A DNA stretch of 29,228 nt, taken from IMG/VR virus record IMGVR_UViG_3300021247_000548, positions 1 to 29,228 of that record; one strand, written 5' to 3'. A program made the translations under genes and the position numbers. Within the stretch, counting starts at the first letter, position 1. The number at the start of each line of letters is the position of its first letter. The stretch is from a virus. The notes below the pieces were generated by a model. That model was not told the DNA's origin and did no database searches. It saw only the letters and a list, made by a program, of their open reading frames with translations. Shown piece by piece: positions 1-29,228 of this stretch.

Positions 1-13
1 TAATAAAATAAAT

Positions 14-385
14 ATGGACTTAGAAAGGACAATCAAAAGAATACTCAAAGAAGAATTCAAAAAGGATAAGATAATTGACGGATACATTACGTCATTAATT
101 AAACCTGTTGGTAACTTTAAAGAGGGATATAATTATGATGCTGGTAGATTTGATATAACTGATAATGATGATAATTTACGTGCTACCATATTTTATAACA
201 AAAGAAGTGAAGCGATGGAAGTTATGATTGATGAGGATATATGGAATTATGTGTCTTCAATGTTTTCAATGGATGATTGGAATGAAGTAAATGAACACTT
301 AGTTAGATGGTTCCAAGATAATCACGACGGATTGGAAAACTTAGAAGAGGTTACCACATTTGATAACGCAGAATATGCTTACTAA
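14..385 (+). CDS. Tagged small phage protein (TIKRILKEE N-terminus)
   Basis: Unrecognised 123-residue acidic protein. Residues 1-16 form a basic amphipathic segment (MDLERTIKRILKEEF) shared with the next two genes although the rest differs. It contains L-K-E, matching the (I/L)-x-E prohead-protease consensus. The middle (around residues 75-100, SMFSMDDWNEV then VRWF) resembles the conserved C-terminal part of the MKYLITES paralogs (FSL...IG.WV), so it may be a divergent member of that fold. It is followed after one base by the next gene, so it is the first visible gene of a three-gene run. Function unknown; role as an internal virion protein is inference. Confidence 0.8.
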   Translation: MDLERTIKRILKEEFKKDKIIDGYITSLIKPVGNFKEGYNYDAGRFDITDNDDNLRATIFYNKRSEAMEVMIDEDIWNYVSSMFSMDDWNEVNEHLVRWFQDNHDGLENLEEVTTFDNAEYAY

Positions 386-386
386 C

Positions 387-857
387 ATGAGAATAGAAGA
401 GACAATTAAAAGAATATTAAGAGAAGAGTTATCATCACATAATGGTAATGAAAGTAGAAGACATAAAGTTTTTTATGGATTCCAAGGGTTACCCAATTTT
501 TGGTCAGATGACTATGATAGAGTTATAAACGATAGTTATTTTGATGACAAAGATTACAACGATTATTATTTTGATAATTTCTATGATATGGATAAAGAGT
601 TTGGACATGAAAAGTCCCTCTTTGGTACAAAAGGATTACCTGTAGGACATCCAAACAGAAGTTCAAAATCATTTGATATGTATAACGACCAATATGGTCC
701 AGCAATAGTAAGAGTTGTTGAGGATACGAATTTACAAAAACAAGAACAGAATGAAAGTGAGTTAACAGAAAAGTGTTGGCCAGGTTATACTCAAAAAGGA
801 ATGAAGACAATGTTTGGTAAGAGATACCCTAATTGTGTAAAGAAGAAAAAGAAATGA
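387..857 (+). CDS. Tagged protein with C-terminal CW.GY..KGMK..FGK..PNCV motif
   Basis: 156 residues starting at the ATG one base after the previous stop; an upstream in-frame ATG would overlap that gene. The N-terminus (MRIEETIKRILREEL) is the same tag type as its neighbours. The middle is rich in Asp and Tyr (DDYDRVINDSYFDDKDYNDYY) and looks low-complexity. The C-terminus has ELTEKCW, GYTQKGMKTMFGKRYP and NCV followed by five lysines. I recall closely similar Cys/Gly/Lys motifs at the ends of uncharacterised proteins in T4-like marine phages, but cannot name a function. Its end overlaps the next start (ATGA). Confidence 0.8.
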   Translation: MRIEETIKRILREELSSHNGNESRRHKVFYGFQGLPNFWSDDYDRVINDSYFDDKDYNDYYFDNFYDMDKEFGHEKSLFGTKGLPVGHPNRSSKSFDMYNDQYGPAIVRVVEDTNLQKQEQNESELTEKCWPGYTQKGMKTMFGKRYPNCVKKKKK

Positions 858-1174
858 ACCTACAAGAAACCATAAGAAGAATATTAAGGGAAGAGTTATC
901 ACCAAGGGTAAGAAGAAGAATTGACCCCTATGAAATGGAAAAAGAGTTTCTTGACTCTTTTGAATTTGCTTATTATAAACGACAACATTCTTTAGATGAA
1001 TTAATCTACGTAACAATATCTATGATGATGGATAGTATACACTGGAAGTTTGTTAGCACATTACCTGAAGATGAGTTTTGGTATGATGATATACATAAAG
1101 AATTAGAAAATCATTATAGAGACAGAATCATACAGATGTATAATGAAAGGAAGGGGATTAATAAAATGGGTTAA
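854..1174 (+). CDS. Tagged small phage protein (TIRRILREE N-terminus)
   Basis: 106 residues. The ATG overlaps the stop of the upstream gene as ATGA, suggesting translational coupling. N-terminal MNLQETIRRILREEL is the third copy of the same tag in a row, with (I/L)-x-E as L-R-E. The body is helical and charged, with an aromatic-rich centre (around residues 55-80, WKFVSTLPEDEFWYDD). No known domain recognised. It ends 10 bp before the convergent minus-strand cluster, and no clear terminator separates them. Confidence 0.8.
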   Translation: MNLQETIRRILREELSPRVRRRIDPYEMEKEFLDSFEFAYYKRQHSLDELIYVTISMMMDSIHWKFVSTLPEDEFWYDDIHKELENHYRDRIIQMYNERKGINKMG

Positions 1175-1184
1175 TCGGTGATTG

Positions 1185-1496
1185 TTAATTACTAATTAAC
1201 AAGTTCTTAAATTCAAACCCTGTTTTACTCTCAACCCAATCTCCAATAATATTCATTGCTTCACCTTTATCTAAACCAAAAAAGGTGTGTAGTGTTCTTA
1301 CAAAATTGGCGTCCATAAAACAAATATTTTGTTTGTGGGTGGAGATTAAAATCTTGGAATCAAAATTACGATTTTCAATATCATCACGGTTCCAAAAGTT
1401 AAAATCATCATTAAACTTTGTTACATAAAAGTTCTGTAAGTCAAGATACTTAAAAATTACTTTATCTAATTGTGATTCGGTGATAAGGTATTTCAT
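1185..1496 (-). CDS. MKYLITES-family paralog 1
   Basis: 103 residues, one of four adjacent minus-strand paralogs. Residues 1-17 (MKYLITESQLDKVIFKY) are nearly identical to its upstream neighbours. The body diverges, but the C-terminal signature is kept: FFGLDKGEAMNIIGDWVESKTGFEF. The family pattern is a hydrophobic stretch, F-(G/S)-L-(D/N), then IG.WV. Last gene of the minus-strand operon, starting 3 nt after the preceding stop. Function unknown. The invariant start and fast-diverging body suggest a shared signal on related cargo. Confidence 0.82.
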   Translation of the reverse strand: MKYLITESQLDKVIFKYLDLQNFYVTKFNDDFNFWNRDDIENRNFDSKILISTHKQNICFMDANFVRTLHTFFGLDKGEAMNIIGDWVESKTGFEFKNLLISN

Positions 1497-1499
1497 ATA

Positions 1500-1796
1500 T
1501 TAAAACATCCAGCCTGTGCTTTTAACTTCTTTATCTAAAGTATCCTCAACCCATTTACCAATAAGTTCCTCGGAGTAGTTACTATCTAAACTAAATAGAT
1601 TTGTAATCTCACCGATTAAATCATAATAAATGATACACTTACGATTATATATATCATAAACAATATAGGCATAATCATCATGTCCTTCTCTAACAAAATA
1701 AATGTTGGTAATCTTATCAAGTATCTTTAGGTCCAAACCGTTCAGATACTTCATAACAACTTTTTCTAATTTAGACTCGGTGATAAGGTATTTCAT
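1500..1796 (-). CDS. MKYLITES-family paralog 2
   Basis: 98 residues; N-terminus MKYLITESKLEKVVMKYL and C-terminus LFSLDSNYSEELIGKWVED place it with its neighbours. The central part (FVREGHDDYAYIVYDI) aligns with the same region of the two upstream paralogs (F.N..DDEFA.IRY). Preceded on its own strand by a TATTTATA box 4 nt from the ATG (1801-1808). Possible role as a packaged protein is inferred from the tag only. Confidence 0.82.
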   Translation of the reverse strand: MKYLITESKLEKVVMKYLNGLDLKILDKITNIYFVREGHDDYAYIVYDIYNRKCIIYYDLIGEITNLFSLDSNYSEELIGKWVEDTLDKEVKSTGWMF

Positions 1797-1800
1797 TATA

Positions 1801-1808
1801 TATAAATA
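1801..1808 (-). promoter_or_regulatory. TATTTATA box before 1500-1796
   Basis: Minus-strand TATTTATA, 4 nt before the ATG. Same motif and similar placement as before many other tagged genes on both strands. Putative phage promoter. Confidence 0.5.
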
Positions 1809-1818
1809 TTAATTATGT

Positions 1819-2139
1819 TTACTCAAAAATAAAAAATGATTCCGAATAAATGGTGAATGAGTGAATTACTTTCATTTTTAAGGTATTCCCAACCCAACGA
1901 CCAATAACTTCCTCAGAATCAGATTGATTCAAAGAAAAGAAATCAGAAATTTCTGTAATTAAATCATGTTTAATATAACACCAACTAGCCCTTTCATCAT
2001 ATCTTATTTGGGCAAACTCATCATCTCTTGAGTTAACAAAGTTTATCCAACCCCTTTTTTTAATACGAATAAAATCCTGATTATCAAGATATTTAAAAAC
2101 CGCTCTGTCTAATTGTGATTCGGTGATAAGGTATTTCAT
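1819..2139 (-). CDS. MKYLITES-family paralog 3
   Basis: 106 residues. MKYLITESQLDRAVFKYLD start; centre WINFVNSRDDEFAQIRYDE; C-terminal FFSLNQSDSEEVIGRWVGNT. Most similar to the next upstream paralog (2152-2484), suggesting recent tandem duplication. Own TATTTATA box at 2144-2151. No catalytic motif visible; function unknown. Confidence 0.82.
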   Translation of the reverse strand: MKYLITESQLDRAVFKYLDNQDFIRIKKRGWINFVNSRDDEFAQIRYDERASWCYIKHDLITEISDFFSLNQSDSEEVIGRWVGNTLKMKVIHSFTIYSESFFIFE

Positions 2140-2143
2140 TAGA

Positions 2144-2151
2144 TATAAATA
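2144..2151 (-). promoter_or_regulatory. TATTTATA box before 1819-2139
   Basis: Minus-strand TATTTATA ending 4 nt before the ATG. It lies between the stop of the upstream paralog and this start. Confidence 0.5.
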
Positions 2152-2484
2152 TTAGTTAGAGTGAACTCTCAAAATTTCGGACTTGTTGAAGACAACCCAT
2201 TGTGAGTAAGTGACTTCCCTTTGTAGGGTATTCCCAACCCAATTACCGATAATATCTTTAGAGGTTGCTTCATTTAAAGAAAATAATACAGAGATGTCCT
2301 CAATTAAATTTAAATATATGTGACACCAACCATTTTTTTTATGGTATCTAATTTTGGCAAATTCATCATCTTCTGAATTAACAAAGAATATATTATTACT
2401 TCTTTCAATTTGAATAAAGTTTTGACTATCCAAATATCTAAAGATTACTCTGTCTAATTGTGATTCTGTTATAAGATATTTCAT
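2152..2484 (-). CDS. MKYLITES-family paralog 4
   Basis: 110 residues; MKYLITESQLDRVIFRYLD start, FFVNSEDDEFAKIRYHKK centre, LFSLNEATSKDIIGNWVGNT near the end. It starts one base after the stop of 2486-2803, so it is probably translated from the same message. Same tag logic as its neighbours: I-T-E at residues 5-7 fits (I/L)-x-E. Confidence 0.82.
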   Translation of the reverse strand: MKYLITESQLDRVIFRYLDSQNFIQIERSNNIFFVNSEDDEFAKIRYHKKNGWCHIYLNLIEDISVLFSLNEATSKDIIGNWVGNTLQREVTYSQWVVFNKSEILRVHSN

Positions 2485-2485
2485 A

Positions 2486-2803
2486 TTATAATTCTGACAC
2501 TACGTTTATACTTATATCCTCTTCATTATATGGCGAAAACCCCGTATTAGGGTCAAGACCTGACGTTTTAATACCCAAGTAGTCAAGGATATGTTTTCTC
2601 AATTTAAACTCAAAATTACGTTCCTTTAAGTATTTTACGTCTCTATGATGAGGGTTGGATATATATGAATCATCAATTTCACTAAAGTATATATTAATTA
2701 ATGTTTGAGGAAATCCATTATCATCAATATCATTAATCTCAATACCGAGTGGTTTATACAATACGTTAATTAATTTAACAATAGCTTTAACTCTTATATC
2801 CAT
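2486..2803 (-). CDS. Unknown small protein
   Basis: 105 residues from the ATG at 2803 (MDIRVKAIVKLINVLYKPL). A longer reading frame upstream would overlap the repeat-bearing gene and add an implausible start; the TATTTATA box at 2810-2817 supports the shorter one. Contains INIYFSEIDD, a basic HHRDVKYLKERNF segment, and a Pro/Gly-rich end. Unlike its neighbours it lacks the MKYLITES tag. Function unknown. Confidence 0.7.
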   Translation of the reverse strand: MDIRVKAIVKLINVLYKPLGIEINDIDDNGFPQTLINIYFSEIDDSYISNPHHRDVKYLKERNFEFKLRKHILDYLGIKTSGLDPNTGFSPYNEEDISINVVSEL

Positions 2804-2809
2804 ATAAAA

Positions 2810-2817
2810 TATAAATA
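2810..2817 (-). promoter_or_regulatory. TATTTATA box before 2486-2803
   Basis: Minus-strand TATTTATA 6 nt before the ATG at 2803. It supports the internal start of that gene. Confidence 0.45.
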
Positions 2818-2824
2818 TAACAAA

Positions 2825-3190
2825 GATAATAACTATTATTGATTTAAGACCTGTTCCATCACATAATTCATAACAGACATTTCTACATCTGTTGTACATA
2901 CCTTATGATTTAATACCTCTTCCACCTTAGAATGTACTGGCTTCCACCTCCATTCGGTTGTGGATACTTTACTATCTAATACTTTTTTTACCGTCCTTTT
3001 TTGGGCTGCGTTTATTTCAAAAGTTTCGGATACCTTATTATTTAATACCTCTTCCATCAGCGACTCGGTAGAATAGTCAAAGCCAATCGTTGTGGATACA
3101 TTACTATTTAATACCTCTTCCACCTCTTTCGAATGGCCTCCGCCTCCAAAAGTCGTTGTGGATACCTTATTATTTAATACTTCTTCCACC
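2825..3190 (-). repeat. CRISPR-like array, 36-nt repeat / 30-nt spacer, inside an ORF
   Basis: Six units with an exact 66-nt period. Conserved 36-nt blocks lie at 2891-2926, 2957-2992, 3023-3058, 3089-3124 and 3155-3190, plus a degenerate copy at 2825-2860. Every interval is exactly 30 nt. The blocks differ from their consensus at 1-6 positions, whereas the intervals show no mutual similarity. Plus-strand blocks start GTTGTGGATACC and end CTCTTCCACC; on the minus strand they end AAGGTATCCACAAC. Period, repeat length, spacer length and a decayed terminal copy match a CRISPR array. However, 66 is divisible by 3 and the whole array is read through by the ORF 2836-3426. Its first block also encodes the family-conserved WVEEVLNNKV. 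A coding tandem repeat is therefore the main alternative. Confidence 0.85.
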
Positions 3191-3426
3191 CAAGAAGATA
3201 GTATTGGTTCAAACTCACTCTGTTCCAAAGAAAAAATACTGAAAAACGATGGGAAGAATGAGTATCTCCAATATAAACATCCCTGTATAGACAACTGAAA
3301 ATACCAATAACTATTTTCCCTATCAATAAACCATACAGAGCCATTGTACGGGATTATCTCCACATTACCCAACTCCTTATATAGTCGTTTAAAAATTAGT
3401 TGTTTTAATCTATCTGTAATAACCAT
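2836..3426 (-). CDS. Divergent MKYLITES-type paralog with 22-residue repeats
   Basis: 196 residues. Residues 1-79 resemble the neighbouring paralogs in layout: a start helix (MVITDRLKQLIFKRLYKEL), an aromatic centre, then IFSLEQSEFEPILSSWV. Residues 80-91 (VEEVLNNKVSTT) correspond to the normal family C-terminus. The block then recurs every 22 residues near 102, 124, 146, 168 and 190, with unrelated linkers such as TFGGGGHSKEV and EWRWKPVHSKV. The stop falls inside the last, degenerate repeat. Either the protein gained a repeat tail, or a CRISPR-like array grew from, or was inserted at, its 3' end while keeping frame. The family domain is solid; translation of the repeat tail is uncertain. 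Confidence 0.65.
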   Translation of the reverse strand: MVITDRLKQLIFKRLYKELGNVEIIPYNGSVWFIDRENSYWYFQLSIQGCLYWRYSFFPSFFSIFSLEQSEFEPILSSWVEEVLNNKVSTTTFGGGGHSKEVEEVLNSNVSTTIGFDYSTESLMEEVLNNKVSETFEINAAQKRTVKKVLDSKVSTTEWRWKPVHSKVEEVLNHKVCTTDVEMSVMNYVMEQVLNQ

Positions 3427-4249
3427 AGAGCAAATATAGTAAGAAATTACGAATTAAACAAACTCATTCCCCCATTCCACTATCGTGTCGTTCCATTCCC
3501 CTTCGGGTCATTACACTGAATGGGTCCATTCCTTTATTTACTTCCTAATTTCCCCCATATATAAGAACCCCTGAATGAAAGACACATAGTATGAAGGGAC
3601 ATAACATATTACTTCTAAAGGGTATAATATAATGTCTTAACTAATTATAACCCCTTACGGGTATAATAACTATAAGAAGACAACAGTATATACCTGTTAG
3701 GGTATAATATATATGGTGGATGTTAAGGGGACAATATCCCTTATAAGATACAAAACCCTACAGGGTTATCCCTTATATAACACATTATGTCCCACATTTT
3801 CTTAACCTAAAGGTTAAGTTTTCCACCACTATAATTGTCCATATATTGTGTCTATATGGTAAGGGGAAGTTTAAGAAACCCCGTTGAAGACACTATGAAT
3901 TCCCTTTTCCGTTGAAGGATTCTAACAACTAAAGTCTGTCCACGCTCATTTATTCTTATGTCCTATTTTTATCTGGAAAATGAATATACTTAAAAAAACC
4001 CTTCTCACACTATCAGGAGGACCATTTTTTTCACTTTTCATATAACCAAAAACCCCTCTCACATATACGTCAGTGGGAAAAAGTGGGAACATTAACCTAT
4101 GGACAATACACATAATATACACTATATTTATAGTTGTGATTATGTCTAAAAGTGGTCAAGGGGATTATCCCCCATCTGACGCTCCCCTGACATTTTGACA
4201 AAATCAAGAAAAAACGAATAAAAAGTTATTAACAATTCCCCCTGACGAT
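3427..4249. other. Long structured non-coding region
   Basis: 823 bp with no convincing gene, richer in GGG/CCC runs than its flanks. It contains three GGGTATAATA repeats (3620-3629, 3659-3668, 3700-3709; spacing 39 and 41) and two TATCCCTTATA repeats (3735-3745, 3767-3777). Dyads are AACCCT/AGGGTT (3754-3767) and CTTAACC/GGTTAAG (3801-3818). Complementary short segments (GGTGGA near 3715, TCCACC near 3821) could fold the whole 3700-3830 stretch. A TATTTATA box at 4125-4132 precedes an 18-codon ORF (4142-4198) or the gene at 4250. It could be an origin, a structured RNA or a regulatory hub; none is demonstrated. Confidence 0.5.
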
Positions 4250-4510
4250 ATGATGAGTGAGGATTCTATAATGGAGATACTGAAAAAAGTAAGGGTTGTA
4301 AAGGACCCTTTACGGGATGTTATTGCTGTGACCTTATATTTCCAAGGGGAAAAGGTGGGTAAGATGGAGTATAGAAAGGCTACACTACCATACCAAGGGG
4401 ATATGAAGATACTTACTTTGTATTCACTTACCCCTGAGTTCATGGAGTTGTTCAAGGGTCAGGAGAATCCGATACGTATTTTGGACAACCATGTTAAAGG
4501 GTTTGTTTAA
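4250..4510 (+). CDS. Unknown small protein
   Basis: 86 residues (or 85 from the second ATG at 4253). Begins MMSEDSIMEILKKVRVVKD; the middle looks beta-rich (IAVTLYFQGEKVGKMEYRK). No recognisable domain. Its 3' end overlaps the convergent metallopeptidase gene by 17 bp. Start choice is ambiguous because no ribosome-binding site is visible. Confidence 0.6.
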   Translation: MMSEDSIMEILKKVRVVKDPLRDVIAVTLYFQGEKVGKMEYRKATLPYQGDMKILTLYSLTPEFMELFKGQENPIRILDNHVKGFV

Positions 4511-4880
4511 AAGTTTTCCATACTACACTCTTGTATTTCTTTTCATTTCCCCGAGCTTCCACTTCAAAGGGACAATCCCAATATCCGTTTTTCTTCATGG
4601 ATGATGCGTAGTTACGTTTGATACCTCTTTGTATGTGGTGGGTGTATTCATGGATGATTGTTCTAACGAACATGTCCATTGTCACACATGTTGAGGGGTT
4701 GATGACCAATGATTCAAAATCGTATTGTCCGTATGAGTTTGCTAACCCGTTTCTAATCTTTAGTTTCGGGGATGGTTTGTTTCCATGACCGAGTATCTTT
4801 CTTGTGATACCGATTATGGTTAGCCCCATCTTTCTTAGTTCAGGGGTTGTGTATGTGTTAAGGTTATCTTTTAGTTTCAT
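4494..4880 (-). CDS. HExxH zinc-metallopeptidase-like protein
   Basis: 128 residues. HEYTHHIQ at residues 77-84 is a clear HExxH zinc-binding motif in a hydrophobic helix (FVRTIIHEYTHHIQ). It is followed by CPFEVEARGNE (103-113), whose Glu residues could supply the third ligand, as in small SprT- or gluzincin-like phage peptidases. The preceding LKIRNGLANSYGQYDFESLVI fits the edge strands of such folds. Substrate unknown; processing of virion or host proteins is possible. Second gene of a two-gene minus-strand operon, overlapping its partner by 1 nt (TAATG). The motif is definite; activity is inference. Confidence 0.75.
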   Translation of the reverse strand: MKLKDNLNTYTTPELRKMGLTIIGITRKILGHGNKPSPKLKIRNGLANSYGQYDFESLVINPSTCVTMDMFVRTIIHEYTHHIQRGIKRNYASSMKKNGYWDCPFEVEARGNEKKYKSVVWKTFKQTL

Positions 4881-5302
4881 TAGTCGATGTATTTGAATGT
4901 TATTTTACCCACAAGTTCGTTGTTGAATGCTTGACCTGAGATTTGTGCCATCTTGAAGAACAAGGGGATGTTTGTCTTGCTAATCATTCTTTCCAACTCC
5001 ATTGTTGTTACCTGTTTTCTGTTCTTGAAGAAACGTAATCTGTCCGAGTTGTTCCACCAATTCTTTACGGGGATTCTGTTTTCAGAATATCTTCCGCCCA
5101 CTTTCTTTGCTGTCACTTCGAAGTTGATGACATGAGCGTAAGATTGGGTCTTGTAGTTCCACTGGTCTGTGCTGCTAACCGATACGAAACGAACTGAACA
5201 ATCACCCAATCCTTCGAACATACATGGGATGGTTAACATGTTTGTCTTCTTTAAGAACTTCTTAACAAGGTTGGTTGATTGTTTGTCTGCTGTTAGTTTC
5301 AT
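4880..5302 (-). CDS. Unknown protein upstream of metallopeptidase
   Basis: 140 residues, beginning MKLTADKQSTNLVKKFLKKT. Basic, with an aromatic/Asn patch PVKNWWNNSDRLRFFKNRK. No known domain recognised. Shares one base with the downstream HExxH gene, so the two are probably co-translated and may act together. Driven by a canonical Bacteroidetes promoter (-33 TTG, 19 nt, TATATTTG at 5329-5336), which suggests expression by the host polymerase. Confidence 0.75.
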   Translation of the reverse strand: MKLTADKQSTNLVKKFLKKTNMLTIPCMFEGLGDCSVRFVSVSSTDQWNYKTQSYAHVINFEVTAKKVGGRYSENRIPVKNWWNNSDRLRFFKNRKQVTTMELERMISKTNIPLFFKMAQISGQAFNNELVGKITFKYID

Positions 5303-5328
5303 GTGGTGGGGTGTCTTTTATTGTTCTA

Positions 5329-5336
5329 CAAATATA
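5329..5336 (-). promoter_or_regulatory. Bacteroidetes promoter for 4880-5302 operon
   Basis: Minus-strand TATATTTG (matches TAnnTTTG), with CTTG 19 nt upstream (plus-strand 5356-5359). The ATG lies about 26 nt downstream. Confidence 0.7.
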
Positions 5337-5516
5337 CAACAATTTTCTTCCCCCACAAGAAAAATCTTCCTTTTTTTTTAAAGGCAGGGTGGAGTACACA
5401 CTCCAAGCATTGTTGGTGCCAGCCCTTTATCCCCTTATCGTTATAAGGTACACTTACGGGGCTAAGTTACAACAAAAATAGTTAAGAAAAAATTAGGATG
5501 TTAACTTTCTTCGCCG

Positions 5517-5524
5517 TATCTTTG
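5517..5524 (+). promoter_or_regulatory. Possible Bacteroidetes -7 element
   Basis: TATCTTTG matches TAnnTTTG exactly, but no TTTG is found 19-21 nt upstream. It would give a leader of about 110 nt to the gene at 5635. Confidence 0.4.
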
Positions 5525-5622
5525 TGTTGACGCTCTTCTTATAAAAAAAAACATATAAGGCACCAAGCTAAGTTATGGCGGATTTTTTTAATAAACAAAT
5601 ATATTTTTCACATATATTATTC

Positions 5623-5630
5623 TATATTTG
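5623..5630 (+). promoter_or_regulatory. TATATTTG promoter, near-leaderless
   Basis: TATATTTG, then TATA, then ATG. The start codon lies 4 nt after the element, so transcription would begin at or next to the ATG. Confidence 0.65.
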
Positions 5631-5634
5631 TATA

Positions 5635-5916
5635 ATGAAACAAAAGGTATATACAGTAAATGACTTTGACTTCAAACCCCATGGTGTTATAGCAGGTGCC
5701 AAACAAGGTATGCTTAATCTCCCCAATGGTATTACCGTTTCAATAGTAGGTGGTGGTGAGATGGGTAGATTATATGGTGATGGTGTAGATACCTTTGAGA
5801 TAGCTGCTTGGAGAGACAATGGTGATTGGATTGACCTTGGGGATGACGATGCAATACTAAGATATGTCCCCAAAGATAAGATACCATTTATCATATTTGA
5901 TTTACTAAAAAAATAA
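5635..5916 (+). CDS. Unknown small protein
   Basis: 93 residues from the ATG 4 nt after TATATTTG (MKQKVYTVNDFDFKPHGVIA). The upstream in-frame extension is the promoter itself and is rejected. The body has Gly-rich SIVGGGEMGRLYGDGVD followed by an acidic WIDLGDDDAI patch, then a hydrophobic C-terminus. No known family recognised. Untagged; host-type promoter, so probably early. Confidence 0.75.
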   Translation: MKQKVYTVNDFDFKPHGVIAGAKQGMLNLPNGITVSIVGGGEMGRLYGDGVDTFEIAAWRDNGDWIDLGDDDAILRYVPKDKIPFIIFDLLKK

Positions 5917-5961
5917 TACATACACAGGAAACCTTTATAACTAATCACTCGTCTATATAAT

Positions 5962-6147
5962 ATGAAGAAATTTATTCTACCCCTAATCATGTTAGTAGTT
6001 ATACTAACATCTTGTTCTACCCCACAACATGGGTACAACTACAAGAAACATTCTAACAGACAACAAACAATGTATAAACAAACTAAACGTGTGAACAAGG
6101 GGAAGAACCAACTGAACCACCAATGCTCACCAAAGAAACACAGATAA
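5962..6147 (+). CDS. Small lipoprotein
   Basis: 61 residues. MKKFILPLIMLVVILTSC is a classic type II signal peptide with lipobox LTSC (Cys18). The mature part is short, basic and rich in His, Asn, Gln and Lys (HGYNYKKHSNRQQ). It would be acylated and anchored in the inner or outer membrane facing the periplasm. Followed after 2 nt by a 32-residue ORF with a membrane segment; an o-spanin/i-spanin-like pair is conceivable but unproven. Similar small lipoproteins also occur in flavobacterial hosts. Confidence 0.75.
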   Translation: MKKFILPLIMLVVILTSCSTPQHGYNYKKHSNRQQTMYKQTKRVNKGKNQLNHQCSPKKHR

Positions 6148-6149
6148 CT

Positions 6150-6248
6150 ATGAGACGATTTACCATCACACCCAATCAAGGTATCATCCTTTACTGTATA
6201 CTAATGACTACCATAGTATTAGTAGTTAAAGGTTGTGACCTAATGTAA
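6150..6248 (+). CDS. 32-residue membrane mini-protein
   Basis: ATG 2 nt after the lipoprotein stop. MRRFTITPNQG is followed by one hydrophobic segment, IILYCILMTTIVLVVKGC, and ends DLM. The spacing implies coupling to the lipoprotein gene. The KGC near the end could be a degenerate lipobox or simply the end of a membrane helix. Short, so coding status is moderate. Confidence 0.5.
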   Translation: MRRFTITPNQGIILYCILMTTIVLVVKGCDLM

Positions 6249-6470
6249 CAGGGAGGGGGAACTTATAAAAAGTTATCAACACCCCCTATTACCCCCTCCC
6301 CCTTCCTGACATACTGACACCCCCCCTCCGTATCCCCCCTTTTATAGGGGGTTTTTTTGTCATATAGGGGGGATAATCCCCTCGAAAAAATCCTGGAAAA
6401 AATTTTTAGAAAAGCGACCCTACTATTTATTATAGTGTGTATATTTAAAAAATAAATTTTTGGAAAAATT
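6249..6470. other. Intergenic region with C/G homopolymer runs
   Basis: 222 bp without a gene. Long C tracts (6284-6301, 6320-6339) precede a terminator and an AT-rich stretch with a TATTTATTATAG box near 6424 that may start the next transcript. Confidence 0.4.
6334..6358 (+). terminator. Rho-independent terminator
   Basis: CCCCC, about 8-nt loop, GGGGG and seven T, downstream of the lipoprotein gene pair. Confidence 0.75.
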
Positions 6471-6740
6471 ATGAAAAAGGATAGGAAGGGTGAGTTCTTA
6501 AAAGATTGGATTGAGGGTAAGATGTCAAAACACGATTGGTTTAATCGTGTGAAGTATGTGGAGATTGAGACATATAGATTTAGGAATAAGGAAATACCTG
6601 ATTATGTATTTTATCTTGATACGGGTGGGTTTCAGGTATCTTTGGAATTTGAGGATGATTTTGATTTTATCTTTAAGATATTTTTCCCAAAGGATAAAGA
6701 TTATGACCCAACTGCGGTATGGGAGTTTAGATATATTTAA
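6471..6740 (+). CDS. Small protein, DKD..TAVW family
   Basis: 89 residues, basic start (MKKDRKGEFLKDWIEGKM), then beta-rich aromatic segments. It ends FFPKDKDYDPTAVWEFRYI, which matches the end of the gene at 9150-9461 (LFPLDKDGELTAVWDIQHK), so the two are paralogs with different N-termini. It lacks the tag present in its relative. Function unknown. Confidence 0.72.
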   Translation: MKKDRKGEFLKDWIEGKMSKHDWFNRVKYVEIETYRFRNKEIPDYVFYLDTGGFQVSLEFEDDFDFIFKIFFPKDKDYDPTAVWEFRYI

Positions 6741-6754
6741 TAAAATAATATAAT

Positions 6755-7105
6755 ATGAAAAAGGTTGTAAGATTAACGGAGAACGATTTAACAAGAATTG
6801 TTAAACGAGTAATAAATGAGAAAAGAGATATGATTCGTATTACGGGTGATTATAGTGGGGCTAAACATGTACTTGGTAGTTCTGCATCTCCTAAAGATAT
6901 TATTAATGTCTATAATGATTCTGTTGAAGAGGGGATACCTCTTAATCGTTATTCTGATGGTGTGTTCTATAATCAGAATGGTGAGTCAGTTCCTTTGGAC
7001 GTTATTTTGGATGACTTGAATTATGTCATTCTTGGTTATGAAGAAGAACAATTAGATTGGGATGAGGATGATATATGGGATGGTATAGATAATGATGATT
7101 ATTAA
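6755..7105 (+). CDS. Tagged protein (MKKVVRLTENDLTRIVKRV)
   Basis: 116 residues. The first 22 residues (MKKVVRLTENDLTRIVKRV, then INE) are the commonest tag of the window, with L-T-E at 7-9 and I-N-E at 20-22. The rest is acidic, ending in a run of Asp/Glu (EEEQLDWDEDDIWDGIDNDD). A basic tag on an acidic body resembles T4 internal-protein precursors only in general design. Followed by a strong terminator. Confidence 0.8.
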   Translation: MKKVVRLTENDLTRIVKRVINEKRDMIRITGDYSGAKHVLGSSASPKDIINVYNDSVEEGIPLNRYSDGVFYNQNGESVPLDVILDDLNYVILGYEEEQLDWDEDDIWDGIDNDDY

Positions 7106-7134
7106 CCCCTCCAATGATAGTATTGTTGGACCGA

Positions 7135-7157
7135 CCCCTTGTTATTCAAGGGGTTTC
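7135..7157 (+). terminator. Rho-independent terminator
   Basis: CCCCTTG, TTATT loop, CAAGGGG then TTTCTTATTT. It ends the 6471-7105 transcript and abuts the next promoter. Confidence 0.8.
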
Positions 7158-7162
7158 TTATT

Positions 7163-7170
7163 TATATTTG
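7163..7170 (+). promoter_or_regulatory. TATATTTG promoter, near-leaderless
   Basis: TATATTTG followed by TATT and ATG. A TTG lies 21 nt upstream, within the terminator stem. Confidence 0.65.
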
Positions 7171-7174
7171 TATT

Positions 7175-7522
7175 ATGACAAAAGAGATTATAGACAAATA
7201 CCTTAGGGGATATTTGGTATATCATTATAAGGGATGGTATTGGGTTCTTCATCCTGAGACTAAGGAATGGATTGTTAATGTTGCAGATAGTGGTTATACC
7301 TTTTTCAACAGAGACTTTTGGAAAACTATTTCTTATTTTTTTCCACCTAAGGATTTAACTAACGATATTCATAGTTGGGTTGTTTATAAGTTGGGAGTTC
7401 CTATGGGTAAACATTGTTATCCTGATTATATTCCACATGATTATAATTGGAAGGATGAGTTTAGTAATGATAAGATTGATGAAGTTGTAAGTAAGGGTAA
7501 TATTTGTTTTTCTATAACATGA
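7175..7522 (+). CDS. Unknown aromatic-rich protein
   Basis: 115 residues from the ATG 4 nt after TATATTTG. MTKEIIDKYLRGYLVYHYKG then WYWVLHPETKEWIVNV. The segment FFPPKDLTNDIHSWVVYKLGV resembles the conserved end of the MKYLITES family (F..L....I..WV..K.G), so it may be an untagged relative of that fold. A Tyr/Trp/His-rich tail (HCYPDYIPHDYNW) follows. Function unknown. Confidence 0.75.
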   Translation: MTKEIIDKYLRGYLVYHYKGWYWVLHPETKEWIVNVADSGYTFFNRDFWKTISYFFPPKDLTNDIHSWVVYKLGVPMGKHCYPDYIPHDYNWKDEFSNDKIDEVVSKGNICFSIT

Positions 7523-7602
7523 CCCCCCTAACTTAAAATGTATGGTTATATGTAAAAAAAATTTTGGGAAAAATTTGGGGAATTGTGTAATATATAAAAA
7601 AT

Positions 7603-7663
7603 ATTTTTTTCTTTGTTGTTCAATTCCCCCTACCCCCTTTTTTATTTTTAGTGTATTTATTGT
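7603..7663 (+). repeat. Upstream cassette, copy 1
   Basis: 61 bp almost identical to 7969-8029: a T-rich run, CTTTGTTGTTCAAT, two C5 tracts, TTTTTTATTTTTAG and TGTATTTATTG, ending just before an ATG. A diverged copy lies at 11289-11346. Probably a duplicated promoter segment. Confidence 0.75.
7654..7661 (+). promoter_or_regulatory. TATTTATT box before 7667
   Basis: TATTTATT 5 nt before the ATG, inside the duplicated upstream cassette. Confidence 0.5.
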
Positions 7664-7666
7664 TAT

Positions 7667-7969
7667 ATGAGAAAAAATATCACACTATTAACTGAAGAAG
7701 AAGTAAACCATATCGTTAAACGTTTGGCTAAGAGAATTGAACCTAAAAAAAATTTACATGATGAAATTTTTGATTATTTAAAAGAATATATTAATAAAGG
7801 TTGTGTTAAATTTAAATCGTCTGACAGGTACATTACTGTGGATGTTGGAGCTCCTCTTGATTTTCTTGACGCTGGGTTTGAGAGAGAGGACGCGAATAGA
7901 GTTAAAGGTAAATTACGAAGTAAAGGATTTACTAGTTTAGGTGTTGGTTTATTTATAAAAGAAAAATAA
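7667..7969 (+). CDS. Tagged basic small protein
   Basis: 100 residues, MRKNITLLTEEEVNHIVKRL, a variant of the LTE...IVKR tag. The remainder (LHDEIFDYLKEYINKGCVKF, then a SSDRYITVDVGAPLDFLDAGF segment and LRSKGFTSLGVGLFI) looks like a small alpha/beta domain that could bind nucleic acid, but no family is recognised. Sits between two copies of the same 61-bp upstream cassette. Confidence 0.75.
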   Translation: MRKNITLLTEEEVNHIVKRLAKRIEPKKNLHDEIFDYLKEYINKGCVKFKSSDRYITVDVGAPLDFLDAGFEREDANRVKGKLRSKGFTSLGVGLFIKEK

Positions 7970-8029
7970 TTTTTTTTCTTTGTTGTTCAATCCCCCAACC
8001 CCCTTTTTTATTTTTAGTGTATTTATTGT
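7969..8029 (+). repeat. Upstream cassette, copy 2
   Basis: Second copy of the 61-bp segment at 7603-7663, differing by about three positions. It overlaps the stop codon of the preceding gene and ends 3 nt before the next ATG. Confidence 0.75.
8020..8027 (+). promoter_or_regulatory. TATTTATT box before 8033
   Basis: TATTTATT 5 nt before the ATG, in cassette copy 2. Confidence 0.5.
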
Positions 8030-8032
8030 AGT

Positions 8033-8419
8033 ATGAAATATATTATAACCAAAGAACAATACACAAGAGTTGTTAATAGTTTAATTGATGTCTTTTTCAA
8101 AGATGTTAAAATAAATGTTGATTATGATGATAGTATTACATTACTTGTTGGTGATGATGAAGTTGCATGGATTGCAACAAATAATAACCCCGTATTAACA
8201 GAAAAATGTAAACACGAACTTGTTATCTATACGGAAACTCTTGATAAAATAAAATATTTTGCACCACTTATCAGAAAAAAATTATTTGCAAAATTAATGA
8301 TTAACCATTTCTCAAAATTAACGGGAATTGATATTGATTGTTTTTGGATTGATGAAGAGGGTGAACACAGTGACGATAATGCGTTTAAGTATAGAATTAA
8401 AAAGAAGAAAAGAAAATAA
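8033..8419 (+). CDS. Tagged paralog pair member A1 (MKYIITKEQ)
   Basis: 128 residues; paralog of 8752-9138. Shared: MKY.IT..QY...V..LIDVFFKD at the start, VGG/D.EVAW, C.HELVIY, LIRKKLFAKL / FKKKVFSKI, G(I/V)DIDC, and a lysine-rich tail (KKKKRK). The Cys of C.HELVIY and of DIDC are conserved in both and could be a metal or disulfide pair. It is separated from its paralog by an unrelated tagged gene, giving an A-B-A order. Function unknown. Confidence 0.8.
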   Translation: MKYIITKEQYTRVVNSLIDVFFKDVKINVDYDDSITLLVGDDEVAWIATNNNPVLTEKCKHELVIYTETLDKIKYFAPLIRKKLFAKLMINHFSKLTGIDIDCFWIDEEGEHSDDNAFKYRIKKKKRK

Positions 8420-8424
8420 TTTAT

Positions 8425-8733
8425 ATGAAATACCAAATCACACCTGAACAGTTGGACAAAGTTACAAAATCTTTTTTTGATAAGATATTTGAACATGCCA
8501 AGTGGAGTGAAGATAGTGCTAGTAGTTACGGTGATGCGTGGCACGGTATTTTTAATCAGGATGGTCAGATGTTGGTTGGTCATCCAGAATATGATAGTTC
8601 CACTTATTATACTGACGGGACATATTTTAATAATATGTGGGATTTCTTTGGTGTTGACGCAAAAGAATTTACTGATGCTATGGGTAGATATCTTAAAAAA
8701 AAATATGGATGTGAGTTTGATAGGATTTGGTAA
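8425..8733 (+). CDS. Tagged MKYQITPEQ protein
   Basis: 102 residues. MKYQITPEQLDKVTKSFFDK, an aromatic/Asp-rich centre (SSYGDAWHGIFNQ...STYYTDGTYF), and the family end MWDFFGVDAKEFTDAMGRYLKKKYGCEF, comparable with 11348-11656 and the minus-strand MKYLITES genes. Five nt after the previous stop, so co-transcribed. Function unknown. Confidence 0.78.
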   Translation: MKYQITPEQLDKVTKSFFDKIFEHAKWSEDSASSYGDAWHGIFNQDGQMLVGHPEYDSSTYYTDGTYFNNMWDFFGVDAKEFTDAMGRYLKKKYGCEFDRIW

Positions 8734-8738
8734 TCAGG

Positions 8739-8746
8739 TATTTATT
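8739..8746 (+). promoter_or_regulatory. TATTTATT box before 8752
   Basis: TATTTATT 5 nt before the ATG, in the 18-bp gap after the preceding gene. Confidence 0.5.
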
Positions 8747-8751
8747 ATAAT

Positions 8752-9138
8752 ATGAAATACCAAATCACAAAACAACAATATTCTAAACTTGTCTATAAGT
8801 TAATTGATGTATTTTTTAAGGATGCTGAATTTACCGTTGAGGAAGATAGATATGAGGGTCATGTGTCTTATGATATTATTGTTGGTGGTGAGGAAGTTGC
8901 TTGGGTTACCCCAAAACAAAGTAGTTATACTACTAGGGGATGTGAACATGAACTTGTAATATATGATACAACTATATCTAAAATAACAAACTTTGTTCCG
9001 ATTTTTAAGAAAAAGGTATTCTCAAAAATACTTACTAAATATTTTTCTGATATTATTGGTGTAGATATTGATTGTATCTATTTTGATTATAGGGGTGAAG
9101 ATATTATATATAGAAAAAAAATCAAAAAGAAAAAATAA
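8752..9138 (+). CDS. Tagged paralog pair member A2 (MKYQITKQQ)
   Basis: 128 residues, the same length as its paralog 8033-8419 and alignable throughout: LIDVFFKDAEF, GGEEVAWV, CEHELVIYD, FKKKVFSKILTKYFS, GVDIDCIYFDY, then a lysine-rich end. The nucleotide sequences have diverged strongly, so the duplication is not recent and both copies have been kept under selection. Function unknown. Confidence 0.8.
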   Translation: MKYQITKQQYSKLVYKLIDVFFKDAEFTVEEDRYEGHVSYDIIVGGEEVAWVTPKQSSYTTRGCEHELVIYDTTISKITNFVPIFKKKVFSKILTKYFSDIIGVDIDCIYFDYRGEDIIYRKKIKKKK

Positions 9139-9149
9139 TTTATTGTTAT

Positions 9150-9461
9150 ATGAAAATTATAATTACGGAGTCACAGGATTTGTCATTAAGGAAGTTGAAC
9201 TTCTTAACAGAATATATTGAAAATCTATTACCTGAAAAGTATCCGTGGATTAGAGGTGTTAAGATTGATGTTTCATCTTATAACCATAAAGGTAGAATAT
9301 TACCTCTTTATAATATTATATTTGATGCTGGTGGGTATAGTGTATACTCACACGAAGAGGGTACTGATATTGAAGAAGATATTAGTGCCATGGTTCGTCT
9401 GTTATTCCCTTTAGACAAGGATGGTGAGTTAACCGCTGTGTGGGATATTCAGCATAAATAA
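9150..9461 (+). CDS. Tagged DKD..TAVW family protein
   Basis: 103 residues. MKIIITESQDLSLRKLNFL combines the I-T-E tag with a body ending LLFPLDKDGELTAVWDIQHK, shared with the untagged 6471-6740. The same body with and without the tag argues that the tag is a separable module. Last plus-strand gene before the inserted CRISPR/TnpB module. Confidence 0.78.
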   Translation: MKIIITESQDLSLRKLNFLTEYIENLLPEKYPWIRGVKIDVSSYNHKGRILPLYNIIFDAGGYSVYSHEEGTDIEEDISAMVRLLFPLDKDGELTAVWDIQHK

Positions 9462-9488
9462 AAACATTATATTACACAATGTTTTACA

Positions 9489-9756
9489 GTTGTATATACC
9501 TTTTAAATTGTGATGTCAAACAACAAACTTCTTCCCTGAAAAATGGTCATTACTGTTGTATATACCTTTCAAATTGTGATGTCAAACAACGATTTGAATT
9601 CATGTTTTCCTTGTTGTATATACCTTTCAAATTGTGATGTCAAACAACTTCCACATTAGTGTCCGTGAAATTCAAGAGTTGTATATACCTTTCAAATTGT
9701 GATGTTAAACAACTCATTCCATTTTACAGAAAAATCACCGATAGTTGTATATACCT
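9489..9756 (-). CRISPR. Short CRISPR array beside a TnpB-type nuclease
   Basis: Four 36-nt repeats at 9489-9524, 9555-9590, 9613-9648 and 9678-9713, plus a partial repeat at 9744-9756. Repeats 2 and 3 are identical; 1 and 4 each differ by one base. Plus-strand repeat: starts GTTGTATATACCTTTC, centre AAATTGTGATG, ends TCAAACAAC, with GTTGT/ACAAC inverted ends. Spacers are 30 nt (9525-9554), 22 nt (9591-9612), 29 nt (9649-9677) and 30 nt (9714-9743), all different. On the minus strand, the nuclease strand, repeats end AAAGGTATATACAAC. The partial repeat keeps exactly this guide-proximal end. I therefore prefer minus-strand transcription, although a degenerate distal repeat would also fit the plus strand. 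No cas1, cas2 or other cas gene is in the window. Confidence 0.9.
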
Positions 9757-9872
9757 AAATTAATTTAAGTATTGAAGGTATTTGGTGAGTGGAACATAAT
9801 ATTCCCGTACTAACTACATCCTGTTCATTCAGGATTCACCTTTAGGGTGTACAACCACCCTGACTTAAATTA
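9744..9872 (-). ncRNA. Putative omega-RNA / tracrRNA scaffold fused to the array
   Basis: Strong nested structure between the nuclease stop and the array. An outer 10-bp stem pairs TAATTTAAGT (9761-9770) with ACTTAAATTA (9863-9872). Inside are GGTGA/TCACC (9784-9788, 9836-9840) enclosing ATCCTG/CAGGAT (9818-9835), and AGGGTG/CACCCT (9844-9861). On the minus strand, AAATACCTTCAAT (9783-9771) can pair with the repeat segment TTGAAAGGTAT with one bulge, like an anti-repeat. The RNA would then run through AGGTATATACAAC (9756-9744) into spacer 4. This matches a TnpB omega-RNA, or a tracrRNA-crRNA natural fusion. It could also be only the right-end palindrome of an IS605-type element. Expression is unproven. 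Confidence 0.6.
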
Positions 9873-9922
9873 GCCAATATGTTAAAGAACGTTTTTCTTA
9901 TTATAAATGTAAAGAATTATTT

Positions 9923-11239
9923 TTACATTGTCAAATTATCTTCCAATGATTCTTGTTTTTTCTTCCAAGTTTCAATTTTACCTTTTTTGGATTTTGGTTT
10001 TTCTTTAAACCCTTCTTTCCTTGATATGTTTATAGCTGCATTAATATCTGCATCTTGTACTTTTCCAAACATATTACAATCCACAGTTTGACAAGTGAAC
10101 TTTGAAACATCTTTTTTATCTCTTGCGGTTTCATGAACAACACCACAACAATGACAAGTTTTTGACGTGTCTTTTGCAACTACATACTCAATCTCAATTC
10201 CGAATTCTTTGGCTTTATATTCTATCATTTGTTGTAGTTGATAGTATGGCCAGCTCTTAAAAAAGTATTCATTTGAATCTTTGGTAATGCCTGTCAAATC
10301 TTCCATTCTAATTTTTCCAATAGCATTTTCTACACAATATTTAATAATAAGTCTTGACAACTTATGATTCATTGTCTCAATATAGTTATGTTCAGAATTT
10401 CTGATAGCATCAAGTTTTTTCATTTTAGTGTTTCTTCCATGACCACCTTTAGCATATTTCAGACCTTTTGATAAATCCTTTCTTCTTTTTTGAAATTGCA
10501 TTCTTGTATGTGACATAGACTCCCCGAGGTCAATTTGTGGAACATATTCCCCATCACTTCTTGCAAGTGTTACAGGTCGGTTAATACCCATGTCAATTCC
10601 AAGTACAACATCTTTATTTACCACCTCAAGTTTTTTTGGTTCAAACTTATAAGTTAGATTTAAAAAGATTTTACCATTTTGAATAGTAATGTTTGAGTCA
10701 CAACCTTTGTATTCGCCCGACAATACTCTATCAATGATAGATTTATTATCTGACCTATCTCTACCAAAGTGGAGAATAAACGTCAAATCATTTGTGATTT
10801 TAAAATGATATTTGTTATCTACAAGTGATAGTTTGGAACTTCCAAACATAAAGTAAATTGGCATTTTATCTTTTGTAAAAGAAGGTATGGAAACTTTTCC
10901 TGATATTATATTTCTTTTATTTTCAGTTAAAGTTTTTCCAACAGTATTACTTAATGCCCCTCTTATTGTTGATGGTATGTTTGAAAACTGTTTTGTTGAA
11001 TTATATGCGGTATTTCGCAATGGGTGTCCCAACAACTCTACAAATTTTTGATTTGCTGCTGATGCTGAAAATTGAGGGTTATTTTTTTTGAATTCATCTA
11101 AATTGAAAAAATCCATCAAAACATTTCTGATGATATTATTTCCAATTTCACATGACACTTCAGAGTATCGTTTAAGTAAATTGGTGATAATCTTTTTATC
11201 ACCTTTTGGAGTTAGTTCTATTTTTCTTGTCTTAATCAT
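9923..11239 (-). CDS. tnpB: TnpB-type / miniature type V RuvC nuclease
   Basis: 438 residues, the size of IS200/IS605 TnpB and of the smallest Cas12 (type V-U/V-F) effectors. Visible motifs: RuvC-I GIDMGIN (Asp216), RuvC-II MEDLTG (Glu313), the YKAKEFGIEIEYV...DTSKTC segment, a zinc ribbon with Cys362/Cys365 and Cys383/Cys388, and RuvC-III DADINAA (Asp398). All catalytic residues are present, so it should be an active RNA-guided DNase. The N-terminal WED/REC-like half is divergent. No TnpA transposase is nearby. The opposite orientation to the flanking genes marks it as an insertion. The adjacent array and structured RNA suggest CRISPR-like use rather than, or besides, homing of a transposon. 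Own promoter at 11244-11251. Confidence 0.88.
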   Translation of the reverse strand: MIKTRKIELTPKGDKKIITNLLKRYSEVSCEIGNNIIRNVLMDFFNLDEFKKNNPQFSASAANQKFVELLGHPLRNTAYNSTKQFSNIPSTIRGALSNTVGKTLTENKRNIISGKVSIPSFTKDKMPIYFMFGSSKLSLVDNKYHFKITNDLTFILHFGRDRSDNKSIIDRVLSGEYKGCDSNITIQNGKIFLNLTYKFEPKKLEVVNKDVVLGIDMGINRPVTLARSDGEYVPQIDLGESMSHTRMQFQKRRKDLSKGLKYAKGGHGRNTKMKKLDAIRNSEHNYIETMNHKLSRLIIKYCVENAIGKIRMEDLTGITKDSNEYFFKSWPYYQLQQMIEYKAKEFGIEIEYVVAKDTSKTCHCCGVVHETARDKKDVSKFTCQTVDCNMFGKVQDADINAAINISRKEGFKEKPKSKKGKIETWKKKQESLEDNLTM

Positions 11240-11243
11240 ATTA

Positions 11244-11251
11244 CAAACTTA
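11244..11251 (-). promoter_or_regulatory. Promoter of the TnpB-type gene
   Basis: Minus-strand TAAGTTTG matches TAnnTTTG and ends 4 nt before the ATG: the same start-proximal spacing as the TATATTTG-NNNN-ATG genes. Confidence 0.6.
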
Positions 11252-11288
11252 CAACATTTATTATAGATTGACAAACGAGATTACAAAA

Positions 11289-11346
11289 TATTTTTTTTGT
11301 TATCAACCCCCTATCCCCTTTTTTGTTTTTAAGGTATTTATAATAA
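11289..11346 (+). repeat. Upstream cassette, copy 3 (diverged)
   Basis: T-rich run, TTGTTATCAA, C5 and C4 tracts, CTTTTTTGTTTTTAAGG and TATTTATAAT. It is the same modular order as 7603-7663 and 7969-8029, directly after the nuclease module. Confidence 0.6.
11335..11342 (+). promoter_or_regulatory. TATTTATA box before 11348
   Basis: TATTTATA 5 nt before the ATG, within cassette copy 3. Confidence 0.5.
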
Positions 11347-11347
11347 T

Positions 11348-11656
11348 ATGAAGTATCTAATTACCGAGAGTAAGTATAATAATGTTATTAGGCAGTTTAT
11401 CGACACTACTTTTGGAGATGTTGAGATGAACGTTGATGAAGATGGTTATATTCATTTTTTTAGTGCGAGAGATGTTGATTCAGACGGACATCGTATGAGG
11501 TTTGCTCACAGAAATCTTTATGGGACATTATTTATTAATTATAATTTTTTTGATAAGATGTTTAGATTATTTGGACCAAATGTGGGTGATGGTATTAGAG
11601 CATATTTTCGTGATAAGTTTGGTTTGGAAATTAAAAGCGTTAATATGGAGTTTTAA
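11348..11656 (+). CDS. Tagged MKYLITES-family protein
   Basis: 102 residues. MKYLITESKYNNVIRQFIDT, a GDVEMNVDEDGYIHF segment like the A1/A2 paralogs (D.EFTVEED), and the family ending MFRLFGPNVGDGIRAYFRDKFGLEI. It is a plus-strand member of the family abundant at 1185-2484. The next gene follows 2 nt later. Function unknown. Confidence 0.78.
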   Translation: MKYLITESKYNNVIRQFIDTTFGDVEMNVDEDGYIHFFSARDVDSDGHRMRFAHRNLYGTLFINYNFFDKMFRLFGPNVGDGIRAYFRDKFGLEIKSVNMEF

Positions 11657-11658
11657 TC

Positions 11659-12003
11659 ATGAATCTAACAGAATTATCTAATATTTTAACAAAGTTATAT
11701 AATACCGTTGGAAATAGGTATATCACTCAGAATTTTATATCCGAGCCGTTTGAGTTTAAGGTTAAAGTAAGATATGGTGAGCCATATGAATATCATAAGT
11801 ATTATGTTGATGTTTATAGTATCCCTGATATGCCAGAGTTTTTTAAATATACACCTGAGCTTAGAAAAAAAGAAAAGAAAGATGTTGTTGGTGTGTATGT
11901 TAACGTTATTGAACTTAAATTTAAAAGTTTGATTGAATATGTTGATACTGAAAGAAAAGGTCTTATTGGTGTTAACTTTATGAATGTGAAAAAATATTTT
12001 TAA
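11659..12003 (+). CDS. Unknown basic/aromatic protein
   Basis: 114 residues, MNLTELSNILTKLYNTVGNR, then alternating charged and aromatic segments (FEFKVKVRYGEPYEYHKYYVDVYS). Predicted beta-rich. Two nt from the upstream stop and 4 nt to the next start, so mid-operon. No family recognised. Confidence 0.7.
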   Translation: MNLTELSNILTKLYNTVGNRYITQNFISEPFEFKVKVRYGEPYEYHKYYVDVYSIPDMPEFFKYTPELRKKEKKDVVGVYVNVIELKFKSLIEYVDTERKGLIGVNFMNVKKYF

Positions 12004-12007
12004 TATT

Positions 12008-12760
12008 ATGGGAAAATTTATTATTACTGAAGATGAAAAAAAACATATAATGAGTTTGTACGAACAATCGGCATTATGGGACTACTCCCCTGCTAAAATG
12101 GCCTATGATGCCGCATCAACATTATGGGACTACTCCCCTGCTAAAATGGCGTATAATACTGTAAAAGATTTAGAGTTTCTTCCTCCGGCTCAAATGGCAT
12201 ACCAAATAGCGACAAAAGTTAAAAAAGAATTTACCTTTGATGATTTAATAAATTTAACATCCGCAATGTTGGATGGAGTACCTGGTGTTGGTAATCTTAT
12301 TTCACTTGGTATTGATTACACTCATGCTATTTCGTATTTTACAAGATGTTATATTTCAAATAACGAAGAAGATAAAGTCCAACACTTTATATCAGGTATT
12401 GTTTTACTTTTAATGGCCAATTTACCTATTGCCGGAAACATGTTAAGTATGTCGTCATCAAATTATCTTAAAAGAATTCTTAAACAAAGTCCTGAACAAA
12501 TTCTTAAATTTTTGGGATTAAAAACTATAAATATTACAAAAGAAAAATGGAAGTATTGTGTGGTGGCATTATTTATGAGGATTTTTAGAGGTGAGTCAAT
12601 TAGTAAATTAACTAATATTAAAGAAACAATAAAACCATTTCTTGATTTACCATTAGGAAAACCATATAAAGATGCTATAAATTATTTTTCAAATACATTA
12701 GATGAAATAATCGGAATAACAGGACAATCTAAACCTGATTATAACGTTCAAATTATTTAA
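12008..12760 (+). CDS. Tagged membrane-interacting protein with 16-residue repeats
   Basis: 250 residues. The N-terminus MGKFIITEDEKKHIMSLYEQ carries I-T-E and L-Y-E. Residues 23-38, 39-54 and 55-70 are three tandem repeats of L(W/E)(D/F)(Y/L)(S/P)PA(K/Q)MAY plus five residues; the first two are almost identical at DNA level (12074-12121, 12122-12169). A Gly-rich hydrophobic stretch follows (MLDGVPGVGNLISLGIDY) and then a long membrane-like segment around residues 130-155 (FISGIVLLLMANLPIAGNML). The VPGVGN pattern resembles pre-toxin or membrane-inserting regions of secreted toxins, but this is only a resemblance. It could be a membrane-active internal virion protein. Confidence 0.75.
   Translation: MGKFIITEDEKKHIMSLYEQSALWDYSPAKMAYDAASTLWDYSPAKMAYNTVKDLEFLPPAQMAYQIATKVKKEFTFDDLINLTSAMLDGVPGVGNLISLGIDYTHAISYFTRCYISNNEEDKVQHFISGIVLLLMANLPIAGNMLSMSSSNYLKRILKQSPEQILKFLGLKTINITKEKWKYCVVALFMRIFRGESISKLTNIKETIKPFLDLPLGKPYKDAINYFSNTLDEIIGITGQSKPDYNVQII
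12074..12217 (+). repeat. 48-bp coding tandem repeat, three units
   Basis: Units 12074-12121 and 12122-12169 share the run GGGACTACTCCCCTGC and surrounding bases; the third unit is diverged. Encodes the LWDYSPAKMAY repeat. Confidence 0.7.
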
Positions 12761-12793
12761 TACAAATTCTTTGTTTGATGGGGTTTTTTGTTT

Positions 12794-12801
12794 TATATTT
12801 G
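12794..12801 (+). promoter_or_regulatory. TATATTTG promoter, near-leaderless
   Basis: TATATTTG followed by TCCC and ATG; TTTG at 12770-12773 lies 20 nt upstream. A canonical Bacteroidetes promoter. Confidence 0.7.
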
Positions 12802-12805
12802 TCCC

Positions 12806-13312
12806 ATGGATTTATCTAATTACACAATAGAACAACTTGTTGAATTGAAAGACAAGATTAGTAATCAAATTTATTCTTTTGAAGATGGGTATTTTTATAT
12901 CTGTAAAATCAATTCCTATGGAAGAAGTTGGGAAGAAAAAGGTATAACAAACCCATACACTCTTCAAGAGTTATGTTATCAGTATGATGGTGGTGAGGGT
13001 ATCCTTAATATTTATACAAACAATCCTGATTTGAATGTTCATAATTACGGTGACGTTAAATTTGTCCCCACACGTAAGGACTACGAGAAGTGGTACAAAT
13101 ATTCATATTTAAAACGACAAATTCCTAATATAGAAAAAGAATTGGAGGAATGGGAAAACCGCGATAATGTCCCATTTAATCGTCGTCCATTATTTTCACC
13201 TATCTATTCCCACGAAACTGTTGAGGAGTATAAGAAAGAAATGTCCGAACTTGAGGGAACATTTGTGGAACCTGTTAATATTCGCAGGTATGCTCAGGAA
13301 GAGGAAGAATAA
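12806..13312 (+). CDS. Unknown charged protein
   Basis: 168 residues from the ATG 4 nt after TATATTTG; the upstream codons of the open frame are the promoter. MDLSNYTIEQLVELKDKISN begins a coiled-coil-like helix, followed by a Tyr-rich region, a second coiled segment (YLKRQIPNIEKELEEWENR) and a Glu-rich end. No family recognised. Untagged and host-promoter driven. Confidence 0.75.
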   Translation: MDLSNYTIEQLVELKDKISNQIYSFEDGYFYICKINSYGRSWEEKGITNPYTLQELCYQYDGGEGILNIYTNNPDLNVHNYGDVKFVPTRKDYEKWYKYSYLKRQIPNIEKELEEWENRDNVPFNRRPLFSPIYSHETVEEYKKEMSELEGTFVEPVNIRRYAQEEEE

Positions 13313-13335
13313 TTTTGTTTTTAGTTGGTTTCACT

Positions 13336-13363
13336 ATACCCCCTTTTTTATAATTGGGGGTAT
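13336..13363 (+). terminator. Hairpin overlapping a promoter box
   Basis: ATACCCCC (13336-13343), 12-nt T/A loop, GGGGGTAT (13356-13363), then TTATATT. It probably ends the preceding transcript; its last bases are also the start of the TATTTATA box at 13361-13368. Confidence 0.55.
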
Positions 13364-13368
13364 TTATA
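13361..13368 (+). promoter_or_regulatory. TATTTATA box before 13373
   Basis: TATTTATA 4 nt before the ATG, overlapping the 3' arm of a hairpin. Confidence 0.5.
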
Positions 13369-13372
13369 TTAT

Positions 13373-14065
13373 ATGAAAAAAGTTATTAGATTAACAGAAT
13401 CAGATTTAACAAGAATTGTTAAACGTGTTCTTCGTGAGAATGAGGAACAACAAATGACTGATGAAGTGACAAACTTAATCCTTAGTAACATATCCAAAGA
13501 AGATTTAATGGCTCTTGGTCAACTATATAATAGTCTTGGAGAAGATGAGTTTACTGATGTTGCTGAAGATGTAGTGGATAGTGTAATTGAGGGTGATACT
13601 GTTAGTGAATCAATAGGGTTATCTAAAAAAGGAATTACATATGATACCGAATCTGAAAAAGACAAAATTCAAGTTACAAAAATAATCACACAACTTGCTA
13701 CCACAATTATCACGTTATTGTCAGGTTCTATCTCTATTGGGGCTTATAGGACTGATGATTTTGAAAGTTCAATGGTTGCTGGAATAGTTGCATCGGCAAT
13801 GGTTGGAGCGAATTTGTTAACAAGAATACCGCATAGGTTATATACAAAACCTATCTCTAAAAAATCACAAAATTCAAGGATGGCAAAGTTAGTAGACAAT
13901 GAAATGAGAATAATTAATCCAACAGAGATGTATTTCCGTGATATTGTTGCACATTTTAAAGATAAAGGATTTCCTCAAGAGGTGGTAAATAGTTTTATTG
14001 TGGATTGGTTGGATAAAAATAATGTAAAGTTTAAGGAAGAGAAAAGAGTACGTAGAGTAAAATAA
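13373..14065 (+). CDS. Tagged two-helix membrane protein
   Basis: 230 residues. MKKVIRLTESDLTRIVKRV plus LRENEEQQ gives the full tag with L-T-E and L-R-E. An acidic region follows, then two hydrophobic segments (around 113-133, ITQLATTIITLLSGSISIGAY; around 144-165, SMVAGIVASAMVGANLL), and a basic C-terminus ending KEEKRVRRVK. It would sit in a membrane after delivery or synthesis. The tag plus membrane segments suggest an injected membrane-active protein; unproven. Confidence 0.78.
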   Translation: MKKVIRLTESDLTRIVKRVLRENEEQQMTDEVTNLILSNISKEDLMALGQLYNSLGEDEFTDVAEDVVDSVIEGDTVSESIGLSKKGITYDTESEKDKIQVTKIITQLATTIITLLSGSISIGAYRTDDFESSMVAGIVASAMVGANLLTRIPHRLYTKPISKKSQNSRMAKLVDNEMRIINPTEMYFRDIVAHFKDKGFPQEVVNSFIVDWLDKNNVKFKEEKRVRRVK

Positions 14066-14074
14066 AATATACCG

Positions 14075-14770
14075 ATGAAGTCAAAAGTTTTTTCCAAAGT
14101 ATTATCCACCTTCTTCAAATCAAGAGAAATTGACGGTTTAATCATATACCATGATGATGAGTATACCACGTTTCAAGAGGGGTTCCCATTTGCTGAAGAA
14201 TTCAAGACTCCAATATTAAAAATTAAAAATCCCAATAACATACCGTTCTCTTATAATGCTTTATTTGGTTTATTAGAAGAAGATATCCGAACAATCCAAC
14301 ATTTTGCTGGAACTAACTATGGTGGCAATGTAATAAGTAAAATAATTGTATTTAATGACTTTGATAGTGGAGATTATTATTTTCCCGAAGAACTTGAAAA
14401 GAAATTAATAAATTGTTTAAATACCGACTTTATTGATATTTCTTATAAAAATTTTAATATGATATACACAATCAACGCAAAATATGTCGCGGATTCAGAT
14501 TTTGAGATGGTATGGGAAGATTCAGAAGAACTGAAGGTTTATCTAACTTTAAATGTTAAACATATTAATGTAAAAAATTTAGCAACCAATGAAGTGGAAC
14601 TTATTGAAGATTATGATAAAATTAAACCGATTGTTTACGACATAATGTGGAGGGACTCCTACACTTTCGAAGACCCAGTTTGGGAATGTTTTGTAGAACA
14701 TGTTAAACCTTACAAAACATTTCTGGATGACCAATGGCAGTTTGTTAGTTTGAGAATTATGGTTGAATGA
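14075..14770 (+). CDS. Unknown protein, 231 residues
   Basis: MKSKVFSKVLSTFFKSREID start, then an alpha/beta sequence with several hydrophobic strands (KIIVFNDFDSGDYYFPEELEKKL). Acidic overall. No motif recognised. It starts 9 nt after the previous stop; without the common tag, though the first 15 residues are basic and amphipathic. Followed by the next promoter box within its 3' flank. Confidence 0.72.
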   Translation: MKSKVFSKVLSTFFKSREIDGLIIYHDDEYTTFQEGFPFAEEFKTPILKIKNPNNIPFSYNALFGLLEEDIRTIQHFAGTNYGGNVISKIIVFNDFDSGDYYFPEELEKKLINCLNTDFIDISYKNFNMIYTINAKYVADSDFEMVWEDSEELKVYLTLNVKHINVKNLATNEVELIEDYDKIKPIVYDIMWRDSYTFEDPVWECFVEHVKPYKTFLDDQWQFVSLRIMVE

Positions 14771-14772
14771 TA

Positions 14773-14780
14773 TATTTATA
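14773..14780 (+). promoter_or_regulatory. TATTTATA box before 14784
   Basis: TATTTATA 3 nt before the ATG, just after the upstream stop. Confidence 0.5.
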
Positions 14781-14783
14781 ATT

Positions 14784-15176
14784 ATGAAAAAAATAGTAAC
14801 ACTAACTGAATCGGATTTAGTTCGTATGGTTAAAAGAGTAATTAAAGAAAGTGATGAAAAATCAACTTTTGAGCTTAAAATGGAAACAACCCCTGAAGAA
14901 CAACTTGATTCTGTAATACAAGAATTTTTTGCTGACAAAACTGAAGCGGAAATCAAAGAATATTTCATGGAACTTAAAAACAAAAAACCAAAGTGGTTGG
15001 TAAAGTTATTAAAACGTTTAAAAAACCCTAACAACAAAAATAAAAAAATAAATTGGAGACAAGTAGGGAATGCACTTACTTTTTATTCCCTCGGTTTAAT
15101 GTTTGCGCTAATCTTTAATATTAAATTTGACCAAATCACAGATTTACCGTCAAAAATTGTAGGGAATCAACAGTAA
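14784..15176 (+). CDS. Tagged single-pass membrane protein
   Basis: 130 residues from the ATG after the TATTTATA box; the longer frame would overlap the upstream gene. MKKIVTLTESDLVRMVKRV plus IKES gives L-T-E and I-K-E. Acidic middle (PEEQLDSVIQEFFADKTEAE), basic segment (PKWLVKLLKRLKNPNNKNKK), then a membrane helix (ALTFYSLGLMFALIFNI). Function unknown. Confidence 0.78.
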   Translation: MKKIVTLTESDLVRMVKRVIKESDEKSTFELKMETTPEEQLDSVIQEFFADKTEAEIKEYFMELKNKKPKWLVKLLKRLKNPNNKNKKINWRQVGNALTFYSLGLMFALIFNIKFDQITDLPSKIVGNQQ

Positions 15177-15181
15177 TAATA

Positions 15182-15189
15182 TATTTATA
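15182..15189 (+). promoter_or_regulatory. TATTTATA box before 15200
   Basis: TATTTATA 10 nt before the ATG of a 48-residue gene. Confidence 0.45.
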
Positions 15190-15199
15190 AATAAAAACT

Positions 15200-15346
15200 A
15201 TGAAACATTTATTAAACGATTTATCAGAAGAAGTTAAAAACTCAATTCGTGAACAACACGAAGGAGGAAAAAAAATTGTTATTGAAAACTTCAAAAAATT
15301 AATTGAAACTAAATCAGGTGATGTTAAACCATTAACTGAAAAATAA
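15200..15346 (+). CDS. 48-residue tag-only protein (MKHLLNDLSEE)
   Basis: MKHLLNDLSEEVKNSIREQH followed by EGGKKIVIENFKKLIE and ending KPLTEK. The N-terminus matches the tag of 24702-25340 (MKKLLDISSEERNRILEMH), with I-R-E in place of I-L-E, and here makes up nearly half of the protein. Ends before a strong terminator. A minimal internal-protein-like peptide is a reasonable guess. Confidence 0.65.
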   Translation: MKHLLNDLSEEVKNSIREQHEGGKKIVIENFKKLIETKSGDVKPLTEK

Positions 15347-15362
15347 AAAAATTAAACTTTTT

Positions 15363-15390
15363 AAACCCCTATGTTATTAGGGGTTTTTAT
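15363..15390 (+). terminator. Rho-independent terminator
   Basis: AAACCCCT, 8-nt loop, AGGGGTTT followed by a T-rich tail. Confidence 0.8.
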
Positions 15391-15405
15391 TTTAAAAAAA
15401 TAAAT

Positions 15406-15600
15406 ATGCCTAGTTTTGTTTGGGATACTTCCGAAGTTACTTGTTCTGACCCCTTAGATAAGGGTACGTGGGAAACAATACAAAATCTTGATGATGGTGT
15501 TGTTACAATTAAAGTTAGGTATTGTTCAGGAAATCCTGATAATAAAGAGTATTGTGAAGATAAAGGACTTGAGTTGTATATCGCACAATACGGAATTTAA
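15406..15600 (+). CDS. Small Cys-containing protein
   Basis: 64 residues, MPSFVWDTSEVTCSDPLDKG, three Cys in all (positions 13, 40 and 50) and an acidic body. Upstream of the ATG is only AAAAAAATAAAT. No family recognised; possibly a small metal-binding or disulfide protein. Confidence 0.6.
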   Translation: MPSFVWDTSEVTCSDPLDKGTWETIQNLDDGVVTIKVRYCSGNPDNKEYCEDKGLELYIAQYGI

Positions 15601-15611
15601 AAATATTTAAG

Positions 15612-15725
15612 ATGGCAAAGGCAAGGAAAGAAGGAAATAAAAAACGTAATAGAAAAAACTTAGTTAAAAATCTAAAACGTATTAAAGAGAATCATAGAAT
15701 TTTAAATTCAATTAAAAATAATTGA
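15612..15725 (+). CDS. 37-residue strongly basic protein
   Basis: MAKARKEGNKKRNRKNLVKN then LKRIKENHRILNSIKNN. About 40 percent Lys/Arg, suggesting nucleic-acid binding or condensation. Starts 11 nt after the preceding stop. Too short for confident assignment. Confidence 0.55.
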   Translation: MAKARKEGNKKRNRKNLVKNLKRIKENHRILNSIKNN

Positions 15726-15735
15726 ATTTTTACAC

Positions 15736-15743
15736 TATATTTG
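15736..15743 (+). promoter_or_regulatory. TATATTTG promoter
   Basis: TATATTTG in the gap before the 31-residue gene, leaving a 24-nt A-rich leader. Confidence 0.6.
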
Positions 15744-15767
15744 TATTAAACTTAAAAACATTAAAAC

Positions 15768-15863
15768 ATGATATTAGATATTTGTCCTGATGAAGACTAC
15801 GACCAAGAAGTTTATGATGATGGTGAATTGTTAGACGAATGTGATGATTATTGTGGATGTTAA
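15768..15863 (+). CDS. 31-residue acidic Cys-rich mini-protein
   Basis: MILDICPDEDYDQEVYDDGE then LLDECDDYCGC. Eleven Asp/Glu in its last 24 residues and four Cys overall, three in the final seven. Flanked by its own promoter and a terminator, so it is a single-gene unit. Possible metal chelator or protein mimic; function unknown. Confidence 0.55.
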   Translation: MILDICPDEDYDQEVYDDGELLDECDDYCGC

Positions 15864-15872
15864 CAAACTTTA

Positions 15873-15898
15873 AAACCCCTTGTAAAAGGGGTTTATTA
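15873..15898 (+). terminator. Rho-independent terminator
   Basis: AAACCCCTT, GTAA loop, AAGGGGTTT then ATTATTTT. Confidence 0.8.
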
Positions 15899-15925
15899 TT
15901 TTAAATTTATTTTTATTATTATTTT

Positions 15926-16114
15926 ATGACAAGAGAAGAAAAATCACAGATGTATAGTCAATTGTTGACTCAACACACTCGTTTAGATAACAAAATCAAT
16001 GAAATTAAATCTGAAGACTTTGAACTTAACGATGAACAAATGGGTAGAATTAGAGTTCTTCAGATGCAACAGGGTCAACTTGTTGCTCAGATGCAACAAT
16101 TGATGCAGGGATAA
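15926..16114 (+). CDS. Small coiled-coil protein
   Basis: 62 residues with a high Gln content (LQMQQGQLVAQMQQLMQG at the end). Continuous heptad-like hydrophobic spacing suggests a helical hairpin or coiled coil. Its last 65 bp overlap the convergent gene 16050-16586, so both 3' ends are coding. Confidence 0.65.
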   Translation: MTREEKSQMYSQLLTQHTRLDNKINEIKSEDFELNDEQMGRIRVLQMQQGQLVAQMQQLMQG

Positions 16115-16586
16115 ACCAAGTAGGTGTATCTCTATTTTTCCATTTAGCAAAATCTTTTTTAGCTCCGTTGTAGTAATTTCTATATGACTCAACAACGTCA
16201 ACTACTTTGTACTCGTCAGGCATTGCTTTTGGAGGTAAAGTAAATCCTTTATCAGTAATATTTGGTTTATTTGACAGACACCATTCAATAACTTCTTGTG
16301 ATTTGTGACGTTTACCATACCTGTATGTATATTCTTTACATAATTCCAAACCTAAATCACAAAGATACAAGTAGTTAGACAATGACTCACGTGTCCAAAT
16401 GGCACAAGGATGATTCTTATGAGATAACTTGTACGGTACTTGGTCGGTACTTGGTGGGTACTTAGTGGTTACATGGTGGGTACCACATAATAGTTGAGCA
16501 GTTTCCAATATCATCTTAACCACATGTTTATCACAATGGTATTTTGCACATTTTTCAGTATCCCAATCCAAAAAGAAAATATTCAT
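16050..16586 (-). CDS. Conserved phage protein (MNIFFLDWDTEKCAKYHCDKH family)
   Basis: 178 residues from the ATG at 16586. The pattern LD.D...CA.YHCDKHVVKMILETAQLL, then HKNHPCAIWTRES, LCKEYTYRYGK and PPKAMPDEYK...SYRNYYNGAKK, is one I recognise from many unrelated phages as a conserved uncharacterised family. The invariant Cys/His cluster (CAKYHCDKH) and HKNHPC suggest a metal site. The C-terminus ends ASEEL inside the convergent coiled-coil gene. Likely a nucleic-acid or nucleotide-related enzyme, but this is a guess. Confidence 0.8.
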   Translation of the reverse strand: MNIFFLDWDTEKCAKYHCDKHVVKMILETAQLLCGTHHVTTKYPPSTDQVPYKLSHKNHPCAIWTRESLSNYLYLCDLGLELCKEYTYRYGKRHKSQEVIEWCLSNKPNITDKGFTLPPKAMPDEYKVVDVVESYRNYYNGAKKDFAKWKNRDTPTWFIPASIVASEQQVDPVASEEL

Positions 16587-16651
16587 ATTGCTAATATAAA
16601 CAAAAAATCCCACAGTGACGTGGGAAGTTTTGAAAAATAAATGAAATTGTA

Positions 16652-17077
16652 TTAGTTTACTGACACAACTTCTAAATCAAAGATAAGTTTCTTCCCCGCC
16701 AATGGATGGTTCATATCCAATACGACAGTACTTTCTTTAATTTCTGTAACCACAACGTTTACAGGCCCAAATTGGTTTTGTCCTTGTAACATATCCCCAG
16801 CTTTAACACCTTCAGGGACTTGAGATAGTGCAACTTCACTCATCAGTTGTGGGTTAATATCTCCGTAAGCATTTTCTGGCTCAATTTCAATTGTTTTCAT
16901 TTCGCCAACGGTCATATCAATTAATCCGTTTTCAAAACCAGGAATTAATTGTCCTTGACCTAATGTTACTGTAAGAGGTTCTCTACCCTCAGCCAAAGAT
17001 GTGTCAAATACCGAACCATCTTCTAATTTACCTGTATAATGAACAGATACATTATCACCGTTTTTAATTTTTGTCAT
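16652..17077 (-). CDS. SlyD-like FKBP peptidyl-prolyl isomerase
   Basis: 141 residues from ATG 17077; a longer frame would need TTG. FKBP core: VSVHYTGKLEDGSVFDTS (residues 10-27) and LGQGQLIPGFENGLIDM. An insert-in-flap chaperone segment follows (about 70-120, NAYGDINPQLM...VPEGVKAGDML), and the strand NHPLAGKKLIFDLEVV (123-138) closes the fold. The order is that of SlyD, without its His-rich metal-binding tail. It catalyses prolyl isomerisation and assists folding in the cytoplasm. A host-like chaperone in a phage suggests help with folding of abundant virion or tail proteins. No tag, so not predicted to be packaged. Confidence 0.9.
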   Translation of the reverse strand: MTKIKNGDNVSVHYTGKLEDGSVFDTSLAEGREPLTVTLGQGQLIPGFENGLIDMTVGEMKTIEIEPENAYGDINPQLMSEVALSQVPEGVKAGDMLQGQNQFGPVNVVVTEIKESTVVLDMNHPLAGKKLIFDLEVVSVN

Positions 17078-17133
17078 ATTCAAGTATATAATTTTTTTTT
17101 CATATAAAAAAGCATAAAAGATAAAATTCTTGG

Positions 17134-17141
17134 TATTTATA
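17134..17141 (+). promoter_or_regulatory. TATTTATA box before 17158
   Basis: TATTTATA 16 nt before the ATG, in the divergent gap from the FKBP gene. Confidence 0.45.
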
Positions 17142-17157
17142 GTATAAAAGTATTTTT

Positions 17158-17751
17158 ATGAAAAAAAATAAAGTAATTAGATTAACTGAAAACGATTTAG
17201 TTAATATTATTAAAAAAGTTTTAATTGAACAAAACCAAGAAGAAATTTTAAAAACTGAATCTTTAATAAATGAAGTTTCAAATATTTCAGGTTCTGAAGT
17301 TGTTATGTTTAATGATTATGGTTTAAACAGATATAAAGGTTCAGGAAGTAACAAAATATTTGCAGGATATGAAACATATATAATAAAAGATGTTTGGTTT
17401 CCGGAATATAAAGGTGGTAAAACAGTTGCATTTACTGTTCAAAAAAAAGATAGTGAAACAGACCAAATGTATGGTATTTCAGGTAAAACTGGTTTAATGA
17501 AAGGAGCCTTTAAAAGAGAGTCAAAAGATACTAATCTTCCAATACAATTTAGATGGGATTGTAAGGGACATTTTGAAAAAGGTTTAGGTGGTAAAGGACA
17601 AGAATTAAAAAGATATGGTGGTATAAAACAAGATTATTTAAATAATGACTTGGCTTTAGTTATTGTTAACCGACCATTTTGTGATTATCCACTAAGAACT
17701 GAGGTAAAATCTGTTCCAAAAAATTACGCATATAGAAATCCACCAAGATAA
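17158..17751 (+). CDS. Tagged protein, 197 residues
   Basis: Starts MKKNKVIRLTENDLVNIIKK then VLIEQ: full tag with L-T-E and L-I-E. The body is basic and beta-rich, with NKIFAGYETYIIKDVWFPEY, a Gly/Lys-rich RWDCKGHFEKGLGGKGQEL and NRPFCDYPLRTEV. Two Cys (WDCKG, PFCDY) could pair. No family recognised. Operon with the next tagged gene (23 nt gap). Confidence 0.78.
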   Translation: MKKNKVIRLTENDLVNIIKKVLIEQNQEEILKTESLINEVSNISGSEVVMFNDYGLNRYKGSGSNKIFAGYETYIIKDVWFPEYKGGKTVAFTVQKKDSETDQMYGISGKTGLMKGAFKRESKDTNLPIQFRWDCKGHFEKGLGGKGQELKRYGGIKQDYLNNDLALVIVNRPFCDYPLRTEVKSVPKNYAYRNPPR

Positions 17752-17774
17752 TAAAAAAATAAAAAAACAAAAAA

Positions 17775-18194
17775 ATGAAAAAAGTAATAAGATTAACTGA
17801 ATCAGAATTAACTGGTTTAATTAAAAAAGTAGTTAAAGAATCAAAGAGAAATAAAGTAAATGAGGCAGTTGAAAACTTCTTCAATCCTGAAGCTATGGAG
17901 ACAGGTAGTGCAATTGTCACGATGGTTGGAACAACTATTGGACTTTTAGGTATTGCTGGATGGGATTATCTAAAAGAACTTTATCATCAATTAAGAAATA
18001 CGGAAGGTAAAGAACAAGAAGCTATGGAACTTAAATCAATCATCAGTGATTATGAAAAAAATAAGATGGACATGGATTCAGGTGATGATGATATGGATAC
18101 TGATGAAAGAATAATGGGACAAAAACCAGATGTTGATATGGAAGATGAAAGACCAATGGCTGAAAGTATCAGAAGACACATTAGAAGACGTTAA
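17775..18194 (+). CDS. Tagged single-pass membrane protein with acidic tail
   Basis: 139 residues. MKKVIRLTESELTGLIKKVV then KESKRNK gives the tag; the second site is V-K-E. One membrane-like helix at about 50-70 (IVTMVGTTIGLLGIAGWDYL), a strongly acidic Met/Asp region (MDMDSGDDDMDTDERIM), and a basic end (ESIRRHIRRR). Followed by a strong terminator. Confidence 0.78.
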   Translation: MKKVIRLTESELTGLIKKVVKESKRNKVNEAVENFFNPEAMETGSAIVTMVGTTIGLLGIAGWDYLKELYHQLRNTEGKEQEAMELKSIISDYEKNKMDMDSGDDDMDTDERIMGQKPDVDMEDERPMAESIRRHIRRR

Positions 18195-18211
18195 TTTTTA
18201 AAAAAAATAAT

Positions 18212-18238
18212 AAAAAACTCCCAATCGGGAGTTTTTTT
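18212..18238 (+). terminator. Rho-independent terminator
   Basis: AAAAAACTCCC, AATC loop, GGGAGTTTTTTT. Confidence 0.85.
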
Positions 18239-18241
18239 GTT

Positions 18242-18249
18242 TATATTTG
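18242..18249 (+). promoter_or_regulatory. TATATTTG promoter
   Basis: TATATTTG directly after the terminator T-run, 25 nt before the ATG at 18275. Confidence 0.6.
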
Positions 18250-18274
18250 TAGAACAATTAACACCAACACTACT

Positions 18275-18439
18275 ATGAAAAACTTAAAACTAAAATTGAC
18301 TTCAGCGATGTTCGCCCTTGTATTATCAGTATTATTATTGGTTACATCGTCATCATTACCTGTACTTGTTTTAAGTGTATCTCTTATTGTAGTACAAACA
18401 TTATTGTGGGGTAAGTTGATGAAGGAAGTTAAAGGTTAA
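18275..18439 (+). CDS. 54-residue two-helix membrane protein (holin-like)
   Basis: MKNLKLKLTSAMFALVLSVL, then a LLLVTSSSLPVLVLSVSLIV hairpin and a short basic end (WGKLMKEVKG). Two hydrophobic helices separated by SSSLP, with charged ends on one side, is the layout of small holins. It has its own promoter and terminator and no lysis gene beside it. It could equally be a small membrane regulator. Confidence 0.6.
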   Translation: MKNLKLKLTSAMFALVLSVLLLVTSSSLPVLVLSVSLIVVQTLLWGKLMKEVKG

Positions 18440-18442
18440 AAA

Positions 18443-18471
18443 AATCCCCTCACTTGGAGGGGATTTGGGTT
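18443..18471. terminator. Bidirectional terminator
   Basis: AATCCCCTC, ACTTG loop, GAGGGGATT, with A-run on the left and T-rich right side. It lies between the convergent genes 18275-18439 and 18472-19296. Confidence 0.8.
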
Positions 18472-19296
18472 TTATACGGTTACTTCTTGTTGTAGTAGTT
18501 CGTAAGCTCTTGCTAAACGAGTCATACCAATTCCACCACCGAAACGTGGGAAGAAATCGTGTGACAAGAACTCTTCTAATTCTTTTTCTACTCTTTCTTT
18601 TCCGAATAATTCAAAAAGTTTTTCAGAGTATTTTCCATTTTCTATTGTGTAGAAATTATTTCTCATTTCTTCTACGTTAGAACTTCTTTCTGCCGAACCG
18701 ATTGTTTCTTGTCCGTAAAGGATTACATCCACTTTGTTGAAAATCTTGTTTTCACTCTCTCTCATGTTCCAAAATGGGTTAGTTCTGTATGGGAAGTTTT
18801 GTAATGACACAACAGGTCCTTTCTCTTCCCACATTCTTGTTTCGTGTTCATTCTCTAAAATGGATACTCCACCATATTCTTCACAAACATCATCGTAGTT
18901 AACTTCTACTGCTTTATCAAATCCAAGATAATCTAAAAGTTCTGATTCAAGTTTTAACATTTCTTTCATTCCACCCTTTGATTCAAATTCGAACATTGGG
19001 AAAATCATTTCATGACGACCAGGTATTGGGTCTTTTTCTTGTCTATAAGACGTTGAAATACAATATACACCATTCCATTCAGGATTCTTAAGAAGTTCGT
19101 ATTCTAACCACATTTGACCCGTCTGTGGTAACGGCCATACTTCTCCTTGGTAGTTGAATGTTGTTATTGAGTGTGGATTTTCACACGCGGCCAAGATTGA
19201 TAATCTTGATTGGGTTGGAACTTCTTTAAAACCTTTGTTTTGAAAGAACGTTCTCATTTTTTGAACTAACTCGTTGTAAGTTTCTGTGTTTTTCAT
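18472..19296 (-). CDS. Class II aminoacyl-tRNA-synthetase-like core protein
   Basis: 274 residues. A motif 2-like segment spans residues 84-105 (YRQEKDPIPGRHEMIFPMFEF: Arg85, Glu87, Arg94, His95, Glu103/105). Motif 3 is FGGGIGMTRLARA (252-264, Arg260). Layout is closest to the Asp/Asn/Lys subclass, comparable to proteins annotated amino acid-tRNA ligase-related. No N-terminal anticodon-binding domain is present. It should adenylate an amino acid; the acceptor could be tRNA, a protein (as in EF-P modification) or ammonia (as in AsnA-type asparagine synthesis). A strong hairpin plus T8 lies on its own strand 35 nt upstream. A metabolic or translation-modulating phage gene; exact reaction unknown. 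Confidence 0.82.
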   Translation of the reverse strand: MKNTETYNELVQKMRTFFQNKGFKEVPTQSRLSILAACENPHSITTFNYQGEVWPLPQTGQMWLEYELLKNPEWNGVYCISTSYRQEKDPIPGRHEMIFPMFEFESKGGMKEMLKLESELLDYLGFDKAVEVNYDDVCEEYGGVSILENEHETRMWEEKGPVVSLQNFPYRTNPFWNMRESENKIFNKVDVILYGQETIGSAERSSNVEEMRNNFYTIENGKYSEKLFELFGKERVEKELEEFLSHDFFPRFGGGIGMTRLARAYELLQQEVTV

Positions 19297-19330
19297 TTTT
19301 TGTTTTTTTTGTTTTATTTATTAAAAGGGC

Positions 19331-19359
19331 AAAAAAAATCCTGACAAATGTCAGGATTT
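19331..19359 (-). terminator. Terminator-like hairpin in the leader of the synthetase-like gene
   Basis: AAATCCTGAC, AAAT loop, GTCAGGATTT (10-bp stem, 19336-19359), with eight T on the minus strand. The nearest gene to the right is divergent. On this strand the hairpin therefore precedes, rather than follows, a gene. Attenuator candidate, or a remnant. Confidence 0.7.
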
Positions 19360-19481
19360 CTTAAAAATATTATTGTTATTTAAATTTCGTAATTTTCTTT
19401 TAACTTTTTTTGTAGTCATTAAAATTAAATATATGCGTTTTATTAAAAATAATCAACATTAACAAAATATTTATTAAAAAG

Positions 19482-19488
19482 TATTTAT
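19482..19488 (+). promoter_or_regulatory. TATTTAT box before 19493
   Basis: TATTTAT 4 nt before the ATG of the polyphosphate kinase fusion. Confidence 0.5.
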
Positions 19489-19492
19489 CAGT

Positions 19493-21259
19493 ATGAGGAA
19501 TTTATTGACTGAAGTTAGTAAGATGAAAAACATGATGGGTTTGGAAGAGGCTGCTAAACCAAAATATAGCCCTGAGGTAAAATCGCTTATTGAATTTTTA
19601 AAAGACAATAAAGTATATAGTGCTCAAATTCAAAAATTCATTAATAAAATTGAAGAATATTCTAAAGAAGGTTTAGTTGATTTTGGTTTACTTACAAGAG
19701 GTATTGGAAAAACTTTAAAATTAAAAGGTAGTAAGGATATTAATATTTTTGAATTCTTTAAACAACTTACTAAATCATTAGAGAAACGAAAAACAAAAAA
19801 AGAAGTTGTTAGTCCTGAAGAAGAACCATCAATTTTAGATAAAGACATTTACAAGAAAGAAATATTTTTCTTACAGGTTGAACTTTTAAAATTACAGGAG
19901 TGGTTAAAACAAACAGGTAAGACTGTTATTATTGTTTTTGAAGGAAGAGACTCAGCGGGTAAAGGTTCAACAATTAAGAAATTTACTGAAAACTTAAATC
20001 CAAGATATTATAAAGTTATTGCTCTTGGTATTCCAACACCTGACGAAAGAAAGAACTGGTGGGATAGATATAGAAATCAAATTGAAAAGGGAAAGATAAA
20101 CTTCTTTGATAGAAGTTGGTATAATAGAGGATTAGTTGAACCTGTTATGGGTTATGGTTCGTCAGAAGAGTACGAAGACTTTATGGATAATGTTCAGGAC
20201 TTTGAAGAATCATTGGTTGTTGATGGAGATTACTTATTCAAACTTTGGTTTTCAATAGATAAAGAAACTCAAGCCAAGAGATTTGATTTCAGACAAAAAT
20301 CACCATTGAAATATTGGAAGTATTCAGAGAATGATGAGAAGATGCAAGATGTGTGGGAGAAGTTCACAGAGTATAAACAAAAACTTTTTGATAAGACATC
20401 TACAGTGAATCATCCGTGGGTTGTTTTGGATTCTAACGATAAAAAGATTTCAGGTCTAAACTCAATTAGATACGTTTTACAGAATATTCCTTACGCAAAT
20501 AAGGATGAGGATGTTTTAAATAAAGACTTTCCTGAAGCGATGACGGTTTTAAGACCAAATATTAATGAACAATCTGTTATTGATAATATTAAAAAAATAA
20601 GTGGTATGCAACCATCAAAACAAGAACCAAATTTAATGGATATATGGTCATCTAAGGCTCCACCAAAAGACCAAATGACATCAAATTCAGGAGGTGTTTT
20701 TGATGACGCGATGAAAATGATGAAAACAAAAACACAAATAAATAAAACAAATAATATAAACAAAGATAATTTAGACGAAGTTATAGGTTGCTCAGGTTAT
20801 GGTCCGTCAACACCTCAATTTAAATTAGCTAAAGTTATGGCACAGAAAGAGGGATGGAATAAAACTGATAATAATGGAAAAGGTTCAAGAAGTTATAGAA
20901 ACAATAATCCAGGTAATTTAGATTATCAGGATGGTTTTAAATCGGTTGATAAAGATGTTACAAAAGAAACTACGTTAGACGGTAAAGTTGGTAGATTTGC
21001 AAAATTTAGTTCACCATGTTTAGGTTCAAAGGCTTTAATAGAACAAAAAATCATTAAATGGTCTAAAGGTGAAATGCCGGATTATGGTCAAGCTCCTAAT
21101 TATAATAAAGGTCAAAAACCAACTCTTAAGCAATTTATGTATACCTACGCACCACCTACTGAAAATGACACCACAAAATATATAAAATTTATTTTACAAA
21201 GTTTAAATAACCCTAAATTTAATGAAAATACCTTAATGAAGGATATTTTAAAAATATAA
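19493..21259 (+). CDS. ppk2: Tagged polyphosphate kinase 2 fused to RNNNPGN virion domain
   Basis: 588 residues. Residues 1-20 (MRNLLTEVSKMKNMMGLEEA) are a tag-like start with L-T-E and L-E-E. About 120-335 is a full PPK2 domain: Walker A GRDSAGKGST (151-160), LNPRYYKVIALGIPTPDE, Walker B-like FFDRSWYNRG (204-213), YWKYSENDEKMQDVWEKF, and VLDSNDKK...LNSIRYVLQNIP. It uses polyphosphate to phosphorylate nucleoside mono- or diphosphates (or the reverse). After a low-complexity linker (360-430), residues 435-575 hold RNNNPGNL (469-476) and TYAPPTENDTTKYI (551-564). These are hallmarks of phage structural/lysozyme-like proteins of the RNNNPGN type. PPK2 proteins normally lack such a domain. Both domains look intact. 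Confidence 0.88.
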   Translation: MRNLLTEVSKMKNMMGLEEAAKPKYSPEVKSLIEFLKDNKVYSAQIQKFINKIEEYSKEGLVDFGLLTRGIGKTLKLKGSKDINIFEFFKQLTKSLEKRKTKKEVVSPEEEPSILDKDIYKKEIFFLQVELLKLQEWLKQTGKTVIIVFEGRDSAGKGSTIKKFTENLNPRYYKVIALGIPTPDERKNWWDRYRNQIEKGKINFFDRSWYNRGLVEPVMGYGSSEEYEDFMDNVQDFEESLVVDGDYLFKLWFSIDKETQAKRFDFRQKSPLKYWKYSENDEKMQDVWEKFTEYKQKLFDKTSTVNHPWVVLDSNDKKISGLNSIRYVLQNIPYANKDEDVLNKDFPEAMTVLRPNINEQSVIDNIKKISGMQPSKQEPNLMDIWSSKAPPKDQMTSNSGGVFDDAMKMMKTKTQINKTNNINKDNLDEVIGCSGYGPSTPQFKLAKVMAQKEGWNKTDNNGKGSRSYRNNNPGNLDYQDGFKSVDKDVTKETTLDGKVGRFAKFSSPCLGSKALIEQKIIKWSKGEMPDYGQAPNYNKGQKPTLKQFMYTYAPPTENDTTKYIKFILQSLNNPKFNENTLMKDILKI

Positions 21260-21269
21260 TTTAAGATAC

Positions 21270-21277
21270 TATTTATA
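21270..21277 (+). promoter_or_regulatory. TATTTATA box before 21282
   Basis: TATTTATA 4 nt before the ATG, right after the PPK2 fusion stop. Confidence 0.5.
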
Positions 21278-21281
21278 AGAT

Positions 21282-21599
21282 ATGAAAAAGTTTATTATTA
21301 CAGAAAACCAATTAGAATTCATTGTTAAAAGATACATTAACGAAGATGCGAGATACGTAATGTCTTTTGACGAATTTATGAGACATAAAAACAAAGACCA
21401 ACAGTATAAATGTGGTTATGAAAACTTATGTTTTGTAATTCATGATGGAAACTACCAAATTGATTTGGATGAAAAGTTTCATGAAAAACACAAAATTCCT
21501 AATGGTGTTGGTGGAACAATTTACCACGATGGTAACAATACTTATTTCTGTCCTGACTTTGGTGATGACAGACCACAGAGAACTATTCAGGTTTATTAA
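21282..21599 (+). CDS. Tagged small protein (MKKFIITENQ)
   Basis: 105 residues. MKKFIITENQLEFIVKRYIN then ED: I-T-E at 6-8 and I-N-E at 19-21, linking the MKYLITES and IVKRVxxE tag types in one sequence. The body has two Cys (YKCGYENLCF), His/Asp/Gly-rich strands and an R-P-rich end. Overlaps the convergent gene by 4 bp. Function unknown. Confidence 0.78.
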   Translation: MKKFIITENQLEFIVKRYINEDARYVMSFDEFMRHKNKDQQYKCGYENLCFVIHDGNYQIDLDEKFHEKHKIPNGVGGTIYHDGNNTYFCPDFGDDRPQRTIQVY

Positions 21600-22291
21600 A
21601 ATTCGAACTGATGTTCGAATTCATAACCAGTAGCTTCTGTTTCAACATTCATACGAAAATCTAATTCTATTTTTTCTTCGGCGTTATTAATTGTGAACGT
21701 TCCTTCCGAACCTTCATTTATTTCCCATCCACCATGGTTACTTTCAAGAATATTGTATAATTTGTCTTCCCAAACTGCTGGGAGAGTAACTCTTTCATTA
21801 TTATCATTAGTGTGTCCATAATCATCAATATAACCTGAGTCACCCGAACCGCTGAATTCAATTCTAATTTCTGTTTTACCTTCTTCTCTCCATTTAAGCA
21901 TGTCTTCAAGTAATTCTTTTTCATCAATTTCGAACTCTCCTACAGATGATTCAAAGTCCATTGTGAATATGGTTTCCTTAACGGTAAATTTTTTATTAAA
22001 TGTAAAGTATGTAAATGTTATTCTACCTCTTTGGTCACCATCTATTTGTGATAAATCAAGAACATTATCTTTTAAAGTTTCAAAAAACTTGTCTAAAAAA
22101 TCTACCATACTATCAGGTAGTACTGGAACAGCATTACCTTTATTAGTGAAAGGACTAAAATAATAATCAACATATCCATCATACCCAAGGTAGATGTCAT
22201 TTTCAACATATGTCATACCGTTACTTAATAAGATGTAATGGAGTAGTTTAAATTTTTTTACAAGTTCTGGATTTTTAAATAATTCTTTCAT
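21596..22291 (-). CDS. DUF6878-like protein
   Basis: 231 residues from ATG 22291 (MKELFKNPELVKKFKLLHYI); the longer frame needs TTG and overlaps the upstream stop. The C-terminal third contains EFSGSGDSGYIDDY and LESNHGGWEINEGSEGTFTI, then IELDFRMNVE. I recall this GSGDSG...GGWEIN.G..GTF pattern as DUF6878, common on plasmids and phages. The N-terminal half is unassigned. Function unknown; the acidic GSGDSG loop may bind metal. Downstream of a DUF6915-like gene, and the two may be co-expressed. Confidence 0.72.
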   Translation of the reverse strand: MKELFKNPELVKKFKLLHYILLSNGMTYVENDIYLGYDGYVDYYFSPFTNKGNAVPVLPDSMVDFLDKFFETLKDNVLDLSQIDGDQRGRITFTYFTFNKKFTVKETIFTMDFESSVGEFEIDEKELLEDMLKWREEGKTEIRIEFSGSGDSGYIDDYGHTNDNNERVTLPAVWEDKLYNILESNHGGWEINEGSEGTFTINNAEEKIELDFRMNVETEATGYEFEHQFEF

Positions 22292-22294
22292 AGT

Positions 22295-22302
22295 AATAAA
22301 TA
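22295..22302 (-). promoter_or_regulatory. TATTTATT box before 21596-22291
   Basis: Minus-strand TATTTATT 3 nt before ATG 22291. It supports that start. Confidence 0.4.
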
Positions 22303-22656
22303 TCAATCATCAATTTCTAACTTCATGGTTTTAATCATCCATAAAGGTCTTTGTTTATTTTCTAATGCTAACACCCATTCTTTTGCGGAAGGTATGTATC
22401 CGTTACAATCTTCCATTACATGTTGTTCGCCGACATAACGGGTGTATACCGTTTTTCCGTCACTATTTTTAAATTCAGGACCAAACTTTTGTTCCATTTC
22501 AAATATACCTTCTGAATGATGTCTGAACATTCTGTGTAACGAATGACCATACCAAGCCTTTGTTTCATCTAACCATTCGTGTAGATGGATATAATCTTCC
22601 CATTTACCTCCGAATTTTTTTGCCGATGATTTTGAATGTAGGATTGGATGTGCCAT
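22303..22656 (-). CDS. DUF6915-like protein
   Basis: 117 residues. The pattern MAHPILHSKSSAKKFGGKWE, then HLHEWLDETKAW, RMFRHHSEGIFEMEQKFG, YTRYVGEQHVMEDC and IPSAKEW is a strong match to a small conserved family I recall as DUF6915, found in phages and mobile elements. Many conserved His residues (HxxHxW, RHH, EQHV) suggest a metal-binding fold. No function known. It starts 4 nt after the stop of the upstream gene. Confidence 0.75.
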   Translation of the reverse strand: MAHPILHSKSSAKKFGGKWEDYIHLHEWLDETKAWYGHSLHRMFRHHSEGIFEMEQKFGPEFKNSDGKTVYTRYVGEQHVMEDCNGYIPSAKEWVLALENKQRPLWMIKTMKLEIDD

Positions 22657-22660
22657 AATT

Positions 22661-22930
22661 TTAATGTTCTATTGATGTTGTTAATATATAATCCTCAGGA
22701 AGTGAAAGAATTTTGACAGTATGTAAGACAAGAATTTCCAAACCTTCTGGAAAAAGTTCAATTGCGTATTCATAATTTGTTGGATATAATTTTATGGATA
22801 AAATGTTTCTTTTTTGACTAATTGAATGAGAAAACTCCGTAACTTTGATTTCGGAATTTTCACCAAACCATTGGTCAATGTCTTTTTTGTTTGTTTTATT
22901 TAGGACTTTTTCAAAAAAACTCTTTTTCAT
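22661..22930 (-). CDS. Unknown small protein
   Basis: 89 residues, MKKSFFEKVLNKTNKKDIDQ start; basic N-terminus with a K-V-L-N helix loosely similar to the tags but lacking (I/L)-x-E. The body is beta-rich (NILSIKLYPTNYEYAIELFP). First gene of the three-gene minus-strand operon ending at 21596; divergent from the metallopeptidase gene at 22972. Confidence 0.7.
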   Translation of the reverse strand: MKKSFFEKVLNKTNKKDIDQWFGENSEIKVTEFSHSISQKRNILSIKLYPTNYEYAIELFPEGLEILVLHTVKILSLPEDYILTTSIEH

Positions 22931-22957
22931 AATTATATATACAAAAGAAATATAAGA

Positions 22958-22965
22958 TATTTATT
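22958..22965 (+). promoter_or_regulatory. TATTTATT box before 22972
   Basis: TATTTATT 6 nt before the ATG in the 41-bp divergent gap. Confidence 0.45.
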
Positions 22966-22971
22966 GTTAAG

Positions 22972-23355
22972 ATGAAAGTAAATTTGTATGATAAATCTAG
23001 TGGACTTGGTTCTGAACAGATAAATGTTATTCAGGACTTCTTGAGATTTTGCCAAAAAAACTCTCCACTCAAGAAAGACGTTGACATTCACCTTCTTGGT
23101 GAACGTTTCGGTAAGATGACTACAGGTAGTGAAATTACTGGTAAAATTAAAGTTCTTGCCGCTGGTAGAATGTTGATTGACATATTAAGAACTGTCGCTC
23201 ACGAGTGGGTTCATGAGTTCGCTCGTCAGAGAAATATTAAGTTGCAAGGTTTCAATACTATATCACAAGAAAACTATGCCAATTCTGAGGCAGGGATTAT
23301 GATACGTATGTATGAAAAAAGTAATCCACAACTAACCGCATTGTTGTATAACTAA
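22972..23355 (+). CDS. Second HExxH zinc-metallopeptidase-like protein
   Basis: 127 residues. VAHEWVHEFARQ places HExxH at residues 77-81, the same numbers as in 4494-4880. It is followed by ENYANSEAGIMIRMY (100-114), where Glu106 could be the third ligand, as in NSEAG-type small gluzincin/SprT-like proteins. Upstream segments (IHLLGERFG, GKIKVLAAGRMLIDILRT) also parallel the first protein. Untagged. Substrate unknown; a role in protein turnover or repair is a guess. Confidence 0.75.
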   Translation: MKVNLYDKSSGLGSEQINVIQDFLRFCQKNSPLKKDVDIHLLGERFGKMTTGSEITGKIKVLAAGRMLIDILRTVAHEWVHEFARQRNIKLQGFNTISQENYANSEAGIMIRMYEKSNPQLTALLYN

Positions 23356-23366
23356 GAAAGATTATG

Positions 23367-23374
23367 TATATTTG
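23367..23374 (+). promoter_or_regulatory. TATATTTG promoter, near-leaderless
   Basis: TATATTTG followed by TCCT and ATG, like 12794-12801. Confidence 0.65.
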
Positions 23375-23378
23375 TCCT

Positions 23379-23585
23379 ATGGATAGGGACTTTCAATGGA
23401 TACGTAAAGTTATTGGTTCAATAACTCATTTCGGGCAAATTCAATCTGCGGAAAATCTGGTTGAATTATATGTTAAAAAATATGAAGATTCTGAAGAATT
23501 AACACAATATTCTTTGGACTTTGAATGTAGTATTGTTTCATTGAAAAAACAATTAATTGGTAAGAAAGCAATTCTTGAGTTATGA
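23379..23585 (+). CDS. Unknown small protein
   Basis: 68 residues from the ATG 4 nt after TATATTTG (MDRDFQWIRKVIGSITHFGQ). An earlier in-frame ATG lies 15 nt upstream but includes the promoter element. Helical, charged. Its stop overlaps the next ATG (ATGA), so it is coupled to 23582-24178. Confidence 0.65.
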   Translation: MDRDFQWIRKVIGSITHFGQIQSAENLVELYVKKYEDSEELTQYSLDFECSIVSLKKQLIGKKAILEL

Positions 23586-24178
23586 TTGAAAAAATAAAAG
23601 AACTTTATTGGACTAAAATTGGTTATAAAGTAAGAGGTTTTTTTACCTCTGTTGGTAATCTGATTAAGTGGTTTCCTGTTATTTGGAAAGACCGTGATTG
23701 GGACGACCATTATATTTTTGAGGTATTCAAGTTCAAGTTAGAAAAACAGGCTAAGTACATTAAAGAAAAAGGATTTCACACTAATTCAGACCTTGATGCT
23801 AAAAGAATGATGTTGTGTGTTAAACTGATGGAAAAAGTTCAGGAAGATTTTTATACCATGGAATACATGGATTATGAGGAAAAAGATTTTTTCTTTGTTC
23901 CGACAGGTGAAGGTATTGAAGATGGTGAGGGTGGGTATTATATGGAGACACGTTTGAAAAAAGAAAATCTAAATGATTTTTTCAAAAAATATCCATTGGT
24001 GTATAAGAAAATTGTTACCAATAAAAAGTATCATATTTTTAAAATGGACAACGAGGACTTAACTTCATACGAGGTTAAATCAAGAATTGCTTTGAATATC
24101 GGAAGATACAATCACGAAAGGGCTAGAAAGTTACTTTTCAAAATCTTGAGTGAGAATATTGAACGTTGGTGGAATTAA
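23582..24178 (+). CDS. Conserved phage protein of unknown function
   Basis: 198 residues. The pattern IKWFPVIWKDRDWDDHYIFE, VFKFKLEKQAKYI, then AKRMMLCVKLMEKVQEDFY, EYMDYEEKDFFF and a C-terminal ARKLLFKILSENIERWW resembles a family I have seen in many phage genomes without known role. Aromatic- and charge-rich; probably a helical protein. Translationally coupled to the upstream gene, overlapping the convergent next gene by 4 bp. Confidence 0.75.
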   Translation: MIEKIKELYWTKIGYKVRGFFTSVGNLIKWFPVIWKDRDWDDHYIFEVFKFKLEKQAKYIKEKGFHTNSDLDAKRMMLCVKLMEKVQEDFYTMEYMDYEEKDFFFVPTGEGIEDGEGGYYMETRLKKENLNDFFKKYPLVYKKIVTNKKYHIFKMDNEDLTSYEVKSRIALNIGRYNHERARKLLFKILSENIERWWN

Positions 24179-24495
24179 TTTGAAGGTGTTTCTTCTTCAG
24201 TTGTTTCTTCTATCGGTTCAATAATTGTTGTTTCATCAGAATTATCTTTTGATTTTCTATAACCTAAAAGAGTTGCTCCAATACCAACAAGGATGATTGA
24301 TTGTGTAATAACATCAATATCTTTGTTTAAAAACATTTTATCTACACATCCCATAAAGAATGTTATCCCACCGATAAAAACGATGTAAAGACCTGCAGTT
24401 CCACTTCCTGATGTCTTTCCTGTGCTATTGGAAGTCATTTCAGCAAAAGAAAACTTTTTGATGTTTCCGATTTGTTTTTTAATATACTCTTTCAT
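24175..24495 (-). CDS. Two-helix membrane protein
   Basis: 106 residues. Basic N-terminus (MKEYIKKQIGNIKKFSFAEM), a Ser/Thr/Gly-rich segment, membrane helices at about 35-55 (AGLYIVFIGGITFFMGCV) and 63-80 (ITQSIILVGIGATLLGYR), and a very acidic tail (EPIEETTEEETPSN). Could be a holin-like or structural membrane protein. Three nt after the stop of the 43-residue gene. Confidence 0.7.
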   Translation of the reverse strand: MKEYIKKQIGNIKKFSFAEMTSNSTGKTSGSGTAGLYIVFIGGITFFMGCVDKMFLNKDIDVITQSIILVGIGATLLGYRKSKDNSDETTIIEPIEETTEEETPSN

Positions 24496-24498
24496 TTT

Positions 24499-24630
24499 TT
24501 ACCTCCCTTGACCTTTATAAGGTTTTTTGTAATTCTTACTTGTTTTATTGGATGTAAATTTCTTTGATGATTTACCTGATTTCTTAACTCCGAATGATAA
24601 CTTCGTTGAACCTGTTGATTTAGCTGCCAT
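24499..24630 (-). CDS. 43-residue basic Ser/Lys-rich protein
   Basis: MAAKSTGSTKLSFGVKKSGK, SSKKFTSNKTSKNYKKP and YKGQGR. Strongly basic and low complexity. I recall similar short KSGKAKK...GQGR proteins in Bacteroidetes phages. Likely DNA- or RNA-binding; function unknown. Begins the two-gene minus-strand unit with the membrane protein. Confidence 0.65.
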   Translation of the reverse strand: MAAKSTGSTKLSFGVKKSGKSSKKFTSNKTSKNYKKPYKGQGR

Positions 24631-24678
24631 TATTTTATTTATTTAGCAATAAGTATGTGATTTTTTTAAAATTGTATG

Positions 24679-24686
24679 TATTTATA
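24679..24686 (+). promoter_or_regulatory. TATTTATA box before 24702
   Basis: TATTTATA 15 nt before the ATG, followed by an A-rich leader. Confidence 0.45.
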
Positions 24687-24701
24687 AATAAAAATTAAAT
24701 T

Positions 24702-25340
24702 ATGAAAAAATTATTAGATATTTCTTCTGAAGAAAGAAACAGAATTTTGGAAATGCATCAAAGTGCTACCAAGAGAAATTATTTGAGTGAACAATCAACT
24801 CAACAGGTAGCGGCTGGACCAACAGTTAAAGGTGTTACTTATAAACTACAAGGGTTAACTGATAAAAATATTAATGATTTTTTGAATGTTACAAATAATG
24901 GTGGTTTGTGTGAATTTTTTGACCCTGTTTTTTATGACATTCTTAATCAAACTAGAGATAAAAAAAATATGGTTGGTTGGGTTTCTTATTGCGGTACTCC
25001 AGACCCTGGTAATCCATGTTGTGACATGGTTTCTAATTTGAAAGATTATATAAATGTTTTGGCAAAATCATTTACCACAACTGAACAATTTAAAACATAT
25101 CCATTTTCAAAATATATGGAAACAGCGGCAAAAGGAAAAGTATTTAAAAGTCTTTGGACTCAAAAAATGAAAGACCTATTAGACCGAAGTGGAAATGGTA
25201 ATTTATATGACGTAGCAAAGGCTAAACAATTATTAGGTACTAAAGGACAAAATCAAGGACAATCATTTGATAACTTAATTTTTAGTTTCCTTGTTAATCA
25301 ACAGTTGGAAAAGGCAAAACTTCCTAAAATGACTGTTTAA
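24702..25340 (+). CDS. Tagged protein (MKKLLDISSEERNRILEMH)
   Basis: 212 residues. The N-terminal tag has I-L-E at 16-18 and L-S-E at 28-30 (NYLSEQ). The body contains four Cys in LCEFF, SYCGTPDPGNPCCDM, with the CxTPDPGNPCC cluster likely a disulfide or metal knot. The rest is helical (FKTYPFSKYMETAAKGKVFK). No family recognised. Ends before a bidirectional terminator. Confidence 0.78.
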   Translation: MKKLLDISSEERNRILEMHQSATKRNYLSEQSTQQVAAGPTVKGVTYKLQGLTDKNINDFLNVTNNGGLCEFFDPVFYDILNQTRDKKNMVGWVSYCGTPDPGNPCCDMVSNLKDYINVLAKSFTTTEQFKTYPFSKYMETAAKGKVFKSLWTQKMKDLLDRSGNGNLYDVAKAKQLLGTKGQNQGQSFDNLIFSFLVNQQLEKAKLPKMTV

Positions 25341-25360
25341 TATAAAAATAATTAGAAATT

Positions 25361-25388
25361 AAAAAGGGAAGACGTGTCTTCCCTTTTT
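25361..25388. terminator. Bidirectional terminator
   Basis: AAAAAGGGAAGA, CGTG loop, TCTTCCCTTTTT, between convergent genes 24702-25340 and 25389-25823. Confidence 0.85.
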
Positions 25389-25823
25389 TTATTTAATGGT
25401 GAATGTGACATCATCACCTTTTGAAAAAGAACCAAAAACTCTATTACCATCTTGGTATTCAGTGATAAACTCAAGAGTATCTTCATTTTCAATTTTACCA
25501 AGTGTGAAGTATGTTTTGGTACCGTTATCATCAACAATACAATCAAAAACATTTTTTGTTTCAAAAATTTCAGTGATTGGGAAATCAAATTCCCCATTGA
25601 AATTAACTAGGTGAACTGTTTTTTTATTGAAGTCAAATGTGTAAACATTTTTCCCAATCCCATAGTCAGGATACTCTATCAAATCCATATCCATTGCCTG
25701 AAATGTTGGGACTAATGAACTGTGATTAAAATTTTGAAATTTTGTAGTTGTTACTGTAACAATTTGTCCATTAACAACTAAACTTGTTAGGGTAACTACT
25801 AAAGAAAGAAATAAGTTTTTCAT
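25389..25823 (-). CDS. Secreted protein, paralog 1
   Basis: 144 residues with a Sec signal peptide (MKNLFLSLVVTLTSLVVNGQ, probable cleavage after Gly19 or so). The mature part is beta-rich and acidic (VTVTTTKFQNF, YTFDFNKKTVHLVNF, PITEIFETKNVF). Paralog of 26726-27178: same signal peptide, same VYT.D...... FPITE/FVITEVF core. It would act in the periplasm or outside. Driven by a canonical host-type promoter. Possible roles are surface modification or exclusion of other phages; no direct evidence. Confidence 0.78.
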   Translation of the reverse strand: MKNLFLSLVVTLTSLVVNGQIVTVTTTKFQNFNHSSLVPTFQAMDMDLIEYPDYGIGKNVYTFDFNKKTVHLVNFNGEFDFPITEIFETKNVFDCIVDDNGTKTYFTLGKIENEDTLEFITEYQDGNRVFGSFSKGDDVTFTIK

Positions 25824-25889
25824 AGGACTTGATTATTTAATTATTTCTACAAATATACACAAAATATTCGTCCACACAAACATATTTAT
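25821..25889 (-). repeat. Duplicated promoter/leader, copy 1
   Basis: 69 bp differing at two positions from 27176-27244. Covers the start codon, the 5' leader and the promoter of a secreted paralog. Confidence 0.85.
25850..25857 (-). promoter_or_regulatory. Canonical Bacteroidetes promoter
   Basis: Minus-strand TTTG (25877-25880), 19-nt spacer, TATATTTG (25850-25857); leader of about 26 nt to the ATG. Confidence 0.8.
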
Positions 25890-25890
25890 T
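25883..25890 (+). promoter_or_regulatory. TATTTATT box before 25907
   Basis: TATTTATT 16 nt before the ATG. It overlaps the upstream edge of the divergent host-type promoter region. Confidence 0.4.
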
Positions 25891-25906
25891 AATAAAATAT
25901 TTTATT

Positions 25907-26713
25907 ATGAAAAAAGTAATTAGACTAACTGAAAATGATTTAGTTAGAATTATAAAAAAAGTTATATCTGAACAAGATACAACACAAACTACTGGTACAA
26001 CACAAACCACCACTCAAAGTCCTGATTTATCTAATTTAGGTATAAAAACACTTAATGGTGGTATTAAAGTTGTTGAGGTTCCTCAAAAACAAAGTCGTGA
26101 TATAGAAAAAATTGCTAAACAAACTGGCGATAAAGTTTATGGGGTAGGTAAATATGAAACAATAAGTTCAGTGGGTGGAAATTATCAGGGAATGCTTGTA
26201 GTTAAAAAAGAGGCGTATCAAAAATTATTATCAGACAAAGGTATTACTGTTGTGGAAGGGGAACATTGTTCTGAACCAAGATGGACAGGTAAAAAAGATA
26301 AAAATAATCCTACCGGTTGGGTGTACACATGGAAGGTAGGTAATGATTTTTCTAAATACGTTGTCAAACCATTACCATGGGATTTATTTAATAAAATACT
26401 TAATGAAAGAGGAACACCAGGATGTCCTGACGATAGAGCAAATAGACACATGCATCCTAAACATAAAGGGGATTATTCAGGAGGTAATTTTACAGACCCA
26501 AAAGTAAGTCAAACGTCAAAGAATTTCTTTAATGACCCAACCTCAAATTCAAATCTTAGAGCTTTTTGTAATAATTTAAAATCCACAAGTTTTTATCGTA
26601 TTAATGGTTTTCCGGGTATATCGGCAAAATGTCCTGTATTTGTTGATGGTAGTGACGAAGATATGGAACGTTCATTTTCTACAAATGATTATATAAGGAT
26701 TCAAGTTATTTAA
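25907..26713 (+). CDS. Tagged protein, 268 residues
   Basis: MKKVIRLTENDLVRIIKKV then ISEQDTTQ: L-T-E and I-S-E. A Thr/Gln-rich linker (TTQTTGTTQTTTQS) separates the tag from the body, as expected if the tag is removed. The body contains HCSEPRWTGKK, a short PGCPDDRANRHMHPKHKGD segment (Cys/His-rich, possible zinc or nuclease-like site), and a C-terminal ISAKCPVFVDGSDEDM. No family assigned. Lies between the two secreted paralogs and ends at a terminator. Confidence 0.78.
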   Translation: MKKVIRLTENDLVRIIKKVISEQDTTQTTGTTQTTTQSPDLSNLGIKTLNGGIKVVEVPQKQSRDIEKIAKQTGDKVYGVGKYETISSVGGNYQGMLVVKKEAYQKLLSDKGITVVEGEHCSEPRWTGKKDKNNPTGWVYTWKVGNDFSKYVVKPLPWDLFNKILNERGTPGCPDDRANRHMHPKHKGDYSGGNFTDPKVSQTSKNFFNDPTSNSNLRAFCNNLKSTSFYRINGFPGISAKCPVFVDGSDEDMERSFSTNDYIRIQVI

Positions 26714-26716
26714 TTA

Positions 26717-26746
26717 AAAACCCCTCTAACGAGGGGTTTTCTTTTT
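26717..26746. terminator. Bidirectional terminator
   Basis: AAAACCCCTC, TAAC loop, GAGGGGTTTTCTTTTT. The stop codon of the convergent gene 26726-27178 lies inside the hairpin. Confidence 0.85.
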
Positions 26747-27178
26747 ACATTTAACATCAAAACACATGTAACCTTCAGTAGTTTCATTATTAATGTCATA
26801 CTCAACTAACATATTAACTGATTTATTATCATTTTTGTAAAGAACTACAACACCTTTAAAACCTTTAGTATCAACACATTCAAAAGAAATTAAAATATCG
26901 TTTGATGGATTTTTGAATACCTCAGTGATAACAAAATTAAATACCACACCCTCGCCATTTTTCATAGTTAAAGATTCATTATCAACATCAATAGTGTAAA
27001 CAACTTCCCCCTGACCAAGAGTGGTATATGTGATTAAACCATTTTCCAAAGATGGGATAAAATTAACTTCTTTTGGATGTTGAAATTTTTGGATAGTATC
27101 GGTTTTTACAACAAATACTTGAGAGTTAGCAACTAAACCAACCATCACTAAAACAAGAGAAAGAAATAAATTTTTCAT
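26726..27178 (-). CDS. Secreted protein, paralog 2
   Basis: 150 residues; signal peptide MKNLFLSLVLVMVGLVANSQ. The mature domain parallels 25389-25823: VKTDTIQKFQHP / TTTKFQNFNHS, VVYTIDVDNESLTM / NVYTFDFNKKTVHL, FVITEVFKN / FPITEIFET. The end differs, with two Cys (YMCFDVKCKKKTPR). Promoter, leader and signal are almost identical to the paralog while the mature part is diverged. That is the pattern of a fast-evolving exported effector. Confidence 0.78.
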   Translation of the reverse strand: MKNLFLSLVLVMVGLVANSQVFVVKTDTIQKFQHPKEVNFIPSLENGLITYTTLGQGEVVYTIDVDNESLTMKNGEGVVFNFVITEVFKNPSNDILISFECVDTKGFKGVVVLYKNDNKSVNMLVEYDINNETTEGYMCFDVKCKKKTPR

Positions 27179-27244
27179 AGGACTTGATTATTTAATTATT
27201 TCTACAAATATACACAAAATATTCCTCCACACAAATATATTTAT
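27176..27244 (-). repeat. Duplicated promoter/leader, copy 2
   Basis: Second copy of 25821-25889; only two differences in 69 bp. Confidence 0.85.
27205..27212 (-). promoter_or_regulatory. Canonical Bacteroidetes promoter
   Basis: Minus-strand TTTG (27232-27235), 19 nt, TATATTTG (27205-27212). Confidence 0.8.
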
Positions 27245-27301
27245 AAATAAAGTGAACTTTGTTCATAAACTTTAAACCCACGTTAATGGATAATGACGAA
27301 A

Positions 27302-27496
27302 ATGAAACGAATTCTAACGGAAAATGTTGCCACCTATTGCCTTATGCTCGCAATGTTTTTCAATCCACTAGGATTCGACATAATGTTCAAAGCAATTTTA
27401 GATTACACAAGTTCCTATTGGATTACCACAGGAATTTTCTATTGTATTTCAGCATTATTCTTTGGGTTGTATTTCTTATTACGAAGTAAAAAATGA
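27302..27496 (+). CDS. Two-helix membrane protein, LTE start
   Basis: 64 residues from ATG 27302 (MKRILTENVATYCLMLAMFF); an in-frame ATG 9 nt upstream is possible. L-T-E at residues 5-7 resembles the tag family. Two hydrophobic helices (CLMLAMFFNPLGFDIMFKAIL and WITTGIFYCISALFFGLYFLL) and a basic end (RSKK). The stop overlaps the next ATG (ATGA). A competing reading frame over the same DNA is Asn/Arg-rich and rejected. Confidence 0.68.
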   Translation: MKRILTENVATYCLMLAMFFNPLGFDIMFKAILDYTSSYWITTGIFYCISALFFGLYFLLRSKK

Positions 27497-28092
27497 ATAT
27501 CAAAAAAATCATCAAAAAAGTTCTTAACGAGTCAGTGGAAAAACCACTTATCTCAGAACACCTTAATTATCATGTAACAAATGATATACCACTAAACGAC
27601 AACATCTTCAGGTTTGGTTCAGAGGAGTTCTTCAATGTAATTAACGAAGCTCGTGAATTGTATTTTGAAGGAATGGTTGAATTAAATGAAGATGACGTTG
27701 AACTTGTTGAATCTGATTTTGGAAAACAAGTAAAATTATCAAGTGGAAGAGTTATTTACTTGGATACTCCTATGGAAGAAGAGTTTATTTCTGAAGCTGA
27801 GTATAACGGAAAAAAGGTAGAACTTGGAAAACCAAGAAGAAACAGTGGTGGTGGGAAGAAATATGTTGTTTATGTAAAGAACCCATCAACAGGTAGAGTT
27901 AAGAAGATTTCATTTGGTGACGTTCATGGTGGGTTGACTGCTAAGGTATCTAACCCTAAAGCTCGTAAATCATTTGCTGCAAGACATCAGTGTTCTAAGA
28001 AGAAAGATAGATTAACTGCTGGTTATTGGGCATGTCGTTTGAACCGTTTTGGTTATTTGTGGGGTGGTAAAACTTATCCTGGATTTTGGTAA
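27493..28092 (+). CDS. Tagged protein with conserved ARHQC..KKD..TAGYWACR domain
   Basis: 199 residues. MNIKKIIKKVLNESVEKPLI is a short tag (L-N-E), followed by an acidic region. The C-terminal third (from about residue 105) contains YNGKKVELGKPRRNSGGGKK, YVVYVKNPSTGRVKKISFGD, then SFAARHQCSKKKDRLTAGYW and ACR. This Lys/Gly-rich, ARH.C...GYW.C pattern is one I recall from uncharacterised proteins of T4-like marine phages, where it ends many small virion-region genes. The two Cys and the His may bind metal. Function unknown. Confidence 0.78.
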   Translation: MNIKKIIKKVLNESVEKPLISEHLNYHVTNDIPLNDNIFRFGSEEFFNVINEARELYFEGMVELNEDDVELVESDFGKQVKLSSGRVIYLDTPMEEEFISEAEYNGKKVELGKPRRNSGGGKKYVVYVKNPSTGRVKKISFGDVHGGLTAKVSNPKARKSFAARHQCSKKKDRLTAGYWACRLNRFGYLWGGKTYPGFW

Positions 28093-28093
28093 T

Positions 28094-28360
28094 ATGAAAC
28101 CGTATAAAGATAAACAACTTACAGAAACTTCTAAGATTAGAGTTTTCAAATCAGATGTTGATAGTGGTGAACTACAATGGCATCGTGATAGAGAAGATAG
28201 ATTGGTTGAAGTGATAGAGGGTAATGGTTGGAAGTTCCAATTAGACAATCAGTTACCAATCAATTTAAACGAAGGTCAAGTATTGTTAATTCCAAAAGGG
28301 ACTTATCACAGAATATTCAAAGGAAAGGATGATTTAAAAATCAAAATTGATTTTATCTAA
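28094..28360 (+). CDS. Cupin-like small protein
   Basis: 88 residues. LTETSKIRVFKSDVDSGELQ, then WHRDREDRLVEVIEGNGWKF, LPINLNEGQVLLIPKGTYHR. The order W-H-x-D near a strand, a G-x-W-x-x-Q strand and IPKGTYHRI gives the two cupin half-motifs (H36-type first motif, His near the end). A metal-binding cupin of unknown substrate; similar short proteins occur in T4-like phages. One nt after the upstream stop, so co-transcribed. Overlaps the convergent gene by 8 bp. Confidence 0.72.
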   Translation: MKPYKDKQLTETSKIRVFKSDVDSGELQWHRDREDRLVEVIEGNGWKFQLDNQLPINLNEGQVLLIPKGTYHRIFKGKDDLKIKIDFI

Positions 28361-28973
28361 GAATTCTTTTAACAACCGTATCAATCAATCTCTTTAAGAA
28401 ATTACCTGAGATGGTAATAAGACCAAATGAAACAAGTGACTTTGTTAACATTTCAGCGTCGTTCATATCCCACACTCCTTCAGCAACAGCATCGTAAATC
28501 ATAGGAATGATTGGAACAAGAAATGCGTAACTCAACATGTTTGATACACTGAAAGTAATTACATTTAAACTTTTTAAGAAATCTGCTAACGCTCCTTTTA
28601 ATTGGTTTGCTTTCATTGCTCCTGTTTTAAAAGGTTCTTCCAAACCATGTTCTTTAATTTTTTCAATTAAACTTTTAACAAATGGTTTTTCTTGAAAGAA
28701 GATTACCGAAGCAATACCAACGGCAATTAACGAAGCGTCTTTTTGTGTAATATCAGGGTATTCTCCATTAAGATACTGCATCACAGGACCCATAAATCCT
28801 CCGATTGATGCTCCCCATGTTAACATCATCTTTAAATTCATAGAAGTGTTTTGTTGAACGTCATGAACAATTTGTTTAGTAAATTCCATTCCGTCTTCCT
28901 GAACTTCTTTTACACGTTCATTAACTTCTTCAAATAAGAGTTTTCTTTGTGATTCAGATATTAAATATTTCAT
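28353..28973 (-). CDS. Tagged multi-pass membrane protein (MKYLISESQ)
   Basis: 206 residues. MKYLISESQRKLLFEEVNER is a tag variant (I-S-E). It is followed by hydrophobic segments at about 50-70 (MMLTWGASIGGFMGPVMQYL), 82-95 (LIAVGIASVIFF), 137-160 (VITFSVSNMLSYAFLVPIIPMIY) and 180-193 (SLVSFGLITISGNF). The C-terminus VVKRILR echoes the tag helix. Probably inserts in a membrane; the combination of tag and membrane helices recurs in this window. Confidence 0.75.
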   Translation of the reverse strand: MKYLISESQRKLLFEEVNERVKEVQEDGMEFTKQIVHDVQQNTSMNLKMMLTWGASIGGFMGPVMQYLNGEYPDITQKDASLIAVGIASVIFFQEKPFVKSLIEKIKEHGLEEPFKTGAMKANQLKGALADFLKSLNVITFSVSNMLSYAFLVPIIPMIYDAVAEGVWDMNDAEMLTKSLVSFGLITISGNFLKRLIDTVVKRILR

Positions 28974-28974
28974 T

Positions 28975-28988
28975 ATATTTATAAATAT
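28975..28988. promoter_or_regulatory. Palindromic bidirectional TATTTATA box
   Basis: ATATTTATAAATAT is a perfect palindrome filling the 15-bp gap between the divergent starts at 28973 (minus) and 28989 (plus). It supplies the box to both genes. Confidence 0.55.
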
Positions 28989-29213
28989 ATGAAATCAAAA
29001 TTAAATCCACAATTGAAACCAGGTGACAGAATTGTCTTGATTGATATGACCGAAGAACCAACATTATCTTTTGGTGATAAAGGAACTTTTACGGGTGTTC
29101 ATAAAGGTGGTGGATTTAATCAATACAAAGTTAAATGGGACAAGGGTGGTTCATTATATATGTTAGATGAAAATAAATGGATGAAGGAGGAGGAGTTTAA
29201 TGAAATGATGTAA
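28989..29213 (+). CDS. SH3-like / DUF4314-like small protein
   Basis: 74 residues. LKPGDRIVLIDMTEEPTLSF, GDKGTFTGVHK, YKVKWDKGGSLYML. The G-D-R-I...G-x-x-G-x-V/F...V-x-W-D-x-G-S pattern is that of small SH3-barrel proteins like DUF4314, common in phages. Probable nucleic-acid or protein binding. Untagged; starts immediately after the palindromic box. A Glu/Met-rich C-terminal tail ends near the window edge. Confidence 0.72.
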   Translation: MKSKLNPQLKPGDRIVLIDMTEEPTLSFGDKGTFTGVHKGGGFNQYKVKWDKGGSLYMLDENKWMKEEEFNEMM

Positions 29214-29228
29214 AAAAAGAAAAATAGA

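Follow-up and report, generated by a model that had tools for sequence, protein, structure and literature searches.

CRISPR arrays are commonly viewed as non-coding stores of guides. In type V-F/V-U3 mini-Cas12 systems, a nuclease matching the Cas12u3/Cas12f profiles is encoded next to 36-nt repeats, with a structured RNA region between the two. The II-C and VI-B arrays of Flavobacterium columnare have 36-bp repeats and acquire new spacers of 28–32 bp, mostly 30, their Cas1 can work in trans on another array, and a GTTGT motif lies at the leader-distal end (PMC8092290). Phages encode their own mimics of CRISPR repeats, the Racrs, which are small non-coding RNAs (PMC10651486). Coding tandem repeats and STAR elements, in turn, can have a repeat-spacer look and are set apart as false CRISPRs by absent spacer diversity and absent companion cas genes (PMC5294841).

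The window analysed here, the whole 29,228-nucleotide stretch of the viral record IMGVR_UViG_3300021247_000548, contains two different things made from one CRISPR repeat class. Array 2 follows the type V-F/V-U3 layout, whereas array 1 lies inside a phage protein gene.

Array 2 and the adjoining nuclease

The features of this part of the window are as follows.

9489–9524, minus strand: array 2 repeat, a single base from the consensus (repeat detection)
9525–9554, minus strand: array 2 spacer, 30 nt
9555–9590, minus strand: array 2 repeat (repeat detection)
9591–9612, minus strand: array 2 spacer, 22 nt
9613–9648, minus strand: array 2 repeat (repeat detection)
9649–9677, minus strand: array 2 spacer, 29 nt
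9678–9713, minus strand: array 2 repeat (repeat detection)
9714–9743, minus strand: array 2 spacer, 30 nt, adjoining the truncated handle
9744–9756, minus strand: truncated fifth array 2 repeat (AGGTATATACAAC), joined to the putative guide scaffold
9757–9922, minus strand: putative tracrRNA/scaffold region (predicted structure, short anti-repeat)
9923–11239, minus strand: Cas12f/V-U3-like nuclease, predicted to be RNA-guided, 438 aa (profile matches)

The nuclease belongs to the Cas12f/Cas12u3 family and has RuvC and TNB regions. It matches the PADLOC profiles Cas12u3 (2.7e-94) and Cas12f (3e-94), NCBIfam guided_TnpB (8e-52), Pfam TNB (7.4e-19) and solved Cas12f chains (7.8e-50), and carries the motifs GIDMG, RMEDLT and DADINAA. 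Adjacent to it are the four 36-nt repeats of array 2 (GTTGTTTGACATCACAATTTGAAAGGTATATACAAC, minus strand), whose end, TTTGAAAGGTATATACAAC, also occurs in arrays on other phage contigs. Cas12f/TnpB-like nucleases of several unlike lineages are encoded by 7 of the 9 contigs that share this end, and the nucleases that accompany the repeat class fall into three or more dissimilar lineages, with 40–41% versus about 26% identity to the nuclease of the window. The full-length relatives at 40–41%, which adjoin arrays of this class, were reached through the repeat class; a peptide pattern gave no close relatives among viral or bacterial contigs. The long repeat pattern of array 2 found no match in IMG/VR. 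Arrays of the class contain stop codons in every frame, and 30-nt inserts are present among them.

The region between array and nuclease is predicted to be structured when the truncated repeat is included (fold z = -2.5), and contains a 7-nt candidate anti-repeat (ATACCTT versus AAGGTAT) with a duplex energy that is not significant. By the same measure, anti-repeat complementarity is no better than in shuffles for the repeat of either array, and an Rfam search gave nothing near the gathering score. Array 2 differs from type V-F/V-U3 systems in being phage-borne, in the failure to find Cas1 in the nine records with this repeat class (many of them fragments), and in its first handle, a shortened copy that runs straight into the putative scaffold, much like a natural single guide. 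By its sequence features, array 2 is a small phage CRISPR array of the ordinary mini-Cas12 (Cas12f/V-U3-like) kind, which would serve the adjoining nuclease.

A repeat array inside a protein-coding gene

Array 1 has five 36-nt repeats at an exact 66-nt pitch and sits wholly within an open reading frame and in frame with it, a point that the earlier note had missed.

2836–3426, minus strand: array 1 gene, 196 aa, folded N-terminal domain and CRISPR-like coding tail (ORF, relatives, AlphaFold2)
3155–3190, minus strand: repeat 1, encodes VEEVLNNKVSTT and completes the folded domain
3125–3154, minus strand: insert 1, 30 nt, unlike the other inserts
3089–3124, minus strand: repeat 2
3059–3088, minus strand: insert 2, 30 nt
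3023–3058, minus strand: repeat 3
2993–3022, minus strand: insert 3, 30 nt, FEINAAQKRT
2957–2992, minus strand: repeat 4
2927–2956, minus strand: insert 4, 30 nt
2891–2926, minus strand: repeat 5
2861–2890, minus strand: insert 5, 30 nt, DVEMSVMNY..
2825–2860, minus strand: truncated, degenerate terminal repeat, VMEQVLNQ-stop (sixth copy, score 21)

AlphaFold2 models residues 1 to about 94, the first repeat included, with a pLDDT of about 90, and the rest of the protein below 50. The first repeat is homologous to the lone motif W-V-x-x-x-L-x-x-x-V of paralogous genes, in which W79 and V80 are invariant. A fold search with the N-terminal domain returned no PDB match with E <= 0.001, and the gene matches no Pfam or PHROG family. 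Its relatives form a phage family with tails of 3–9 units, each unit a 36-nt repeat and an unrelated 30-nt insert, together 22 codons. The terminal partial motif recurs in them. Insert 3 is also found, as FEVDAAQKRK, in six other arrays (L015, L024, L026, L030, L031 and L039), and insert 5 is conserved in four (L001, L003, L004 and L006).

In the 42 related arrays, the in-frame insert codons include no stop (0 of 1,026), whereas stops make up 9.2% and 3.8% of codons when the two remaining forward frames are read. A length of exactly 30 nt is shared by 131 of the 139 distinct inserts. Inserts of the same array are no more alike than shuffles (8.2 versus 7.9 identical positions of 30). When clustered, inserts match one another almost completely or no better than chance, and intermediate similarity is absent, which rejects gradual divergence of duplicated units. 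The repeats behave differently. Adjacent copies are identical at 36 of 36 positions in 19 pairs, and the first repeat base is G in 200 of 206 units, despite being the third base of codons for varied amino acids, the repeat boundary thus falling within codons. Codons for the same amino acid are identical in 80% of cases in the first repeat versus 52% in the N-terminal domain. The repeats decay from 5' to 3' in 26 of 29 arrays, many of which are related, so that the counts are not independent; private inserts are modestly enriched in the first position, again among non-independent arrays (7/25 versus 13/111, P = 0.045). The inserts have a GC content of 40%, against 32% for phage fragments, and a mild in-frame codon bias, first-position inserts included (P about 0.005–0.03). 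These comparisons indicate that the repeats of the family are defined at the DNA level and that the inserts are under reading-frame constraint; those that persist seem to be maintained for the peptides they encode.

Array 1 therefore shares with CRISPR arrays its near-identical repeats, degenerate only distally, and its unrelated inserts of regular length, and departs from them in that its inserts are coding and bound to a frame. Like false CRISPRs (PMC5294841), it has a repeat-spacer look within a coding gene, but its inserts are fully diverse and its repeats resemble those of a genuine CRISPR class.

The repeat class shared by the two arrays

The similarity of the two repeat ends, first noticed by the earlier note, is real. 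The two consensus sequences share 12 of their 14 terminal positions in the handle-then-spacer orientation, and the best 14-nt match at any offset or strand exceeds that of dinucleotide shuffles (P = 0.0055); in the same register the repeats are identical at 21 of 36 positions (P = 0.0013, dinucleotide shuffles). The exact end AAGGTATnnACAAC is present in two of the five array 1 copies (2891 and 3155) and in all four full copies of array 2. That the other two thirds differ holds for this pair (9 of 22 positions identical) and is less true of the families, since other array 1 lineages reach 26/36 identity with members of the repeat class. The end of array 2 recurs in other phage arrays, and the array 1 families keep the end in 21 phage records.

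A repeat profile was built from eight other phages, the window being excluded in the version used for scanning. A presumed resemblance to Cas13b direct repeats entered only into the design of a scan; a sequence search of papers gave no match for it. Neither 3,000 shuffles nor 20,000 background 36-mers from phages contained any sequence scoring as high as the array 1 consensus, which together with the shuffle tests above rejects chance similarity of the two ends and shows the repeat to be related to those of bona fide arrays. The coding repeats resemble the class when read in sense, and the choice among synonymous codons favours the class sequence in 75 of 75 distinct repeats (mean z 3.25; z about 3–5), while reversed profiles, permuted profiles and random coding 36-mers are flat.

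The earlier note went on to suggest that array 1 is a second source of guides for the nuclease at 9923–11239, which now appears highly improbable. The orientation of the shared end, the sense likeness to the repeat class and the 30-nt inserts, as in real arrays of the class, all fit this proposal. However, no Cas12/TnpB gene was found in the 21 array-1 records (possibly fragments), and the nuclease as a query had no match in ten of them, the window itself being where a nuclease does occur. The class also accompanies dissimilar nucleases, which gives no support to the end marking both arrays as substrates of this one. Furthermore, the inserts are coding-constrained, neither repeat has convincing anti-repeat complementarity, and protospacers were not found in the phage DNA and IMG/VR searched. 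The retention of the end in records without Cas12/TnpB, and its association with unlike nucleases, make it more likely that it reflects a common repeat class set by the integration machinery rather than by the effector.

Origin of the coding array

Further evidence comes from paralogues that neighbour the array 1 gene.

2152–2484, minus strand: MKYLITES-type paralogue whose antisense strand bears one CRISPR-repeat-like motif (plus strand 2203–2238; profile score 17.0)
1819–2139, minus strand: MKYLITES-type paralogue bearing one repeat-like motif (plus strand 1858–1893; profile score 19.6)
1500–1796, minus strand: MKYLITES-type paralogue, motif WVEDTLDKEV, with little repeat likeness (score 3.2)

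The score of 19.6 exceeds all background beyond the family, and nowhere else outside arrays do these phages resemble a CRISPR repeat as strongly as at the ends of the array 1 and paralogue genes. MKYLITES-type gene ends show a one-insert version of the tail, with inserts of 29–31 nt that do not preserve the reading frame. Among the paralogues, inserts of 31 and 29 nt are followed by exact copies of the repeat in G008, and the paralogue at 2152–2484 has a weak second half-repeat 65 nt downstream of its motif (8/13). The start of a paralogue's own repeat recurs 65–67 nt downstream in 9 of 19 cases (>=10/13), versus 3 of 753 controls.

We consider it probable, though well short of certain, that the array 1 tail was built by Cas1-Cas2-type insertion of about 30 bp of DNA followed by selection for reading frame. 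The tail runs from the folded domain through n units of 36-nt repeat and 30-nt insert to a truncated repeat and a stop codon. A unit would be born when about 30 bp of captured DNA enters and the domain-proximal 36-bp repeat is duplicated; events that are in frame would be retained. Since each insertion would recreate the first repeat, and with it the last part of the folded domain, the domain would survive and the older units would become a variable, probably unstructured peptide tail. Because no Cas1 was found in the 21 array-1 records (possibly fragments) or in those of the repeat class, the hypothetical integrase is most probably host Cas1-Cas2 acting in trans on the repeat-like gene end. 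The trans activity, repeat size and spacer size in F. columnare are similar, and its GTTGT motif has an equivalent in array 1, at the end away from the domain, although those arrays are bacterial, non-coding and accompanied by Cas proteins. That the frame is kept in multi-unit genes and broken in one-insert paralogues supports insertion followed by selection. The in-frame codon bias, which random-phase capture would not predict, counts against it, as do the missing Cas1, the lack of extra codon conservation in the solitary motifs and the missing insert source: neither about 1.1 Mb of DNA from related phages nor the phage collection yielded one, and IMG/VR gave none for two array-1-family inserts and one array 2 spacer. 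The array 1 repeat pattern had no match in bacterial genomes.

An unlikely alternative is that array 1 is an ordinary tandem-repeat tail of a protein, whose linkers are hypervariable and whose CRISPR likeness is secondary. Units would then spread by recombination between the arrays of co-infecting phages and tandem paralogues, with the inserts diverging as peptides. Such a history would account for the strict reading frame, for the coding-like codon phase even of first-position inserts, for the high proportion of silent changes where inserts are shared (23 synonymous and 27 non-synonymous codons), and for the units that phages have in common in the same order, apart from internal losses. It fails on the diversity of the inserts with no continuum of similarity, on the repeat boundary inside codons, on the tuning of synonymous codons to a CRISPR repeat class and on out-of-frame inserts of 29–31 nt between exact repeats in paralogues. 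Counter-defence by repeat mimicry, in which the repeats in mRNA would occupy crRNA-handling proteins or rival crRNAs as RNA anti-CRISPRs do, is more doubtful still as a full explanation; in a DNA variant, the gene end would be a decoy integration site diverting Cas1-Cas2. The prominence of these gene ends in the profile scan agrees with mimicry, and anti-CRISPR activity has been described for solitary repeat units of phages (PMC10651486). The known Racrs are non-coding, whereas the array 1 repeat is coding and has multiplied with inserts to form an array. Array-1 genes carry the repeats in sense, one-insert genes in antisense, and the solitary motifs show no excess codon conservation. Mimicry is compatible with the insertion reading, and could be a function within it.

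With respect to phage biology, a mini-Cas12 repeat class common to unlike nucleases is now defined. On a limited search of open papers, a CRISPR-like array inside a phage protein gene appears to be new. It is possible, at somewhat less than even confidence, that Cas1-Cas2 repeatedly writes 30-bp captures into a phage gene end, giving an inherited, open-ended peptide library or a spacer sink. CRISPR-like arrays in open reading frames should not be dismissed as coding tandem repeats. As the repeat-bearing gene ends, the expected insertion point and the insert length are known, the insertion idea is directly testable. If it is true, DNA capture by Cas1-Cas2 would be a route to protein diversification, or would supply gene-borne decoys against the adaptation machinery.

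A repeat array within a gene

Like array 2, array 1 is built of 36-nt repeats; its pitch is exactly 66 nt, or 22 codons. It lies wholly within an ORF, a location that the earlier note, made from the sequence, did not recognise:

2836-3426, minus strand: ORF containing array 1
9489-9756, minus strand: array 2
9923-11239, minus strand: nuclease of 438 aa

Each unit of array 1 is translated into the peptide VEEVLNNKVSTT followed by ten variable residues. In the AlphaFold2 model, the first repeat falls within the folded domain (residues 1 to ~94, pLDDT ~90) and the later units are disordered. To our knowledge, within the open-access literature, the arrangement is novel.

Relatives of the gene and a pattern scan provided 25 further stretches and, after removal of duplicates, 42 arrays, whose counts are not independent because the arrays are related. 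All 42 are in frame and inside genes with the same N-terminal domain, and up to three such genes stand in tandem. The insert is exactly 30 nt long in 131 of 139 distinct inserts. The 114 insert clusters have no stop in the 1,026 codons of the coding frame, against 9.2% and 3.8% in the other forward frames. Inserts within an array agree at 8.2 of 30 positions, compared with 7.9 of 30 for shuffled sequence, and the similarity between clusters takes no intermediate values. Their GC content (40%, versus 32% for the phage DNA) fits a foreign source without naming it. The units are colinear between related phages, which differ by first-position units and internal losses. The repeat consensus decays from 5' to 3' in 26 of the 29 arrays with at least four units, and the first position is enriched for private inserts (7/25 versus 13/111, P = 0.045).

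DNA-level signals and one-insert relatives

Several features of these sequences point to a repeat unit shaped at the DNA level. The first repeat base is G in 200 of 206 units, even though it falls in the third codon position for a wide range of amino acids, and adjacent repeats are often identical at 35-36 of 36 positions with unrelated inserts between them. Between diverged genes, codons for the same amino acid are identical 80% of the time within the first repeat and 52% within the N-terminal domain. Repeats were also recoded with codons drawn randomly according to phage usage and scored for likeness to the CRISPR repeat class of array 2; the actual codons were more class-like in all 75 distinct repeats (mean z 3.25), an effect absent with reversed profiles, column-permuted profiles and random coding 36-mers. 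The protein level matters too, since the reading frame is preserved and synonymous changes account for 23 of the 50 altered codons in shared, varying inserts.

A profile built on eight array repeats from other phages, leaving out the window, was used to scan 2.2 million positions. Its best eleven matches outside arrays all fell, on the antisense strand, on the motif at the C-terminus of MKYLITES-type genes (WVENTLQMKVTNT and variants). These genes are paralogues of the array-1 gene: their motif can be aligned with the first repeat of that gene. In 9 of 19 paralogues the opening 13 nt of the gene's own copy of the motif occur again 65-67 nt downstream with at least 10 positions matching (control, 3/753 positions); three of these second copies are exact, and one includes the base private to that gene. 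Their inserts measure 29-31 nt and do not keep the frame; in one phage record (G008) a complete, exact 36-nt second repeat follows a 31-nt insert. The length of ~30 nt thus belongs to the insertion itself; frame selection would then have left array-1 genes with their strict 30 nt.

Array 2, its repeat class and other genes

Array 2 comprises four 36-nt repeats plus one truncated copy, separated by spacers of 22-30 nt, on the minus strand 3' of the nuclease, which matches Cas12u3 (2.7e-94) and Cas12f (3e-94) profiles and is alignable to solved Cas12f chains. At 9744-9922 (minus strand) the first handle is truncated and directly joined to a putative, structured scaffold region, so that the first guide could arise as a natural single-guide RNA; such a layout stands between TnpB omega-RNA and split tracrRNA/crRNA.

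The pattern GKTG-N13-TTTGRARGGTAWNNACAAC, designed with array 2 and not array 1, matched 11 stretches in IMG/VR, mostly arrays of 36-nt repeats with spacers mostly of 30 nt (one, L097, is a single copy); as it demanded the handle, the last 19 profile positions are conserved by construction. A Cas12f/TnpB-type protein is encoded on 7 of 9 class contigs. Three of them share 40-41% identity with the window nuclease over nearly full length and others ~26% over partial alignments, and the protein of stretch L103 best fits other Cas12f/Cas12u4 models. Because unlike nucleases stand beside the same repeats, array 2 is a member of a class used by several dissimilar small nucleases.

The earlier note had proposed that a shared guide-proximal repeat end makes both arrays readable by the window nuclease. 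The likeness is not random: of the 14 positions in the consensus ends, 12 are the same (P = 0.0055 for the best 14-nt match, allowing any offset and either strand), and the repeats are alike in register at 21 of 36 (P = 0.0013), both by dinucleotide shuffling. The pattern holds for the consensus, while its exact form is carried by only 2 of 5 array-1 copies and missing from three. The shared end is a feature of the repeat class and lies in the right orientation for guides. A single nuclease for both arrays does not follow: the class is common to unlike nucleases, and no Cas12/TnpB was found in the 21 array-1 records, many of them fragments that can miss genes outside the contig. The putative tracrRNA anti-repeat is too short to discriminate.

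By their sequence, the class repeats are quasi-palindromic. In L099 and L102, from one 72,946-nt contig, they begin GTTGTGGATACCT, an exact 13-nt match to the end of the array-1 repeat in reverse complement. In L103 (9336-10006) and L106 (3766-4436), the neighbouring spacers GGAAACTTAGG.. and GAAAACTTAGG.. differ at just two bases; this phage mini-Cas12 array has duplicated units at its degenerate end and adjoins a 428-aa Cas12f-like nuclease.

Other genes were also observed:

18472-19296, minus strand: 274-aa class II aminoacyl-tRNA synthetase-like protein (tRNA-synt_2, 5.6e-13)
19493-21259, plus strand: 588-aa protein with a PPK2 polyphosphate kinase domain (1.6e-70) and a C-terminal stretch resembling phage endolysin, tape-measure and injection transglycosylase families
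6755, 13373, 14784, 17158, 17775, 25907: examples of ORFs with common N-termini
G003 (another phage), 168785-183085: 4,766-aa ORF made up mainly of short repeats rich in Gly, Ser and Thr (GSSGTSGSS..); it probably encodes a giant fibre protein

The near-identical short N-termini (MKKVIRLTESDL..IVKRV.., MKYLITESQL..), present on many unrelated window proteins, possibly act like an N-terminal signal for capsid targeting or protease processing.

A probable origin by insertion

In Flavobacterium columnare, repeats are 36 bp, new spacers are 28-32 bp, mostly 30, and Cas1 serves another array in trans (PMC8092290). We infer a comparable integrase, acting in trans: host Cas1-Cas2 of this kind would insert captured DNA at repeat-like gene ends. 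Cas1 was not detected in the 21 array-1 phage records or the nine class contigs (0/9), many of which are fragments that can miss genes outside them, and bacterial genomes scanned for the array-1 repeat and the window nuclease gave 0 matches for either. Several findings count against this model. No insert source was found in ~1.1 Mb of related phage DNA, IMG/VR (two inserts) or the phage collection; the nearest sheath protein matches are scattered over T4-like phages with many hosts, without pointing to one host; and first-position inserts also show a mild in-frame codon bias. Since the first repeat lies inside the predicted folded domain, its duplication would restore that domain. Each insertion by host Cas1-Cas2 would thereby leave the fold intact and add a variable tail, which may have a function of its own.

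Follow-up and report, generated by a model that had tools for sequence, protein, structure and literature searches.

A virus-borne type V-F1 CRISPR-Cas module with a compact Cas12f and a truncated first repeat joined to its tracrRNA

The main finding of this work was the identification of a virus-borne type V-F1 (V-U3) CRISPR-Cas module, composed of an intact Cas12f of 438 aa, a tracrRNA and a mini-array, in an entire IMG/VR virus record of 29,228 bases, hereafter called the window. We estimate a probability of about 0.8 that this is a type V-F1 system cutting DNA under a guide RNA, of which the targeting parts alone have been retained. The apparent novelty sits in the RNA arrangement, which looks new: the tracrRNA runs directly into a half repeat and the first spacer, an arrangement common to the window and its nearest relative, locus L017, and a candidate for a natural single-guide RNA.

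Results

The module occupies positions 9489-11274 of the minus strand, where cas12f is followed by the structured RNA and then by the array (Table 1), and is antisense to both neighbouring genes, which lie on the plus strand as the first-pass annotation had described; the adjoining ORFs are of about 100 aa. The lengths given there for four 36-nt repeats with spacers of 22-30 nt and for the nuclease ORF were also correct, each full repeat being at most one base from the consensus, and a chance origin of four near-identical, evenly spaced 36-mers is effectively excluded. That annotation did not include a fifth, truncated copy of the repeat, which, read in RNA direction, lies one 66-nt period before the full repeats begin. 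The exact repeat of the window had no match in viral_contigs.

Table 1. Features of the type V-F1 module in the window (positions of the window; all on the minus strand)
Feature	Position	Strand	Remarks
Putative cas12f promoter, TTG-N20-TAAGTTTG	11244..11274	-	Ends 4 nt before ATG; pattern match
cas12f (V-F1/V-U3), 438 aa	9923..11239	-	RuvC D216, E313, D398 and zinc ribbon intact
Putative tracrRNA and array promoter, TTG-N20-TACATTTA	9904..9934	-	Pattern match
boxA-like element GTTCTTTAACA	9880..9890	-	5' end of predicted transcript; presumed function
tracrRNA core, stem 1 and long-range helix	9778..9863	-	Covariance-model match, E 3.1e-6
Anti-repeat 1	9772..9781	-	Predicted to pair in trans with full repeats: 10 bp, one bulge, -9.2 kcal/mol
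Anti-repeat 2	9762..9772	-	Predicted to pair in cis with truncated repeat: 11 bp, -9.0 kcal/mol
Truncated first repeat, joined to tracrRNA	9744..9761	-	3' part; 3-nt internal deletion, read by eye
Spacer 1, 30 nt	9714..9743	-	Guide of candidate natural single-guide RNA
Repeat 1	9678..9713	-	35/36 to consensus
Spacer 2, 29 nt	9649..9677	-	
Repeat 2	9613..9648	-	36/36
Spacer 3, 22 nt	9591..9612	-	
Repeat 3	9555..9590	-	36/36
Spacer 4, 30 nt	9525..9554	-	
Repeat 4	9489..9524	-	35/36

Two observations on repeats were made in passing. Elsewhere in the window, a minus-strand gene (2836-3426) contains in-frame 66-nt repeats at about 3040-3180 (EVLNxKVSTT units), the spacing of which mimics a CRISPR array. 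In L017, a 'spacer' of 5 nt (5670-5674) separates two full repeats and all later units carry one common repeat variant, which may be read as slippage or recombination inside the array.

The window protein belongs inside the Cas12f family, and its first description, as 'TnpB-type' and as lying near the transition from TnpB to Cas12, was not sustained. The PADLOC models matched it over its whole length (Cas12u3, 2.7e-94 over residues 1-414; Cas12f, 3e-94 over residues 1-412). Among NCBIfam models, the general guided_TnpB scored 8e-52, above its cut-off, Cas12f2 2e-28, below its own, and the IS605 model 1.6e-16, and the domains named by Pfam were OrfB_IS605 and Cas12f1-like. A phmmer search against the PDB returned 21 matches at E <=1, with Al3Cas12f chains ranking first. 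The intact catalytic site and zinc ribbon reported earlier were borne out by alignment: D216, E313 and D398 share their columns with D225, E324 and D401 of locus L024, the protein of which is AsCas12f1 (E 1e-287 to PDB 7wju), the RuvC columns are conserved in 17, 17 and 18 of 18 aligned rows (window counted), and the zinc-ribbon cysteines C362, C365, C383 and C388 are identical in all 18.

Identity between the window protein and the relatives aligned here ranged from 26 to 43%, the highest value being that of L017. In a tree of 49 proteins, a small sample of nine TnpBs split from the 40 other rows (support 97/98), the window and L017 were joined on a deep branch of their own (100/98), and a set of 19 (97/90) comprised these two, L047, Al3Cas12f, CnCas12f1 and others, the window and L017 diverging first under a midpoint root. 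Duplicates, fragments and repeat copies (including L013, L014, L015, L018, L021, L058, L060, L062 and L063) and the TnpB-like locus L031 were omitted from the tree. The first-pass annotation had considered that the protein might group inside ordinary TnpB and that related loci might be devoid of arrays; instead, the nine TnpBs stand apart and arrays lie beside many of the relatives. Searching for these relatives, a single-protein scan of viral_contigs gave four pattern matches, none of them a relative, and alignment searches then gave 13, 1 and 19 loci.

When the AlphaFold2 model (18-row alignment, pLDDT 81.7, pTM 0.54) was compared with the PDB by Foldseek, ranks 1-22 were all Cas12f (identified by title, as 8hr5 for CnCas12f1 and 9nzo for Al3Cas12f), the first TnpB appeared at rank 23, and LaTranC, a TnpB-CRISPR intermediate, at rank 41. 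LaTranC was also absent from the 21 phmmer matches described above, and with a four-sequence family profile, itself biased towards AsCas12f, it scored 2.3e-8 against 5.5e-136 for AsCas12f. A LaTranC-like intermediate was rejected on these three counts, LaTranC being the sole TranC compared, and an ordinary TnpB was rejected on the whole-length Cas12f models, the tree split and the leading rank of Cas12f folds.

Among the relatives, a phage Cas12f that adjoins an array (L052:3761-5188) has S and Q at the columns of RuvC D216 and E313 and may be nuclease-dead, judging by these substitutions. At L046, a Cas12f with an array has as its neighbour a serine-resolvase gene, judged by eye to be of the IS607 kind; the genome is of the class of L022.

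The 130 nt of structured DNA between cas12f and the array, which had been noticed earlier, is a tracrRNA homologous to Cas12f tracrRNAs. A covariance model, with a structure named by hand, was built from 11 tracrRNA cores of ten relatives (two from L056; L045 was extracted and left unused), excluding the window and L017, and was run with filters off on the window and the L017 record (66.6 kb). Its best two matches were the tracrRNA of the window (Table 1) and that of L017 (L066 3278-3361, E 2.5e-5), the next being at 0.24. Applied more widely, to 29 sources, the model reached E 0.005 in 12, and at this threshold it misses the AsCas12f1 locus and several of its kin, where the tracrRNA was read by eye. 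In an alignment of 25 matches, drawn from 20 sources, pairing held in 98.9% of cells and covariation was 0.733, against 0.219 in shuffled and 0.035-0.087 in slid structures, figures that lean towards the structure because the alignment was fitted to it; pairs changed on both sides numbered 8, against 6.6 in shuffles (99/500 shuffles as high). No Rfam family matched the window at the gathering threshold.

The trans pairing of anti-repeat 1 is marginal in the window (58/1000 shuffles equally good) and strong in L017 (4/1000). The cis hairpin of anti-repeat 2 is weak, since 31/1000 shuffles were as stable and hairpins of similar size are common (106 clusters over both strands). The truncated repeat of L017 forms a weaker pairing (-7.2 kcal/mol) than does the corresponding stretch of a full repeat (-9.2 kcal/mol). 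In other loci (L051, L053, L054, L056, L003, L010 and L021), tracrRNA copies flank cas12f, or two tandem tracrRNA-array modules lie upstream of one cas12f, and at L054:3685-3952 cas12f and tracrRNA adjoin a mini-array whose repeats resemble those of type I-E.

The proposal that the nuclease has its own promoter was supported by sequence patterns only. A pattern of the TTG/TAnnTTTG type, which is the promoter type of Bacteroidota, precedes both the gene and the RNA, and such an element was present before 7/54 hand-picked gene starts (cas12f included) versus 0.8% of random 60-mers; sigma-70-like sites, however, were not enriched (8, shuffle mean 11.4), and the loose promoter pattern is frequent, with 25 occurrences on the minus strand of the window and 24 on the other. 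Upstream of the tracrRNA, TTG-N20-TAYATTT(A/G) has identical length in the window, L017 and L047, and in all three a boxA-like GYTCTTTRAYA follows the promoter-like element and precedes the tracrRNA. The boxA-like pattern matched 9/66 loci, a count that is partly circular because the pattern was drawn from the window, L017 and L047: six are places or copies of the window or L017, L047 accounts for one, and in L050 and L064 the match lies elsewhere. The occurrence of boxA at natural CRISPR arrays is cited in passages of PMC7862264, where GTTCTTTAAAA is quoted for one array, compared with GTTCTTTAACA in the window. The capsid protein of L017 is T4-like, and Flavobacterium phages are among its best matches, preceded by a Microcystis phage and an uncultured huge phage. 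The host probably belongs to the Bacteroidota.

In the window and in L017, the tracrRNA continues directly into the 3' part of the repeat and then into the first spacer with the array register kept, and the tracrRNA and spacer 1 guide are contiguously encoded in the genomic sequence of the window. The tracrRNA-side repeat was compared with a hand-typed consensus of the locus in 29 array-bearing loci, 'full' being at least 62% identity, and it was recognisably full in 27. The two exceptions were the window and L017, each with 18/36 ungapped, matching in the 3' part only, at 66 and 64 nt, respectively, before the first full repeat; the kept part amounts to 13 exact nt in the window and 15/17 in L017 (by eye). 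The 27 include L012, where no array-side tracrRNA was placed, and likewise L020, whose model match lies across the gene, as well as the diverged first repeats of L059 (19/28), L064 (26/30) and L047 (32/36). After a second tracrRNA copy, the repeat is 28/36 in L053 and about 6 nt short in L056. Omitted from the comparison were same-place copies (L001, L028-L030, L040-L043, L013, L014, L057, L060, L062), loci at contig ends or with no array observed (L002, L015, L026, L027, L048, L049, L051, L055, L061, L063), the diverged arrays L005 and L021, the unlike array L054 and the TnpB loci.

Three other loci (L052, L053 and L058) have a first full repeat that begins within 45 nt of the tracrRNA core, a distance indicating that tracrRNA and first guide are cis-encoded there too. 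A further stage of this arrangement, with the unneeded half of the repeat lost, may be what the window and L017 represent.

In agreement with the description of the module as being without cas1, none was found in the window or in the other virus records searched (0/20, from 32 IMG/VR records, many of them fragments), the control being positive in 9/14 genomes. A protospacer search of 42 phage and 2 plasmid records gave only matches of E 0.8 or worse among those listed, and exact 20-mers of spacers 1, 2 and 4 had no match in viral_contigs. No good self match was detected, and autoregulation or self-targeting by the spacers was rejected, since the first 10 nt of each spacer have no match in the window outside the array.

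Discussion

Our findings agree with the earlier view of a miniature virus-borne type V system, as Cas12f, its own tracrRNA and an array occur together in a virus record. We infer that a promoter located at the 3' end of cas12f would produce a single RNA consisting of a boxA-like leader, the tracrRNA, the half repeat with spacer 1, and three further spacers between full repeats. Cas12f would then be loaded by either of two routes. In one, it would take up the continuous tracrRNA-spacer 1 RNA, a natural single guide in which anti-repeat 2 provides the cis pairing; in the other, it would take up the tracrRNA with crRNAs derived from the full repeats, the two being paired in trans through anti-repeat 1. 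The RuvC site would then cut matching double-stranded DNA, the most probable targets being phages or plasmids that compete within the same cell.

We propose only tentatively, at odds somewhat below even, that guides have a dual supply in this phage pair, a fused natural single-guide RNA for spacer 1 and a split tracrRNA and crRNA for the other spacers, with a boxA antitermination leader driving the supply; the evidence for the fused form comes from two sister phages. The omegaRNA of TnpB is thought to have been split into tracrRNA and crRNA. If true, the dual supply would be a natural reversal of that splitting, and the first repeat would have dropped the half made unnecessary by fusion. The tracr-L of Cas9 is reportedly a natural single guide that represses its own genes. 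Literature searches, not worded for exactly these features, returned neither a fused first guide nor a boxA-like leader of a Cas12f tracrRNA.

The tracrRNA-half repeat-spacer 1 stretch is a candidate natural single guide, though half repeats elsewhere in two other arrays also allow simple decay. The half repeat would then be a decayed terminal repeat and spacer 1 a fossil without guide, while the system would run on the tracrRNA and separate crRNAs, an explanation that disputes the fused guide and not the type V-F1 system, and to which we give an even chance. Degenerate end repeats are common, many arrays decaying at the tracrRNA-distal end, and two units of L052 and one of L012, all located away from the tracrRNA, retain the 3' half alone, which favours decay; repeats proximal to the tracrRNA diverge elsewhere too (L059, second module of L056), and the cis hairpin and anti-repeat energies are weak. 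However, both phages keep the spacer-adjacent 3' part at the normal period, whereas their far-end repeats are 35/36, a full first repeat is recognisable in nearly all loci compared, and anti-repeat 2 of the window pairs with the truncated copy over 11 bp (Table 1).

A second alternative concerns the target and likewise leaves the type V-F1 system untouched. The module might serve gene regulation or host takeover rather than attack on rivals, its guides binding or cutting the host chromosome or its natural single guide repressing genes of the phage itself, in the manner described for tracr-L. Some spacers of huge phages aim at host genes (part of PMC7162821), and the L052 relative, devoid of two catalytic residues, suggests that some phage Cas12f may only bind. 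In the window, though, the RuvC residues are intact and the starts of the spacers do not recur outside the array, and we regard regulation as unlikely. Finally, an ordinary IS605/IS607 TnpB with an omegaRNA and an unrelated array alongside is highly improbable, because the OrfB_IS605 domain and the guided_TnpB score that would suit it are opposed by far better whole-length Cas12f scores, by the separate position of the TnpBs in tree and fold ranking, and by the match of the tracrRNA model.

The closest known systems are other compact Cas12f. AsCas12f1 (7wju, 8j12) and SpCas12f1 (9i8y) resemble the window protein in size, fold, RuvC site and zinc ribbon, and also in the position of the tracrRNA between gene and array, the order cas12f1-tracrRNA-array having been published (PMC8548392, in part). 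The AsCas12f1 locus differs in having a full first repeat, a long array and no match to the boxA-like pattern. Al3Cas12f (PDB 9nzo, 9nzr) and CnCas12f1 (8hr5), compact Cas12f with tracrRNA and crRNA, fall in the same half of the tree as the window, although the window and L017 hold their separate deep branch. In the published guides, the tracrRNA and repeat are trimmed and joined by a tetraloop (passages of PMC13186708).

Type V systems on mobile elements have been described as well. Huge phages encode new V-U variants and V-F subtypes, whose arrays are short and nearly all of which lack acquisition genes (PMC7162821, in part), and viruses from landfills carry compact type V effectors, the highlighted ones without acquisition genes; the latter differ from the window in that the Results of that report have none grouping with Cas12f1, while its Discussion has V-F1/V-U3 among the nearest (sections of PMC12607003). 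In the portions of both reports considered here, neither a tracrRNA-joined guide nor a boxA leader is described (PMC7162821, PMC12607003). Type V-U Cas14a with arrays has been reported on mobile elements of Clostridium (parts of PMC8473940), and, given this and the phage V-F and V-U systems (PMC7162821, in part), the module in itself is not a novelty. Mini-CRISPR arrays of archaeal viruses also place few spacers on a virus, and superinfection exclusion has been proposed for them, but these arrays are without cas genes, whereas the window virus brings its own nuclease and tracrRNA (extracts of PMC6858448). In Alicyclobacillus phage MMB025 (L003), an annotated CRISPR adjoins a 'transposase' that was identified here as Cas12f.

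Compact Cas12f are sought as genome editors, and normally require the engineered fusion of two RNAs. If the fusion is phage-encoded, it would supply a guide design in finished form, and also a natural test of RNA splitting or rejoining in type V evolution. The window and L017 add an early branch to Cas12f, and the boxA-like leader suggests a phage route to secure transcription of the guide array via a host antitermination signal.

Two further features of the window were observed outside the module. A tRNA-ligase-like protein (18472-19296, minus strand) shares 47-54% identity with proteins from nine records of T4-like cyanophages and huge phages, a similarity suggesting that the window is a fragment of a large phage. 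In addition, 16 ORFs within 1185-28973 (e.g. 1185-1496, 13373-14065 and 25907-26713) match a pattern for a common N-terminal leader that ends in L/I-x-E, for example MKYLITES or MKKVIRLTES; the pattern has one match in the L017 record and one in L047. In T4-type phages, the capsid-targeting sequence is cut by the prohead protease, and by analogy these ORFs are perhaps packaged head proteins with a leader of that type.

Follow-up and report, generated by a model that had tools for sequence, protein, structure and literature searches.

A phage type V-F locus in which a truncated first repeat joins the tracrRNA to the first spacer, a candidate natural single guide

In the IMG/VR virus record analyzed here (the window, 29,228 bases, G+C content 31%, a genome fragment), a structured RNA next to a nuclease gene runs straight into a piece of CRISPR repeat and a spacer, which raises the question of whether it is a transposon omega-RNA with an array attached or the tracrRNA of a Cas12f with its first spacer joined in cis. 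The initial annotation, made from the sequence alone, read the scaffold as a TnpB omega-RNA. With a probability of about 0.6, we propose instead a phage type V-F mini locus in which a deletion produced a cis guide for the first spacer, alongside crRNA guides acting in trans. The nuclease, scaffold, and array indeed share one strand, the minus strand, in the order of a 438-aa ORF (11239-9923), a short leader, the structured RNA, a 13-nt repeat stub, a 30-nt spacer, and four full repeats, as follows:

9923-11239, minus strand: cas12f gene, 438 aa (profile, PDB sequence, and structure searches; conserved catalytic columns)
9904-9934, minus strand: candidate Bacteroidota-type promoter TTG-N20-TACATTTA, overlapping the 3' end of cas12f (same site in homologues)
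9874-9890, minus strand: boxA-like antitermination element GTTCTTTAACATATTGG at the 5' end of the RNA (motif in homologous leaders)
9845-9860, minus strand: tracrRNA stem II with the loop GUUGUA at 9850-9855 (5 of 6 helix pairs covary)
9784-9840, minus strand: tracrRNA branched core, GGUGA...UCACC closing two inner hairpins (RNAalifold, pair counts)
9771-9783, minus strand: anti-repeat AAAUACCUUCAAU, pairing with UUGAAAGGUAU of the repeat
9757-9770, minus strand: linker ACTTAAATTAATTT from anti-repeat to stub, also the 3' arm of a non-conserved outer stem (sequence, folding alternatives)
9744-9756, minus strand: truncated first repeat, the 13-nt stub AGGTATATACAAC, abutting the tracrRNA (identical to the repeat 3' end)
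9714-9743, minus strand: spacer of the fused guide, 30 nt (array analysis; no match in the searches made)
9678-9713, minus strand: CRISPR repeat, 36 nt (array analysis)
9649-9677, minus strand: spacer, 29 nt (array analysis)
9613-9648, minus strand: CRISPR repeat, 36 nt (array analysis)
9591-9612, minus strand: short spacer, 22 nt (array analysis)
9555-9590, minus strand: CRISPR repeat, 36 nt (array analysis)
9525-9554, minus strand: spacer, 30 nt (array analysis)
9489-9524, minus strand: last CRISPR repeat, with one change (TTTAAAAGG) (array analysis)
9460-9485, minus strand: hairpin AAAACATT...AATGTTTTT directly 3' of the last repeat, a weak candidate terminator (sequence)

The array, four 36-nt repeats and the 13-nt stub with spacers of 22-30 nt, adjoins the effector gene; the stub lies in register at 66 nt, and the other spacings are 66, 58, and 65 nt. 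The spacer behind the stub directly follows the repeat handle, as the initial annotation described, but it is the first in the direction of transcription and not the fourth, as it had been numbered. The A+T content of the hairpin at 9460-9485 is too high for the terminator scan. Spacer searches against annotated phages returned no meaningful E-value, all being near 1 or worse; exact 20-mer matches in IMG/VR were absent for three spacers (the 22-nt spacer was left out), and no self-match was found. No cas1, cas2, or other adaptation gene was recognized among the window ORFs checked, and the rest of the genome could carry such genes.

The nuclease is a Cas12f (type V-F) and not a transposon TnpB by sequence, structure, and phylogeny. 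We took a type V-F effector to be a protein of 400-700 aa with the RuvC triad and a zinc finger that groups with Cas12f rather than TnpB; type V-F systems cleave PAM-bearing DNA under RNA guidance and are active as a dimer. The RuvC residues D216, E313, and D398 and the zinc-finger residues C362/C365/C383/C388 are all present and conserved in the alignment. The best profile matches were Cas12f in PADLOC (3e-94; Cas12u3 also matched) and Cas12f1-like_TNB in Pfam (7e-19; OrfB_IS605 also matched), and by sequence against the PDB the nuclease matched Cas12f 9nzo at 8e-50 and TnpB 8iaz at merely 2e-8. In a Foldseek search of the PDB with the predicted model (mean pLDDT 83), ranks 1-21 were all Cas12f, and the first TnpB followed at rank 22 with a lower TM-score. 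The maximum-likelihood tree places the window nuclease within a clade of seven phage Cas12f (support 100/98); its sister group (98/97) unites the Cas12f from two Bacillaceae with that from a Bacteroidaceae MAG.

The tree bears on the transposon origin as well. The phage clade and its sister lie inside a branch (100/99) to which every array-bearing locus in the tree belongs, and the TnpB-like rows fall outside it. Another conceivable origin is an OMEGA element of the TnpB type, its omega-RNA having captured an array or given rise to one, as an evolutionary intermediate between TnpB and Cas12; TranC is a transposon-CRISPR intermediate. This would account for a scaffold with a guide directly behind it, which resembles an omega-RNA, and on the current view the tracrRNA/crRNA pair arose when an omega-RNA was split (PMC10097598). 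Such an origin is highly improbable here: the protein sits among the array-bearing Cas12f with the TnpBs outside, the nearest solved structures are all Cas12f, neither transposon ends nor tnpA were seen, and in the sister groups the tracrRNA stands apart from a complete first repeat. Because the outgroups are built in this way, the fusion seems to have arisen secondarily, by re-fusion, and not to be a TnpB-like state kept from an ancestor. Compared with a TnpB/OMEGA element, which has its effector among the TnpBs, an RNA ending at the transposon end, and no array, the window has a protein that groups with Cas12f, an array, and an RNA that ends in a repeat remnant. An IS right end inserted into the array, which the initial annotation had named as a finding that would overturn its view, was also rejected; no IS feature was seen, and tracrRNA-array units occur with the gene on either side. 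In the Alicyclobacillus phage MMB025 (L003:2413-2888), a Cas12f carries the annotation "transposase"; repeat arrays lie upstream of its gene, and one of them is annotated as CRISPR.

What the locus has in common with type V-F is an effector of this kind, an array beside the effector gene, and a tracrRNA with an anti-repeat and a pseudoknot; the usual, non-defining trait of a full first repeat apart from the tracrRNA is replaced by the 13-nt stub. The order of nuclease, tracrRNA, and array on one strand is the standard V-F layout, and most bacterial Cas12f relatives examined have the tracrRNA between cas12f and the array, which is where published searches look for it (PMC10090079). The earlier statement that no described system is arranged in this way therefore stands for the 13-nt cut repeat that joins the tracrRNA to the first spacer, but not for the position of the tracrRNA.

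Searching IMG/VR and GTDB genomes with the window nuclease as a single query protein returned no relatives, and records close to the window were possibly excluded from the searches. Alignments and tracrRNA patterns recovered six distinct homologous phage loci (L005, L049/L054, L055=L058, L057, L062, and L074) on contigs of 37 to 310 kb, L055 and L058 being one region in two contigs. The pattern matches L050, L052, L056, and L059 have no array after them and appear to be due to chance. The tracrRNA and the array share one orientation in each of the six homologous phage loci, and the gene is found on either side of the unit. In L062, a tracrRNA-array unit lies on each side of the one cas12f gene (L062:2537-2967 and 4328-4965); the two units differ in their repeats, and within each the anti-repeat fits the repeat of that same unit.

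The structured RNA at 9757-9873 (minus strand) is, judged from its sequence and that of its homologues, the tracrRNA of Cas12f rather than an omega-RNA of TnpB, as the profiles, structure search, tree, and covariation agree; the tracrRNA/array region had no match in Rfam. The covariance analysis across homologues that had been suggested at the outset was carried out on eight sequences with RNAalifold and pair counts: 13 of the 21 consensus pairs show compensatory change, 97.6% of the cells are paired, and none of 500 shuffles did as well. The structured RNA upstream of the stub is no chance fold because its core is kept with compensatory changes in the homologues. The stem-II loop GUUGUA (9855-9850) is complementary to the repeat 3' end UACAAC and would form a pseudoknot with it. 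When each loop, chosen by eye as the apical loop of stem II, was matched with the repeat end of its own system, the contiguous pairs over 20 Cas12f systems totaled 92; in the permutations, the mean was 54.5 and the highest total 74 (0/20000).

The scaffold had also been credited with an anti-repeat, and this is borne out: seven contiguous pairs to the repeat are found, the position is homologous in the relatives, and two pairs covary, with AUACC : GGUAU in the window altered on both sides to CAACC/GGUUG in L062; in the window sequence taken alone, the duplex is within chance (158/1000 shuffles as good). Long repeat/anti-repeat duplexes and a pseudoknot of 5-7 bp are known in V-F guides (PMC11246509), and the two contacts of the window tracrRNA are the same two. 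In contrast, the 10-bp outer stem described in the initial annotation is not part of this conserved structure. Its arms, 9863-9871 and 9762-9770, are not kept in the relatives, and the stem was rejected as a conserved element on account of its absence from the conserved structure of the homologues; in the predicted fold of the free RNA, it is nearly evenly matched by a stub-linker hairpin (~0.40 versus ~0.51).

The unusual feature is the junction, a 13-nt cut repeat linking the tracrRNA to the first spacer; the rest of the locus is of a known kind. As had been claimed, the scaffold ends in the last 13 nt of the repeat: the stub (9756-9744) is identical to the end of all four full repeats, in register, and has no further copy in the window. 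It retains AGGUAU for anti-repeat pairing and UACAAC for pseudoknot pairing, six pairs each, and only 4 of 20000 shuffled stubs reached both. The anti-repeat lies 14 nt from the stub in the window, compared with ~60 nt from anti-repeat to first repeat in L049 and L057. By its sequence, the stub is thus readable as a complete minimal handle joined in cis, with the spacer 9714-9743 inside a continuous tracr-crRNA sequence that carries both pairing elements, as in a single guide. The earlier proposal that the first guide could be one continuous RNA and the others tracrRNA plus crRNA remains consistent with this arrangement.

The first repeat is full in 22 of the 25 array loci surveyed; in the other three, the window, L074, and L005, its 3' half is what is left, and each of these loci belongs to the phage clade. 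An ordinary V-F locus in which the tracrRNA-proximal repeat merely decayed, leaving a dead first spacer and a functionless stub in phages that, lacking cas1/cas2, cannot renew the leader end, would produce such halves too. The missing adaptation genes among the window ORFs checked fit this explanation, as do the half repeats scattered in the related arrays of L005 and L055 and the degenerate stubs of L074 and L005. However, the window stub is exactly identical over 13 nt and keeps both pairing elements, which decay would be expected to hit as well, and its spacer has a normal length of 30 nt; we therefore regard simple decay as rather unlikely. Between the array and the cas12f start, L005:2055-2420 and L055:7151-7250 contain several 3'-half repeats, of the handle only, with short spacers of ~9-28 nt, which are either decayed units or short guides.

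The layout of L074 matches that of the window, with a degenerate stub and a 28-nt spacer; the stub carries changes in its paired part and may have decayed. Since the window and L074 are the two earliest branches of the phage clade and have the gene-tracr-stub order in common, the fusion is possibly older than the window. A tentative suggestion, somewhat less likely than not, is that a native Cas12f locus makes a built-in single guide for its first spacer together with trans crRNAs, by a natural re-fusion, possibly in two phage lineages (the window and L074).

The main weakness of the fused guide lies in the predicted fold of the free RNA, where the cis pairing of the stub with the anti-repeat (6 bp) reaches just ~0.08 and stands behind the two alternative folds. 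The hairpin of stub and linker (ATACTTAAA/TTTAGGTAT), the most probable local fold, could itself be the purpose of the stub, as a regulatory element that shields the tracrRNA 3' end or blocks an unwanted guide, and leader-repeat hairpins have been reported to suppress extraneous crRNA in type VI (PMC13187072) and II-A systems. We consider this improbable, as the hairpin is not kept in homologues with full first repeats, and in systems with repeat-guide crRNAs, type V included, extraneous crRNA stems from the last repeat and not the first (PMC13187072).

Signals ahead of the tracrRNA suggest how a fused guide could be expressed. The TTG-N20-TACATTTA element is also the top sigma-70-like match of the region, and five homologues have TTG-N19/20-TAnnTTTG at the equivalent position, which we take to be the Bacteroidota promoter type; the window has TTTA. 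Behind it, GTTC(A/T)TT.A is kept in 8/8 homologous leaders. In a Bacteroidaceae MAG, the sole genomic match of GTTCTTTGANNTATTG lies ~10 nt ahead of a four-tRNA operon, and the 16S leader of another Bacteroidaceae genome contains GTTCTTTGA. The leader motif fits the pattern of the boxA antiterminator of untranslated RNAs and may act as one here. Together, the promoter and the boxA-like element support transcription of the tracrRNA and the array as one minus-strand RNA, and with the sister Cas12f they indicate that the host of the virus is probably a member of the Bacteroidota. The Bacillaceae Cas12f loci L015 and L020 have a boxA-like GTTCTTTGA ahead of the tracrRNA, just downstream of cas12f, suggesting that antitermination of tracrRNA-array transcripts is perhaps widespread in V-F.

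The anatomy, the homology, the covariation, and the retained pairing elements are established; transcription, processing, loading, and targets are what we infer from them. In the proposed mechanism, the minus-strand promoter behind cas12f would drive a single non-coding transcript, consisting of the boxA-like leader, the tracrRNA, the 13-nt stub, the first spacer, and the four full repeats separated by the other three spacers. The tracrRNA would pair in trans with each full repeat via the anti-repeat duplex and the pseudoknot between loop and repeat end, and processing, assumed to be by RNase III, would yield ordinary Cas12f guides. The deletion would have removed the tracrRNA tail along with the first repeat's 5' portion, so that the first spacer became continuous with the tracrRNA in cis; the stub would make both contacts within one molecule, like an engineered sgRNA or an omega-RNA. 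Because the anti-repeat:stub pairing is predicted at such a low level in the free RNA, loading of the tracr-stub-spacer unit in cis would need the help of the protein or processing. A given tracrRNA molecule could not serve the stub and a full repeat together, since both need its anti-repeat and its loop. On this reading, Cas12f would work with a built-in single guide as well as crRNA guides, probably against competing mobile elements.

There are likenesses and differences between this arrangement and known systems. With type V-F (Cas12f1: AsCas12f, Al3Cas12f, OsCas12f1, and RhCas12f1), the window shares the effector fold, the catalytic residues, the tracrRNA between gene and array, the anti-repeat duplex with a 5-7 bp pseudoknot (PMC11246509), and a short-repeat array with ~30-nt spacers, but it is phage-borne, has no cas1/cas2 recognized in the window, and retains 13 nt of its tracrRNA-proximal repeat, joined to the tracrRNA. 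Reports of phage-borne V-F systems go back to 2020 (Al-Shayeb 2020, PMC7162821), and the systems of huge phages likewise combine compact arrays with an effector whose catalytic residues are intact; a fused tracr-crRNA, which the window has by sequence, is not described in the portion of that report used here. In the case of tracr-L, the natural single guide of S. pyogenes Cas9, a native single guide also exists beside ordinary crRNAs, but that RNA takes its guide from the 5' region of its own sequence, with the cas promoter as its target (PMC11417352), whereas the candidate in the window would use a normal array spacer 3' of the fused repeat handle. The omega-RNA of TnpB (ISDra2) likewise holds scaffold and guide in one RNA, with a pseudoknot and a short loop joining the tracr-like and crRNA-like parts (PMC10097598); in contrast, the window has a Cas12f with a true array, and its tree suggests re-fusion. 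Engineered Cas12f sgRNAs link a trimmed tracrRNA to the repeat by a tetraloop (PMC13186708), and the stub junction is the same construction.

If the proposal is true, nature would have its own version of the "single guide RNA" that is otherwise made artificially by joining the two parts, and re-fusion would need little, namely 13 nt of repeat with two short pairings. Cas12 guides are thought to arise by the splitting of an omega-RNA, and a native locus with both forms would show the reverse step. The locus would provide a model from nature for designing compact Cas12f single guides, and it offers a simple way to ask whether one permanent guide is favored by a phage over the other guides of its array. 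If the stub is dead, it is one more phage-borne V-F system, of modest interest.

Elsewhere in the window, GTATTTATNNTANTATGAA occurs directly at the start of small paralogous ORFs (8019, 8738, and 11334) and is a possible phage promoter or translation start signal, with seven matches at ≤3 mismatches compared with 2.5 expected. An in-frame 48-nt tandem duplication (12067-12157) lies within the ORF 12008-12760. The ORF 19493-21259 contains a polyphosphate kinase 2 domain (1.6e-70, residues 115-338), and its C-terminal part matches phage endolysin and tail-protein families. A class II tRNA-synthetase-like protein of 274 aa (18472-19296; Pfam 5.6e-13) and an FKBP-type isomerase (16652-17083; 1.2e-22) are also encoded.
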